A stretch of DNA of 64,000 nt. It comes from Saitoella complicata NRRL Y-17804. Its lineage: Eukaryota > Ascomycota > Saitoellomycetes > Saitoellales > Saitoellaceae. Below, piece after piece: positions 1 to 64,000 of the stretch. The stretch is taken from positions 124,001-188,000 of the forward strand of contig NW_017566992.1 of assembly GCF_001661265.1 (NCBI RefSeq), given 5' to 3'. The notes beneath the pieces were generated by a model. That model was not told the origin of the DNA. It ran no database searches and saw only the letters and a list, made by a program, of their open reading frames with translations. The translations under genes and the position numbers were made by a program. Within the stretch, counting starts at the first letter, position 1. Every line of letters starts with the position of its first letter.

Positions 1-600
1 CTCCGCATCACTGAGCTTACGCCAGGCCTCACCAAGAAGTTTAGCGCCCACGCCGCCGGGCATGTGTTTGTCAATACCATACTCCGCAGACAACTTCGCG
101 TCAGTCCTTACCGCCTTCGAAAAAAGGATAAACGATGTCGTAGGCTTCTTACCCTCGTAAACGGGCGCGGCTTCGGGTTGGTGGGCGGGACCATCAGGAA
201 TAATCTTCTGCAGATTGTGCGCTTCGCGACGCGCGTTCTCGGCGGCCAATTCCTCGGGCGTCATGGAGTCGATAAACGCGCGCATTTCCTCGTCGTATTT
301 CTCGATTCCGGCGCGAGCTTTTCTGTAGAGCCGGAGCTGCCTGGAGCGGGGCAGGGGTTCGAGCCAGCCAGCAGCGGTGTCGAGTTTGGCTTTGTCCAGG
401 ATCTTGACACGGGCGGTATCGCTGTGGCCTTCGTCAGACCTCAAGATTGCGTGAGCCCAGGCGTAGTCGGGAGCCCGGGGGAGAGGCGTAGGGGGGGGAC
501 CGGAGGTACGCTTGCTGTGTTTGGTGCGTGAGAAGAGGCTGTTGACGGGGACGCACACCCGGTGGACGGAGATGCGGGAGACGTTGCGAACGATGGACAT
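1..600 (-). CDS. HMG-box protein, probably mitochondrial (partial, C-terminus beyond left edge)
   Basis: The reading frame is open from an ATG at 600 down to base 1, about 200 codons, and runs off the window. Residues about 160-200 match the start of an HMG box: a Lys-Lys-Pro-Thr-Thr-Ser-Phe-Ile-Leu-Phe-Ser-Lys segment followed by the EAWRKLSDAE segment of helix 2. A region at about 100-145 (MRAFIDSMTPEELAAENARR) could be a degenerate first box. The N-terminus is rich in Arg, Ser and Val and lacks acidic residues for about 40 residues, which suits a mitochondrial presequence. HMG proteins with such leaders package mitochondrial DNA (Abf2/TFAM type), but that role is inferred here. The ATG at 600 is the first in frame. 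The gene diverges from PRP5, with 227 bp between start codons. Confidence 0.7.
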   Translation of the reverse strand, partial: MSIVRNVSRISVHRVCVPVNSLFSRTKHSKRTSGPPPTPLPRAPDYAWAHAILRSDEGHSDTARVKILDKAKLDTAAGWLEPLPRSRQLRLYRKARAGIEKYDEEMRAFIDSMTPEELAAENARREAHNLQKIIPDGPAHQPEAAPVYEGKKPTTSFILFSKAVRTDAKLSAEYGIDKHMPGGVGAKLLGEAWRKLSDAE

Positions 601-827
601 GATGGTTGATACCTAAGAGACGAAGAAGGATGTTAGACGTTTGAAGACGATGATGCTTCGCGTACTCATGCGATCGCGTCGTCGCGTACGCGAGACTCGC
701 CCCCCCTTGACGATAAGCTCTCACCCGCGGCCGCAGCCCCCTGGCAATTGCAACACCCTGCACCTCCCCGGACTTGCCCTCGAGAAACCACCAAAAAAAC
801 ACAGGCCATCCGCATACATTCCCTACA

Positions 828-3800
828 ATGGCTCGCTACAGATCACGGAGCCGTACTCCAGACTCGGCATCAAAACGGCACCGTTCCTCCTATGATTCCC
901 ATTCCCGTGATCGCGAGCGCGAATACGACTCCCGTGGTTCCAGTGACAGGAGGCGAGACCGGGATCGGGACTATACCCACGACGACCGCGATAAAAGACG
1001 AGACCGGGACCGCTACGATGGCGGGGAGAGATCCCATGATGACAGGAGGCAGAGAGACAGGTACGATGACCGTAGGTACCGTGCCTCGGAGCGCGACCAC
1101 CGCGACAGGGATAGGGATCGAGACAGGCGGAGGGATTACGATCGCGATGATAGGGGCTCGAGGACGGAGAGGAAGAGCGTGGAGCCTTCGCGTACGACGC
1201 CGCTGCGGGCTGAACCTGAACTACAGTCACAGTCTCCGAAACCCACGTCGACGACGACGGCGACGGCAGTTACAGTTACGCCAACGCCCCCGGTTGAGGA
1301 TGAGAAAATCCGGCAACGGCGTGAACGACTCGAGGCTTGGAAGAAGAAGAAGGCTGAGGAGGCTGCTGCCGCAATTATGACAACAACTACAGCCACAACA
1401 ATAGCTACGACTTCAGTTCAGGCTGAGACGAAGGCACAGGCAAAGACTACTCCGACCGTGGTGAACTTAGCGCCCGAGTCCGCTGCTCCACCTTCTCGTT
1501 CAGACCAGGTGAAAGCTAACTTTGCTCCAGTTGCTCAGATACGATCTACAGGTGTGTATTTACCCCCGTCCTCCTTCTTTGCATCCGTTAACATCGGCTC
1601 TCCAGGTTCCGCAATCGCCTCCCAAGGCCTCTCCGGCTTCGGTATCGGCATGGGTCTCAGTGGCGCGAAGAAGTCGAGTGGGGTGAAGGGACTGTCCTTT
1701 GATGACGACGAAGGATCGACAAGGAAACTCGCGAAATTACCGAGCTTTGACTTAGGTGAGGAAGATTCTAAGCCTGACGTTTTCGCTGAGCAAGCTGAAG
1801 GTGAAGAGATGGAAGATGTTGAACAAACACAAACACCCCCAAGGCCCGCTCAGGAAGCGGAGGAGGAGGATGAAGATATTGATCCGTTGGATGCGTTCAT
1901 GAATGGATTGGAAACGAAAAAGGCTGTGTCCGCGCCCGAGACAAGGGGTGAGGCGATTATGTCAGATGACGACGGCGCAGGCACCTCGAGTGACGACGCG
2001 CTCGAAGCAGAAGATATCCTTGCCATGGCAGCAAAGAAGGCAAAGAAGAAGGAACTACCAAATATCGACCACTCCACCATCGATTACGAACCCTTCCGTA
2101 AAGAATTCTACGTCGAGCCCGCGGAGTTACGCGAGATGACTGAGGAGGAAGTCGATGAGCTTAGGCTCGAGTTGGATGGGATTAAGATTCGGGGTGTTGA
2201 GTGTCCGAAGCCTGTGCAAAAGTGGTCACAGTGTGGGCTGAGTGCTGCTGTGTTGGAGGTTATCACAAGGCTTGGGTATGAGAAGCCTACCTCCATTCAA
2301 GCGCAGGCGATCCCGGCGATTATGTCTGGTCGCGATGTTATCGGTGTCGCGAAAACTGGATCAGGTAAGACAGTCGCGTTTTTGTTACCGATGTTTCGGC
2401 ACATCAAGGATCAGAGGCCGCATGAGGCGAGTGAGGGACCGATTGGGATCGTGATGACCCCGACACGGGAGTTGGCTGTGCAGATTCATCGGGAGTGTAA
2501 GCCGTTCTTGAAAGCTCTTGGGTTGAGAGCTGTTTGTGCGTATGGTGGGAGTCCGATTAAAGACCAGATTGCTGATTTGAAGAGGGGTGCTGAGATCATT
2601 GTTTGTACGCCTGGACGGATGATTGATTTGCTTGGGGCAAACGCTGGACGTGTCACGAATCTTCGACGGGCTACGTATCTAGTTCTTGACGAAGCTGATC
2701 GGATGTTTGATATGGGTTTCGAGCCGCAGGTGATGAAGATTGTGAATAACGTCCGACCACAACGACAAACTATCTTATTCTCGGCGACGTTCCCGAAACA
2801 GATGGAGGCGCTTGCGAGGAAGATTTTGCAGCATAGGCCTGTTGAGATTACGGTTGGTGCGCGCTCTGTTGTCGCGCCGGAGATTACGCAGATCGTTGAG
2901 GTGAGGGACGAAGACACAAAGTTTTTCCGGACGTTGGAGCTACTGGGCAATCTCTACAACGAGGATGAGGATGCTCGTACTCTGATTTTCGTGGAAAAGC
3001 AGGAGAGTGCGGATCTCTTGCTCGGGGATTTGATGAAGCGGGGATATCCCTGCATGTCCATCCATGGTGGTAAGGATCAGGTTGATCGTGATTCTGCGAT
3101 TCTTGATTTTAAGAACGGGGTTGTGCCGATTTTGGTTGCTACGTCTGTTGCTGCACGCGGGTTGGATGTGAAACAGTTGAAGTTGGTCATCAACTACGAT
3201 TGCCCAAACCACATGGAAGACTACGTCCACCGTGTCGGTCGAACTGGTCGTGCGGGGAATACGGGAACGGCCGTAACGTTCATTACCCCCTCCCAAGACC
3301 GTTACGCCGTCGACATTGCCAAAGCCCTCCGTCTCTCCAAATCACCGATCCCAGCCGAGGTCAAATCCCTCGCCGACCAATTCGGCGAGAAAGTCAAAGC
3401 TGGGACCATCAAAGCCGCTGGATCTGGGAGTGGGTTTGGAGGGAAGGGGTTGGAAAGGTTCGATAAGGAGAGGGATATGTTGCGGAAGATGCAGAGAAAG
3501 GTGTATGGGGAGGAAGATGGGGAGGAGGAGGAGGGGGAGGAGGATGAGGAGACGAAGAAGAGGGTTGAGGCGGCTGCTACTGTAAGTGGTGGAGTGCCTG
3601 CTGAGACGGCGGAGACACCGGTGGCGGCGACGACCAATGCTAACGAGGTTGTTCTTAACGCGCCTGCTTCTGCGCCTGGCGTTGCTTCTGGTGCCGCTGG
3701 TGGTGGTACGGGTGCTGCTCCTGCGGCGACCGCTGACGGCAAGGCAACCAAGAACGCCGCTTTGGACAAAGCACTGGCAGCCATCGCAAACATCAATTCT

Positions 3801-4202
3801 CGCCTCAAATCCGCCGGCCAGCTGCGCTCCACAACCGCCATCGATCCCAAAGCCACAATCGCCCCCGGCGCTCTTCTTCCCCCGGACGCAGGCGAATACC
3901 GCGCCATCCTCGAAATCAATGACTTTCCCCAGAAAGCCCGCTGGGCCGTCACCAACCGCACAAACATCGCAAAGGTGTTGGACGCGACGGGCGTGTCTAT
4001 CACGACGAAGGGACAGTTGGTTCCGAAAGGCGAGAGTGCACCGGTTGGCAGTAGTAAGTTGTATCTACTTGTTGAGGGTGAGAGTCAGATTAGTGTTGAT
4101 GGGGCGATGAAGGAGTTGAAGAGGTTGTTGACGGAGGGGACGGTTGCTGCTATTGAGAATGAGGGGAGGGGAGGGCCTACGGGGAGGTATTCTGTGTTGT
4201 AA
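828..4202 (+). CDS. PRP5: DEAD-box ATP-dependent RNA helicase Prp5/DDX46 (pre-mRNA splicing)
   Basis: About 1,124 residues in one open frame. Prp5 remodels U2 snRNP and SF3b during prespliceosome formation in the nucleus. The N-terminus is an RS/RD-rich low-complexity region (residues 1-120). A DPLDAFM motif near residue 352 is the conserved Prp5 element that contacts SF3B1. The helicase core follows: Q-motif around [11 protein letters not shown], motif I TGSGKT near 510, PTRELA, DEAD ([13 protein letters not shown]) near 621, SATFP near 652, RGLDV, and motif [12 protein letters not shown] near 805. An acidic stretch and an Ala-rich linker precede a conserved-looking C-terminal domain. I chose the ATG at 828 ([11 protein letters not shown]), the first ATG in the frame. 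Bases 1552-1605 could be an in-frame 54-nt intron, which would shorten the protein by 18 residues. Confidence 0.95.
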
Positions 4203-4383
4203 GCGTGCATATGATTGTAAGCGTAATCTTTCCCTCATTTGAAATGTGTGACTCGGATAGGAGTAGCTATAGGTTTTGTCATTTCATACTTTTGTTGATT
4301 TGCTTCAATACGACTTGATATCCTACAATTCCTCCCTCAATCTCATACAGTATGCGTATGTGTGTAACCTACAAACTTCGACC

Positions 4384-4892
4384 TTACTTCTTCTGCACGG
4401 CCTTCGCCAGGTCGGACAATGCCTCCTTCCTCTTGAACCTCGCGTCCTCGATCACGCCAGCATCTGCATCGCTAGAGAACAATCCAGACCACTGAATGAA
4501 GGTACTACCCTCGTCCTTGCCTGTGGTGATGGCAAAGAGACGGATGGTGGCGAGAGCAGAGGTGAAGGTAAGAGAAGGCTCAGCGGTGATGATGGAGTAG
4601 GTGATGAAGTGGTCAATAGCTATGGTAACACTGTTAGTATACCAATGTCGATCGAGGTGAAGGGGAACGGCGTACTAGAGTGCTCCTCCTGCTTCACCTC
4701 CCAAACCGTTCCATCCTTAAACTCCCACTTGTAGATATCAGTCTCCTCCGAGGTATCCTTAACCACGGACGAAGACTTGAGCGCGGACCAGAAATCGGCG
4801 AATTTGCCGAGTTTGATGAGGTGCCAGACGGAGGCGAGGGGAGCGGGGATGACGGCTGATTCGGTGATTCCAGTGGAGGTTGGGATTGGCAT
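4384..4892 (-). CDS. small SRPBCC/Bet v1-like ligand-binding fold protein
   Basis: Two exons, 4892-4676 and 4619-4384, encode about 150 residues. The 56-nt intron (4675-4620) has GT..AG ends and a perfect TACTAAC branch site. The N-terminal segment, TESAVIPAPLASVWHLIKLG, followed by a phenylalanine-tryptophan segment, is the usual opening of the START/polyketide-cyclase-like (SRPBCC) fold, which forms a hydrophobic ligand pocket. The C-terminal helix region (RFKRKEALSDLAKAVQKK) also fits that fold. The ligand and function are unknown. An in-frame ATG at 4964 would add 24 polar residues without obvious homology, so I prefer 4892. The gene diverges from the PLC-like gene and converges on PRP5. 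Confidence 0.75.
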
Positions 4893-5142
4893 TTTTATTT
4901 GTTGGTATGGGTTGGTACTTGATGGAGAATTGTTTGTGGTTTGGATTTCTGGTGGTGATGTCACCCGAGCAATCCTACCGCAGCGAACGGCGTGGGAGAC
5001 GAGACGACATGTTTGCTGAACTGCGACCGTTCAAGCAATTGCAACTGGAAATCTGGCGAGATTGCGATTGATCCGCTCTGTGGCAGTCATCCTGTATCTT
5101 ATTGCTTGGCTCTTGATCTACCGACGCTCCGAAACACCCTCC

Positions 5143-6390
5143 ATGAAGACGCACATTACACCCCGTCCTCCCGTCATGGCCAGTGCCCTCTCCGACGATG
5201 AAATCGACTACTCGAACTGGCATCACACTCTCTTCTCCTCCACCCCGTCCTTTATCGAGCATGCGACCTTCAAAGACCTCGTCTACCCCGGCACCCACGA
5301 CTCAGGCGCTTACGGCTCCGCCCTCCTCACCCATACAGCAGACAACAAACCATTCCCAATGGCTCTCCCCTACCTCGGCTCGAAGGGCGTAGAGAAGTTA
5401 AGAAATGCCGTGCAGGGTGTCACCAGAATGCAGGAGAGTGATGTTACAAGTCAGTTGAAGCATGGGGCGCGGTATCTGGATCTACGGTTTGCGACGCCGA
5501 AGGGGAAGGGAGAGGGGGAGCTCTGGCTCACACATGCCTTTGCGTATAACCCCGCGGAGGAAGTCTTGAGAGAGATCGCTTCTTTTGTACAGGAGCATCC
5601 GGGAGAGATCTTGATCTTTCTTTGTCGAAACGCGTACCCACAGAATACCCAAACACCCCAAATCACCTCCCTCGTCCTCAAACATCTGGGCGCATACGCA
5701 CACCCGAATCTTTGCAATAACTCAACGTACACCTCTCTGGCACACATGCTCTCTACGAACCAAAGAGTCATCCTAGCATGGGAGACAGCTCCCTCGGTGC
5801 CATATGACAAGGAAGTACCCGAGGTAGTCGAGGATAAACAATGGTGGCGTGCTGAGCAACTATTCAGCTGGACATGGCTCCCAAACAACGGCGACTGGAA
5901 ACCACGAACTGCATACATGGTCACACATGCACGCACCTGGGAGCACGAATATGGACAATGGAACCCACGGGTAGATTTACATATCCACTCTGAGCTCGAC
6001 GAGGAAGAAGAAGGAGAGGTAAAGAGGAGATTGAGGAATGGGAAGAAGATATTGATCTGGAGTCATCAAATATCGTATTTGGGGAGTAGAGCTATACCGG
6101 CTCAGTTGATGCCATGGAATAATGGACGGACGTTTAGGGAGTTGGCGAGGAGTTACAACAATGTCTTCCCACAGCACTTCCCATTTTCAGAGCGAGAAGC
6201 AGAGAGACATGAAGCGACGGAAGAAGCATTGCTGCCGGTACCGGAAGATGTGAGAGACAATATTGGCATCATACATGTTGATTTTCATAACGAGGTGTAC
6301 AAGGACTTGATGGCCTTTACCATATCCTCAAACAAACGAAGAATGAAGGCTATACTGAGTGAAAAACGTTTGAGTGGGCCATACGAATAG
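5143..6390 (+). CDS. PLC-X-like phosphodiesterase (PI-PLC/PLCXD type)
   Basis: One exon, about 415 residues from the ATG at 5143. Another ATG at 5176 is also possible. The protein resembles the single-domain PI-PLC X/PLCXD group. It shows the first catalytic His in VYPGTHDSGAYG, the substrate-loop motif HGARYLDLRF, and the second catalytic His in ELWLTHAFAYNP. It lacks the PH, EF-hand, Y and C2 domains of eukaryotic PLC, so calcium-regulated PIP2 hydrolysis cannot be assumed; the substrate is unknown. In-frame sequence upstream of 5143 encodes a hydrophobic segment but has no ATG (see findings). The gene converges on the SPX gene, with 104 bp between the stop codons. Confidence 0.8.
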   Translation: MKTHITPRPPVMASALSDDEIDYSNWHHTLFSSTPSFIEHATFKDLVYPGTHDSGAYGSALLTHTADNKPFPMALPYLGSKGVEKLRNAVQGVTRMQESDVTSQLKHGARYLDLRFATPKGKGEGELWLTHAFAYNPAEEVLREIASFVQEHPGEILIFLCRNAYPQNTQTPQITSLVLKHLGAYAHPNLCNNSTYTSLAHMLSTNQRVILAWETAPSVPYDKEVPEVVEDKQWWRAEQLFSWTWLPNNGDWKPRTAYMVTHARTWEHEYGQWNPRVDLHIHSELDEEEEGEVKRRLRNGKKILIWSHQISYLGSRAIPAQLMPWNNGRTFRELARSYNNVFPQHFPFSEREAERHEATEEALLPVPEDVRDNIGIIHVDFHNEVYKDLMAFTISSNKRRMKAILSEKRLSGPYE

Positions 6391-6494
6391 CCATAAAGAG
6401 GGTATCAAATAAACTACGTTCCCCATAAAATAAATCCCTAGTCCTACAATCCTCCCAATTATCTTAAATCCCTGACAGATCAATTCTCACGAGC

Positions 6495-8512
6495 CTACAA
6501 ATGCCCATCCTCTACCTTCTTCGCATACTCTCCCCTCGTAACCCCCAAATGCACAATCCGACTCCCAGAACTAGCGACCGGATCAACCTCCTTCCCAACA
6601 ACAATCCCGTCCTCCGGCGCCCGGATCTCATCCAACAATTGTCCGAAAATCGAATGAATCGTCGCGATGACCTCGTCTTTCCGCACCCACGTATTGACTT
6701 CTGGGATCACAGAGAGGATCCCACCCTTTTGGCAGAAAATCCAGTAAGAGCGGTCGCAGATTACGGGTTCGTATTCGGGGACGGAGTGGTCTTCGGGTAT
6801 CATGCCGAGGTTTGACATTATGTTTGTGACGCCGAGGAGCGCGGACTTGACGAAGCGTTTCTGGAAGACACCGGGGTTGCCGATCTGTAACCCAAAGTTA
6901 GCCCACGATACAAACGCGACGACATACTTTTCGAGTTACCTCAACAGTTATCGATGGGATGTCATGAATTGTCATCGCACTCCCCCTCAGACTCCCATCC
7001 GGACTCGTATTATGCACGATAATCTGCGGGTTCTGCAACGTTGCCATTCGCCTCGTCCTCGGATCCAGCATATTCGCACGCACGTACAAACTGTTGACAC
7101 GTCCCTTACTCGCGGTATGTAAATCAATCAAATAATCAAACTTCCGCACGATCCGATCGAGCAAGGCATACGCATATTGCTGCGGGGTACTCCCATCGAG
7201 CTTACCGGGCATGAGTCGGTTAAGGTCTTGTCCGTCGAATCCGCGTTGGGAAGCGAGGAAACCTTGGACGTTCGCGACGGGGACTGCGACGACGGTACCG
7301 TGGAGTTGTTCCGGGTCGAGTTCGGTTTGGAAGAGACGGTGGATGACACGGACACCATTGACCTCGTTTCCGTGGAGTGCGGAGGTCATACCCACGATTG
7401 GGCCGGGTCTCACGCCGCGTGCGATCAGGACGGGGACTTGGAGTGGTTTGAGCGAATCTTCGATGAGGGTGATCCAAATTTTCGTCACGCGCCCATACGG
7501 AACGGAATTCAAGTCCAGCTCGGAATACGTCTGGATATTCGATTCCGAGATCGAGAGATCTTGCATGTCGTTGATTGGCAAGGTCGCGGATGGAGCCGGG
7601 GGCGCATGACGACGCCAGAGCTCGCGGGCACGGGAGAGGAGCATTTCGTCTTTCTCGGTAGTCGAGAATTTGAATTTCATGACCATGCGCCACATGTCCT
7701 TTCCTTCTGGCCCCATACTGTAGCGGCGTTGTGCGAGGTGGATAGGTTGTTGAGCTTGGTAGCTGCCCATCCCAGGAGGGCTATTGGTGCGTTTCATCGA
7801 GTCGTTGCCAACCGAGAATGAGATTGATCCGGAGCGAACGGGAGGTGAGTTAGCGGTCGACATCAAGGCATCATGCGTGGGACCCGATGCGACAGCTTTC
7901 GCAGGCACCCCGCTCGACTGCTGTCGAAAATGCTTATCGAACTTCTTTAAGATCTTGTGAAATCCCGTAACATTCGCCTGCGTGAACTCGATCAACTCTT
8001 CAATTAGATTTATCCTCCCTTGCAGCCTCTCCCTCCACTGCTTCTGCTCCTCCTCAGTCATGGCATTATGCCAAGTAGCATTCAGATCATCGAGTTCTTC
8101 TTCGGAGTCGGCTTCAACATCATGGAAGCGGTCGTCGACTTTTTCGAGTTCGTCGGAAAGGAGGTCCCGAAATTCATCGACGATTTTAGAGGCGAGGTCA
8201 GGATCGTAAGTTGAGGAAGCGAGTTTGATGGATTGTTGTTTGATGTACTGTACAGCAGACTCGTGAATACTACGTCAAGCAACAGTCTCAAAGCCATGTG
8301 TACCTGTTTTAACTTCTTGTAATCCTATACTCTCAATTAGCACAGCATTCATCACCAGATCACACCCCCACCCACGGGCACAGGCAGAACTCACGATATA
8401 ATACTCCGACCACTGAGGCACAGCCTTACGCAGCGCCAACTGCTTTCCAAACTACACACCCGCATCAGATCAACCATCCTCATCAACTGTATGCTGTGTG
8501 AATTACCTTCAT
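6495..8512 (-). CDS. SPX domain fused to AstE/AspA-type zinc hydrolase (aspartoacylase-like)
   Basis: Five coding exons: 8512-8507, 8451-8395, 8324-8304, 8247-6940 and 6884-6495, giving 593 residues. Residues 1 to about 138 form a textbook SPX domain: start MKFGKQL, then AVPQWSEYYIDYKKLKQYIK, and the closing motif NVTGFHKILKKFDKHF with the lysine cluster that binds inositol pyrophosphates. After a Ser-rich linker (about 140-270), the C-terminal half is a succinylglutamate desuccinylase/aspartoacylase (M14-like). It has the zinc ligands of ALHGNE near 320-323, the DLHT histidine near 405, and the catalytic glutamate of ITVE at 464, next to IGNPG. Known enzymes of this fold hydrolyse N-acyl amino acids. 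Phosphate or PP-InsP control of that activity is inference. The final 56-nt-spaced exon junctions all keep frame and carry GT..AG ends. Confidence 0.9.
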
Positions 8513-9236
8513 GATTGGGTTTGTGTTTGCAACTGGTGTGGGGGTGTCAGTGAGGGACTTTGGACGACGGCGCACTGGAGCACCCGCGCAACGTCCAACT
8601 CCACTTACGCTTTATCGATGGGACTCCGGGAACCAGGGGTAATGGAATTGCAGCATGGGGATTTAAACTTGGGAAAGGCGAGATTGGAAGGCAGTTTGGA
8701 AATGGGTGAGAGAAGTAGGCAAAATGATTGTCAATTGCTCCATCAATATGCTAATCACACGCATCGAGGTAGCTGTAGGCACGGAGGAAGTCAAGGAGAA
8801 CTCTATAAGATACAACATTAGCACTCGCTCGTACAAGTACTCAGATACCACGGTTAATGGCATAGACAACTCCAAATGTTCAGGTTAACGAGATTCAAAA
8901 GTTTGTTCCACACGAGTTATTCAGTTGAAGAAATTCAATGGATAATTTGGTGTTCATCTTTTTGGAGTTGATCGCAGAGCACGTCACTTGCAATGCTCTG
9001 CTGTTCCATGCCAGTGACCGTAGACTAGGATCGACTTACCGTTCACAGGATTGAGGATGGTTGAGTGTGTTGGTTGTTGGTTGAGGGTGTTGGGGGGAGG
9101 AAAAAGAGTCGCGCCTAAAAACACCCCCTCACGTGACGCCCCAAAAAAGTCCCACACTTCCAAGAAAAGTAACCAACCGCGCGTAACGTTGACATCCCCA
9201 GTCAACCCCCACCCCCCCTCGAGCTCTATTGCCAAG
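8513..9236. other. intergenic region between divergent SPX-AspA and MAK5 genes
   Basis: About 720 bp between two divergent start codons. I see no convincing gene, tRNA or repeat. Short open frames here have no recognisable domain and no splice context. It must hold the promoters of both neighbours. An in-frame ATG for MAK5 exists at 9057 but would add 60 residues of unlikely sequence. Confidence 0.6.
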
Positions 9237-11426
9237 ATGCCTCCCTTCCCGGGCTCGATCCTCGTCAATTCATCCGGAAAAGCACTCAAACGAAAGCGCT
9301 CTTCCGCCTCCGCCTCCGTGTCCTCTGCTCCCACTCCCAATCATTCCGCACCCGCCAGCACCGACAACGGTCGTGTCCGCGTTCAAGGTGGCATCGAATC
9401 CCTAAAATGGAAAAGGGTCAGATTGCCAGATCGTCTCGACGACATGGAAGGTCTCATGGGATTGGAAGAGATCGACGGTGTGGATATTGAGATGGAGGAG
9501 ATCGGGGGTGGTGCGAAGAAGTTGAACCTGTTTATGAAGGCCGCAAAGAAGGCGGAAGAGAAGAAGCAGGCTAAAGAAGCAAAGCAGGAGAAGGAGGATG
9601 GAGGTGAGGAGCAGGATGTGGACACGGTGGATGAGGCATCGGCACCCAAGGCGGAAGAGGAGGAAGCGGCACCAGCACCAAAATCCAAGAAGCAAAAGCA
9701 GAAGAAGGAAAAGAAGGAGAAGAAACCCAAAACTCCCGTCGTCGCCGAAGCCCTCGCAACAGAAGAATCAACCTTCGCAGGCCTCGACGAATCCGAAGAA
9801 GACGTCGACCTCCCCAACTGGTCCGAGTTCTCCCTCTCCCAGCCCCTTCTCCGCGCCCTCCACTCTTTCAACTTCTCCGCTCCCACCGATATTCAAGAAC
9901 TCGCACTCCCACATCTGCTCTCCGGCCGGGACCTAATCGGTAAAGCCGCAACCGGATCCGGAAAGACCCTGGCATTCGCATTGCCGATTATTGAGCATAT
10001 CATCTCGACTGGAGTGAGGGAGAAGACCCAAGCGTTGATCTTGGCGCCGACGAGAGAGTTGGCGCATCAGATTGCGAAGGCTGTAGAGGGTTTGGCGAAG
10101 TTTTCTGCTGTGAACGTGATTACCGTTACGGGTGGTTTGGCAGTACAGAAACAGCAGCGTCTTCTCGCCAAGAACCCGGATATCGTCGTTGCTACCCCGG
10201 GACGTTTGTACGAGGTTATGAGGGATGGACATGGACTGATTGCTGCGTTGAAGGGGATCAAGTTCTTGGTCTTGGATGAGGCGGATAGGTTGTTGCAGGA
10301 GGGGCACTTTAAGGAAGTCGAGGAGATCTTGGAATTGATTGGTGGAGGTGAGGAGAGCGACGGTCGACAAACGCTTGTTTTCTCCGCGACGTTCCAGAAA
10401 GATTTGCAGCAGAAGTTGGGATCGAAGAAGGGGTTCAAATTGAAGAACAAGAAGTTCTCGGATGCGAAGGTGATGGATAACAGTGATACGATGGCATACC
10501 TCCTACAGCGCCTCAAGTTCCGGGAGGATGCGCCGGAGTTCGTGGATGCAAACCCGGATGACGCTGTTGCTAAGAAAATCCATGAGGGAATCATCGAATG
10601 CGGTGCTCAAGAGAAGGATTTGTATCTCTACTACTTCCTCCTCCGATACCCCGGCCGCACACTCGTCTTCGTCAACAACATCGATGCCGTGCGACGTATC
10701 CACACCCTCCTCTCCGAACTCGGCGTCCACATCGTCCGTCTCGACTCCAACCTCATGCAAAAACAGCGATTGAAGGCCTTGGAGCGGTTTAAGGCGACGG
10801 CAAAGTGCGTCATGATCGCATCTGATGTCGCGGCGCGTGGATTGGATATCCCGGGCGTACAGCATGTCATCCATTACCACCTTCCCCGTGCTGCGGATAT
10901 GTACGTTCACCGCTCTGGTCGTACGGCGCGTGGTGCTGGGAATGAGGGTGTTGCGATTATTTTGTGTGCACCCGATGAAGTCGGGAATTTGAGGAAGATG
11001 ATCGCCAAGTTGGATAAGAATGTGGAGGAAATGGCGACGTTCCCGATTGATCGGCAACTTGTTGCGAAGCTGAAGCCGAGGATTACGTTGGCGAAGAAGA
11101 TTACGGAGGGGGATAAGGCACAATCCAAGAAGGGTCACGAAGACGCTTGGTTGAAGCAAGCGGCCGAGGACTTGGGTGTCGACATCGATGAGGCCATCTC
11201 CGTCCCCGACAAGAAAATCAACTCCAAGTCCGCACGTGCGGCGATGAAAGTTGAACTGGTGGAGTTGCTGAAACAACCTGTGAGAGGCGGGTTCTCGACA
11301 AAGTACTTGACGAGTGGAGAGGTCAATTTGGCGCAGCAGTTGTTGGATGGGAAAAGTCATTCCATGTTTCTGGGGAAGGATGTTTCTACTGCTTTGGGAG
11401 ATATTCCGAGGAAGAAGAAGGAGTGA
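9237..11426 (+). CDS. MAK5: DEAD-box RNA helicase Mak5/DDX24 (60S ribosome biogenesis)
   Basis: One exon, 729 residues from the ATG at 9237. Mak5 acts in the nucleolus on pre-60S particles. The N-terminal element WKRVRLPDRLDD followed by EGLMGLEEIDGVD is characteristic of Mak5 proteins. An acidic, Lys-rich spacer (about 100-190) precedes the core: Q-motif FSAPTDIQELALP, motif I ATGSGKT near 239, APTRELAHQI, DEAD ([15 protein letters not shown]) near 347, and SATFQKDL. In the second RecA lobe are ARGLDIPGVQ and HRSGRTARG. The long insertion between SAT and the second lobe, containing a Lys-rich segment, is also usual for the family. All motifs are intact. Confidence 0.93.
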   Translation: MPPFPGSILVNSSGKALKRKRSSASASVSSAPTPNHSAPASTDNGRVRVQGGIESLKWKRVRLPDRLDDMEGLMGLEEIDGVDIEMEEIGGGAKKLNLFMKAAKKAEEKKQAKEAKQEKEDGGEEQDVDTVDEASAPKAEEEEAAPAPKSKKQKQKKEKKEKKPKTPVVAEALATEESTFAGLDESEEDVDLPNWSEFSLSQPLLRALHSFNFSAPTDIQELALPHLLSGRDLIGKAATGSGKTLAFALPIIEHIISTGVREKTQALILAPTRELAHQIAKAVEGLAKFSAVNVITVTGGLAVQKQQRLLAKNPDIVVATPGRLYEVMRDGHGLIAALKGIKFLVLDEADRLLQEGHFKEVEEILELIGGGEESDGRQTLVFSATFQKDLQQKLGSKKGFKLKNKKFSDAKVMDNSDTMAYLLQRLKFREDAPEFVDANPDDAVAKKIHEGIIECGAQEKDLYLYYFLLRYPGRTLVFVNNIDAVRRIHTLLSELGVHIVRLDSNLMQKQRLKALERFKATAKCVMIASDVAARGLDIPGVQHVIHYHLPRAADMYVHRSGRTARGAGNEGVAIILCAPDEVGNLRKMIAKLDKNVEEMATFPIDRQLVAKLKPRITLAKKITEGDKAQSKKGHEDAWLKQAAEDLGVDIDEAISVPDKKINSKSARAAMKVELVELLKQPVRGGFSTKYLTSGEVNLAQQLLDGKSHSMFLGKDVSTALGDIPRKKKE

Positions 11427-11651
11427 ACATGTACTATTATCACTTAGACCGGCGTTTGGGTATGTGATATTTATAGCATCCAGTATTTCTACCTTGGTGA
11501 ATCCGTCCAATTGACCGTCCTTCACGTAGGCGGCCTACCTTATCGACCCCGGTGTTGCTGTACCCGCGCCACACTCTACGTACATGCTCCCCAGGCCAGT
11601 CGACCCAGACACCGAGAAGACCGACAATTCGTAGACGATAGAGGAATTGTC

Positions 11652-12365
11652 ATGGGCGCATGTCTAAGTCTCTGTGGGATTGGAAAGGAGGCACATAACG
11701 ATGAGGTTCGAAGGATCTCGCCACATTCCGCAACAGCGGTACTGACAGATTGTTCGAACAGCCCAATGAGCGGAGTGCATTGCTAGGAGCGGATGCGCTG
11801 AATCAACGGTATGGCTGTTCAGTGAGGCGCTATGTGCTGTGCTGGACGACTTACTGACGACGCGTGTACAGGAATGTGATCGCACAACCCCCACCACCAC
11901 AAGCGGATCCGCATGATATCGTTCGGGAACAAGAAGCCCTGTCCCGAATTGTAGCAAAAACTGCAGAGTCAGTAGCCGAACATTTCCGCCACTTTACAAC
12001 GGCTAATATGAGCTTCTGACAGTAATTTGATCGATATCTTTGCTACGAATGCGGCGGGTGCGACGGAGCGGATAGGAGGTGGTGCGCCTTCAGGGGGCGT
12101 ACGGGATCTGCAGTACGTCGAAGTCTATCTATTCCGTCGTTGGTTGCTGTGCTAACTGTACGATGACAGAAAATCAATGAAACAGGGCCCGTTTACGCCG
12201 AAACGACCGAAGATCCTACCAGATAACACAATAGCGGCGGCAGACAAGGCATTATTGGAGAAACTCGTGCGAGGGGCGGAGGAGGCGATGAAGGTTGTTA
12301 TGCATGTGGAGGATGTTGGGCCAGTCGTGGTGAGCTTGGATTTGGAGGGCGAGAATGGGGTATGA
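11652..12365 (+). CDS. LAMTOR1/Ego1(Meh1)-like lysosomal/vacuolar membrane scaffold
   Basis: Five exons packed in 714 bp: 11652-11705, 11762-11808, 11872-11967, 12023-12112 and 12170-12365, giving 160 residues. The N-terminus MGACLSLCGIG has Gly2 for myristoylation and Cys4/Cys8 for palmitoylation. It is followed by NERSALLG, matching the lipidated start and the E-R/T-x-x-LL motif of LAMTOR1. The next helix (DIVREQEALSRIVAKTADNLIDIF) matches the family helix that wraps the Rag/Roadblock subunits. In yeast this subunit (Ego1/Meh1) anchors the EGO complex on the vacuole for TORC1 activation by amino acids. The introns are 54-63 nt, and every junction keeps frame. Fungal members are very divergent, so the assignment rests on the lipidation motif, size and helix pattern. 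Confidence 0.78.
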
Positions 12366-12822
12366 CAGATGTAAGAAGGAGAGAGGGGGATAAGGCACGC
12401 ATATAATTGCGGAGAGCAGATCGGTTTGGTGGTTTTGAGGAATGCAAGAACATTACTAGGGCAATGATGGATAAGACGGCATTTGGGGGTAATACGCATC
12501 AACATCGCGACGTACGGTCGCATGCCGGCGTTACCGGCGTAATTGCGGCGAGGCAAGTAGAAGGCATCGCTAGGATCATGGGCTATGACACATAAAAATG
12601 AGATGTTACCTTAACCCAATACGAAGGACTGCCTATGCAGATGGCCAGGGAAGCTTAAATGGTTCACGCGCGATAACGTTCACATGCTTCAACTGTTCGA
12701 TCTCGAGATGTTTTACGTCATCCGCGTACCGAGAGACGCGACTAAGCCAATCTCGAGGACGACTACCAGCATTCACTCGCAAGAGTCAATTCGGAAAACA
12801 GCATACATCCCAACAAATCGCA
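12366..12822 (+). other. intergenic region between LAMTOR1-like gene and alpha/beta hydrolase
   Basis: About 455 bp between two tandem genes. No open frame here has recognisable protein features. No tRNA or repeat was seen. It presumably holds the 3' end of the first gene and the promoter of the second. Confidence 0.5.
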
Positions 12823-13876
12823 ATGCCAACCCCTCCACCTCGTCCTCCGAACTGTACCCCCTCTCTCCTCCCATTCTCACCCTTCAAGAAGGGTACGATC
12901 CCCGTCGGCACGGCACCACACACTACCCCCATCGCTTACGAAATTCATGGCCATGGACCGGTCCATATCGTTTTGCTCATGGGCTTCATATCCTCTATGT
13001 ACGCCTGGCGCCCACAAATCCAGTATTTCGCCCATGAGGAGGGTAGGGGAGAGAGTACAGTGTGTGTATTCTGGATAACCGGGGGTATGGATTTAGTGGC
13101 AAGCCGTGGGGGTGGTATAGTACGGCGATTTTTGCGAGGGATGTGGTGGAGGTGCTAGAGGGGTTGGGGTGGGTTGAGCCGAAGTCCGTGCATGTTGTTG
13201 GTGTCTCAATGGGTTCGTCCACCCGCCGTCAACAGACAGTACAAACGCTGATATTTGGGTGATGTTAGGCGGTATGATCTCACTGGAATTGGCCGCACTG
13301 ATAGCAGACCGAATCGCATCCCTCTGCCTCACCAGTACCTGCGCGAAACTTATACAGCCGGTCCGTACCCGGACTGAAGCCGTCACCAACTGGATCTCGA
13401 TTCTGACCCCAAAGCTCAGTCATCGATCCCAAGCTGAACACGCCGCTGATTCGATCTTCCCGCGGAAATGGTTAAAAGACCACGACCACAGATACCCGGA
13501 ATACAAGACGAATCGGGAGAGGGTTGTGCAGAGTATGGTTACGCGGTTTACGTTTCTCCCGAAACAGCCGACGCATGCGACACTTTCACAAGGACTTGCG
13601 TGTCTATCCCATAACGTCCCCACCTCGAACCTCAGAGCCATCGCTGAGGCAATCCCCGATATTGTCGCCTGTACCGGGACGGACGACCAACTCATCAACC
13701 CAATTTGTACGGATTTGCTGATTGAAGGTTTCGGGGGCGAGAGAGAAGGCGTGAGGAAGATTATCTTTGAAGGAGCGGGGCATGCGGTGCTTGAGGAGAG
13801 GGATGAAGAGTATAACAAGACGGTGGAGGAGCTGATTGAAAGGGCGGAAAACAGGTATGGAAGGAGCGTCGAATGA
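12823..13876 (+). CDS. alpha/beta hydrolase (frame disturbed after first exon)
   Basis: The catalytic triad of an alpha/beta hydrolase is visible: nucleophile elbow VGVSMGGMISLEL, Asp in GTDDQLI, and His in GAGHAVLEE. The oxyanion region is IVLLMGFISSMYAW, and the DNRGYGFSGKPWGWYST segment is the usual strand-4 motif. An intron at 13213-13268 (56 nt) splits the nucleophile elbow and restores GGM exactly. Upstream, the frame of MPTPPPRP...YFAHEEG (from 12823) does not match the frame of VCILDNRG (from 13062). Either a two-base excess in a (GT)4 tract at 13060-13067 shifts the frame, or a 38-nt intron at 13023-13060 is removed. The first explanation preserves the conserved YFAHEEG segment. The substrate is unknown. 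Confidence 0.7.
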
Positions 13877-14316
13877 GTCTGGAGGTAGACATTCAGGGAT
13901 GTGGAAGACGGGCTCTTGCTGTGGAGGTAGTGTAGCTTTCAGGCAAGCGTGGGAATTTGCCGTTGTTTTTGCATGATACAGGTCAGACTTAGGGGCAAAG
14001 CTTATGTCATTGCATTTAGGAAGGCAGAGCCGCATAGCAACAGTATTGGACGAATACATAAATGTTTAAAGTTGCCAACAGCTCTGTAGGTATCTGGTGT
14101 TCGTACCCTCTGAAATCCAATCGATGAGTCCACAAAAGCCCAAGAAAGCAAGGAGACAGGGTCTCGTTAGGTTTCAAGAAGCACAGAGAATGAATCCAAG
14201 GGATGGTGCGTTGCAGCTATTTGAAACCTACCCGTAACACAATTAGAATACAAAACGCAAAACGGGATTTTTCAAGATGTGACATCTACCAAAATTGGAA
14301 AAGGAGACATCAACCA
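13877..14316 (+). other. intergenic region upstream of tRNA-Asp
   Basis: About 440 bp from the hydrolase stop to the tRNA. I find no supported gene or repeat. The tRNA's promoter is internal, so this DNA need not be regulatory for it. Confidence 0.5.
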
Positions 14317-14395
14317 TCCTTGATAGTATAGTGGCTAGTATACGCGCCTGTCATCAGGCTCGCGCGGGACCCGAGTTCAATCCTCGGTCAGGGAG
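14317..14395 (+). tRNA. tRNA-Asp (GUC) with a 7-nt anticodon-loop intron
   Basis: All arms fold. The acceptor stem TCCTTGA pairs with TCAGGGA, followed by discriminator G at 14395. The A-box-like D arm reads TAGTATAGTGGCTAGTA. The anticodon stem CGCGC pairs with GCGCG, and the T arm is CCGAG-TTCAATC-CTCGG. The loop reads CTGTCA then C once seven bases (TCAGGCT) after position 37 are taken as an intron. The anticodon is therefore GTC. Removing them gives 72 nt, the normal length of eukaryotic tRNA-Asp. A run of T residues (TTTTTCTTTTT, from about 14399) right after the gene is a good RNA polymerase III terminator. Confidence 0.93.
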
Positions 14396-14398
14396 CAC

Positions 14399-14409
14399 TT
14401 TTTCTTTTT
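14399..14409 (+). terminator. Pol III terminator T-tract after tRNA-Asp
   Basis: A T-rich run (five T, one C, five T) begins four bases after the tRNA discriminator base, where RNA polymerase III is expected to stop. Confidence 0.8.
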
Positions 14410-14820
14410 GGCCCTTTGACATTTGCAAAGCTGAGGAAGACTGCAAGAATGGACAGACAGAGGGGTGGGATAAGACTGAGGGGCGTCGTTGGAATTATCC
14501 CCCTACAGGAAGCCTACCTGACCCTCTTTGACCCGCAACGTTGTTAGCATTACAGACATAACAACCTAGCCCATGCGCATGCCAGCATCGTTCTCCGCCG
14601 TTTGTACAGTTCGTGATTTACGGATAACCCAGAACCAACATATGTAACTTTCATATGGACAACCGCAAACACCGCGGACCCGGACGTTATGCCGATCGAT
14701 ATTGATGCAGGGTCCCCTTCGGTTCCGCCGAACGCCGGCACGCGCACTTTATCGATAATTATAACCAACACCCTCCGTTTTCTCAGCTGTAATCCATCGG
14801 TGAAGTCCGCATTCAGGGTA
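14410..14820 (+). other. intergenic region upstream of sphingoid base kinase
   Basis: About 410 bp. There is an in-frame extension of the downstream gene's first exon back to a possible alternative start near 14689, but it has no family features. I see no other gene. Confidence 0.45.
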
Positions 14821-16408
14821 ATGAGTGAGTCGACCAACTCCTCGATCTTCGTGCTCCTCGATGGCAAGGAAGCCTACCTCCGCATCACGGAGGACTGCCT
14901 TGTTCTCCAATACGCACACGAAGGTACGGTTGTCTTTCCGCTGTCGAAAGACAAGGACTGACGATGATGCAGACGAACCAAGACAGTGTAAGACCTTCCA
15001 AATATGTCCGCCGTCGATATGTATATGTCGATCCAAGAAGCGGACGAGACCGAGGGCAGTGATGTTACGAGACATCCTCTGGGCGGAAGCAAGCAATGGC
15101 ACTCTGGAAATCAACTACGCGAAGCACACGTCAAAGACTGAGGTCGCACCAGCGACTAGGAAGTATCAACTCATGTTCGACAACCAAAGCGGGGCGCAAA
15201 TGTGGATCGAACAGCTGCTGGAAGCGAGTTACGGGAAGTCCCTCCAACGCAAGCGCCTGAAAGTCCTCATCAACCCCTTCTCTGGTCCCGGCAACGCAAA
15301 TACAGTCTGGAAAATCCACGCCAACCCCCTCTTTCTTGCCGCACACGTCACTCTCTCCATAACCCATACGAAATACAGAGAACACGCCATCACTATCGCT
15401 GAAGAGCTGGATATCGACGCTTACGATGCAATTGTCTGTGTTTCTGGTGATGGGTTACCGCATGAGGTGTTCAATGGGTTAGCGAAGAGGAAGGATGCGA
15501 GGAAGGCATTGAAGGTGCCGGTGGTGTTACTGCCGGGTGGGTCGGGGAATGGGATGACCATGTCGACGTTTGGGACGCCTACGGTATCTCACGCCGCACT
15601 AGCAATGATCAAGGGTATCTATACCCCGATTGATCTCTGTTCCGTTACGCAGGGATCGAAACGGACGTTATCCTTCTTGACACAGAGTTTTGGGATTATC
15701 GCGGATTGTGATTTGGGGACGGAAGGATTGAGGTGGGCTGGGGGACAGAGGTTTGTGATGGGGTTGGTGCAGAGGGTGTTGGGGTTGAAGGTGTATCCGT
15801 GTGATGTTGCGGTGAAAATCATTGATTCGGATAAAGATACAATCAAGCGGAAGATCAAGTACGACGTCCGGAAGCAGTTCAACACGAAGGAGGATGGGGA
15901 CGCGACCGAAGGCATACCCGACCTGGCGTTCGGTACAGTACAAGACCCGGTGCCAAGTGATTGGACGGTCGTCAAATACGAGGACCTAACGAATTTCTAC
16001 GCCGGGAAATGTCCATGGGTGAGTATGGATTCCTGCTTCTTCCCCGCCGCAATAACCGACGACGGCCTCCTCGACCTCGTCATCGTCCGCGCCCCAAAAT
16101 CCCATCAATCGTCCGTCTCCGCCGACGGCTCCCACTCCGCACTCCTCCCACCCCCAGCTGGAAGGTGGCAGAGTATCAAATACCTCACAGCAACAGAAGA
16201 AGGCGGAAAGCATTTCAATATGGATTGTGTTAGTTATTTGAAGGTTGCTGGGTTTAGGTTGACGCCAAGGAAGAGGGAGGGGTATGTTAGTATTGATGGG
16301 GAGCCGATTTTGCATGAGGCGTTTCAGGTTGAGGTTCATCAGGCGTTGGGGGCGACGTTGACTGTTGATGGGAAGTTTTATCAGGGACATTCGCAGACTT
16401 GGCCGTAG
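14821..16408 (+). CDS. sphingoid long-chain base kinase (DAGK catalytic fold, Lcb4/5 type)
   Basis: Exon 1 is 14821-14923 and exon 2 is 14973-16408, giving about 512 residues. The enzyme phosphorylates sphingoid bases to produce the 1-phosphates. Catalytic motifs are clear: the nucleotide-binding KVLINPFSGPGNA, the active-site SGDGLPHEVFNGL near residue 192, and LPGGSGNGM. Further family features are SFGIIADCDLGTEGLRW and the C-terminal VSIDGEPI. The N-terminal LRDILWAE segment is also typical. The 49-nt first intron has a CTGAC branch site. A Cys-rich stretch encoded from about 14986 to 15048 begins with a strong donor (GTGTAAG) and may be a further intron, so the N-terminus is uncertain. 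An isoform choice between sphingosine and phytosphingosine cannot be made. Confidence 0.9.
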
Positions 16409-16500
16409 ACGGTCACTTTGGTAGATTTCTGGCTAGCTAATATGGTCATGCTCGTTTGGGTATGCTGAAAGTTTTCGAGTCATGCATTTGTTCTCCTTCC

Positions 16501-17356
16501 TTATTCCTGAATACCAGCCCACTCCTCGCCGTCATCACCATCGTCGTCACTGTCATTGTCCAACCAGTTGTCTGAATCCTCCTCCGCATCCTCGAGCCCC
16601 ATTTTAGCGTCCAATCCCAGCGTGCTCACGTATCCCCACTTCTCTAACCGTCCGTCCCTAAGCACATTCTCCTCGGCCCGTTTTCTTACCAACTTGGTAG
16701 GTGAGTCGGTATACAGTGCCTCAAACGGCTTCACCAACGCACCGATCGGCAACTCCTCTCCTGACTCCGCGTATGTCTCAGCCGGGACGATCTTATCCAG
16801 TTCGTCGAGGTAAATTTCGGTGATGTGATACCGCAATCCATTCGGCATCTTTTGGTCTTTGGGGTGCAGAGATCCCTCTGACAGGATCCTGATATACTCC
16901 TCAACCAACCCTTCATTCCACTTCTCGCTCTGTAGCAGCTTAAACGCAGCCGCCACAAATCTCCTCACCAACATATAAAATTTATCCATCCTCAACACAT
17001 CCAATCCAGGCCACTCCCTACACATCGTTTCCCAGAAAACTTCGAGGAACAACATGGCGTTTTCCCGTCGAACCTTGGCGACGAGGGATGCGAGGTCTTC
17101 TGCGAGGCGTTGTTGAGTTCGTGGACGGTCGGACATCCAGAAGCAGTAGAAGAGACCTTTCCAGAGTTTTAGGAGGTCTTTTTTGGAGATGTCTTTCTTT
17201 GCCGACAAGAATTGAGAGAGCGATGCGACGGCGGCATCACGGGTTGGCCTGTCTATATGTCGATTGGTCAGTACGAGTAGCCACGAATCAGAGAAAGCAG
17301 ATCATACCATTCGCAGCAAGCTTCTTGACAAACGACGAGTTCGCAGCAGCAGACAT
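16501..17356 (-). CDS. RRP1: ribosomal RNA processing protein Rrp1/NOP52
   Basis: Two exons, 17356-17308 and 17252-16501, give 266 residues. Rrp1 is a nucleolar factor for late 27S/large-subunit pre-rRNA processing. The protein begins with SSFVKKLAANDRPTRDAAV and then LSKKDLLKLWKGLFYCFWMSD, followed by the segment PRTQQRLAEDLASLV; this helical repeat start is the hallmark of the family. The C-terminus is very acidic and ends in tryptophan-containing EEWAGIQE. The intron is 55 nt with CTGAC before the acceptor. The start is shared with GID4 through a 140-bp divergent spacer. It converges on the kinase gene, with 92 bp between stops. Confidence 0.92.
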
Positions 17357-17496
17357 ATTGATCTTATTGTTCTTTCTGGTGTTTACCCTTTCTCCCACGT
17401 CCCGCCAAAAAAGTTCGTACCAAGTTCGTACCCCAGGCACTGCTCTGCACCGCCACTCAACCACAAACACCAAACCAAGCGAAGCATATATTTGCG
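17357..17496. promoter_or_regulatory. bidirectional promoter region RRP1/GID4
   Basis: Only 140 bp separate the divergent start codons of RRP1 and GID4, so both promoters and 5' leaders must lie here. A direct repeat AAGTTCGTACC occurs twice in tandem near 17411-17435. No element was assigned. Confidence 0.6.
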
Positions 17497-18277
17497 ATGG
17501 TTCATCATGAGGACGTAGACACTGTTCCAGAGGTTGGGCTTGTGCGGAAAGTGCAGTGGCGGGATGCAAAGACCGGGGATGAGGCACGGAAGGGATCACT
17601 CTCTGATCCCAGATCAGACTCATCTGCCATTCGAGTAACATCACCATACTGCTCCTCCTACCTCCGGCCTGGCTCAACCTTCACCGGGACTCAACAATCC
17701 GGCCGTTCCTCCTACGAAGTCACCGTCCAAATCCACTCCGTCAACATGCGCTCAGCCCGTCTAAACGGAACCCTCTCCATCGCGAACCTCACAGCCGAGA
17801 ACCCGTTCCTGACGACCTTTTTCGAGGGCGAGATTATCGATGGGAATGAGTATCGGTTTAGTACGGGGGATAGATGGGGCGCGAGCGAGAAGATTGATAT
17901 GCAGCATTGGTCGAGGTTTGCGTCGTTCAGGGCGATGAAGAAGGCGATGAAGAGGGACTCGACGATTGATTTGGGTCATTGGAGTACGCGTGGGCATGTG
18001 TATATGAGATGGAAGGAGTGTTTTTTGTATAATGAGCCGAATGTGGAGCATATCGATGGCGCAAGCTTCGCAGGGTTCTATTATATTTGTTTTGAGCAGG
18101 GGACCGGGGTGTTAAGTGGGTTGTACTACCATCAGAATTCGGAGATGTTCCAGCAGCTGGGTAATTCTCGCACACGAAAGGTTGCTTGCCTATGCTAATG
18201 CGAGAGTTACAGAACTTCGACCGAAAATCCTAGCAGGATCACATTCACCAGCATTTCCGTCGTTCGAGTTTCGGTGA
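17497..18277 (+). CDS. GID4: Gid4/Vid24 substrate receptor of the GID/CTLH ubiquitin ligase
   Basis: Exons 17497-18160 and 18213-18277 give 242 residues. Gid4 forms a beta-barrel that captures Pro/N-degron proteins such as gluconeogenic enzymes for the GID E3 complex. The family signature starts at SSYLRPGSTFTGTQQSGRSSY. It continues with the LTAENPFLTTFFEGEIIDG segment and SFAGFYYICFEQGTG, and ends with the short second exon SHSPAFPSFEFR. The 52-nt intron has a CTAATG branch region, and the junction codon is GAA. Length matches the compact core of the family, without the long N-terminal extension of S. cerevisiae Gid4. Confidence 0.93.
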
Positions 18278-18499
18278 GGCAACATTGGAGAAAATCGGAA
18301 GCATTGTTATGGAGTCACGGCGTTTCTTTATTATTTAATCATATAATACCCAGCTATCAGGACGGTTCACAGGAGACAGGGGAAGTCAGAACATGTTACA
18401 CATCATATAAGAGCTATTAGTGGGTATATTCTGCTGTATAGTATGCAATGTCCGCCAAAACCTGTCCCTCATACTCCCCCAAAGTGAACCACCAGCAAC

Positions 18500-19225
18500 C
18501 TATGCAAGCTTATGAATATTCTCCTCATCCTTAACCGCCGCCAAATCATCCTTCTCCTCCAACTCCTTCCACCACTTGAACAAAAACGTCTCACAAATCA
18601 ACTTGAACCACGGCGTGAACTTCCCTTCGTACGCCGGGTCCACAAACATGCTCTGCATCTCTTCTCTGGAGACGTATTTCACGTCCTTGATCTCGTTGGG
18701 GTTGGCGGCGTGGGTAACGGGTACGCGGATGAAGAGGATGTAATCGATTTCGTGTTCGCCCCAGAGGCCGTCGGAGGGGGCGACGTAGTGGATGCGGGTG
18801 AGGTAGGTGAATTTGTCGATGGGGACTTGGGAGGCAGGAATACCGAGCTCCTGGTCCAACTTCCTGATCGCAGCGCGTTTGACGCCCAATACTGCCGATG
18901 GGAGATCCGATCCAGTCTCGCTGGGGATAGAGAGAGGGTGCGAACAACACGTATTCGTCCACATCCCCGGAAACGTGATCTTCTCATCCGCGCGCTGCTG
19001 CAACAACAGCCTATTCTCCTCATCGAACAAAAACACCGAGAATGCGCGGTGGAGGAGGTTGTTGTTGATGTTTTCCATCAAGTGACAGGTCTTTTTCGAG
19101 GCGGAGCCGAGGGGTTTGTCGTTTTCGTCGATGACGATGCAGACTTCTTCCATGAGCTTTACTTGTTCTGGGTCGTAGGTGTCAGAGTCCAGAGAGATTG
19201 AGGCAGAGGCGTTGGAGAGGGCCAT
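18500..19225 (-). CDS. IDI1: isopentenyl-diphosphate delta-isomerase (type I, nudix fold)
   Basis: One exon, 241 residues from the ATG at 19225. It interconverts IPP and DMAPP in the mevalonate pathway. Visible features are the HRAFSVFLF strand, the catalytic Cys in TNTCCSHPL, the nudix-like helix VKRAAIRKLDQELGI, and the catalytic Glu in WGEHEIDYILF. The C-terminal segment TPWFKLICETFLFKWW is usual. All catalytic residues are intact. Diverges from RIO2, with 220 bp between starts. Confidence 0.95.
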   Translation of the reverse strand: MALSNASASISLDSDTYDPEQVKLMEEVCIVIDENDKPLGSASKKTCHLMENINNNLLHRAFSVFLFDEENRLLLQQRADEKITFPGMWTNTCCSHPLSIPSETGSDLPSAVLGVKRAAIRKLDQELGIPASQVPIDKFTYLTRIHYVAPSDGLWGEHEIDYILFIRVPVTHAANPNEIKDVKYVSREEMQSMFVDPAYEGKFTPWFKLICETFLFKWWKELEEKDDLAAVKDEENIHKLA

Positions 19226-19445
19226 GCTGGTTCAATCCCGAGGGGGGGTGGGGGTGTCGAGAGGCCGATGGATCCAGTTTACAGTTCAGGTAAATAAAGG
19301 TTAACGTTGCCACACCAAAGCACGCCACACTGAAATTCTGGATACAGACTTCTAAATTTAGACACTCTTCACCCATCAAAACGCCTGTTATTTCGCCTTC
19401 AACGACCTCCAAAGCAGTCAACTCGTCGAGGAACTTAAAGGCAAA

Positions 19446-20630
19446 ATGAAGCTCAATACCCACGCTATGCGTTACCTCACGAACGAGGACTTCCGCGTCC
19501 TCACCGCCGTCGAAATGGGATCGAAGAACCACGAGGTCGTGCCTACACCTTTGATTACACAGATTGCGGGTCTGAGAGGTGGAGCAGGTGTCGCTAGGAT
19601 GATTTCTACACTCGCGAAAACGAACTTGATCGCCAAAGTCCCCAACGCGAAATACGATGGATACAGACTGACATATGGTGGCTACGATTATTTGGCCATG
19701 AAGGCATTCTCGAAGAAGGGAGCGATTTACAGTACCGGAAACCAAATCGGTGTCGGGAAGGAGTCAGATGTTTACGTCGTCGCCTCAGAGACAGGCGAAC
19801 AACGAATTCTCAAACTCCATCGCCTGGGCCGAATTTCCTTCCGCACAATCAAGCAAAATCGCGACTACATGCAGAATCGAAAGAGTGCGTCATGGATGTA
19901 CATGTCCCGTCTATCTGCGGAGAAGGAGTATACCTTCATGAAGATCCTATACGAAAACAACTTCCCGGTACCGAAACCGATTGAGCAGAATAGGCATTGT
20001 ATCGTGATGGAGTTGATTGATGCTTTCCCTCTAAGGGGTATCGAGGTCGTTGAGGATCCAGAGAAGTTGTATTCGGATCTCATGGCGCTCATCGTGAGAC
20101 TCGGCCGCGCGGGCCTAATCCACGGCGACTACAACGAGTTCAACATCCTCGTCTACCCCTCCGGCCAACCCATTCTCATTGATTTCCCACAAATGCTCTC
20201 AATCGACCACCAGAATGCGGAGGAGTACTTCGATCGCGACGTCGATTGTATCATTACGTTTTTTGAGCGCAAGTTTGGATATGTGGGTGGTGAGAGACCG
20301 GATTTTGAGAAGGATGTTAGGGAGAAGAGGAGTGGGGATTTGGATGTACAGGTTGCGGCGAGTGGGTTTACGAAGAAGAAGTGGAGAGAGCTGGACGCTT
20401 ACCGCGCGGAGTTCTTGAGTGACAGCGACAGCGAAGATGACTCGGAGGAAGACTCGGAGGAGGAATCGGATGAGGAGGAATCCGGATCCGAGCAAGAGGA
20501 GGAAGGATCAGCACAAGAGTCCGAGGAGGAGGAGGACGAAAACAAAGAAAAGAGCGCGGAGCAGGATTCAGATTTCGAGGACGACCTCAGCGCATCCGAG
20601 CTCGACTTCAAGAAGGCAACACTATCATAA
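19446..20630 (+). CDS. RIO2: atypical protein kinase Rio2 (40S ribosome maturation)
   Basis: One exon, 394 residues. Rio2 acts as an ATPase in cytoplasmic pre-40S maturation. The N-terminal winged helix (MKLNTHAMRYLTNEDFRVL) is followed by the P-loop IGVGKESDVYVV, the lysine of RILKLHRLGR, the catalytic loop IHGDYNEFNIL with Asp and Asn, and the metal-binding Asp in LIDFPQMLS. The C-terminal 90 residues are a Ser/Asp/Glu-rich acidic tail, common in fungal Rio2. The start has the conserved Rio2 beginning, so the ATG at 19446 is secure. Confidence 0.96.
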   Translation: MKLNTHAMRYLTNEDFRVLTAVEMGSKNHEVVPTPLITQIAGLRGGAGVARMISTLAKTNLIAKVPNAKYDGYRLTYGGYDYLAMKAFSKKGAIYSTGNQIGVGKESDVYVVASETGEQRILKLHRLGRISFRTIKQNRDYMQNRKSASWMYMSRLSAEKEYTFMKILYENNFPVPKPIEQNRHCIVMELIDAFPLRGIEVVEDPEKLYSDLMALIVRLGRAGLIHGDYNEFNILVYPSGQPILIDFPQMLSIDHQNAEEYFDRDVDCIITFFERKFGYVGGERPDFEKDVREKRSGDLDVQVAASGFTKKKWRELDAYRAEFLSDSDSEDDSEEDSEEESDEEESGSEQEEEGSAQESEEEEDENKEKSAEQDSDFEDDLSASELDFKKATLS

Positions 20631-21000
20631 CCTTCCCCTACATAACCAAAGCAAATTACAAGATCAAGATCATTCATTGCCTTACTGTTTCGGAGAGTCT
20701 TCCGCATCCAGTCACTGTGATAAAGTTTGGGACTTTGACTGTGAAAACGTTCACTTCCCACGGCATTAATGAACAGAAGACAATTGACCACAGTGATAGA
20801 CGGCCGTGCCACACACAGAATCGATGATAGCAAACAACATGTTTTCCCACTAAAGCATATAGCAAAAGTCACCCACAAACTACAATCGTACACATATAAG
20901 GGCCAACCGCAAAGGAATCGAACAAATAACAACCCAACTTGCAGAAGTAAAAGCCACGAACAAACACAAACACAAATACACAATCTTTCAATGACCTCAC
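20631..21000. other. convergent intergenic region RIO2 / RRM gene
   Basis: About 370 bp between the two stop codons. I see no gene. It should hold the two 3' untranslated regions. Confidence 0.5.
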
Positions 21001-23252
21001 TCACAAATATTTCTCAATCAACCTTCCCACTTCATCGACTTCAACGTCATCCTTCGTCTCCGCCGGTTCTACGAGGGAAGTCTCAAAACCGGAGTCATTG
21101 GGTTCCTGGATGTAGGCGTGCGAAGCGTGATACGGAGGATGGATGGGCGAAAAGACGGGTGGGTACATCCCGTTGGGTAAGAGGGGGGAGTCAGGGTTTT
21201 CTTGACCAGCCGCGCCGAGGGTAGGGACTGAAATGCCGAATGTAGCCAATGTACCCGGATCGAGACCTAGCTCCTGGAGGTCGCTGAGGCTAGCCCTGCC
21301 GGTCAACCTAACATATCAAAGTTAGCATCGTGTCTCCACGATTGAACGCAAGTTACCGTACACGTTGAACTCGCGAGCCCTCCAGATGCGACGTCTAGCA
21401 GTAGTTGCCTTCAACCTCTTCTGAGAAGCAGAGTCTAAAGTAAAACGTCAGTAGACTTCTTCAACGATGGAGAGCAATATCACATACCTGCGTAGCGGAC
21501 TTGAAGAGGAAGATCAGACCCAGGGATCTGAGCTCCATTGAACTTCTCAATGATCATCTCAGCAGACTCCTTGTCGGCCATACGCGCAAATCCAACTCCA
21601 CGAGACTGGTTGTCGGTGTCACGAAGGATTCTGTTCGAGATAACCTGGTAAGGTGCGAACAATTCCTCGAGATCACGCTCGTGCATATCAGCGGGGAGGT
21701 TGGAAAGGTACAAGTTGGTGCTGCCGGGATCCGATAGGTTCTTGAGACGCGTACTGAAGCTTTCCTTGGCAAATGAGACCTGGTAGCCGACTTGCATCAT
21801 CCCAGCGATGCAGTTGATGGCTTCGTCTTCCGTGTCGAACATGGCAAACCCGAAACCCTTGCACATCCCGTTTTGGTTTTGGTCGAGGATGGCTTTGGAG
21901 GAGATGACGCGACCGAACTTTCCGACAATGGTATGGAGCATGTCATCAGTAATGTCCGGGGGAAGACCACGGACATACACGTTAGTGCCACCGCTGGGGT
22001 TGTACAACGCGGCCTCCAATGCAGTTTGAGCACTCGCCGGAGTGCCGTTCGGGTTGGTCGCAAAGAAGGAAACCACCGGAGGCGGAATCGGCGGCGGGGA
22101 AGCCAACGCCGCAGCGATTCGGGCGTGCTGAGCCGGAGTGGGCATCTTGACAGCGTGCTGCTCGTGGCTGGAGGCATCGCTGGGCGACACAGGAACCTGA
22201 GGCATCATACCCGGAGTTGCATGCATGAAGCGAACCCCACCGTTGGAGGAGGCAACATACGCGGCAGCAGCAGCTTGAATAGCAGCTTGCTGTTGAGGAC
22301 TGAGCGGGAACTGCGGGCTTCCGGGGGTAGGCGGCTGCATCATGGCAGCGCCAGGGGGAGTCCATAAAGTACGGCCTCCCACGTTCATCCCCGGACCCTG
22401 AACCTGAGGTGCAATGAGCACACTGGCAGGAACATTGGGCGGACGACGCTGTTGAATACCAGCAGGAGGCCCGGGCATAAGAGGCGAAGGAGGTCCACCA
22501 TTCATACGCCCTCCAGGAGGTACATTAGGGTTGCTAACGAGATACCACGGCAAACTGTCCTTCCTGACAGGCGGTATTCCGAATCCTCCAATGGGACTTT
22601 GATTGAATGCGTTCACGGCACCACCACGACCACCAGGTCCAGACTTCCATCCGGGGCCACGAGGACCAAGAGTAGGCGACGGACCCGGAGGACCCATGAA
22701 TTGCTGAGGAGGCATCATGGGCGGAGTCGGGAACATAGGCGTGCCAGGTCCGGACGGAGCGAATGTATAGACCGGAGGCGAGAACGGAGTAGGGAAAGAC
22801 GGAGAAGCTCCAGGAGAGGGGTAGTAGGCTCCACCGTGCGGACCAGGACCAGGATCGTTGGTGTTGATGAACGCCAACGGAGGAGGTTGGTGGACCCCTG
22901 GGTGAGAGGTAGAGAACCCAGCACGCGGGTGACGAGGAGAAGCAGCAGCAGGGGAGGAGCCATACTCAGTCGCCTCGGGCGTAGCCTCCTGAGCCATACT
23001 CGCATCCGTTGGGACAGAAGTCGACTTGAACGACGGAGTTGAAGGGGTGATTGGGATAGCGTTTGTGGAAGCTGGGCGTTGGGGAGTGTTGAGGGAGTCA
23101 CCCAAGCTGCCCGTGGAAGAAGACGAGGACCCGTCCTTTGCCTTGACTGAACTGAGGGAGGAAACGCTATTGCTTGAGCGATGTGTGTTGGTATGAACCG
23201 GGGCCGGAGAGGCGACGGTATCGGAGGTTGGCGGCGTAATTACGTCCGTCAT
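21001..23252 (-). CDS. two-RRM RNA-binding protein, RBMS/MSSP-like
   Basis: Three coding exons, 23252-21488, 21434-21362 and 21307-21001, give 714 residues. The first about 390 residues are a Ser/Thr-rich then Pro/Gly/Met-rich disordered region. Two RRMs follow. RRM1 starts TNVYVRGLPPDITDDML and has RNP1-like CKGFGFAMF. RRM2 starts TNLYLSNLPADMHERDLEEL and has RNP1 SRGVGFARM. This pairing and the linker match the RBMS/MSSP family of single-strand RNA/DNA-binding proteins. The exon junctions give VRYADSASQKRLK and then REFNVLTGRASL; both introns (53 and 54 nt) have CTGAC or CTAAC branch sites. The RNA targets are unknown. Confidence 0.85.
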
Positions 23253-24476
23253 ATTGATATCGAGTGGTATAGATGGTAAACCTATTATATGCTAACGTTA
23301 GCAAGCAATCAGGGGGTGTATGCTGACCCAACCTTACCGTATGTATTGTACAGGAGATGAATGCTAGACCAGAGATATCGAACTCAATGCTGCCGAAGAA
23401 GATAAACCGAACTGTTAAAGCACCGAAACACCAATCGAGGAGGTCGAGAGGATGCACGACGCTGGAAACGATACAAGAAGTTCCCTTTGCAAGCGAAAGC
23501 AAGGAAGAATTGGGCGACAAGACTGGGAGTCAAGGCGTACCACCAGGAGGTTGGAAGGTAGACGATAACTTCTCAAACCTGTTGACGGGTATTTGGGAGT
23601 TTGGGTAAAATAGGTGGAGAGCAGAAGTAGAGACCGGCGGAGTGCTGGGTTATATGCGGTTGACCAACGCGGTGGGTTGAGAGGAGGCCTGAGCTCTGAT
23701 TAGAGTTGTTGCAGGGGGTTGATGCTTCAGTGTGCTACGTGAGCGGACCAAAGAGTTCAGAGCAGGGCAGCGAATAAATTGATCAACCGAATAGCATGTG
23801 AAAACCTATCTCCTTTTTGTTTGCAGGCCTTCGATATCGTATACTGACGAAAGCCGGTCAATTGGGTCTGAGCGACATGGATGATGGGCTTGGAAGCCGA
23901 GGCCTAAGAGGCAGCTCCTCCGGTTACGAGCCGCACTTATAATGACCATGCTGCGAGACCTTGCCAACCGCAAACACCATCGGGAGCAGCTACTGCCAGG
24001 AGCGTTTCGGACGACCAGCGCTCCCGTAGGACCCTCGCGGTCCCCTCCCCTCCCCTCCTCCCTGCCCAGCTGCCCGGGGGAAGCAACCAACCCAGCCAGG
24101 GTCGAAACAAAGCTGGAATCCTTCAGGTCTCAGTAACCGCAATCGTCAATCAGGACTCTTTCACGTGGTCCAACAGGCCACGTCGACCAACCGCGGGTGT
24201 GCCCCGAGCCTCCTACCCTATGTACGAATCGACCGGCCACCGACGCATACGAGACATGTGGCCCGCCCGCTTAGCAAGCTCACACGGCAAAGGGGCCATA
24301 TACATAATCCGTTATTTTTGTTGAATTTGCTAGATAAACAATCAATCTCTGTATTGTTGACTACCTGTCAAACATCAATCGCTGTTGTGGTGTTCAACGT
24401 TACAGGGCCCAGATCCGCCAACCCCACATACCGGCAGTTACGTTCGTTGGCTGTTCCCACTCAGCCGCCGTTGACC
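23253..24476. other. divergent intergenic region RRM gene / Dicer, with probable 5' UTR intron
   Basis: About 1.2 kb between the two start codons. On the minus strand, 23337-23282 (56 nt) has a GTAAGG donor, a GCTAAC branch site and a TAG acceptor just upstream of the RRM gene, so it is a likely 5' UTR intron. A pyrimidine-rich tract lies near 24040-24065. No protein gene is supported. Confidence 0.55.
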
Positions 24477-27400
24477 ATGGCTCCTGATGCAGAGACGGAC
24501 GCGGCAAAGGTCGTTACGGGAGCGCGATTGAAGAACCAGAGCCGGGTAGGGCACTCCGTTATGTCTGTGTTACGCTTGCTGACCTCTTCGTAGTCCATTG
24601 CAACCGAATCGCCATGGCACTCCATAGCAGAGCAAATCCGAAAGCGCCGTCAGAACGAGTTACGTCGAGACAATTTTGCAGTTTCTGTAGACCTTCCAAA
24701 CCCTCTCAGCCCCCTGAACGGCACGGAAAATGGCAGTACGGCGAATGATTTCTTGGTGGACCCCGAAGCTTCCAATGTCCAGGTGGACATGACCATTGAT
24801 GACTACTTTGCCAAGGGTTTCGAAGCTCTAACGTCTGAGTTGTTAGCCCGTTCGTCCAAGTCAACAGAAGGAACCATACCGTCGCCCGTTGTTGAAGAAG
24901 ACAACGATAAGTTTAAGGTCATCACCGATCCGAGGCCTTATCAAATGGAGCTGTTCGAGAGAGCTAAGGAGGGGAATATCATTGCTGTACTGGACACAGG
25001 AAGTGGGAAGACAATGATTGCATGTCTCCTTCTCAAGCACATTCTCACCGTGGAACGGGAACGCCGTACTGCAAACCCCGAAACACCCAAGCGTCTTGCT
25101 TTCTTTCTCGTCGACTCTGTCCCGCTTGTCTTTCAGCAGCATGCGGTCCTACAAGCCAACACACCTTTCGATATTGCTAAGTTTGTCGGCGAGATGGGTA
25201 CGGATTTGTGGTCAGAGTCACAGTGGCGCAAGATATTCTCTGAGGTTGATGCCGTTGTGTTGACGGCTGAAATCCTTCACAATTGCCTCGTGCATGGTTT
25301 CATTCACATGCGCGAAGTCTCGCTCCTCGTCTTCGACGAATGTCACCGAGCGAAGAAGCAGCACGTCTTCGCCCGTATCATGCGGACCTTTTATCACGAT
25401 ACAGCGACAACGCCTGTCGAGGAACGGCCTAAAGTGATGGGAATGACGGCGAGTCCAATCGAGGGAACAACCAAGGCGAATTTTAGCAAAGTTGCGGAAG
25501 AGCTGGAAGAGACTCTCGATGCACAGATTGTGACAGCGATGAACTTGAGCTCTGTCGCGAGTTTGGCACAGGTGGCCAACAGACCTAAGGAAGTCAAGGT
25601 TCTTTACAAAGGCTTGGGAGGCATCGCACGACAGCCCCAATTATTTGTCGTCGATCGAACCGTATTGACGCCGCTCTATAGGGCGCTTTACAAGGTCGCC
25701 AGTACGGTCGGCATCCTCAAGAGAGCGTTCGATTCATCCGCAATCATGTATCACATCCTCGGCCCTTGGTGTGCGGACAGACTCTGGGCATACATTCTCT
25801 CCGAACTCGAATTCAAGCTCGATAATATGTCAAAGTTCGACCGGTTCGTCGATCCGGAAGGCTACCAGAGGGAAAGGATTGCGATTTCGCATGCAAACGA
25901 CATGATCAACAACTGGTCTTTTACGAAGCCTGTGATTACCGGCAATCGGGAAGTTGATGAGATGATGTTTTCAAACAAGATATTGGTGCTGTTGGATATC
26001 CTCGGGGGGCTGTATGAGGATAATCCAGAGGGGCACTGCATCGTGTTCGTTGAGCGCCGGAGCACAGCGCATTCTCTCTTCTTGCTCCTCAAAGAGCTCG
26101 ATGACCCTCGATTGGCACCAATCCGCCCAGAGTTCATCGTAGGTCACGGAAGCACGGGCGAAGGCGACGTCGCAATGAAATACAAGAAGCAAAATCATGT
26201 CATTCGTCAGTTCAGGAAAAGCCGGGTAAATCTCCTCATCGCGACTAGTGTCGCTGAAGAAGGCCTTGACCTCCCAGCATGCGACTCCATCGTCCGCTTT
26301 GATCCATGCGGGACAATGATCCGTTATATTCAGTCGCGTGGCCGTGCAAGGCGGGGAGAGTCAATCTATGTGGATATGGTTGACTCGGTACTTGGAGCGG
26401 CTGGTATTCCGGATTTCAGGGGCGCTGAGCAGGTCATGAGGAGTTTCTGTTCGAGTTTGCCGGAGGATAGGCTATTGGGACGGGATGTTGACGACGATGA
26501 CGAGGATGACATGGCGTTGAGTGAGATCTACCATGTCGAACCGAGTACTGGGGCCAAGCTGTCACCGCACGGTGCAGTGAGCGTGGTGTATCATTACTGC
26601 TCCAGGTTGCCAGGAGACGCCTTCACCACCAATGCTCCGATCTTCCAGATTACTGGTGAACGTCAGGCGTACCGGTGCTCTATTAAGTTCCCCGTCAATT
26701 CTGCTGTGCATGACATTGTGGGAGAAGTTCAGCCAAACAAACCACGCGCCAAGCAAATGGCTGCCTTCGCTGCTTGTATCGAGCTGAGGAAGCGTGGTGG
26801 GCTTGATGAGCGCCTTGTGCCGATTCGAGAGAACCTCGAGAAGATTGTGGATGTGGATGACGAGGGCATGCAAGTTGGCACAGCCAAGGCATTGAGATCC
26901 TATACAATGAAAACACCTGACTTTTGGAAGGTTCGCGAAGGCGAACCTTTGCCAGGACAGGTGTACGCAACTCTCATCAAAATTGTAAAGCCCAGTAATG
27001 AAGGTAATGAAGGGGTGCCAAGTCAAGGACATCGGCCGATATGTCTGCTGACGAGACGGCCTTTCGACATTGACCTCGGCTCTATTCAGCTCTTCAGCAC
27101 CGTGGAGGCGAAGGTGTATGCAAACGCTGAATGTACAATCCTACCTGATCCCATCAGCCTGTCGAGAACACAGCTAGACATACTGACTGGCTACGCCTTG
27201 CGTGTGACGTCGATGATTGCTAACCGCTCATTTACCTGCGATCCGGACAGAATGCCCTACTGGGTAACGTTCCCCACTACCCACGAAGACGGGAAGGTCG
27301 CAGACTTGATACCGTGGGGAGAGATCCAAGCAGCTGTGTTGCGGAAACACACACCCTGCCCCGCTGATTTGTCCGACCTTCAAGACAAAGTACTTTTGGA

Positions 27401-29195
27401 AATTGGAGATGACAGAACGCGATATCGACTTACCTCTGTGCGGACTGACCTTAATCCCTTGTCGCAACCACCCGCCGGTTCAAGGGAAGCGAAGTTCGAA
27501 AGCTTTCTGGAATACACCGAGCGTAAATGGAGGAATCATGAAGTCAAGGTGAAGGACTTTGAGCAGAGTATGCTTGAGGTTAAAATCATTCCTCGTGTGC
27601 TCAATTACCTGCACAGACCAACAGCTAAGGATATGCCGCGCACAGAATTGCGCTCCAGAACTCCCGCCCACTTGATGCCTGAGCGTGTCCTTGTGAGCAC
27701 TATCCCAGCACCAGTACTCATCACAGCTGTATGTGTGCCATCCATCATGACCCGCATTGATGGGTACCTGATTGCGAGCGAAGTCAATCACATGTTGGGC
27801 ACAGATGTCTCCCCGTACGACACGTTAGCCGCCTTGACTCCACCTGCAGGCAACATGGAGTTCGACCTTGAACGTATGGAGCTACTCGGCGATTCCTTCC
27901 TCAAGCTTATCACCTCCCTATACCTCTATGTCACTGAACCGGACAACCACGAAGGTCAGCTGCACGTAAAGCGCATGAGACAGATTTGCAATGCCAATCT
28001 TTATCGCCTTGCCAGGGACAAAGGACTGTACAGTTACATTCGTCCCAAGGCCTTTGCGCGAGCCAACTGGCGACCGGCGGGCTTTGTGGCAAAAGAGGAT
28101 AAGGAGGATACAGTTGCCAACATCTATGGCTATGTAATGGGAGATAAAGGCCTCGCTGATGTGGTCGAAGCTCTCATTGGAACCGCACTCTATCACGGTG
28201 GGTTGGACCAAGGTGTGAAGGCCGCCCTTGCGCTCGGTATCAAGATGCCAGGAATCGAGGGACAATGGAGTGACTTCAGCCGGCTATACGACTACGTCAC
28301 GTCTCCGCGACTGGATATCGGTTTCTCATCCCAGGACGTGCGTGGGCTGGCGAAGATCATTGGCTATGAGTTTAAGCAACCGTTGCTCTTGACTGAAGCT
28401 CTTACGCACGCCAGTATCAACACGACGAACATCCCGTGTTACCAACGACTCGAGTTCCTTGGTGATGCACTTCTCGAGACTACAGTCCTTCTATACTTTC
28501 TCAAACGCTATCCCAATCATTCTGAAGGCCGCTTGACAGAGCTGAAAAGCGCGATGGTATCGAACAAAATCCTCGCCGCACTTTGTGTTCGGTTGGGGTT
28601 GCATTCTTACATCAATCACTTCTCAGCTGCTTTGCCCAATGCAGTAAAGGAATACGTGACGGATTTGGAGTACCATCGTCTCGATCACGCCGAGAAGGAG
28701 TACTGGTTGGATCTGGACGCACCGAAGTTCTTGTCGGATATCGTTGAGTCGACGCTCGGAGCAATTTTTCTGGATTCCGGCTTTGACTTGCGTCATGTTG
28801 ACGAGTTCTTCGTCTCAAGGTTGTTGCCACTGTTCACTACCGATATAAAGCCAACTGTGAGACAACACCCAATGGCTTGTCTTACACAAGGAATGCAGGC
28901 ATGGGGTTGCTTGAACTTTGAAATCCAAAGCCTTAAAACCATTGCTGAGGATGGTGACCAACACGGAGCATCACTGAAGAAAGCCATGTTCGTCATCCAC
29001 GGGCACGTCTTTGCGACCGGCGAAGGACCCTCTCTTCGTCAAGCGAGGTTGGATATGGCACACAAGGCTCTCTGTGAAGCTCGGGCCATGAACAGTTCTG
29101 AACCAGATATTTTCCCACGCGTGTATTGTGATTGTCCTCCAAGGATGCGTACTATTGCCTCATTCGAGAAAGATGATGGCTGGATCGATCTTTAG
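24477..29195 (+). CDS. Dicer-like ribonuclease III
   Basis: Exons 24477-24545 and 24594-29195 give 1,556 residues. Dicer cuts double-stranded RNA into small RNAs. Domains in order: DExH helicase with LDTGSGKTMIA near 157, VFDECHRAKKQH near 271, and motif VI QSRGRARR near 605; the Dicer dimerisation fold near 680-770; and a diverged PAZ region. RNase IIIa has ERMELLGDSFLKL near 1116 and the VVEALIGTALYHGG glutamate. RNase IIIb has QRLEFLGDALLETT near 1308 and DIVESTLGAIFLD. A degenerate dsRNA-binding segment and a Cys pair (YCDCPP) end the protein. Both nuclease centres look intact. The 48-nt first intron has CTGAC before the acceptor, and the downstream frame is continuous. Confidence 0.95.
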
Positions 29196-29457
29196 ATCAT
29201 ATACTTGCTATGCTGCCAAAGTCCGCGAGTCAGAAAGTTTCTCTGACGATCGAACGAGATCACCATTAAGAATACCCCACGCGGTATTCCTGATAGTGGA
29301 GACGAAGTGCGAATGCTCCTGATATTACGATTGTGAAGATGGACCATTTCTTACTCGCGGACTTTGACGGTATCTCTCTTATATATTATACCAGACATAA
29401 GCTATAGCTTGACATCTTCTTGGTTTTGCAGCAATTTCACCTTGCTTTTTGCTACCC

Positions 29458-31467
29458 CTAATCCCTCTCGCTCTTCTTGTACTCAACGAACGCAACCAAG
29501 TTCTCGTATGCTTCATCAGCCCTCATTCGCAGATCACCGTTTCGTCTCCTGTCCACAGCCTTCACCATTGCCTTGACATTATTTCTCACACGCTCCAAAG
29601 CTCTAACGAAGTTCAACTGCACGAATACAGGCTCGTCATAATCGAACTCTGCATCAGAGTACACATCGTAGATCACGTTCAACGCCTCCACGACGACAGG
29701 AGTAGGAGTGTGTGGCAGAGCAACGATCTGGGAAATCAGGAAAGACCCAATCTCCTTGTTCTGCGCAATCTGGTTCTGCTGCTGTGCGATGCATCCAAGG
29801 ACACCTACGGCCTTCACCTTCAAATCCACCGACTCCACCTTGTTGTACATCTGAATGAGGGTCTGTACCTCACCGGCACTCACATCCACCGCACCCTTGA
29901 CACCCTTAGCAATACCCCACGAGAAACCTACGACCGCCTCCAACAATCTCTCATCCGCGCTGAAAGCTGGTACAAGGGTCGTGTAGCAGCCCTTCCAGAG
30001 GTGACCAGCCTGCTCCTGCCACGTACCCCACAACTCCGCCTCACGAGGGATGACCGAATCTGACGTCCATGCAATGTTATTCAACGCATCGATTGCTCTC
30101 AGGTTGACTGTCTTCAAGTGCTCCGTCGGCCAGCCTGGGTGGTCATTTGTCGGTGCTGGGGTTGCCAATCTGACGAGGATAGATGTGACGTTCGTGATGA
30201 GCCATGCAAGGATGGACTGCGATGATTCGCTGATATCGGGCACACGGTCGTCTTCTTGCATCAGCTCTTCGGGGAGTGCGTCGTCTTCGTCTCCGATGTG
30301 CTCGCCGTGTTCATCGTCCATGACCTCGTCATCTTCATCCTCCTCACCATCTTCCTCCTCGTCTTCATCGGCCGGCCCCGAGATGATACCGTCCTCCTCC
30401 GAGACACCCTGCACGGCAGTGGCGATACCAGCGATGATCTCGAGTGCCAAATGAGAAGCAGCGAATTGCGAGTCAAGCTGAGATAATCTGTCCGCCTGCG
30501 GGTTCTCCTTAATATCGATCTCCGCACCCTCAGCTGGCTGCGTTGCGCCAACCACCGTGTATGACTGCGCCAGCGCGGTCAAGTCGATGGAATTGACGAA
30601 GTTGACGAGATGAGGAAGAATATGTTGGTCGGCGTGCGTCAAGTCGTCCCTAAGTGTAAGTGTTGGCTTCTTTGCGATGGTGTCTGCGATATTGTGGAGG
30701 ATACCGCAGATCAAGGCGAATGTGAGTGGCGGGGATTGCTGAGGCTTTTGTGCCAGGGAAACGAGGAGGTCGGCGTATGCGCTATCTCCAATAAGCTGCT
30801 GCACGGCGAACTCGTTGTCATCAGTAAGGGTGTATAGACACTGCGCTGCAGCCAGGCGGAGCGTGGCAGGTGCTTCGTCCTCGAGTTGAAGGATCAACAT
30901 GATAAACGGGACTAGCGGGCTCATCTTGTTGATTGTCTTCAAAATATCCTCCGTAGTCTCACTCAAGCTCCAGATTAATGATACCACATTCTCTGCGTAT
31001 GTCCAGACCAACTTCCTGGTGATCTCATCTTCCACCGTGGTGACAGGCTTTTTGAAGATGATGTCGCTAATCACACTGCTGAGACTGGGAACAGCAGCAC
31101 CGAGGGGTGTAAGGATGTTCTTGGCCCACATTTCACGGCAGACTTCGAATCCTTCTTCCAATGCAATATTCCGGAGGGCACCGCAGGCCTCAACGACTAC
31201 TTCCTGGGAATTGTCGGTCAAACGATCCACCAAGCTCGACACAACACCCTCCTTCAATAGCAACTTCCTGGTCTGCGCATCTGAAGTAACCAATGTAGCG
31301 ATTGCAGCACACGACCATGTCCGCTCTCCAGCATCCGCCGAGGAGAGTTTGTTCACCACAGGCAAAACCTTCGCCTTCGCAACTTGCATCTCCGCATTAT
31401 CCGTTGCCTGACCGGTAGGGTTGACCCTGTTCTTCCTGTTCTTCTGTCTGGGCTTTGACCTGGGCAT
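29458..31467 (-). CDS. SYO1: symportin Syo1/HEATR3-like ARM/HEAT-repeat protein
   Basis: One exon, 669 residues from the ATG at 31467. The basic N-terminus MPRSKPRQKNRKNR followed by VLPVVNKLSSADAGERTWSC and armadillo-type repeats (VVVEACGALRNIALEEG, APATLRLAAAQCLYTL) matches Syo1/HEATR3. These proteins bring Rpl5 and Rpl11 into the nucleus together with Kap104 for 5S RNP assembly. An acidic loop of the family lies at about 365-425. The N-terminal PY-type nuclear signal of yeast Syo1 was not clearly seen. Diverges from MLH1. Confidence 0.82.
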   Translation of the reverse strand: MPRSKPRQKNRKNRVNPTGQATDNAEMQVAKAKVLPVVNKLSSADAGERTWSCAAIATLVTSDAQTRKLLLKEGVVSSLVDRLTDNSQEVVVEACGALRNIALEEGFEVCREMWAKNILTPLGAAVPSLSSVISDIIFKKPVTTVEDEITRKLVWTYAENVVSLIWSLSETTEDILKTINKMSPLVPFIMLILQLEDEAPATLRLAAAQCLYTLTDDNEFAVQQLIGDSAYADLLVSLAQKPQQSPPLTFALICGILHNIADTIAKKPTLTLRDDLTHADQHILPHLVNFVNSIDLTALAQSYTVVGATQPAEGAEIDIKENPQADRLSQLDSQFAASHLALEIIAGIATAVQGVSEEDGIISGPADEDEEEDGEEDEDDEVMDDEHGEHIGDEDDALPEELMQEDDRVPDISESSQSILAWLITNVTSILVRLATPAPTNDHPGWPTEHLKTVNLRAIDALNNIAWTSDSVIPREAELWGTWQEQAGHLWKGCYTTLVPAFSADERLLEAVVGFSWGIAKGVKGAVDVSAGEVQTLIQMYNKVESVDLKVKAVGVLGCIAQQQNQIAQNKEIGSFLISQIVALPHTPTPVVVEALNVIYDVYSDAEFDYDEPVFVQLNFVRALERVRNNVKAMVKAVDRRRNGDLRMRADEAYENLVAFVEYKKSERD

Positions 31468-31619
31468 GATCGATGATATAAGACGATCCTATTGACGTCT
31501 TTTTTCCTAAAGTCCTTTATTTTTGCCTCGGAGCACCGACGCACTGCCACCCGCGCCACCGTGTACCCGGCCGGCGTACGAAGCTACTGTTGGGAGAGGA
31601 GGAGAGAGGAGCACCGAGA
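31468..31619. promoter_or_regulatory. bidirectional promoter region SYO1/MLH1
   Basis: Only 152 bp lie between the divergent start codons; both transcription units must start within or near it. No TATA-like element stood out. Confidence 0.6.
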
Positions 31620-33989
31620 ATGGCAGATAGTGACCGGCGAGAGCCCAAGCCTATCAAGGCGTTAGACGTTACCGTTGTTAACAGGTGAGCTGCTTTCTGC
31701 TTTCCTGTTCAGCCTTTGCTAAAAGCGTCTCCCAGGATCGCGGCTGGCGAGATCATCCAACGGCCAGCAAACGCTCTCAAGGAACTCATAGAGAACTCTA
31801 TTGATGCCGGCTCAACTTCAATAGACGTTGTTGTGAAGGAAGGAGGTGTTAAGCTGCTGCAAATCACGGACAATGGTTGCGGTATCCGGGTATGTATGCG
31901 CATATTCCCACAATGACACCCGCTGACTTTGACCAGAAAGAGGACATGGAAATCTTGTGCGAGAGATTTACGACATCCAAGCTACAGAAATTCGATGACT
32001 TATCGAGTATCGCGACATACGGCTTCCGCGGTGAAGCGTTGGCCAGTATCTCACACATTGCTCACGTCACAATCACCACGAAGACAGCGGAGTCACCCTG
32101 CGCATGGCGAGCAACCTACTCTGACGGCAAGCTAGTCCCCGCAAAGCCCGGACAATCTGCGGACCCAAAGCCAGTGGCAGGGAAAACTGGCACACAAATC
32201 ACGGCCGAAGACCTCTTCTACAACGTTCCAACGCGTCGCCGCGCGTTTCGAAATGCCAATGATGAATATATGCGTCTCCTGGATGTCGTACAAAGATATG
32301 CAGTACATTCAGCTGGTATCAGCATGAGTTGTAAGCGTCATGGAGACACTGCGTATGGATGCTCCACGGTGCAGCGAGCGACGACAAAAGACAATATCCG
32401 GCAAATATATGGAGCATCGGTTGCTGGGGAGTTGTTGAGTGTCGAGGTGAAGGACGAAGGACTCGCATTCAAAGTGGAAGGACTGGTTACAAACGCGAAT
32501 TATCATGTAAAGAAGACAACGATGTTGCTATTCATCAATCGTAAATGTTTCTTGAGGAAATTCGGGAATTATTGGCTGATGCTTGACAGATCGTCTCGTG
32601 GAATCGACATCCCTCAAGCGAGGACTGGAACAGATATACGCAACCTTTCTTCCCAAGGGTGGTCATCCTTTCATATACCTTTCTCTCGAGATCGAACCGT
32701 CTCGAGTGGATGTCAATGTGCACCCCACGAAACGTGAGGTCAACTTCCTGTACGAGGAGGAGATTGTGGAATGTATCTGCCAGGCAGTGGACGCGAAGCT
32801 GAGAGAAGCGGACAGCAGTCGAAGGTTCGAAGTACAGACACTGCTGCCGGGGGTGAAAGAGCTGGATGCTGCGGATAAAGCTGCAGCATTGCAGAAGAGT
32901 GAGTGACGATAAACACTCTTGGCTTTAACGAGATGCTGACAACCGTTACTCACAGCCCAAACGAAGGTTTACGAAAAGAACATGGTACGAACCGATTCCC
33001 GCGCTCAGACCATTACCTCCTTCCTCTCCTCTACTGGCGTCCCAAGCGGTTCCAGTGAATCTCAGGGCCCAGCCTCGTCTGATACGCCATACGAGTATGA
33101 GCACACCGAGAAGACCCGGACAAACCTAAGACTCGCATCAATGAAGGAGTTGAAGTGTGATGTGCGGGATCAGGTACACAATGGACTTAGCGATCTGTTC
33201 GCAAATCATACGTGGGTAGGGCTCGTGGATGAAAAGAGGAGGTTGGCGGCTGTTCAACATACAACGAAATTGTATTTGATCGATTATGGCGCTGTGAGGT
33301 GTGTGAATTCGAATGTCCTATATTTTGTTGATATTAACAAGAGGTAATGCAGTTGCGAGCTTTTCTACCAAATCGGATTGACTGAGTTCGGGAATTATGG
33401 GTCCATTCGACTGCAGCCGCCACTAAATCTAAAGTCATTACTGAAGGCCGCGATGGAGGTGGATGAAGGAGGGGACACTGCAATGGAAGATGACGAGAGA
33501 GCGCTTGACAGAGCCGAGGTCGTACAGGTGTGGTTTCTCTACAGCAATCTTTAAGCGTACTGACAGTGGCATGCACAGGCGGTTCATGAACAACTCGTCT
33601 CGAAACGTGAAATGCTCGGCGATTACTTCTCCATCGAGCTTTCCGAAGACGGTGAGATTTCGTCTATACCTCTGCTAATCAAAGGTTACGTGCCGTCACT
33701 CGCTAAACTGCCGGGCTTCCTGCTACGTTTAGGACCCAATGTGGACTGGTACAATGAGAAGGCGTGCTTCGAGACCTTCCTTCGTGAGCTTGCGATCTTT
33801 TATGCGCCTGAACCTATTGTCAAGGGATCAGATGAGAAGAGATCGACTGAAGTTAGAGCGGCGATTGAGAAGGTCTTGTTTCCGGCATTCAAAAAGAGAT
33901 TGGTTGCTACGAAGAATATGTTGGTTGAGAAGAGGGTTATCGAGATTGCGAATTTACCGGCATTGTACCGGGTGTTCGAGCGTTGCTGA
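31620..33989 (+). CDS. MLH1: DNA mismatch repair protein Mlh1
   Basis: Seven exons: 31620-31684, 31736-31889, 31937-32540, 32590-32898, 32956-33298, 33353-33527 and 33579-33989, giving 686 residues. Mlh1 pairs with Pms1-type partners in mismatch repair. The GHKL ATPase is complete: ENSIDAGST (motif I), ITDNGCGIR (motif II), [13 protein letters not shown] and [14 protein letters not shown] (motif III). The splice junction rebuilds FINHRLVES, which is nearly invariant in Mlh1. [10 protein letters not shown] follows. The C-terminal domain ends in [11 protein letters not shown], the Mlh1-specific terminus that contributes to the nuclease site of the heterodimer. All six introns are 47-57 nt and keep frame. 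Confidence 0.97.
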
Positions 33990-34333
33990 CCAGGTTCACG
34001 TGGGACATTGGAGGGATATATCTGGGAGTTTACGGAGTCTCGTTTGCTTGATATAGGTATGGAAATGGAAGTTCAAATAATTCACACGGCTCCTCTGCAA
34101 CGATCCGCATGAGGCTGCAAAATGAATGTCGCAGTGCCACTACAGGTCGCGAACCTTAACTAATCTTTCATCGAGAAACCTTAATAAATCCAAGAAGGTT
34201 CAGAAGTCTAGCAAGGTAAGACGATAGATGGCGACCTGAAGGACGGATCCCAGCTCGTTTGTGCGATGGAGATAATAAATATGTATGATATTCAGTTCTG
34301 TGCCGGATACCCTGCAGCTAGCATCTCAAAGAT
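33990..34333. other. convergent intergenic region MLH1 / DIS3
   Basis: About 344 bp between stop codons. Nothing beyond 3' untranslated DNA is evident. Confidence 0.5.
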
Positions 34334-37300
34334 TTAATAATCCACCAACTCCATCGAAACCTTCTGTTTTCCAGTGTTCTCCTCCTTGACAACCTTAACC
34401 CTAACCTTGATCTTGTCAAACACAGACACCTTATACGGCTGCTTACTCTTCCTCTCAATCGCCAACGAGTACTCCTCCGGCACAAACTCAGTCTCAGGTT
34501 CAGGCTTCGCCAGATCACGAACGTAAATCAGAGACTCGATACCGAACTGCGCAATAAACACAGCGAAACCGTTCTTGAAAACCTTCATAACGAACGCATC
34601 AACCTCAGCAACCTTGTTCTTCAATGCCTGGCCGACATAGTACTCAACTGACGCACGGCCCGCAAACTGCGCATTCCTATGCCTAAAGTTAATGTTGGAG
34701 CAGATATCCTCCAACTTGACTTTGTCAACGAGGGAAGGATGCGGCTCCTCGTATCCAATCGCGGCGGCGAGTTGTCGATGGACCATGACGTCTGCGTAAC
34801 GACGGATGGGGGAGGTGAAGTGGGTGTAGATGTGAGTCGCGAGACCGTAATGTCTGAACTCGGATTCGGCGAATTGGCCGGAACCGAAGTACTCGGCGGC
34901 TAACATGCAACGGGTAGCCATGATACGGAGAAGGGTGTTGAAGTACGGCTCTTTCGGGTCCGTGCAACGATCGAGAGAGTCAGCAACAGCCTTGGATGAG
35001 GAGACATCCAACGACATGTTCTTCTTCGTCTTGAGCATATCCTGCAAAACCTCAAAGTTGGTGGCAGGAGGAGCTCCGTGTCGACGTAACATCGCAGACT
35101 CAGGGAACTTCTCGTAAATCTTATCAGCAACAGAGATATTCGCGAGCAACATGAACTCCTCAACCAAAGAGTTCGTCTCAAAAAGCTGCTTCACCTCAAC
35201 CTCAGCAGGATCAGACGTCTCAGACTCAACCTGGACCTTGACTTCAGGAGAAGCGAGGTTAAGCGCTCCGGCGTTCATACGCTTCTGTTTCAACTTCTTA
35301 GACAAGGCAAGGAGAATTCTCATACCCTTCGTCAAATCATCCTGCTGTGACTCATCGTTAATCCTCATCTGCGCCTGCTCATACGAAAACGATTCCTTAG
35401 ACTTGATAACCGATTTGGTAAACTCGACATTCACGATATCCGCCTCGGGGGTAACCTCCCAAATCGTCGAGAAGGCGAAGCGCTCAACATAAGGCTTGAG
35501 CGAACACAAATCTGTTCCAAGCAAATGCGGTAACATGTCGATACGCTTGTCAACGAGATAGACGGTCGTACCACGGGAAGCGGCTTCATCGTCCATCGGT
35601 GTATCAGGTTTCACGAAATGCGTGACATCGGCAATGTGAACACCAACCTGGTAATTCCCATTCGGCAATAACTTCGCATGAAGCGCGTCATCGATATCTT
35701 GACACCCAGGGGGATCGATACTGCACACAAGCATATCCCTGAAATCCTTCCTATCTTTCCATCGAAGGTCTTCTTTTGCTGGTACGACCCAGTCGTGGCC
35801 TTCTTTGGGGAGACAATCAAGGACGGCTTTGGGGAAGGGCCGGTATTGGACATTGTACTCCAAAAGGATAGCCTCAGTTTCGGCACCCTTTGATTCGATT
35901 TCTCCGAGGGCACGGACGAAGTGGCCTTCCGGGTAACGAGAAGTGCGTTCCCATGCGTCGATGGAGACAACGATACGTTGGCCTTGCAGGTTTGTCGCCT
36001 GACGCGTCCTGATCCTGATCTTGGGGATACGCTTGTCCATGGGAAGGACAAAGACCGTTTGTTGTCCGCGGCCCTTCTTGGATGCGGAGACGGAGGAGGG
36101 GTCGATGTGGCCGACGTACGATCTCCATTTGCGCTTGATGACACCAACAACCTTCGCGGTTGGTTCGGGCTTGATCTCTTTTCTGACCCCCTTAGCTTTC
36201 TCGTCCTCCAGTTCCTTTCTCTCTTGTTCCGAGACGACGCCTTCTTTCTCGTCATCGTTGTCTGCTCCCTCGTTCTTGTTCACCTCCTCATCCTCGATGA
36301 TCTTGGCGACGGGGGTGTACCACTCGGATTCTGGGAGCATCTCGACGACGACGACGTCACCCTGAATAGCACGGTTAATATGCTCGCGTCCGATAACCTT
36401 CAGAGGACGGTCGAAAGCTGGAACAGGCACAGATCCTTCGAGGTAGTTGTATGGCGAGACGTTGAAGACTCCCTGGTGGTACTTCATCGACTTCACACCC
36501 TCCAACAGACGAGCGGCGGACAAGTATTCTGGATAAATGTTCTCGCCCTTCTTCGTGACCTGGTTTTCCTCATCGAAAGCTGCAGAGATCATGTCGAGCA
36601 ACTCGTCAGCGTTCGAAAGACCAGATACGTAGTCGTTCACCGAGCTGTTCACAACACCCTCCGCCTTCGCCTTCTCACGGTTTCCACGGTCATTGGTCAA
36701 CATAACCACCTCCGGTACCTTCGTGCCCGATCCCCTAACAGCCTCCTGCAAATGCTTCTTGTACCACGCACACGCAACTCGCACAGCCCTGTCATTCCTG
36801 TCGTTGATGGTCTCCCCAGCATCCCTGATCACATATGTCTCCTCCCTGAACTCATTATGAAAGACATAGAACCTCTTATCACCATCCAAGCAAAGCTGTC
36901 TCAGACGGTTATACAGCGGCGTGCTCCGATTTCTCAGCTCGTCCAATACAGTTTGTAGGACGATCACGTCAAAAATCGCATCTGTTCTCTCCATCAAGTC
37001 CATACAGTGAAAGAAGATGTTGGTGTCTGGTACTAGGTAGTGAGGACCGAGGGACTTTGTTGAGGAGGGAGTCGCGGCGAGAACGGCATGGCGGATCCGG
37101 CCTTTTGCGTCGGGTGGGGCCGTTTGTTGACAGCGAAGGCAGAGTTGTGATGAGCATGGGATATCGTTACGGAGATAGTGTTCACGGACGACCTGGATCG
37201 AGGCGGATTAGCAGGAGGACGGGCGAATATGGATCAGGGTAACGTACCTTGGTCGCCTTGCCACGGTTTGAGCGGACAAAGACTTTTTGCTGCAGCCGGG

Positions 37301-37358
37301 ATAGCTGGGTCTGGTTCCGCTTGACTCCAATGACGCTGTCAATCTCCATGGCCGACAT
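34334..37358 (-). CDS. DIS3: exosome exoribonuclease Dis3/Rrp44
   Basis: Exons 37358-37248 and 37192-34334 give 989 residues. Dis3 is the catalytic subunit of the RNA exosome. The N-terminus has the CR3 cysteine motif (CSSQLCLRC), then the PIN endonuclease with PDTNIFFHCMDLM and VVMLTNDRGNREKA. Cold-shock domains follow. The RNB domain has the four-aspartate site in CSIDPPGCQDIDDALH and the HYGLATHIYTHFTSPIRRYADV motif. An S1 domain ends the protein. Both the endo- and exonuclease centres appear intact. The 55-nt intron has GCTAAT before the acceptor. Start MSAMEIDSVIG is supported by the following KVFVRSNRGKATKVVREHYL, typical of Dis3. Confidence 0.97.
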
Positions 37359-37654
37359 GCTGGTCGTCGTAATTGCCTGTTTGCTTATTACGACTTTTCG
37401 AAGCTGCCAGCAGCGAAGTGCAGGTGCCGTGCTTCGCCAAACGTGGGAGTCATAAAACGCTAGATTGAAGTATTCCAGCGATGTTTTTCTATTCTAACTT
37501 TGCTAAACAGTTTGACGGACTGTCCGCTTCCTTTCGCTTGTCATCACATCACTACGCAGCTCGTTGTACGGCGGGGATGCACGGTCCCGCCGGGCCGTTG
37601 TATACCAGCTCGATCGCCCATCTCCATTTCCATCCCATCTGTTCCAGACGCGAC

Positions 37655-39847
37655 ATGGATTCTGCGGATAAGCCGTTGCTTATCGAGCCTCTCGTGAGCG
37701 TGGAAGATGACGCACCCGTCTTGAACGACGAAAAGTCGCCGTTGCAACCTATCGCGCCGGACAACGACCCAGTTGTTGACAGGCTCTTTGGCAGTCTCGA
37801 AGGCGGAGAACGTATCGGAGAGCCCGCTGAGCCGGAGCAGCGAGAACCAGAACAGAGGCCGCGAAGCGCGACTGTTGACGAGCAGGTAAAGCAGTTCTTC
37901 GGGCAGGCATCTCCTGTTACGGTCGGTGATGCACCCGCAACCGAACACGCAGACGAGTCATCTTTGTTCACACCCGTCGACACCAGCGACGCGCCAATTG
38001 AGCTTAATAGACGCTCGGAGTCGCTTGAACCTCCTCCTATGAAACGTGAGAACGATACGCGTGGCATTCACTCTCGCAATTCATCAATCGGCTCGGCAGC
38101 TCTTGGCGATATTCTGAGTACGCCTGCTGGTGGGGAAGAACGGTCTGCCCCAGCCAAGGAGGAAACGACAACTAGCGATCCGGACGCTCCGCCATACAAC
38201 CCGAGTCCTGCTGTTGTGCCGGAGACTGCGGAGCCATTCGAAGTTGAAAGAGGTGCCGAAGAGAATCCTTTGCCGACCCCGAACGATCCGTCGGCGTCTT
38301 TCGCTCCGCAAGACCCTGAACAGCGAAACGTGATCGAGGAGACTGCGCGGGAAGCGCCTGCCCACGCTTCTGAACCAACGGCAGCTTTTGAAGAAGAAGA
38401 AGTCAAGCTACATACCGCTTCACCGCTATTGCCCGTCGCAGAAGAAATGCAGCCAGTGCAGACGCCCCCTCCGACCGCTCCGGTGGACCCACAGGCAGCA
38501 CCCAGCGAGGACCCAGCAATCATCGCAGAAGACACAGACGCCATCACCACAGAACCAGCACCTATGCCAAATCTAGAAGTCATTCCACCCTCCGACGGTC
38601 CAAATCCAAAGAAAGACGCAGACACGGCTGAGGCACCACAGCACAGCTCCGACCGAACGATGAGCATGCACTCCCCAGCCCGAAACTCAACCACGGAGGA
38701 TAAACTGGCACCGCCTGAGACACCCCTTCCTGGGTCGCGGAAGCGGAGACGTTCGCACACGGGAGAGGATAGTGCTGACGAACGTCAAGATCATGATACT
38801 TCCTTCGAGGGCCCGGAGGAGAATGTGAGTCCGGCAACGATAAACAAGAGGAGTGAGCGGGCGACGAAGAGGTTGGCGATGGAGGTCTCACAGCCTTCTG
38901 CCGACCTAGGCCTCCGTCAATCAACACGTCTAGCGACACAGGCCTCATTACAAAGCGCAAAAGCTGGTCCATCTCCGCACTCGAAGCCAGCTGTTAAGCG
39001 TGGTCCACCTATCTCAATGACGGAGCTTAGCGCAGACGGTGACGAGTACCTCCAGCTCGAATACGATTCTGCTGGCGAGAAGAAGATTACGGCTTCGGGT
39101 GAGTTATTGGGTGGTCGTCGGTATAAGCTGAAGACGTTCCATTACGGGGTTAACAATAAGCTTTACATGCTGGCTACGGATGTTGCGCGGTTGTTTCAGT
39201 ACCGCGATTCTTATCTCTTTTTCAACAAGAATAAGTATTTGCTCAAGGTTTCTACAACACAAGAGGACAAAGATGAGATGATCTCCCGGGGCGTGATCCC
39301 ACAGAACTACCGTTCTCGCACGATCTCCTTGGTAACCGCTCGCTCGATCTTCTTACATTACGGTGCTCGAATCATCGAGGACGGACGTCACATTATCGAT
39401 GATTACTTCGAGGAACGCGCAAAGGAGAACGGGATGACCGAAGATGACTTTGCGGACCCCGCGGACGCAAATATGGCTCCTCCCCGTAACAACGGTCCCG
39501 GTGTGACGTTCGCGCAGGACAAAACCAGGCTAAAGGACTACCTCGATACATCACGTCCAACCTACGAAGCTGTTGGTCCAGCATATGTGGACCAAACAAA
39601 GGCGAGTGATGCGGCTAAGTTGTTGGAGGCGGCGAAGAGTGCGGCGGCGTACAATAAGATTGTGAGTACGGGACGAAAGGGAAGGCAGGAAATGTTCATG
39701 AACTTCTTTAAGCCAAGAGTGACGCAGAGGAAGCCGGAACCAGTACTGATGGCACCGCCGCATAGAACGCCCATGCAGACTCATGCCTCTGTAGCTGGTC
39801 AGTCTCCGTTCCGTGCGCAGCGTTCGCATCATGCGCATGCCGGCTGA
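37655..39847 (+). CDS. Rsc7/Swp82-like chromatin remodelling complex subunit
   Basis: One exon, 730 residues from the ATG at 37655. The last third holds the Rsc7/Swp82 family domain: SAGEKKITASGELLGGRRY, YMLATDVARLFQYRDSYLFF, then YRSRTISLVTARSIFLHYGA and DGRHIIDDYFEE. In yeast such proteins (Rsc7/Npl6, Swp82) belong to RSC or SWI/SNF. The N-terminal about 440 residues are acidic, Pro/Glu-rich and probably disordered, ending with a basic KRRRSH segment. An upstream in-frame ATG at 37481 would add 58 residues with no family resemblance and would leave only 122 bp to the DIS3 start, so I prefer 37655. Confidence 0.85.
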   Translation: MDSADKPLLIEPLVSVEDDAPVLNDEKSPLQPIAPDNDPVVDRLFGSLEGGERIGEPAEPEQREPEQRPRSATVDEQVKQFFGQASPVTVGDAPATEHADESSLFTPVDTSDAPIELNRRSESLEPPPMKRENDTRGIHSRNSSIGSAALGDILSTPAGGEERSAPAKEETTTSDPDAPPYNPSPAVVPETAEPFEVERGAEENPLPTPNDPSASFAPQDPEQRNVIEETAREAPAHASEPTAAFEEEEVKLHTASPLLPVAEEMQPVQTPPPTAPVDPQAAPSEDPAIIAEDTDAITTEPAPMPNLEVIPPSDGPNPKKDADTAEAPQHSSDRTMSMHSPARNSTTEDKLAPPETPLPGSRKRRRSHTGEDSADERQDHDTSFEGPEENVSPATINKRSERATKRLAMEVSQPSADLGLRQSTRLATQASLQSAKAGPSPHSKPAVKRGPPISMTELSADGDEYLQLEYDSAGEKKITASGELLGGRRYKLKTFHYGVNNKLYMLATDVARLFQYRDSYLFFNKNKYLLKVSTTQEDKDEMISRGVIPQNYRSRTISLVTARSIFLHYGARIIEDGRHIIDDYFEERAKENGMTEDDFADPADANMAPPRNNGPGVTFAQDKTRLKDYLDTSRPTYEAVGPAYVDQTKASDAAKLLEAAKSAAAYNKIVSTGRKGRQEMFMNFFKPRVTQRKPEPVLMAPPHRTPMQTHASVAGQSPFRAQRSHHAHAG

Positions 39848-40081
39848 GGTTTAGTGATCGTGGCTCCATGGTTGGTGATTGAATGGCCATGACAGGCACC
39901 TAGGTAGACTTGGACAAGCTCTGCTTTTAAGGATATATTTGAATCATAAATGTCCGTACACAGCTGTGCACCTAAAAGGATAAAGATAAAAGGCAAACGC
40001 CTGCTGCCCAGCAGCATTAAACGAAAAGCACACTTTTTTGAAAACCCCCGCTAGACATCAGAAACACATTCCTCACATACA

Positions 40082-42235
40082 TCAGAAGATTGAGCTTCCG
40101 ATTTCGCCCAGCGTATCCGAGCTCCAGAGGCCGTCATGAGCCATTTGCGGGGTCATGGTAACCTTGAACTGCTCCTCCTGGTTGTGAAGATCACCACCAT
40201 GCGGCAACCCAAACAAATCATCAACAGGAACGGAATCCATTGCAGTGTTGTTCCATGACTCCATAGACACCATATGACCATACCCATGCTCATTGATCGT
40301 ACTCAACTTCGGAATGGTGATACCAAAAACATCATCCTCCTTCGCCGGCAGAGTCGCAGTGATATTCTGCGAGGCAGACGCGGCCCAGATCGGGGTTGGT
40401 GGGGGGGAGTAGTTGAGCATGCTGCACGCGCTTGGTTGGATCTTGATGGTTGCTGCGTTTCCACGCGTGTCGAGCCTGCAGACTGGACGAGGGGTGGTGT
40501 TCGGATCCGCGGCGGCGAAAGCACCCATGGAAATGGGGTTGTGCACGTCGAAGGGGGATACGGGGGTAGGAGGTGCGATGCTCTGCTTGGCTGCTTGCAT
40601 CTTGGCGAGAGGAGTGGGGTAGCTCTTCATGACGAGACGGCCATCATCCTCGCCGTCTGAACCATCGATGTCTTCCTCGTCAGTGGCATCATCGACAACG
40701 GTCGGAGGTTGTCCTAATGGCGAAGGCAAGATAACGGACTCGATCGATGGCTTGCGCTGAGTTTGCTTCTTGACGGTGCTGCGAGTGAGAATCGTCGCAC
40801 TCGACATGGACCTGCGAAGAGGAGTAATAGGACTCGTCTCACCATCCTCAAGCTGCCTGTCGAATTCGAAAGGCGAAGCAGCAATCTGGTAAACCGGCAC
40901 AGCCTTTGCACGAGTAGTGAAGCACTCGCCCATCGAAGACTTGGACCTCTGAAGAGGCACACCAAGCGGGCTCAGGTTCGGCCTGCGACGTTTAAGCGAC
41001 ATCGTCCGCTGATGACCCTGAATAGGCGTCTGAATGGCAACAGGCTCTTGCTGCGGCGCACTCTCGAAGAACGGCGACTCATTGAACTCCAAAGCCGGGG
41101 TACTCCTGATCCCAACATTGTCAAACGCCTGAACAAAGTCCGCAGGACAAGAGTTCATACGGTCGACATGTGGCCTAACAGGAACAAGAGGCCGAGCCTT
41201 GCCAATCTCACGTCTCAAAGCATTCGCCTCGATGGCCGCCGCGAAGTCAGGGAACTGTTCCGGAGCCAAACGGGTATCCGGAGTTTGAGTTCCAGGAGTA
41301 CTCACGAACGGAGTCTGAACGGCCGAGCGGTCAAACTCGAAAGGATCGTCACCGCAGGGCGTTGGGCACGCTGAGCTGTAATCAGAGAACTGCGAGGTTT
41401 GACGGTACATCATCGCAGCTGGAGGAAAGTACGGCGGTGGTGCTTGCATCATGGGCGCGGGAGAAGGAGCAGGGTAGGTGGGTGTAGCAAACGCCGGAGG
41501 AGGAGCGAAAGCTTGTGGAGGAACGGATGCGTTGTGACCGTGGTTTGCAGCGGCAGCGGCAGCAGCGGCGACAGCCAATGATCTTGCGAGTGAAGCGTAA
41601 CTGGCTTCTGAAGGGGAAGCATAGTTGGATTTCGAGTCCTGTTGCAGCATGGAGGTCGAAGGTGTAACCGGTGCCATCGACTTTGCTGACTCGGGTTTCC
41701 GGGGCGTAGCATCGATATCAGGCTGAAGATCGGTCGCTTCCGAGGAAGTGGTACTCATACTTGAAGATCTCGACGTCCTCCTCTTCTTCTCCTTGTTGCT
41801 CTCGTTCGAAGCATCCTCCAACACCTGAATCGCCCTCAGTTCATCCTCCCTTTTCTGTGCCCGAGCCTTTGCACGACGATTTTGGAACCAGATCTGGATG
41901 TTACGAGAGGTCATGAGCAAACGCTCAGCGAGGACATTGCGAACAGCGCCGTTGGGCTTAGGGTTCTCAGCAAAAGCCTTTTCCAGGATACGAACTTGTG
42001 CTTCGGTAGTCTTTCGTCGGGTCTTTGATTCAATAACGCCAGCGATTGAGGGATTGAGGTGAGAAATGTGCTGAGGTGGCATCATCATTGCTGATTGAGG
42101 AAGTGCTGCAATCGAGGCATCTGTGATGTGCTGCTGGTATTGCACTTGCAGGCTATTGTACAAAGCATGTGAATATTCCGAGGGAGATGGTGGGCAGTTC
42201 CAGGTATATCCGGCCTGAGGTGGTGGGTATGACAT
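40082..42235 (-). CDS. homeodomain transcription factor
   Basis: One coding exon, 717 residues from the ATG at 42235 (MSYPPPQAG). A homeodomain lies at about 71-131: TRRKTTEAQVRILEKAF, then NPKPNGAVRNVLAERLLMT, then recognition helix NIQIWFQNRRAKARAQKR with invariant Trp, Phe, Asn and Arg. A basic KEKKRRTSR tail follows. The rest is low-complexity, with Ser/Pro and Ala runs and repeated short segments of the type FEFDR and SPFDV. No second DNA-binding domain is seen. The upstream flank carries a probable 72-nt 5' UTR intron (42318-42247) and a very long non-coding region. The biological role is not predictable from the sequence. Confidence 0.9.
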   Translation of the reverse strand: MSYPPPQAGYTWNCPPSPSEYSHALYNSLQVQYQQHITDASIAALPQSAMMMPPQHISHLNPSIAGVIESKTRRKTTEAQVRILEKAFAENPKPNGAVRNVLAERLLMTSRNIQIWFQNRRAKARAQKREDELRAIQVLEDASNESNKEKKRRTSRSSSMSTTSSEATDLQPDIDATPRKPESAKSMAPVTPSTSMLQQDSKSNYASPSEASYASLARSLAVAAAAAAAANHGHNASVPPQAFAPPPAFATPTYPAPSPAPMMQAPPPYFPPAAMMYRQTSQFSDYSSACPTPCGDDPFEFDRSAVQTPFVSTPGTQTPDTRLAPEQFPDFAAAIEANALRREIGKARPLVPVRPHVDRMNSCPADFVQAFDNVGIRSTPALEFNESPFFESAPQQEPVAIQTPIQGHQRTMSLKRRRPNLSPLGVPLQRSKSSMGECFTTRAKAVPVYQIAASPFEFDRQLEDGETSPITPLRRSMSSATILTRSTVKKQTQRKPSIESVILPSPLGQPPTVVDDATDEEDIDGSDGEDDGRLVMKSYPTPLAKMQAAKQSIAPPTPVSPFDVHNPISMGAFAAADPNTTPRPVCRLDTRGNAATIKIQPSACSMLNYSPPPTPIWAASASQNITATLPAKEDDVFGITIPKLSTINEHGYGHMVSMESWNNTAMDSVPVDDLFGLPHGGDLHNQEEQFKVTMTPQMAHDGLWSSDTLGEIGSSIF

Positions 42236-44184
42236 TTTTCTAGTATCTGTAGATGCTTGGGTTAGCAAATGAACAAAGCCGGCTTCATGGTCATGGTTGG
42301 ATCAATGACAAACCTTACAACGTTTCGAACTCTTGATCCCGGATCAATTGACAGACAACGCCCAAAATATGTGAACAGATCGCGTAAACCAGACGCGAAA
42401 AGGTATTGGAAAGGATTGTTCCGTCAAAAGCTGAAAGTTCGAGCTTATCCAAAGAGATGGACCGGAGATGAAACCTTGTCGACGTGAAAAACGACCGAAG
42501 AACGCACACGTCAAGCGACTGAGCAGGGATATCCTTGCAAGTTCGTGGCCACGAGCTCCGTGTACGATGGCGAAGGTTCTTGCAAGGGTCTTCGACAAGG
42601 GGCTCGGACCTTCACTTGAAGGTGTGGGACGTACGAGCGTTTTGTGTGATGCGAGCTGGTTAGGGCAGTGGACGTCTGCAGGGCAAAAGACCGGCTAAAG
42701 CACTCAAGTCTATTCAAGCAAGCAGAAGTCCTCCGGCGGTCGCGTAGATAGATACTCAAACGGGCACAGCCTGAGCCCAATCGTAAATGAAAGGTTGGGT
42801 GAGGGCTTGCAGGCCGCGATATGAGAGCAGTGGATCACGGCGGAACAGGAAGCCTGACGGAGTGGCCGTTTTGGACTTGAACTCTTTTGGACGGCTAGAC
42901 CGAACCTCGGCTTTTCCAAGGTGTTTAAACTACTGCAGGTATCCTTTACCCAAAAATTTGTTTCCAGGAGGTGTGCAGTGTGCGATACAAGCCAAGGAAT
43001 GTGCAGCTGGTGGTATTGTTTTTGTCCAGCTCAATCTAGAGGCTAGTGGGGGCCATGGTGGTGAGGTACGGCACCCCCCCACCATGCTCGCCCACGCTGC
43101 TGCCCTTATGTAACGAGACATCGACGGCACAGTACATATACGAGATATGACAGCTGGTCACTGCTTCGCCCAAGGGCCAGGCCTCAGGCTCGAGCTTTCA
43201 GGGTCTTGGCCTCAAACACGGATCAACTGTCAAACGTGAAGATCATGCGAAACCTTAAAAAGGCGTCATTCCATCCTCTAGCCACTGTTCAGTGAATAAT
43301 AATGCCGCTGACTTGACGACATTCGAGATCGTCGCCTGTACGCAACCGGCTCTTCTCATGTCCCTCGTTGACAATGCAGGGTGCTCGTCGGGCTACGGGT
43401 GGGGCGCAAGCCGTGTCACAATCTATGCGAAAAACGAGCACCTGAAGCACCGCACGCGTGCCTTAAGCTTTAGATAGCGGGGTAAAATCACAGTACATGA
43501 CCCAGCGAGGTTCGGCTACCCTCGGGGTATTCGAGGTGTGCTTAACCGCCAAGGTTTTTGTTTTCCGCATCTTCGCTTCGGATGGATGACCTCGATTGAA
43601 GAGGCGGGGAAAGCTCGAGGGTGATACAAGATCTGACTAAGGTCCGCGGAGAGTTTCGACTTTCGCGCATGAGCCCTTTCATCTTCGAACAGAAATTCCT
43701 GCCGGCGTTCGCCGGACGATAGAGTCCGTCGTCGAACGCCGCATGCAGATCCAGCAAGCAATCTCCATTTCGCAGTTTTCCGTCGGATCATGCCACGTCT
43801 ATCTTTACCTCGGCTGTCAAGAGCATGGCAGATAGACGTCAGTCGTCTGTGCGCGGGTCTCGTCCACCGCACTCTGCTTCCTGTGAAGTGATTCCCTCGG
43901 GAGAGTCACACACAGGACTTTTGCACCAGTTCGAAACTCGACACTGAGAAAAATCACCTACGGGACTATCGTTTAATTAACAAAGCCGGCCAATTTAAAT
44001 TCCAGAGTGTGGCCTGAGGGGGACAAAGCAGTTGCGGCTGGGCTGGCACTGACAAAGGGAGATCAATTCATATAACGAGATATCTAGACCAAGAACTGGG
44101 AGTTAATCCGTTTCACCGCGGCCGGCGGCAAATGGAAGGGAGGAACGTGTTGAGAGATGACGCCGACGGGGTGGTGGAAGGCGA

Positions 44185-44215
44185 GAACAGGCGAACAGGC
44201 AAACAGGCAAACGGC
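44185..44215 (+). repeat. short tandem repeat, unit (G/A)AACAGGC
   Basis: Four adjacent copies of an 8-bp unit: two identical GAACAGGC, one AAACAGGC and one shortened AAACGGC. Confidence 0.8.
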
Positions 44216-44526
44216 TGCGTGACGAGGTACACCAGCCGCCTTTGGGGTATTGTCGTAGCCAGGCATTGTCGTGCACGGACGCTACAGTGCTGGTGATCGG
44301 CAGGACCACGTCTGACCGCGACAGGACGTTATTTACCCTTCCGTCGACTGCTGTATCCTGTTCCTCAGTTACGTATGTGCTAGTCGACGTTTCGGACCTT
44401 CGACCTCGTCTATGAAATGAAGGTGGAGCTCTATTGTGCTCAGGTGCAGATGCTTCGGAGGGGTTTGGGCTAGCTACATGTAGGTATAATAGAAATCTAG
44501 ATTGTAACGTCGCGTTTTTATCCGAC

Positions 44527-44540
44527 CGTCGACGTCGACG
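44527..44540. repeat. 14-bp perfect palindrome
   Basis: CGTCGACGTCGACG equals its own reverse complement and holds two overlapping GTCGAC sites around ACGT. It could be a dimeric factor-binding site for the HAD or homeobox gene neighbourhood, but this is unproven. Confidence 0.6.
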
Positions 44541-44736
44541 TGTTTGTCAATCGCAGAGTCCCGCACAGTCCAGCCCGTGCGCAGCGACCGGTCTAACTCT
44601 CAGCCTTCCCTAAGCCTTCAAGCTCCACCCGTAAAATGTTAACAACGTCAATCTACATAGCCACCATGTACTCCTTCGAGCTCCGCTCTCAGATAGCCCC
44701 AGGATCAGATAGCGTATTTGCTTCCTTGCCTAGACC

Positions 44737-45646
44737 CTACGATAACGTATCAAACGTAACCTTGAGTTCAACCTCAATCTTCCCCTCCGCATTGACCGAG
44801 AACACAACGTCATCCAAATCCCTAACAACCCAATCCGCACCCGCCTCTTTCACCTCCAACTCCGAATGCGAGGTAATCAAGCCCAGGACTTTACACCCCG
44901 CAGCTTTACCTGCACGGATTCCAGCAGGGGCGTCCTCGACGACAATCACGGTGTCGTCAGAGTCGGGGATGTCGAGTCGGCGGCGGGCGGCGAGGTAGCC
45001 TTCTGGATTGGGTTTTCCCAGCGAGACGTCTTCTGCTGCGATGAAGATCTTTGGGTGGGAGATTTTGAGGATCTATCAACAGACATTAGTCCTGTGAATA
45101 TTCTTTAAGGAGATGGATACTGACGTCGAGCCATTGCGATGCCATTCCCTTCGTTCCGGAGGTTACGATCGCCCATTTTGCGCCGCCTTCTTCGAGGATC
45201 TTGGTGGCTTCCTGTGCTCCTCCGATCCTACACCATGTCAATCAGTCTCCATCCTACACCACGGTAGATGGTTCGTGACATACGCAGTAGCCTCATTCCC
45301 ATTCCGTCTCGGGATTTCGCTCTCGAGTTGTTGTACGTAAGCCATATCAGCCTTTTCCGGAACATGCTCCTTGATGATCTCAATTGTGCGGCGGCCGTGG
45401 GAGGTGGCCAAAATCAAAGCTGGCTCGATGCCATGTTCATCACCGAACCTTAAGTTCATATTAGCCAATCCGTAACGCATTGGAGTGGAGGATAGATGCC
45501 CACCTCGTCCAGTGTGCAATGACGGCGTTCGTGGAGTCAATGAGCGTACCATCGAGGTCGAAGAGGATTGCAGATGACGTGAACTTTTGGGACAATTCGT
45601 TTGCGTCTCGTGTCGGCATTACCGTTGGCAGGTATTTCTCGAGCAT
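44737..45646 (-). CDS. HAD-family sugar/glycerol phosphatase (Gpp/Dog type)
   Basis: Four exons, 45646-45504, 45448-45284, 45227-45125 and 45072-44737, give 248 residues, the usual length of glycerol-3-phosphatase and 2-deoxyglucose-6-phosphatase. HAD motif I is ILFDLDGTLIDS (nucleophile Asp), motif II is WAIVTSGTKGMA, the motif III lysine is in SLGKPNPEGYL, and motif IV is VIVVEDAPAGIRAG. The cap region (LATSHGRRTIEII) also matches this subgroup, in which the GR pair contacts substrate. Glycerol formation is the likeliest role, but substrate choice within the group cannot be read from sequence. Introns are 52-56 nt with branch-like CTAAT or CTGAT. Confidence 0.88.
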
Positions 45647-45856
45647 TGTAATTGATCTTTTTTGAGGTCGAGGTCGGTGATCCGCGGAGATGGAGGTTTA
45701 GAGTTTGCGGTGCGCAGCCGGTGCGTCACAGTGCAAGATCTGTGGGATTTTGCTGGAATCGCAGGGTTGGGCAGCAAATCTGAACTTGTCCGAAAAACAA
45801 GGGACACTTTGCTATTCATTACGAAAAAAGACGCTGCACCAATCCCAAAGGCAACC

Positions 45857-47540
45857 CTAAACAACATCCTGCTCCCCATCATCCCCCCTCGCAATCCCCA
45901 GAACCTTTCCCCTCAACCTCTCCGCCCGGTTCAACCCATTCCTCACAGCCCCCAAACACCTCAAAAACTCCTCACTCCTCTCCAATGCCGCCTGGACTAA
46001 TCGCCGTGTTTCTTCGGCGGCTGTGTGGTCCATGCCGAGATCGCGGTCGACGCCGCCGGAGGTGAAGAGGGGGTCGTCGGCGAGGTGGGAATGGGAATGG
46101 AGGTGGGCGGAGAGTGTGGCGAGCGTTGCTTGGCGGGTTGTGCGGCGCGCGGGGGCGGTGGGTTCGTCTTCGTCGTCTTCGTCGTCGTCGTTGTTCATTT
46201 CCTCGTCTGCGCCGTTCACTTCTTGGTCGACGTCGGCGTCGGCATCGGCGTCATATTCAGTCCCGTTGAACGACGTCTCGCCCATAGTCGCATCACCCTC
46301 CCCAGTAACCTCAGCCTCAACCACACCTTCAGCAGGCTGTTCCGCGGGATTCTCCACTGAAGGTTCCGCAGGCGCGTCAACATGCTCCTCACCCGCTGGC
46401 GGCGCCGCCGCATCCGTCTGCTCCTTCTCAACCTCCGCAGCCGCATCGACATTCTCTGTAGCTGGTTGCTCCTCCACTACAGCGGCTGCTGCGGGTTCCG
46501 CGTTGGCGTTGACGACACCATTCACGCTTTCGATAGACTCCGGCAGGCTGTCGTTGTTCTGCACCGAGCTGGATTCATTTGTTGGTGGTGCCGTGGGAAG
46601 CTGAGTCGCAGGCTCCGTCGCGGGCTCTGATTCGGTCTCGGAGAATGGCTGTATTGTTTCACCATCCGGGAAGTCCGATACATCGTGGCTGTTTGCTGGT
46701 CCGCTTGGGACAGAGCTGCTTTGCTCTCCCTCCTCCTCCTCATCTGCTTCTTCGTCCACCTGCTCCTCCTCGTTTTGTGCTCTCAGGGCCTTGGCCTGTT
46801 TCTCCATCAACACCCACGTCGGGTCATCACCCAAAAACGCAGTCAACAGCCTACTCAAACAAATCGTATGCCTATGCTCCGTGCTGATCGCGTCCAAAGC
46901 TTGTGTCGCGAGTAATGGTAGCGTACTCCGCTGAAACGTGTTCTGGTACGATGGGTGTCGGAGAAGATCGGATGGGTGAGCGATCGGGCGGAGAAGCGCG
47001 TTCAGGTCGACGGCTGCGTATGGATCGGTGTCCGAGGCACCTTCTGTTTGATCGTCGTCTTCTTCGTCGTCGGAGTCGGTGGGTTTGCGGGTGGATTTGA
47101 AGGTTGGGACGTCGCGGCGGCGGATGATCGCGCGTTTCTTGTTGGCATATTCGACGACCTGCGTCCATGTTAGAATACTTGTTATGAAAAAGAGCGATGG
47201 GACTACCTCGCGATCGGTTTGAAGACCGTACGGCAAGTTGAGTTTGCCTTTGTGCACAAAGCGAGCCTTGCGCTTCAGCTTGCGCCCACGGTTGTGAGTC
47301 GCTGCGCCGACTGAAGAGTCTGAATCCGATGCTGTTTGTCGTTATAAGCGTTTGAAAACAATCACCCAATTGCAACAGAAGACAAACCATCTGATCTGGC
47401 TGCGAGCGTTTCCTTCAAGGCACTGCACGACGCGGTCAGCCTGCCACCCTTCCACCGTACGTTGGTGACACGTACATGATCTGCTTCTCCGTCTCCTCGT
47501 CAACAGCTGGTACTGATCTCTCCCTTTGCGACTGCGGCAT
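45857..47540 (-). CDS. RXT2: Rxt2-like subunit of Sin3-Rpd3L histone deacetylase
   Basis: Five regions were examined, giving four coding exons: 47540-47476, 47422-47388, 47331-47207 and 47158-45857, for 508 residues. The N-terminal block NRGRKLKRKARFVHKGKLN, then EYANKKRAIIRRRDVPTF, is the Rxt2 N-terminal domain found in fungal Rpd3L complexes. A hydrophobic-aromatic segment SYQNTFQRSTLPLLA follows. The C-terminal half is long, acidic and low-complexity (Ala/Glu/Val repeats) and ends in a helical segment with LVQAALERSEEFLRCLGAV. The second exon is only 35 nt. Junction codons and 48-56-nt introns all keep frame. The first two small exons are less certain than the rest. Confidence 0.83.
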
Positions 47541-47698
47541 CTCTGAATAAATGCTGAATCAATGCTGGACTGGGTGCTGCTACTTGTATCTCGTCCAGCT
47601 GGTCGCGGGTCCAGGTAACGTTGAACGCCAGGCACCATATCGATACATGTATATACGGGGAACCTGCGAAACCACAGAAACCACCAGCAGTGAATCTC
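47541..47698. promoter_or_regulatory. bidirectional promoter region RXT2/TRAPPC11
   Basis: 158 bp between divergent start codons. No specific element was recognised. Confidence 0.55.
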
Positions 47699-50600
47699 AT
47701 GGACTCTTATCCAAGGGAGTACACCGAACATCTCCGCCCTCTCGTCCTCGTCGCAGGTCTCACCCCACCAGCAACCGATCGCCCATCATCTCCCAATGCC
47801 ACTCCTTCCTCCTCACCACCACGGGACCGTCGTCCATCCATGCCTGTCTCTCCACAGAATTCCTCGGCGTATCTGACGCCTCCACGACCGGATCAGCTGA
47901 GGAGACGTGGATCTGTGTGGTCGCCTATGCCGCCTATTGATCAGGAATTGGCGAAACAGTTGCTTGGGTACTTGACCGTGCGGAGTGGTTCGAATGTCTG
48001 GGAGGCTAGTGCGATGGATGTCAGTGCTGGGACGAAGTATGTCGAAGGATTGTTTAGGGTGTTGCCGGTGGAGAGGGCGTATCGACTTCCGGCAAAAAAG
48101 GCTCGGCCGGCACCGTCGCCGCTTTCGAGTTTTAGGTCGTCGTCACCTTCTGGTCGGCCTCGGACACGCTCGCCATCGCCCGTCAAGCCGAGCACTGATC
48201 CGCTTCATTCGCCTGCGCCTCCAGCACCCATCAACCCTGCCAACCTTCACTCTCCACTTTCACCGCTCACGCCAGGTAGCCCTCTCTTTCCCGACGGTCT
48301 AGTCACTCCACGCTGGGTCGCAAAGTACGCCCGTCGCCTACCTTCCGCCTTCGTCGGCTTCTACGAGATATACACAGGCGACGACGAACAAACGAAAGCT
48401 CTGAAAGATCAAGAGCTTGTCAAAGAATTAACAGAACTTAAACGTGCCTTCGCCGACCGCGGAATCAAATTCGTCGCAGTCGTAACAAGCAAGAAAACCA
48501 CCGGCGAAGCCCTCGACCTAGATACGCGGCTTAACAACCTCCGTCGCGCCGCGCAACTGGACGCACGCACCGGTCTTTTATTCTTAGGCCCCAGCAGTGC
48601 GGTGGAGCTGAGGGGCTTTGTTGCGAATCTGCAGGAAGTACTCTATCCCACCGCCGTAGAGTTCTACAACGACATCCTCAAACACGCCCGCAAGAAATCC
48701 CGAAACCGCGGCTCCAGCCCCGCAGAATCCCTCCGCTGGTCCCTTCGCACGGACTTCAAAGTCGGTGTCATGGCCGAATTCCTCCAAAACATCGAACTTG
48801 CAGACCGAAATTACCGAAGTGCGTACATGACTCTCCTCGAAATGTTCAACAATACGTCGATATTACCGCCCCGCTCACAGCGCTGGATCGAAGCGAGACT
48901 TTTGTCAGATTCGCTGAATTTGAAGATCTGTAAGATGTGCTTGTATCTGGATTTACCAGCGGACGCGATGAAGACCTTCAACCAACACATCGCGCACACA
49001 GCACGGCTCTCGTCCACGCACTGGTCCCCCTCCACCGGTATCGATACACCGGAATGGTACTCCTGGCTCGCACGCCAACGCCGCGCATTCGGTGACCTCG
49101 TCGTCCTCGCAGAAGGCTCTGGGTTCGATTTTCGGAGTTTGGAGGTGTGGAAACCTACTGTGCCGGGGCCGGGGGTTCAGGTTGGGGGATGGAGGAGGGG
49201 GGAGGTTGTTAGGCATGCGGGGTATGAGTATTGGGAGGCGGTGGAGTGTATGAAGGTTAGGAAGATCAAGATGAAGGAGGCCATGGCACGAGAAAAACGG
49301 GCTGTGGGTGAGGAGGGCGGAGAGGGGAAGGAAGGTGATGAGGCGGGGGTTGATGTCGATAAGGTTATTGGGGAGATAACGAGGGAGGCGTTGGAGCAGT
49401 TTAGGCATCATGGGGATATGAGGATGGTGCTCTACCTCTCGCAAGAACTTGCCCAGACGAATTTTGAGGCGGGGAATTATGATATTGCGTTGACATACGC
49501 GAAGAAGCTCGTGGCCGAGTACCGGAGAGAGGAGTGGACGACCTTATTGGAGGGTGCGCTAAGGACTTGCTTGGCGTGTGCGCAAGAACTTGGGAATCAT
49601 GAGGATATCATGAGGTTCTCTTGGGAGTTGCTCTCGAAGGACTTCAAGGGTGACGAAGCATCCTCTAATGCATTCTTCGCCGAAACCAGGGATCTTGCGG
49701 CAGCTGAAGACGGCAAACCGTTGGTTCTCGACAGCTCGGGATCGACGGCGCCGATACATATGTCGTTTGTGTTCAACCCGCCCATGACGTCGGTGACGAT
49801 GCCGATCGTGTTTCAGGTTACGTTGGAGTATAATGTTCATCCTTCGACACCCCCGTTGTCGCTCAAGTCTTGCGAGTTGCTGTTTGACGGGATATATAGG
49901 CCTGTGCATCTCGAGCATAACGCGAATGAGGAAGCATCGAAGGCCGGCTCGCTTGTGCTATTAAAGTTGGAAGATGATGGAGATATCCTCAGGGCAAGCG
50001 GGGATCTTTCGTTCCAGCCGGGTGAGAAGAAAACCTTTCAGATGGTCAAGCTCGCTAAACACGAAGGGGTCGTCAACGTCCGCTCTGGTCTCCTCCATCT
50101 GGACAGTCCCGGCGCACGACCCATCGAAATCACTTGTGACCTCTCCAGTCCGGACAAACGTCACAAGTTTCTCTGGCTCGAAGAAACGAACAACCGTCAG
50201 CGCTCGAGGGAGTTGCATTTGGATAACCCGAGGTCTTGTACAGTCCTCCAGAAACCGGCGAAGTTACAGATCCAGACGGACTTCAAGGGTCTTGCGTACT
50301 GCGGCGAGGCATTCCCTCTGATTTTGACCGTGATGAATGAGGAGGATGAAGCCATCCGTGCTTCATTTCAGGTTAGTACCGCGAGTTATGAGGGTGATCC
50401 GCTGGAGGTTGCGGCGAAGCCTGATGTGGAGAGTATTGCGGCGCCTGACAGTGTTTTCGATATTGGAGAGGTCAAGCCTAACGAGATTGGCTCGGGAACG
50501 TGCTACATCTTGTGCCCTCGTATGCGGACAGATGCAACCGTCGAGTTCACAGTCAAATACAGTCTCGCATCTGACCCAGATACCAAAATCAGGAAGACGC

Positions 50601-51548
50601 TCGAGATCAGTATCCCAGTCATGGAACCCTTCCATGCAGCGTACGATTTCTCGCCGCGGGTGAACTCGAAGTGGCCTGAACCGTTCTCTACGTCGGATCC
50701 TTTGACGTCCTTCCTCGAGATTGCTCAGAGTTGGGCTTTAACTTCGACTTTGTCTTCGCTGGGGTCAATTACGATGGAGATTGAGGGTTTGGAGCTAGTG
50801 TTGGAGGACACGCTTGGGCCGGCGTCGGTGAAGGTGCGACATGGACATGGTTGTCGGTCTGATGGGAACGATAATCTCGGTATCTTATTCGACACACGTG
50901 TCTGAGTTTTCACTAACCGCATTCTAGTCTGGGATTCGTCCATCGCTCATAAGGCCGAGTTTGTGCTCGACTGTACAAAGGCCGAGGATCAAGTGTATGA
51001 AGAGTCCTTCGTGGACACCGTCATTGCTATACACTGGCGGCGACACCAAGAGGTTGAAAATGCCGAGGCTCACTGGAACACGGCGTATCTCATGGTGCCT
51101 CGATTGCACATCCCTTCCTTTGAGCCCCGTGTCTTAGCAGGTGAGATCAACACATTGTCGTCAAACCGTGATTTATGCTAACGAATACGGTCTTACAGAA
51201 ACGATTTTGTATCCGTCATTCCCACGAAAGCGGACAATCATCTGGCACCTTGAAAACCCAACCAATCTGATCCTCAACCTCTCCTTGTTCATGCATCCCA
51301 GCGAACACTTTACATGTTCGGGAGTGAAGCACACCCAAGTTCGACTCTTGCCATTCTCCGCTCAGACGATCCAGCACAACGTTATAGCACTCACCCAAGG
51401 ATGGCTGAAGCTGCCGTCGTTCAAGGTTATTGAGGTACAGTCGGAGAGAGAATTGAGGATGGTTCCTGCAAGTGCGGATATTAGACTTGATAGGGAAGGA
51501 GGCATGTCTATTCAGGTAGTAGATGACGAAGTGGATGAGAAAGTATAA
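47699..51548 (+). CDS. TRAPPC11: TRAPP complex subunit TRAPPC11 (foie gras/Gryzun)
   Basis: Exons 47699-50879, 50928-51140 and 51199-51548 give 1,247 residues. TRAPPC11 belongs to TRAPPIII, a Rab exchange factor complex for ER-Golgi and autophagy traffic. The start MDSYPREYTEHLRPLVLVAGL is typical. The foie gras domain (about 330-620) includes TDFKVGVMAEFLQNIELADR and RWIEARLLSDSLNLKICKM. The C-terminal Gryzun beta-sandwich region is split by the last two introns, with VWDSSIAHKAEFVLDC and TIIWHLENPTNLILNLSLF. An N-terminal Ser/Pro/Arg-rich insert at about 25-60 and 130-190 is not usual for animal homologs. Intron 1 is 48 nt, intron 2 is 58 nt, and both have CTAAC branch sites. Confidence 0.92.
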
Positions 51549-51622
51549 GGGAATGGATGGTAGATGCCGATAATATGATACCCTCTATATCCTCAGATGA
51601 CCTGTCTTCTTGATCTTGTCCT

Positions 51623-54079
51623 TCATGCCATCCCAATAACGTCCCTATCCTCCGCAAACGCCATCTTCACCTCCTCCTCCCCAATCTTCAATCGTACCCT
51701 TCCCCCTCTATCCCCACCCTTCGCCTCCAAAACAACAACCCCCGCATCCGCCAAATCCGCCGCAGCCTTCAAAATCCCACGCACGCGGCCTTTGCCTTCG
51801 GTGAGCAGGAGTTGCTGCACGTCTTGATTATCGGAGACTTTGCACATCCGTCCAGCTTCGTCTAAAACGTCGCCGGTTGAGTTTTCAGCGATTCCGGAGC
51901 GCCGGGTTCGTGCCATCAACGCAGCGAGGAAGACCTTGCATGCCAGAGGAAGAGACCGGAGGTAGGCTTGGATAGGGGATGAGGTCATCTCCGCAATTGC
52001 CTGCTGGATGACCTTGATCGTCACACGTCCAGTCTGCAGTTTCGGCTCTCTCAATTGTGTTGCTGAATCATCCGTCGACGCCTCCGCCAGCTCCACGGCC
52101 CTCCGACAAATATCCAGCGCCCGTCTCGCATCACCACTAACCCCCGCAACCTTCCGACTCGCAAACCCAATCGCATCCTTACTAACAATATCACCCGGGA
52201 CCCCCTCCAACCTGCTTTGAATAATGGTCTCAAGTTGACTATGCGTGTATCCGGGAAAGGTGATACGGGTTAGCCCGAGCCGCGAGGAGATTTTGTTGGA
52301 GAGCATCCGTTCGGGGAGATCCATCGTGTTTGCGACGGCAGCGACGATGAGGCGGGAGTGCCGGAGGGAGGGCCAGTTGAAGAAGTTGTACATGACTGTT
52401 TGTTTTTTCGTCACTAACTGATCCAATTCGTCCATCAACACGACACTACACCATATTAGCAAGCTAAAAGGAGGGGATAGAGGACATACCATGGCATCCG
52501 CCTCGGACTTGGCCCAGAAAACTCAGCTTCGAGCAAACTCAACGCATGACTCGGCGTAACTCTCTCCCCGCTCAACACCTCCCACAACATCGCATAAGCC
52601 TGATTCGCCTCGGTGACCTTCATCCCATTGATCTCTACAAAGATAAAATCATCCAAATCTCCCTCCTCCACACTCTCCCTCAAACTCCTCACAACTTCCC
52701 TGACAGTCGCAGTTTTCCCGGTTCCGGGCGTGCCGGAGATGTAGAGACACGAGCCGTGGCCTTCGAGAATGGAGGTGTGGAGGTGGGTGTAGATGGATTC
52801 GAATTCGCCTTCGCGGCAGGGGAGGGAGGTTGGTACGGCGGAGACGTGGAGGCGGGCGCGGGCAAGTTGGTAGGGGGAGGAGAGGTATTGGGAGGGAGAG
52901 AGCGTGCGCATTGGGAGAGGGGTGATTTCGAGGGGTTTGAGGATTCTGTGTGGTCGTGTTAGTAGGGGGGGCGGAGACCGTACAATTGGATACAATCGTA
53001 CCTTCTGTTTGTGGGTGTACGTGTCTTTGTGGGGCTTTCGGGCCCTGGTCGTGCGCTGGATGTTCTGGGTTTTCGAGGCGTGCCCGTTCCCCTCTTCCTC
53101 TTCCTACTCCGTCGTTGTGCAACCTCTTCGTCACTGGTGATAACCTCCTCTGATTCCTCTGACTCCGACGACAGCGGTTCTTCCGGTTCGTGGTCAGACG
53201 CCTCATTCACGTGCTCGTCACTATCGTCGCCATCCGAAACACGCTTTGCCTTCGTTGCCTTCTTCGCCGGCGCCTTTTTCGTAGCAGCTTTCTTCGGCTG
53301 TACCTTCTTCGTTCTTTCTGTCGGTGAACCCTCCCTCTCATCGTCCTCCTCATCCTCCTCGTCCTCACTCTCCGTCTCATAGCCCGGACTAATCCTCATA
53401 TCCCTATCTGCCTTCCTCAACTTCACCCCCACCTCCTCATCAATCCGATCCGCAATCCCCACAAAATCCGTATCCCGCCCCTTGAGCACCTCCTCGATAT
53501 CGATATCCACAAACTTCATTTTCTTGTTGTTGATACCGCGCTGACATTGGTAGTAGATGTTGATGTCTTTTGACCGGATGGGGATGCCGCGGGGGAACTT
53601 TTGGGTGAAGAGGGAGGGAGGGAGGACGCTGACGTGGTGGAGGATCATGGAAATTGTGTTGTCATCGTTCATAAGTGACGAAATATACACCTCGTTCTGT
53701 AAGAGAAGGTGAGCCTTGTCTTTAACACAAGGGCTAGCTTTCGTCTTACCTGTAATGGGGGCACCTCAGGCTTGATCCCTGGGTCATCACACCTCTCAAA
53801 CCACGCAATAACGAACCTCATCCGCTGACTCGGCACCCTCTCATCCAGATCCTCGAAGAAGTGTCGAACAATAGCGACAAGGGGCTTTAGTCTGGTGTTC
53901 TTTACCGCGACCATGTCTCCAATTCGATAGATTGTGTCGCCACGTTGGAAGGCAGAGTACGACTTCACATGATGGCCACCGCGCTTGATGAGCTGTGATG
54001 GAGGAGGGATCTCTGTCTCGACCCAGACGTCGCCGGTGGGAGCTGGAGCGGTGCCGCGTCCGCTACGTCTGCTGGTCAT
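51623..54079 (-). CDS. ORC1: origin recognition complex subunit 1
   Basis: Four exons, 54079-53750, 53696-53002, 52945-52490 and 52445-51623, give 767 residues. Orc1 is the ATPase subunit of ORC that licenses replication origins. A BAH domain (about 40-190) shows GDTIYRIGDMVAVKN and INIYYQCQRG. A long acidic/basic disordered linker follows. The AAA+ core has Walker A SGTPGTGKT, Walker B VVLMDELDQLV (rebuilt exactly by the last splice), sensor 1 AAVANTMDLPERML, and arginine-rich SGDARRALDICRR. The winged-helix domain ends the protein. I chose the ATG at 54079, the first in frame. Introns are 44-56 nt with CTAAC-like sites. Confidence 0.96.
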
Positions 54080-54213
54080 TGTATGCTGTCTGCCCTTCAA
54101 TAACGCGTTTAAATGCTGCTCTGGCCGGATTCGAACGTCGAGCTCCGACCTTGACCGTGCACTAGGTGCATATACGCGCTCCTCCAAGAGAACGTGAGAG
54201 ATTCGACATCATC
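54080..54213. promoter_or_regulatory. bidirectional promoter region ORC1/TAP42
   Basis: 134 bp between divergent starts, the shortest such spacer in the window. No element was assigned. Confidence 0.55.
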
Positions 54214-55459
54214 ATGGCAGAGTTCTCGTCAAGCAACGGGTCCCTTCGAGAGGTATACGATGAAGCACAGTCTGTTCAACAGTCGATAGAGGAAGGGGCA
54301 GTTCCAGTGGCGGAGGTTCAGGTGTGCGATTCGTGATGAGATTCAGTGGTGACTCGTGTTAACGACGCATGCAGGCTACCGTCGAGAAAGCGATTCGACT
54401 CTACGAAGGATGCTGTGAGCTCATCGACCGTATCTCTCTCTTCAGCTTGAATGAGGAGCTGGAGGAAATCAATTCATCGGAACTACGGTATAGCAGGCTC
54501 AATAACCTTCCCTCGCTTGTCGTGAAGCTAACTGGCCGGCTATACAGCTATCTTCTATGTCCATATAATCTCGCGAGTCTCTACACCCTACGCATGACCA
54601 GCGACCGGAAATCCACACTTGCTCTCTCGCAGAATACCTTCAAATTGTTCCTTACGCAGATTGAGGCATACGGACTCTTAGCAGTAGAAGATAAACGCGC
54701 AGCCGAAGCAGCACTCTCCGGGAAAGCATCCGAAGCACTGGGAATGGGACGCGGCGGTGGAGATCCAGCTGCGAGACGAGCCGCGAAGATCGCACGGTAT
54801 AAACGCGAAAAAGAACTCGAAAGAAACCTTGAGGTACCTTCCTCTTTATTATGTCCCCTAAATCTGTGCTAATAAGAAGTGTACAGATCCTCCGTTCAGC
54901 AGATCAATCACACGACGAAACCCTTCGCTCGGTATGGAGTGCAACAATCTCATTCCACGCCACGAAGGCTGTCGCGGCACTAGAAGGTATTGCCCAGGAA
55001 TTGGAGATGTTGGCATTCATGCCCCCGGTATCGGATCTTATGCGGAGAGAAGAGTTTGATACGCGGGCACGAGAACGTGACGGACAGCGGGGAGACGACT
55101 ACGATGATCGCGTTGTAGTCGGTGGGCGCGGACTACCCAAGAGTGGACCCCTCCTTGACCCTAATACTGGGAAACCTCTTAGACCGTTCGTCATAACCGG
55201 CGACCGCGAACGCTTCCAACAATCCGTCTTTGGGCCCGGCTACAACCTCCCAACAATGTCAATCGAGGAATACCTCGCCGAGGAAGAACGCAGAGGAAAC
55301 GTCATCAAAGGTGGTGGCGAACAAAGTGGAGAACAAAAAGAGGAGGATGAGGATGATGAGGAGGAAAGTGATAGGAAGATGTATAAGGCTAGGGAGTGGG
55401 ATGAGTTCGTGGAGGCGAACCCGAAGGGGGCGGGGAATATGGGGTTCCGGAGGGGGTGA
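54214..55459 (+). CDS. TAP42: Tap42/IGBP1 (alpha4) PP2A-associated protein
   Basis: Exons 54214-54321, 54375-54833 and 54887-55459 give 379 residues. Tap42 binds PP2A-type catalytic subunits and acts downstream of TORC1. The helical N-terminal domain starts SLREVYDEAQSVQQSIEEG and includes LRYSRLNNLPSLVVKLTGRL. The basic RAAKIARYKREKELERNLE helix follows. The C-terminus has PLLDPNTGKPLRPFVIT, YNLPTMSIEEYLAEE and the family end motif WDEFVEANPKGAGN. Both introns are 53 nt. The terminal acidic EEDEDDEEE stretch before that motif is normal for the family. Confidence 0.95.
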
Positions 55460-55724
55460 AGTGGACCGGACTAACCGATAGCCGAGGTTGTCGGATTTAC
55501 GCAACGGATCTAAAATGTTGTTCATCTCATATGCCCGATTTTTGATGTTACACGTCGCCTCCATGTCTTTGTAGGCCTCCTCGTACCAAAACACGTCGCC
55601 CGCGCCCGGCCCTGACTCCAAAAGTGTTGAGCCGATCCGCGCCGGCCTCGATCTGATAAATACGACAAACAACCGCTCCACCACTCCACCGAGTTCCCTT
55701 TGCCATTGAGCAGTACCAACACAA

Positions 55725-57848
55725 ATGGCACTCGACATCCTCGATCTCGTCATTGTATGCGTCGTAGGTCTCGCCACCCTCGCGTACTTCACCAAAGGCA
55801 CGCTCTGGGCAAAACCCAAGGCGGCCAAGACATACGGTAATGGCACAGCCGCGACTCCATATGCGGGCGGTGCGAAGAAGGCGAAGAGAACGAGGAATAT
55901 CGTGGAGAAGATGGAGCAGTCTGACAAGAACGTCGTCGTCTTCTACGGCTCCCAAACCGGAACCGCGGAGGATTATGCGTCTAGGTTGGCGAAAGAGGGA
56001 CATGCGCGCTTCGGACTGAAGACCATGACTGCCGACTTGGAGGATTATGATATCGAGTACCTTGACACTTTCCCGGAGGAGAAGTTGGCGATTTTCGTGT
56101 TGGCGACGTATGGGGAGGGCGAGCCGACTGATAACGCGGTGGAGTTTTATAATTTCGTGAGGGATGAGAGCTCTGCTTTCTCCGAGGGTGGGTCAGCAGA
56201 CGAAAAGCCTTTGCAGAAGATGAAATATGTTGCGTTTGGGTTGGGGAATAGGACGTATGAGCATTACAACGCCATGGTCCGTCAAGTCGACGAGGCTCTC
56301 ACCCGTCTTGGAGCCAAGCGTATCGGTATGGCTGGAGAGGGTGATGATGGTGATGGTACCATGGAAGAGGACTTTCTCGGGTGGAAAGATGGGATGTGGG
56401 AGGCCGTCGCCGCTGAGCTTGGGTTGGAGGAGCATGAGGCGTTGTATGAGCCCACTCTGCAGGTCACTGAGCAGCCTACATTGAGTGTCGCTGACGATAC
56501 CGTTTATGTCGGTGAGCCTAGCAAGCATCATTTGGGTTCGAAGCATGTTGGACCGTATAATGCGCACAACCCCTACGTGGCTGCTATCACGACTTCGAAG
56601 GAGTTGTTCAAGACGAAGGATAGGAACTGTTTGCATATGGAGATTGACTTGGGTGAGTCGGGGTTGAAGTACACTACTGGTGACCATATCGCCGTGTGGC
56701 CTACCAATGCTGATCAGGAGGTCGATCGTTTCTTGGCTGTACTTGGATTGACTGAGAGGCGTCACACCGTTATCTCCGTGACTGCTTTGGACTCTACCAC
56801 CAAGATCCCTCTCCCGTCTCCTTCTACCTACGACGCTATCCCGAGATATTACCTTGAGATCTGCGCACCTGTCTCTCGTCAGTTCTTGTCTACCCTCGCT
56901 CAGTTCGCTCCCACCGAACAGGCAAAGGCTGCTCTCGTCAAGCTTGGATCCGACAAGGAGTACTTCAAATCTCGTGTCGCTGACCGTTACTGCAACATTG
57001 CTCAGGTTATGGAGATGGTCGCTCGTGGCCACACTTGGGCCAGCGTTCCCTTCTCCCTCTGGATCGAGAACTTGGTTCATCTCCAGCCTCGATTCTACTC
57101 TATCTCCTCTTCTTCTTTGCTTTCTCCTCGCACAATCAGCATCACTGCAGTCGTGGAGCGCAAGGCTCCTATGAGTGTTTCGGGTCCTGACCACGAGAGT
57201 ATGTTACACGGTGTCACGACCAACTACCTCCTCGCCCTCAAGCGCAGGCAGCACGGTGACGAGCAGCCTGAGTTGAACGGAAAGACTTACGCCATCACTG
57301 GCCCGCGTAACAAGTACGACGGCATTCACGTCCCCGTACACACCCGTCATTCAAACTTCAAACTTCCCATGGACACCTCTAAGCCCGTCATCATGATTGG
57401 TCCTGGTACCGGTGTCGCTCCCTTCCGCGGCTTCGTCGCTGAGCGCGCTCACCAGGCTTCGGCTTTGGGCAAGACGGTCGGAAAGACTGTTCTCTTCTAC
57501 GGATGCAGAAGACGTGATGAGGACTTCATGTACGAGGACGAGTGGCCCGAGTACCAGAAAGCCCTCGGCGACAGCTTCGAGATGATCACTGCTTTCTCGC
57601 GTGAGGACGCTACCAAGAAGACATACGTCCAGCACCTCTTGTGGGAAAAGGCTGAGGAAGTCGATGCGTTGTTGAAGCAGGGTGCGTACTTGTACGTCTG
57701 CGGTGACGCTGCGCATATGGCACGAGATGTTCAGGCAACGCTCGTGAGGATCTTTGAGAAGTGTAGGGGTTTGGAGACGAAGAAGGCTGAGGATTTGGTT
57801 AAGCAGATGAGGAATGGCGCCAAGTACCAGGAGGATGTCTGGTCGTAA
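55725..57848 (+). CDS. NCP1: NADPH-cytochrome P450 reductase
   Basis: One exon, 707 residues. The enzyme passes electrons from NADPH to microsomal P450s and other acceptors. An N-terminal membrane anchor is at about 5-25 (LDLVIVCVVGLATLAYF). FMN-binding motifs are VVFYGSQTGTAEDYAS and LATYGEGEPTDNA. The FAD site is PRFYSISSS. The NADPH site is MIGPGTGVAPFRGFVAER, followed by LFYGCRRRDEDFMYEDEW. The C-terminal EDVWS, with a tryptophan stacking on the flavin, is canonical. All cofactor motifs are intact. Codon use is noticeably more C-ending (TCC, CTC, CGT) than in neighbours, which suggests strong expression. Confidence 0.97.
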   Translation: MALDILDLVIVCVVGLATLAYFTKGTLWAKPKAAKTYGNGTAATPYAGGAKKAKRTRNIVEKMEQSDKNVVVFYGSQTGTAEDYASRLAKEGHARFGLKTMTADLEDYDIEYLDTFPEEKLAIFVLATYGEGEPTDNAVEFYNFVRDESSAFSEGGSADEKPLQKMKYVAFGLGNRTYEHYNAMVRQVDEALTRLGAKRIGMAGEGDDGDGTMEEDFLGWKDGMWEAVAAELGLEEHEALYEPTLQVTEQPTLSVADDTVYVGEPSKHHLGSKHVGPYNAHNPYVAAITTSKELFKTKDRNCLHMEIDLGESGLKYTTGDHIAVWPTNADQEVDRFLAVLGLTERRHTVISVTALDSTTKIPLPSPSTYDAIPRYYLEICAPVSRQFLSTLAQFAPTEQAKAALVKLGSDKEYFKSRVADRYCNIAQVMEMVARGHTWASVPFSLWIENLVHLQPRFYSISSSSLLSPRTISITAVVERKAPMSVSGPDHESMLHGVTTNYLLALKRRQHGDEQPELNGKTYAITGPRNKYDGIHVPVHTRHSNFKLPMDTSKPVIMIGPGTGVAPFRGFVAERAHQASALGKTVGKTVLFYGCRRRDEDFMYEDEWPEYQKALGDSFEMITAFSREDATKKTYVQHLLWEKAEEVDALLKQGAYLYVCGDAAHMARDVQATLVRIFEKCRGLETKKAEDLVKQMRNGAKYQEDVWS

Positions 57849-58079
57849 GCTACGACAGAGGGTTATACAGGCGGGGATGGGGGTGCATTCAAGAACATTC
57901 ATTATACGCGGGAGTTTTCTGTTACGTGTGGCATGGCATATGATTTCCCAATAGAACAACTAATTCTGGAAATAAACGGATATCTATACCCTTCGTTCAT
58001 CGTGCTTGGCTTATGATACTCCTTCATCTGAATAGGCTATGCGATGCATTCACCTTTCGCAAGCAAGATCTTTTGCAAC

Positions 58080-59411
58080 CTACGACCATTTCCGCGCCTC
58101 CATTCCCTCAGGTGGGGTAGGCGCCTGGTATTCTTTCCCAACCTCCGACCAATTCGTACTCAACTTCGTTCCCCCACTCTCGGTATAACTCTTAATCATC
58201 GCCTTCCTAGTATCCTCATCCGCATCCTTATACAACGTCTGGAACAACTGATTCAGCGCGGCATCACCAATCGGCTCTGCGTCAGGTCCCGTAGCACTAT
58301 CGAGATTCGTCGACAAACTCTCCCAGTTCTTCGGTCCGTTGCGGGACGAGGTCGGGTATGCGTGTACGGAAGCTTTGGGGTCTGGGAGGACTTCAGCCCC
58401 TTCAAGGGTCGCCCATTGCTGACCGCCCGTGGCTTTCGCGAGCTTGATTTCGATTTTTGTGGACATGACTTTATGACTGGAGTTCTCCACATCGATTTTT
58501 CCGCCTAGGGGATCGATTTCGTAGATATAGTCGGAACCGTCGGCGAGGGGGAAGCTGATGGAGAAAGTGATGGGTTGGAATTGTACAGAGACTTTGTCGG
58601 ATGGGATGCCTTTTGCGAAGAAGGTGAGATTGATGGCCGCAGGGGTTTGGTACCATTCATGGCGGACTTTCTGGGGAGCTGGGGGAACGGCGGGGGTGGA
58701 AGGAGCCGGAGCAGCTGCTGCGGTAGATGTTGCGCTGGCAGCCGAGTCTGCGGGAGTGAGTTGCTGAGCTGTGCATGGCTGTTAGCATTCGTCATTCGAT
58801 ATTGGAACAGGGACGGACCTTCGGTAGGTTGGTTGGGTTCCGTAACGTATTCCTCGACAGCAATATCTTGTCCCGGATCTGTCCATGTCAGTAATTGACT
58901 ATACATAGATATGTCGTGCACTCACTCTTAGCTAGCCCTGCTTTGGCCTTTGCCTCCCAAATCGGAATCGTCTTCTCATTTGGTAGGATTGCCTTTGCTT
59001 TGTGCAGGGTGAATTCGGCATCTGCGAAGCGGTCCATCTGAAACAAAGTGATACTGCGGTACACAGTCAGTCAAACTCCGGCGGGTTAAGGAGGAGAACC
59101 ACATACCCACGGCGCATCTGTGCCTGTCCTATCAATTCCCTCTTTCCACGAGATCTAGCGAGGAAGAGTGCTTGCTCAGCATCACGCAGTGCTTCGTCAT
59201 ATTTCTTGTCACGGCCATACGCGGTGCTCCTATCGAAAGTCGTAAGTACCAGCACCGTATTTTTTTCTCATATCAGAAACCTTTTGATGTAGTAGTCAAC
59301 TGCGGTTGGTGACTGCGCAATGGCTTCAGTATAGAGTCGGATCGCTTCAGCGTATTGAGAAGCAGAGAGAGCATCCGCTCCCTTAGCTGCCAAATCTGCT
59401 GCTGATGGCAT
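58080..59411 (-). CDS. SGT1: co-chaperone Sgt1 (TPR-CS-SGS)
   Basis: Five exons, 59411-59281, 59229-59107, 59053-58926, 58878-58819 and 58768-58080, give 376 residues. Sgt1 works with Hsp90 in kinetochore and SCF assembly. TPR repeats (about 1-130) start ADLAAKGADALSASQYAEAI and continue with YGRDKKYDEALRDAEQAL. An Ala/Pro linker precedes the CS domain (RHEWYQT to about residue 265). The SGS domain ends the protein with KSYTESGGTKLSTNW and SEVGKEY. Introns are 47-53 nt and all keep frame. Tail-to-tail arrangement with P450 reductase, with 231 bp between stops. Confidence 0.95.
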
Positions 59412-59739
59412 TGCTTCAATTGCTATACAACTGTACTGCTATAGGTGGAGGAGATCAGAGGATGGGGTGTCGTTACGATCCACGTAGGAATGTTCCTGCT
59501 GGAATTAAGGTTTAAGGGTTGCATGATCTTGCATGGCTCGCGGGAAGGCAGTCCATGAGCTGAGCGAGTAATACAGGACAGAGTATAAATCATGTTGAGT
59601 CATGTCTTTTGTTCTCCATGTTCTCTAGACAGCGAGACCTCTTTCTAAGCGATCTTTCGATGTATGCCTGGCAATGTTCCCATTCCATATGTGCCGGTTT
59701 CTCTGGTAAGGCCCCCTATGCTCCCTTCCAAACCGTCTA

Positions 59740-60585
59740 TCACTGCACCAAGTTCTGTCTTCTCATTTCCACAGCCCTTTTGTACGGCGGCGCTGTCGGC
59801 GGCTGTACAGGATCCAAACTCACTCTCTCTGCACCACCCTCAAGATGATACGTCGCATCGGAATCAGGTTGACTCAAATCACCACATGCAATAAAAGGCG
59901 CAATCCATCCTTCACTTCCTCCACTCGGCAAACTTAATGGCTTCTCCAGCGTAGGAGTGAATCCTTCTGGCGGAGTATAGTTCTCGCACACAACGAAAGC
60001 TTCCAGGGAGGATCCACGCGATGAACGAGGTTTTGCGCATGTTACACGCTCGAAAAAGACCTTCAGTTGAGCGTATAGAAGGCCGACATCACGACCACGG
60101 AAAATCTTGGCGACGAAGGTTCCTCCAGGGCGAAGGACACAGGTAGCCAAAGTAAGTGCTGCCAGCAGCAACTGAGCCTGGATGTATTCGTCCAAGTCAT
60201 GGAGACCAGTAACATCTGGTGCACCATCACATACCACCAAATCTGCTGGTTCCCCTCCAAGGTGGTGCATGACGGTTGGTAGTGTTGAAGGATGGGTAAT
60301 GTCGAGCTGTAGCGTTGTAACACCCGGTAACGGCGCCATGGGTTGCAAATCGAGCGAAACAATCGTCGGGGCTTCACCAGCAGGCACGTTCTGTGCAAGC
60401 TTCCTCGAAAGCACTTGCGACCACGACCCAGGCGCCGCACAAAGATCCACGACCCGTCTCACATCCTCGAAAAGATTGAACTCCTCGTCAAGCTGCAACA
60501 ACTTGAACGCCGACCGCGCACGCCACCCCTGCTCCTTCGCCAGACGGTAGTAAGCATCACGCTTGTCCTTACTCGACTTTCCCAT
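59740..60585 (-). CDS. TRM7: tRNA 2'-O-ribose methyltransferase Trm7/FTSJ1
   Basis: One exon, 281 residues. Trm7 methylates positions 32 and 34 of the anticodon loop of several tRNAs. The start [20 protein letters not shown] is diagnostic. The FtsJ fold shows the K-D-K-E catalytic set: Lys in [13 protein letters not shown], Asp in [18 protein letters not shown], Lys in FVAKIFRG, and Glu in SSLEAFVVC. The SAM loop is [15 protein letters not shown]. Yeast Trm7 needs partners Trm732 and Rtt10, which are not in this window. It shares a 148-bp divergent spacer with BUD22. Confidence 0.95.
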
Positions 60586-60733
60586 TTTTCTGATCGTTTT
60601 ACAGATTTTTCGGTCTTATCGGGTTGCGGAAAGCAGCTTTGACCCCGCGGCGCGGGTGGCTGGGTGCAAAGCTCGTACTTGGAAAAGTCCCGAGAGCGGT
60701 CGGCGGCCGTGAAGGCATCGAAGAGCTCGAGCA
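60586..60733. promoter_or_regulatory. bidirectional promoter region TRM7/BUD22
   Basis: 148 bp between divergent starts of two genes for RNA maturation and ribosome synthesis, so shared control is plausible. No binding motif was identified. Confidence 0.6.
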
Positions 60734-62138
60734 ATGGCAGGAAATAACCAGATGGAGACAGATGCGCACTCGGTATGGACTTGAGCTATGAATTCTATGG
60801 ACTGGTGCTCATATGTTGTTACAGCGGAAGCGGAAGAGGACGAACCTCGAGTGGGAATTGGAGCGAGTCAAGGGATACCTGGGAGAGGATCCCAAGCTGG
60901 TAAGGGTCAAGATGGCACTCGGCCGTGAACGTCACCGTCACAGGGAAGCTCCTGAGTTTTCGGATCGTCAGGCCGCAGTCAACAAAGCCAAGGAGTTGCA
61001 GAAGCAGCTCGTGGAGCAGAAAGTCTTTCACGCCAACAAGGAGGCCCTGAAGGCCTTGAAAAAGGCGAAAACCTTTGAGACTCAGAAGTTGGTGAAGAGG
61101 CTGAAGACTGCTCGTGAGGCGGAGGAGAAGGATGATGCTCAGATCCTGAGACTGGAGGCGGAGATGTCCGCGCTGAAAGAGATCGATCTTCCGAAGTTGG
61201 CCAATGTTCACATCTCAAACAAGCTGCACAAGCGTTACGACTTGGTCGAGACTGGTTCTCTTCCCGATGCTGTCGAAAACCCCTACAAGGACTCACCTGA
61301 TTCTACCAAGAACGTCATTGCGCGACTCTTCAATACCAAAGTCGTGAAGGAGGTTGCGGATACGGCTGTGGAGTCTGTTGGACGAGCAACTGGAGTCGTC
61401 GAGAAACCGAAGGCTGTGGACGAGAAGAAAGAAGCAAAAAAGGCGCGGAAGAAGGAGGCCAAGGCTAAGGCTAGGGCTGCGAAGGAAGCTACTGCGAGAG
61501 GAGAGGAGATCAGTGGTTCTGATGCGGAGGATGAGAGCGAGGGCAGTGATGAGGAGGAGGTGGAGGACTTCTTCGATATGGGTGATGCTTCGGATGAGGA
61601 GAAGGTCCCTCCTGTTAAAAAGTCTAAGAAACGCGCAGCTTCGGCCGACTTTTCAGATGAAGATTCCGCCCCTCCCGCCAAGAAGGAGAAGAAGGAGAAG
61701 AAGGCGACGAAGGAGGCCAAGCTACCAAAGAAGCCCGACTCAACTGTCTTCCTCCCATCTCTTTCTGCAGGTTACTTCTCGGGTGGATCTGATTCTGACG
61801 CTGACCGCGAATACGCCGAATTCGATAAGAAGGAGCGCAAGAACCGCATGGGTCAACGTGCTCGTCGCGCACTTGCCGAGAAGAAGTTTGGACGTCATGC
61901 GGCTCATGTCAAGAAGGAGCAGGAAGAACGTCAGAAGGAGAGGGAGGCATTCGATGAGAGGAAGAAGAAGCGTGAAGTTAGGGATACCATCAAGGCAAAG
62001 GAGTTGGCAGAGAAGGAGGCGAAGAGGAGGGAACTGGAGGCTAAGCCGGTTCACCCGTCTTGGGCTGCCAAACAGGCGCTTAAGGAGAAAGAGAAGACAA
62101 TTGTACCTTTCCAGGGTAAGAAGATTACTTTCGATTAG
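60734..62138 (+). CDS. BUD22: Bud22/SRFBP1-like rRNA processing factor
   Basis: Exons 60734-60772 and 60825-62138 give 450 residues. Bud22 is needed for 18S rRNA maturation and small-subunit assembly. The helical N-terminus has TFETQKLVKRLKTA and LEAEMSALKEIDLPKL, as in the family. A long Lys/Glu-rich and acidic central region contains a patch FFDMGDASDEEK. The C-terminus has LPSLSAGYFSGGSDSD, RKNRMGQRARRALAEKKFG, HPSWAAKQALKEKEK and the final FQGKKITFD, all signature Bud22 elements. Start MAGNNQMETDAHS from a 39-nt first exon is a guess that rests on the frame and the 52-nt intron. Confidence 0.9.
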
Positions 62139-62154
62139 ACTATAACTAGGGTAT

Positions 62155-64000
62155 TTATGGTATTCTTTCGTGTGATGGCCGGAATGGCACGCCTAATGCA
62201 TCAAAGATCTGCTCCTCCGTTTCGCTGACAACCAGCTCGCCATCTCGAAACAGTCCATGCTGATTTAACCGCATTCCCCTTTTCTTGGCCAGCAATCTCA
62301 TCGATCGGTTGAAGATGTCATTACCCGTAAAATACAGCAGTGCAGCGCCAAGTTCTTGCCACGGAACGAGCAGTATATCCAGCCTCCTGTGCTTTGCGTC
62401 GGGATCTGTTCGCTTCGCAATACCCATCCACTTGCTTCCATCCGTGTTGTGCGCCACGGCGAGATCGTGAGTGATGACTTTGCGGATCCTCAGTCTTTTC
62501 GTGAGTTTCGTAAGAACACCGCGAAGCTCGGTGATCTGAACATTGGGTTTCGTGATGATAATATCGACATCTCCACATTTCTCTGCTCCTCGACGGAACG
62601 ACCCCATGGTATGCAGCTCCAGTCCTGGATCGATTGCCCGAGCTTCGTCAATGACAAGACGTGAAATTGCAGCTGCTTCCCACCGGGGCATCTTCTCGTT
62701 CAGCTCGTCGTAGTGCTTGATCCCAACCTTCTGGTCGTACGTAGGCTTACCCCTATCAAGGACATCTTGTAACGTCTTGATGCCGGCTTGCACCCATTTC
62801 TGAGCCTGTACCGGGCCAACGCCATAGATACCTGTGAGAAGCCTTTTGGCATTGTCATCTGGGTTGTCTGTTGACTCAAGCCTTTGAAGTCTTCCGGTGG
62901 CCACAATTTCTTCGATCTTCTCCGCAATCCTCGTACCAACACCCGGTAATTTCGACGCTTGCTCAGCTGTTGCAATGAAAGTCTTCCCTTTCTTCAAAGA
63001 GGTGATGGCTTTTCTGTACCCTATGGCACGCCAGTTATCCTCGGTGTCCTCGTAATACTTCTGCATTTTCGTAAGGATGTCGATCGTTTCGTTGTTACGA
63101 TTATCGTCGTTCTCGCCGGTGTTCGCGTGCATACACTGAAAGGTCTCTTGCCATTTCGGCGTCGCGGGTATCCTTGACACGTCGCCAACTCCTTCCTCGT
63201 CCTCTTCGTCCTTCGAACTTTTCCTAGATAAACTTGGTCGGCGACTTGAGCCATCGTCTTCCAAATCGAGCGCAGCGGGGAGCTGAATTGCCTCTGCAAT
63301 GGCAGCATCAAGTGCATCGAGAGGCTTCGTTTCTCCAGCTTGTGCATCCACGGCCGTCGCCTCCATACCTTCGCGCGGAGGGTAATTCAGTGAGCCTGCT
63401 TGTGGCTTTCTAGGTGTAGGAAACTCCTCAGAACTGATGCTCGTAGTATGTTGAGACGACTCAATCTGCTTGCGCTGCCTTGGAGGCTTAAGCTGTAGTG
63501 ACTTGTCGGATTCAGGCTGCGAATGCGTTGATACCGGCGTTTCTGTAAGTAGGCCTTCAATGACGTATTGGGCTTCGTCGCATCGTACAATCCTACCCAT
63601 CATAATGCAATTAGGCGTCCAGGTAGACTTCACGACATTCACGCCAAAAGGCACATGCTCCATGCCCAACACTTTAAGGACTACGCTGCCCGGTAGCTGA
63701 GCATCCACCACGATATGCGTCACAGCTTCAGACCATTCATTGGCAATCTCTGCCCCAAACTGTTCCGCCTTATCCATCCTGGCTTTACGTGACCCACTGC
63801 GAGCATTCGGAATGAAGTACAATGTCAATCCTGAGAAAAGTTGCGGATAAGGCGAAGCTGAAGTCTTGGTTTGGTGTGCCTGCAAGGGCGTTGTTCTTTC
63901 AGGCAGAGATTTCGCCTTCTTGAGCGCCGCTGGGGTCCGCAGGGCTCTCTTCATTGCGTCCTCTTTCGTCATAAACCGTGGTGACTGCGAACTCTCAGAA
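62155..64000 (-). CDS. family X DNA polymerase (Pol4/Pol lambda-like), 5' end uncertain or beyond right edge
   Basis: About 605 residues from the ATG at 63972. The frame stays open from there to base 64000, so the true start may lie outside the window. Such polymerases fill gaps in end joining and base excision repair. A BRCT domain (about 40-140) includes LFSGLTLYFIPNA and THIVVDAQ. A Ser/Pro-rich linker follows. The helix-hairpin-helix 8-kDa region shows NWRAIGYRKAITSL, LPGVGTRIAEKIEEI and IYGVGPVQAQKW. The palm has MGSFRRGAEKCGDVDIII (the two Asp), HRRLDILLVPWQE (third Asp) and YFTGNDIFNRSMR. All three catalytic aspartates are intact. Confidence 0.93.
   Translation of the reverse strand, partial: SESSQSPRFMTKEDAMKRALRTPAALKKAKSLPERTTPLQAHQTKTSASPYPQLFSGLTLYFIPNARSGSRKARMDKAEQFGAEIANEWSEAVTHIVVDAQLPGSVVLKVLGMEHVPFGVNVVKSTWTPNCIMMGRIVRCDEAQYVIEGLLTETPVSTHSQPESDKSLQLKPPRQRKQIESSQHTTSISSEEFPTPRKPQAGSLNYPPREGMEATAVDAQAGETKPLDALDAAIAEAIQLPAALDLEDDGSSRRPSLSRKSSKDEEDEEGVGDVSRIPATPKWQETFQCMHANTGENDDNRNNETIDILTKMQKYYEDTEDNWRAIGYRKAITSLKKGKTFIATAEQASKLPGVGTRIAEKIEEIVATGRLQRLESTDNPDDNAKRLLTGIYGVGPVQAQKWVQAGIKTLQDVLDRGKPTYDQKVGIKHYDELNEKMPRWEAAAISRLVIDEARAIDPGLELHTMGSFRRGAEKCGDVDIIITKPNVQITELRGVLTKLTKRLRIRKVITHDLAVAHNTDGSKWMGIAKRTDPDAKHRRLDILLVPWQELGAALLYFTGNDIFNRSMRLLAKKRGMRLNQHGLFRDGELVVSETEEQIFDALGVPFRPSHERIP

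Follow-up and report, generated by a model that had tools for sequence, protein, structure and literature searches.

In a 64,000-nucleotide stretch of the Saitoella complicata NRRL Y-17804 genome (hereafter the window), a single minus-strand gene (6495..8512) encodes a 593-residue protein in which an SPX domain is fused to a zinc hydrolase of the AstE/AspA type. By alignment and tree position, the hydrolase half belongs to a bacterial operon subfamily of AstE/AspA hydrolases. We hypothesize, with our confidence evenly divided, that the SPX domain would make the hydrolysis of an amide conjugate answer to inositol pyrophosphates, and that a ~480-residue partner protein would act on the same conjugate; the gating, its direction, the substrate and the chemistry of the partner are each points that we infer.

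Gene model and domain architecture

The spliced model comprises five exons and 593 codons plus a stop, with introns of 55, 70, 56 and 55 nt that are bounded by GT..AG in all four cases, and it agrees exactly with the coordinates (6495-8512) and the 593-codon length given in the initial annotation. Exon 1 (8507..8512, 6 nt) encodes only Met-Lys ahead of a GT donor and, once spliced, gives back the SPX start MKFGKQL; exon 2 (8395..8451, 57 nt) is flanked on either side by GT..AG introns; and exon 3 (8304..8324, 21 nt), likewise flanked, encodes DYKKLKQ and aligns with solved SPX chains. Residues 1-28 are thus a prediction from three small exons (6, 57 and 21 nt), backed by the alignment with solved SPX chains. 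The single open frame of exon 4 (6940..8247, 1308 nt) takes in what remains of the SPX domain, the linker and the larger part of the catalytic domain, and exon 5 (6495..6884, 390 nt) supplies the end of the catalytic domain and a C-terminal region, with the match to bacterial relatives running on through it. The exon 4 frame extends for 458 codons between stops and holds most of both domains, compared with a longest frame per window of 234 codons on average and 358 at most in 60 first-order Markov windows; together with the match of hydrolase residues 296-464 to a bacterial protein (59% identity in the best segment), this length argues that the frame did not arise by chance. Because KKFDKH, HGNE, DLHT and TVE all sit in this one frame, an annotation artefact that merged two neighbouring genes was rejected as having next to no probability.

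The SPX domain (residues 1 to ~140; 7912..8512, minus strand) spans three introns and was delimited by Pfam PF03105 and by alignment to solved SPX chains. It is followed by a Ser/Pro-rich linker (residues ~141-254; 7570..7911, minus strand), recognized from its sequence and free of either Pfam domain match, and then by the AstE/AspA-type catalytic domain (residues ~297-494; 6795..7443, minus strand), which spans the intron at 6885-6939 and was placed by PF24827 (residues 310-488) and by PDB matches. A C-terminal region (residues ~500-580; 6537..6779, minus strand) is common, in alignments, to the solved proteins 6twl and 3na6 and to the bacterial relatives. Both profiles score well above their Pfam cut-offs, at 52 bits for SPX (cut-off 27.8) and 105.3 bits for AstE_AspA_cat (cut-off 25), and besides the fusion no other AstE_AspA_cat match was reported in its 14.1 Mb genome. 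The initial annotation had described an SPX module and a zinc site joined by a Ser-rich linker, and each of these elements is recovered: MKFGKQL at residue 1, DYKKLK at 22 and KKFDKH at 129; HGNE at 320, DLHT at 403 and TVE at 462; and, between the two domains in exon 4, the linker.

Two features near the gene were also recorded. On the plus strand, a 415-aa frame (5143-6390) lies tail to tail with the SPX-hydrolase gene, 104 nt apart; it has no Pfam match at 0.001, and parts of it seem to resemble a phospholipase-C-like phosphodiesterase. At 9130-9135, ~620 nt upstream of the start of the fusion gene and near a divergent DEAD-box gene, stands a CACGTG, a Pho4-type core. This hexamer occurs 6 times in the window versus a mean of 16.4 in shuffles, and as regulatory evidence the upstream copy was set aside as too weak and possibly meaningless.

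The hydrolase half and its bacterial subfamily

A scan of prokaryotic contigs with the hydrolase returned one relative, in a Phaeodactylibacter assembly (Bacteroidota), which is the source of the 59% identity over the best segment (residues 296-464). Across 395 genomes of the class of Phaeodactylibacter, 148 contain a hydrolase match at E up to 1e-20. These fall into 17 genomes with 20 matches at E below 1e-69 and 43-55% identity (the clade) and 131 genomes with ~25-33% identity among the matches listed, where the cut between the 17 and the 131 is a gap read off the match list and one clade genome (G001, home of locus L012) was found with the S. complicata enzyme itself. The SPX-hydrolase and the 20 bacterial rows group in one clade with 100/100 support, apart from RimK-linked and DoeB rows, in both trees that were built (41 and 37 rows). 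Identity of the SPX-hydrolase to the bacterial members is 41.6-52.9%, and that within the bacterial clade is 41.9-90.6% (median 54.7).

Resemblance to these 20 Bacteroidota operon hydrolases (L012 and L045-L063) extends to the active site. At H320, E323, R363, N371, H405 and E464, every one of the 20 clade rows has the S. complicata residue, and R372 corresponds to R in 9 rows and to H in 11; we take H320, E323 and H405 to be the zinc ligands and E464 the general base. With the catalytic residues intact, a pseudo-enzyme was rejected. Furthermore, the SPX-hydrolase retains many residues that typify the clade and are rare in 20 comparison rows (e.g., A407, S408, G410, Y416, Q433, P468, Q472 and R573), which argues for a substrate in common with the bacterial subfamily. 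The bacterial proteins differ in length, their frames of 295-350 aa leaving no room for an SPX domain.

Outside these genomes, viral contigs yielded no relative when scanned with the hydrolase half, the SPX half or the alignment of the ~480-residue protein. Plasmid records contain hydrolase relatives in 488 cases, at no more than 36.4% identity among the 30 matches listed, and no relative of the ~480-residue protein.

A ~480-residue protein accompanies the hydrolase

We examined 21 loci, namely 20 clade loci, drawn from 17 genomes, plus a single locus of the ~30%-identity hydrolase type (L064), with contig ends leaving less than 6 kb at L012, L061 and L063. Of the 20 clade loci, 14 have a gene for a protein of ~480 residues within the examined stretch, and 10 have one for a glutathione (GSH)-synthetase-like ATP-grasp protein (PF02955 in the one member scanned; ten aligned). 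Two further members of the ATP-grasp cluster, from L055 and L064, proved to be RimK proper and adjoin the other type of AstE. Among the 395 genomes, the 480-residue protein is present in 16, comprising 15 of the 17 with a clade hydrolase and 1 of the 378 others; the exception (G311) combines it with only a 30%-type hydrolase, and the two clade genomes that lack it (G300 and G393) hold the most divergent clade members. The resulting association (Fisher p 4e-24) overstates the case and is not an independent test, because the partner was picked for adjacency to the hydrolase in these same genomes, one of them (G001) was itself found with the S. complicata enzyme, the genomes are akin and the subfamily cut was read off the list.

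The S. complicata genome also encodes a homologue of this protein (C28:203739-205325), in a 546-residue frame with 52% identity over query residues 22-121 and 137-479; identities among the 14 aligned bacterial members are 50.8-89.6%. In Bacteroidota the operon genes are often adjacent, whereas in S. complicata those for the hydrolase and the 480-residue protein are on different contigs (C1 and C28). No match to the GSH-synthetase-like ATP-grasp was obtained in the S. complicata genome at E up to 1, an empty search that by itself proves nothing.

As to what the 480-residue family may do, one member scanned against Pfam gave no match at 0.001, and the PDB, searched to an E value of 10, returned two weak matches to proteins named mkDPBB (best E 0.079), neither credible. 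With all 14 members and Pfam E values up to 5, RimK (at 0.042) and ATP-grasp (at 0.11) each turned up in a single member, and families with no relation to them matched as well or better (Aladin propeller at 0.0065 in two members, SPECT1 at 0.0084 in one). Profile comparison of the family with the ATP-grasp family of the operon gave nothing. By eye, a glycine-rich VIKIPYSNAGQGV stretch looks ATP-grasp-like, and it is mainly on this motif that we read the 480-residue protein as a probable ATP-grasp ligase.

Ligases also adjoin AstE-type hydrolases beyond the clade. A putative ATP-dependent zinc protease, RimK and an AstE-type hydrolase stand in a row on an Acaryochloris plasmid (L067, 1497-3858) and are adjacent in L055 (2831-5177); in L055 and L064 the hydrolase next to RimK is of the 30% type, which makes three loci in all with L067. 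These RimK-linked enzymes (L067, the second copy in L055, and L064, which is the same as L032) resemble our system in the pairing of an AstE-type hydrolase with an adjoining ATP-grasp ligase and differ in sequence, at 29-33% identity and across the main split of the tree. A literature search found no association of ATP-grasp, aspartoacylase and RimK.

Other genes recur around the operons. Three of the 21 loci have, close to the operon, a GNAT acetyltransferase fused to a carbon-nitrogen hydrolase (L012, 2-1393; L048, 3231-4751; L057, 9500-11125; one member scanned); for this GNAT-nitrilase protein the S. complicata genome gave only nitrilase-type matches (27-40%). A small glyoxalase-family-like protein adjoins the operon in 4 of 21 (L057, L058, L059 and L060; L059 scanned). 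Genes for arginine decarboxylase, for members of the arginase family or for deoxyhypusine-synthase-like proteins occur in 4 of the 20 clade loci (L048, L055, L057 and L058; four proteins scanned), a hint of a polyamine or basic amino acid conjugate that is only a lead.

Horizontal transfer of the hydrolase from bacteria is plausible, with nested and sister placements both fitting the tree. Alternatively, the hydrolase and the 480-residue protein may both be old in fungi, their bacterial likeness reflecting ancient shared ancestry, with neither transfer nor a dedicated pathway. We consider this quite possible, though less than probable: the tree does not place the SPX-hydrolase among the bacterial rows, keeping those 20 rows as one group is compatible with the data (p-AU 0.317), and the SPX-hydrolase branch is long (1.06). 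Such an origin is compatible with our preferred explanation, and two ~50%-identical genes that are paired in bacteria point against it to a single function, by whatever route they arrived.

The SPX half and phosphate signalling

SPX domains are receptors for inositol pyrophosphates. In the fusion protein, the pocket residues Y20, Y23, K27, N120, K126, K129, K130 and K133 are all present. The best solved SPX relatives in a PDB search were Vtc3 (8i6v_D, E 3.3e-8), 5ijp and 5ijj, the last two being SPX4 and Gde1 according to PMC10167327; the Vtc3 residues reported there as mutated (Y19, Y22, N120 and K126) align with Y20, Y23, N120 and K126 of the SPX-hydrolase.

The genome has 13 SPX matches counted exon by exon, one of them being the SPX-hydrolase gene, with a weak match on contig C11. 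In the scanned frames, the other SPX loci bear an EXS domain, a sodium-sulphate/citrate-type transporter domain (L003 and L004, together one gene), ankyrin repeats (two loci, one of which adds a GDE1 C2 domain) and VTC domains (two loci, of which L008 scored without SPX in the scan and adjoins an SPX match), and one fragment carries SPX alone. These EXS, transporter, ankyrin and VTC-type SPX loci are separate from the hydrolase fusion. The set of SPX loci, the introns and the 14.1 Mb genome size are in keeping with a fungus. Two IPK-family loci and a PPIP5K/Vip1-type N-domain were also found, and from these kinase genes S. complicata can probably make the SPX ligand.

The closest precedents for the arrangement are the VTC subunits and Gde1, which likewise join an N-terminal SPX domain to a second domain of catalytic type; the top-ranking PDB matches include the SPX chains 8i6v (Vtc3), 5ijp and 5ijj. 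The S. complicata fusion differs in that its second domain is a zinc amidohydrolase. VTC is reported to be activated by inositol pyrophosphates (PMC10167327), and Pho87 and Pho90 to be inhibited through their own SPX domains (PMC7381174). The partners usually listed for SPX (see also PMC7381174) are transporters, polyphosphate synthesis, a kinase inhibitor, a phosphodiesterase and ubiquitin ligases. An aspartoacylase-type hydrolase had been flagged as outside the classical SPX partners, and this holds; a literature search found no description of SPX fused to aspartoacylase, succinylglutamate desuccinylase or AstE, with the qualification that domain databases or the supplementary tables of PMC10167327, which sorted SPX proteins by neighbouring domain, may list one. 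The SPX-amidohydrolase fusion would add a further form to a known kind, the SPX-enzyme fusions, and does not make a category of its own.

Phosphate regulation of the S. complicata hydrolase is plausible. The SPX domain could instead serve to position the enzyme, for instance on VTC, on the vacuole or on another SPX protein, or to keep a complex together, leaving the hydrolase always active and without phosphate gating. A linker of ~110 Ser/Pro-rich residues, which does not demand direct contact between the domains, would suit such an arrangement, as would the homotypic SPX-SPX interaction reported for VTC in PMC10167327. We nevertheless think it rather unlikely, given that the checked pocket residues are kept, which a mere tether would not need, and that inositol-pyrophosphate kinase genes are present.

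Enzyme class and candidate substrates

The initial annotation had labelled the hydrolase as aspartoacylase/succinylglutamate desuccinylase (AstE). Membership of the AstE/AspA catalytic family stands, and the label is too narrow: the protein scores 24.9 bits against the NCBIfam aspartoacylase model (NF002601, cut-off 180), 15.5 bits against succinylglutamate desuccinylase (NF003706, cut-off 170) and 68.2 bits against DoeB (TIGR02994, cut-off 402.7), the best of the NCBIfam models. Classical aspartoacylase, AstE or DoeB identity was rejected on these scores, which are far under all three cut-offs, and the protein falls in a separate bacterial subfamily. It shares its domain family, zinc-site motif and C-terminal region with 3na6 and with DoeB, the N-acetyl-L-2,4-diaminobutyrate deacetylase (6twl and 6twm), and differs from them in having 22.3-23.5% identity to 3na6 and 6twl, in addition to its low DoeB score. 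For exon 4 with L012, the predicted structure was of low confidence (mean pLDDT 41.4).

A classical substrate (N-acetylaspartate, N-succinylglutamate or N-acetyl-diaminobutyrate), with the link to the 480-residue protein mattering in bacteria only, could still be hydrolysed by such an enzyme, which has the same catalytic domain family, its best PDB match in a DoeB-type deacetylase (6twl) and its best NCBIfam model in DoeB. Three observations make this very unlikely, namely that the scores fall far short of each of the three curated cut-offs, that identity to 3na6 and 6twl (22.3-23.5%) is well below that to the operon subfamily (41.6-52.9%), and that the 480-residue protein is also present in the S. 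complicata genome.

Proposed mechanism and implications

The reading that we prefer is SPX control over turnover of an amide conjugate. Briefly, one or both of the putative bacterial ligases (the 480-residue protein and the GSH-synthetase-like protein) would build an amide (a conjugate of the peptide, amino-acid or polyamine type), which the hydrolase would cleave, or whose precursor it would trim. Pairs of a ligase and an AstE-type hydrolase recur (L067, L055 and L064), and the simplest reading is that one makes an amide and the other breaks it. S. complicata would retain the hydrolase and the 480-residue protein, and with SPX attached to the hydrolase, turnover of the conjugate would follow cell phosphate. 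As for direction, our guess by analogy with VTC is that ligand-free SPX restrains the hydrolase and that ligand binding, when phosphate is plentiful, releases it. The fusion and the presence of the partner in the same genome suggest a metabolic step that was placed under phosphate control.

A more specific version, which we regard as unlikely, is that the amide-conjugate cycle of the Bacteroidota operons was taken into the fungus and SPX was fused to the hydrolase for phosphate sensing, the conjugate possibly being of a polyamine or a basic amino acid. Polyamines and basic amino acids are cations of the kind stored with polyphosphate. Acidocalcisomes, which are polyphosphate stores, hold several hundred millimolar basic amino acids, according to PMC7381174, and a link between the conjugate and phosphate storage would therefore be sensible. 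If the cycle did involve a polyamine or basic amino acid conjugate, SPX would tie the supply of counter-ions to phosphate storage.

Under the broader proposal of SPX-controlled conjugate hydrolysis, the co-occurring 480-residue protein, which is of no known family, offers a concrete handle on the substrate of the hydrolase, and an amide-bond hydrolase carrying its own SPX domain would bring a further area of metabolism under direct control by phosphate.
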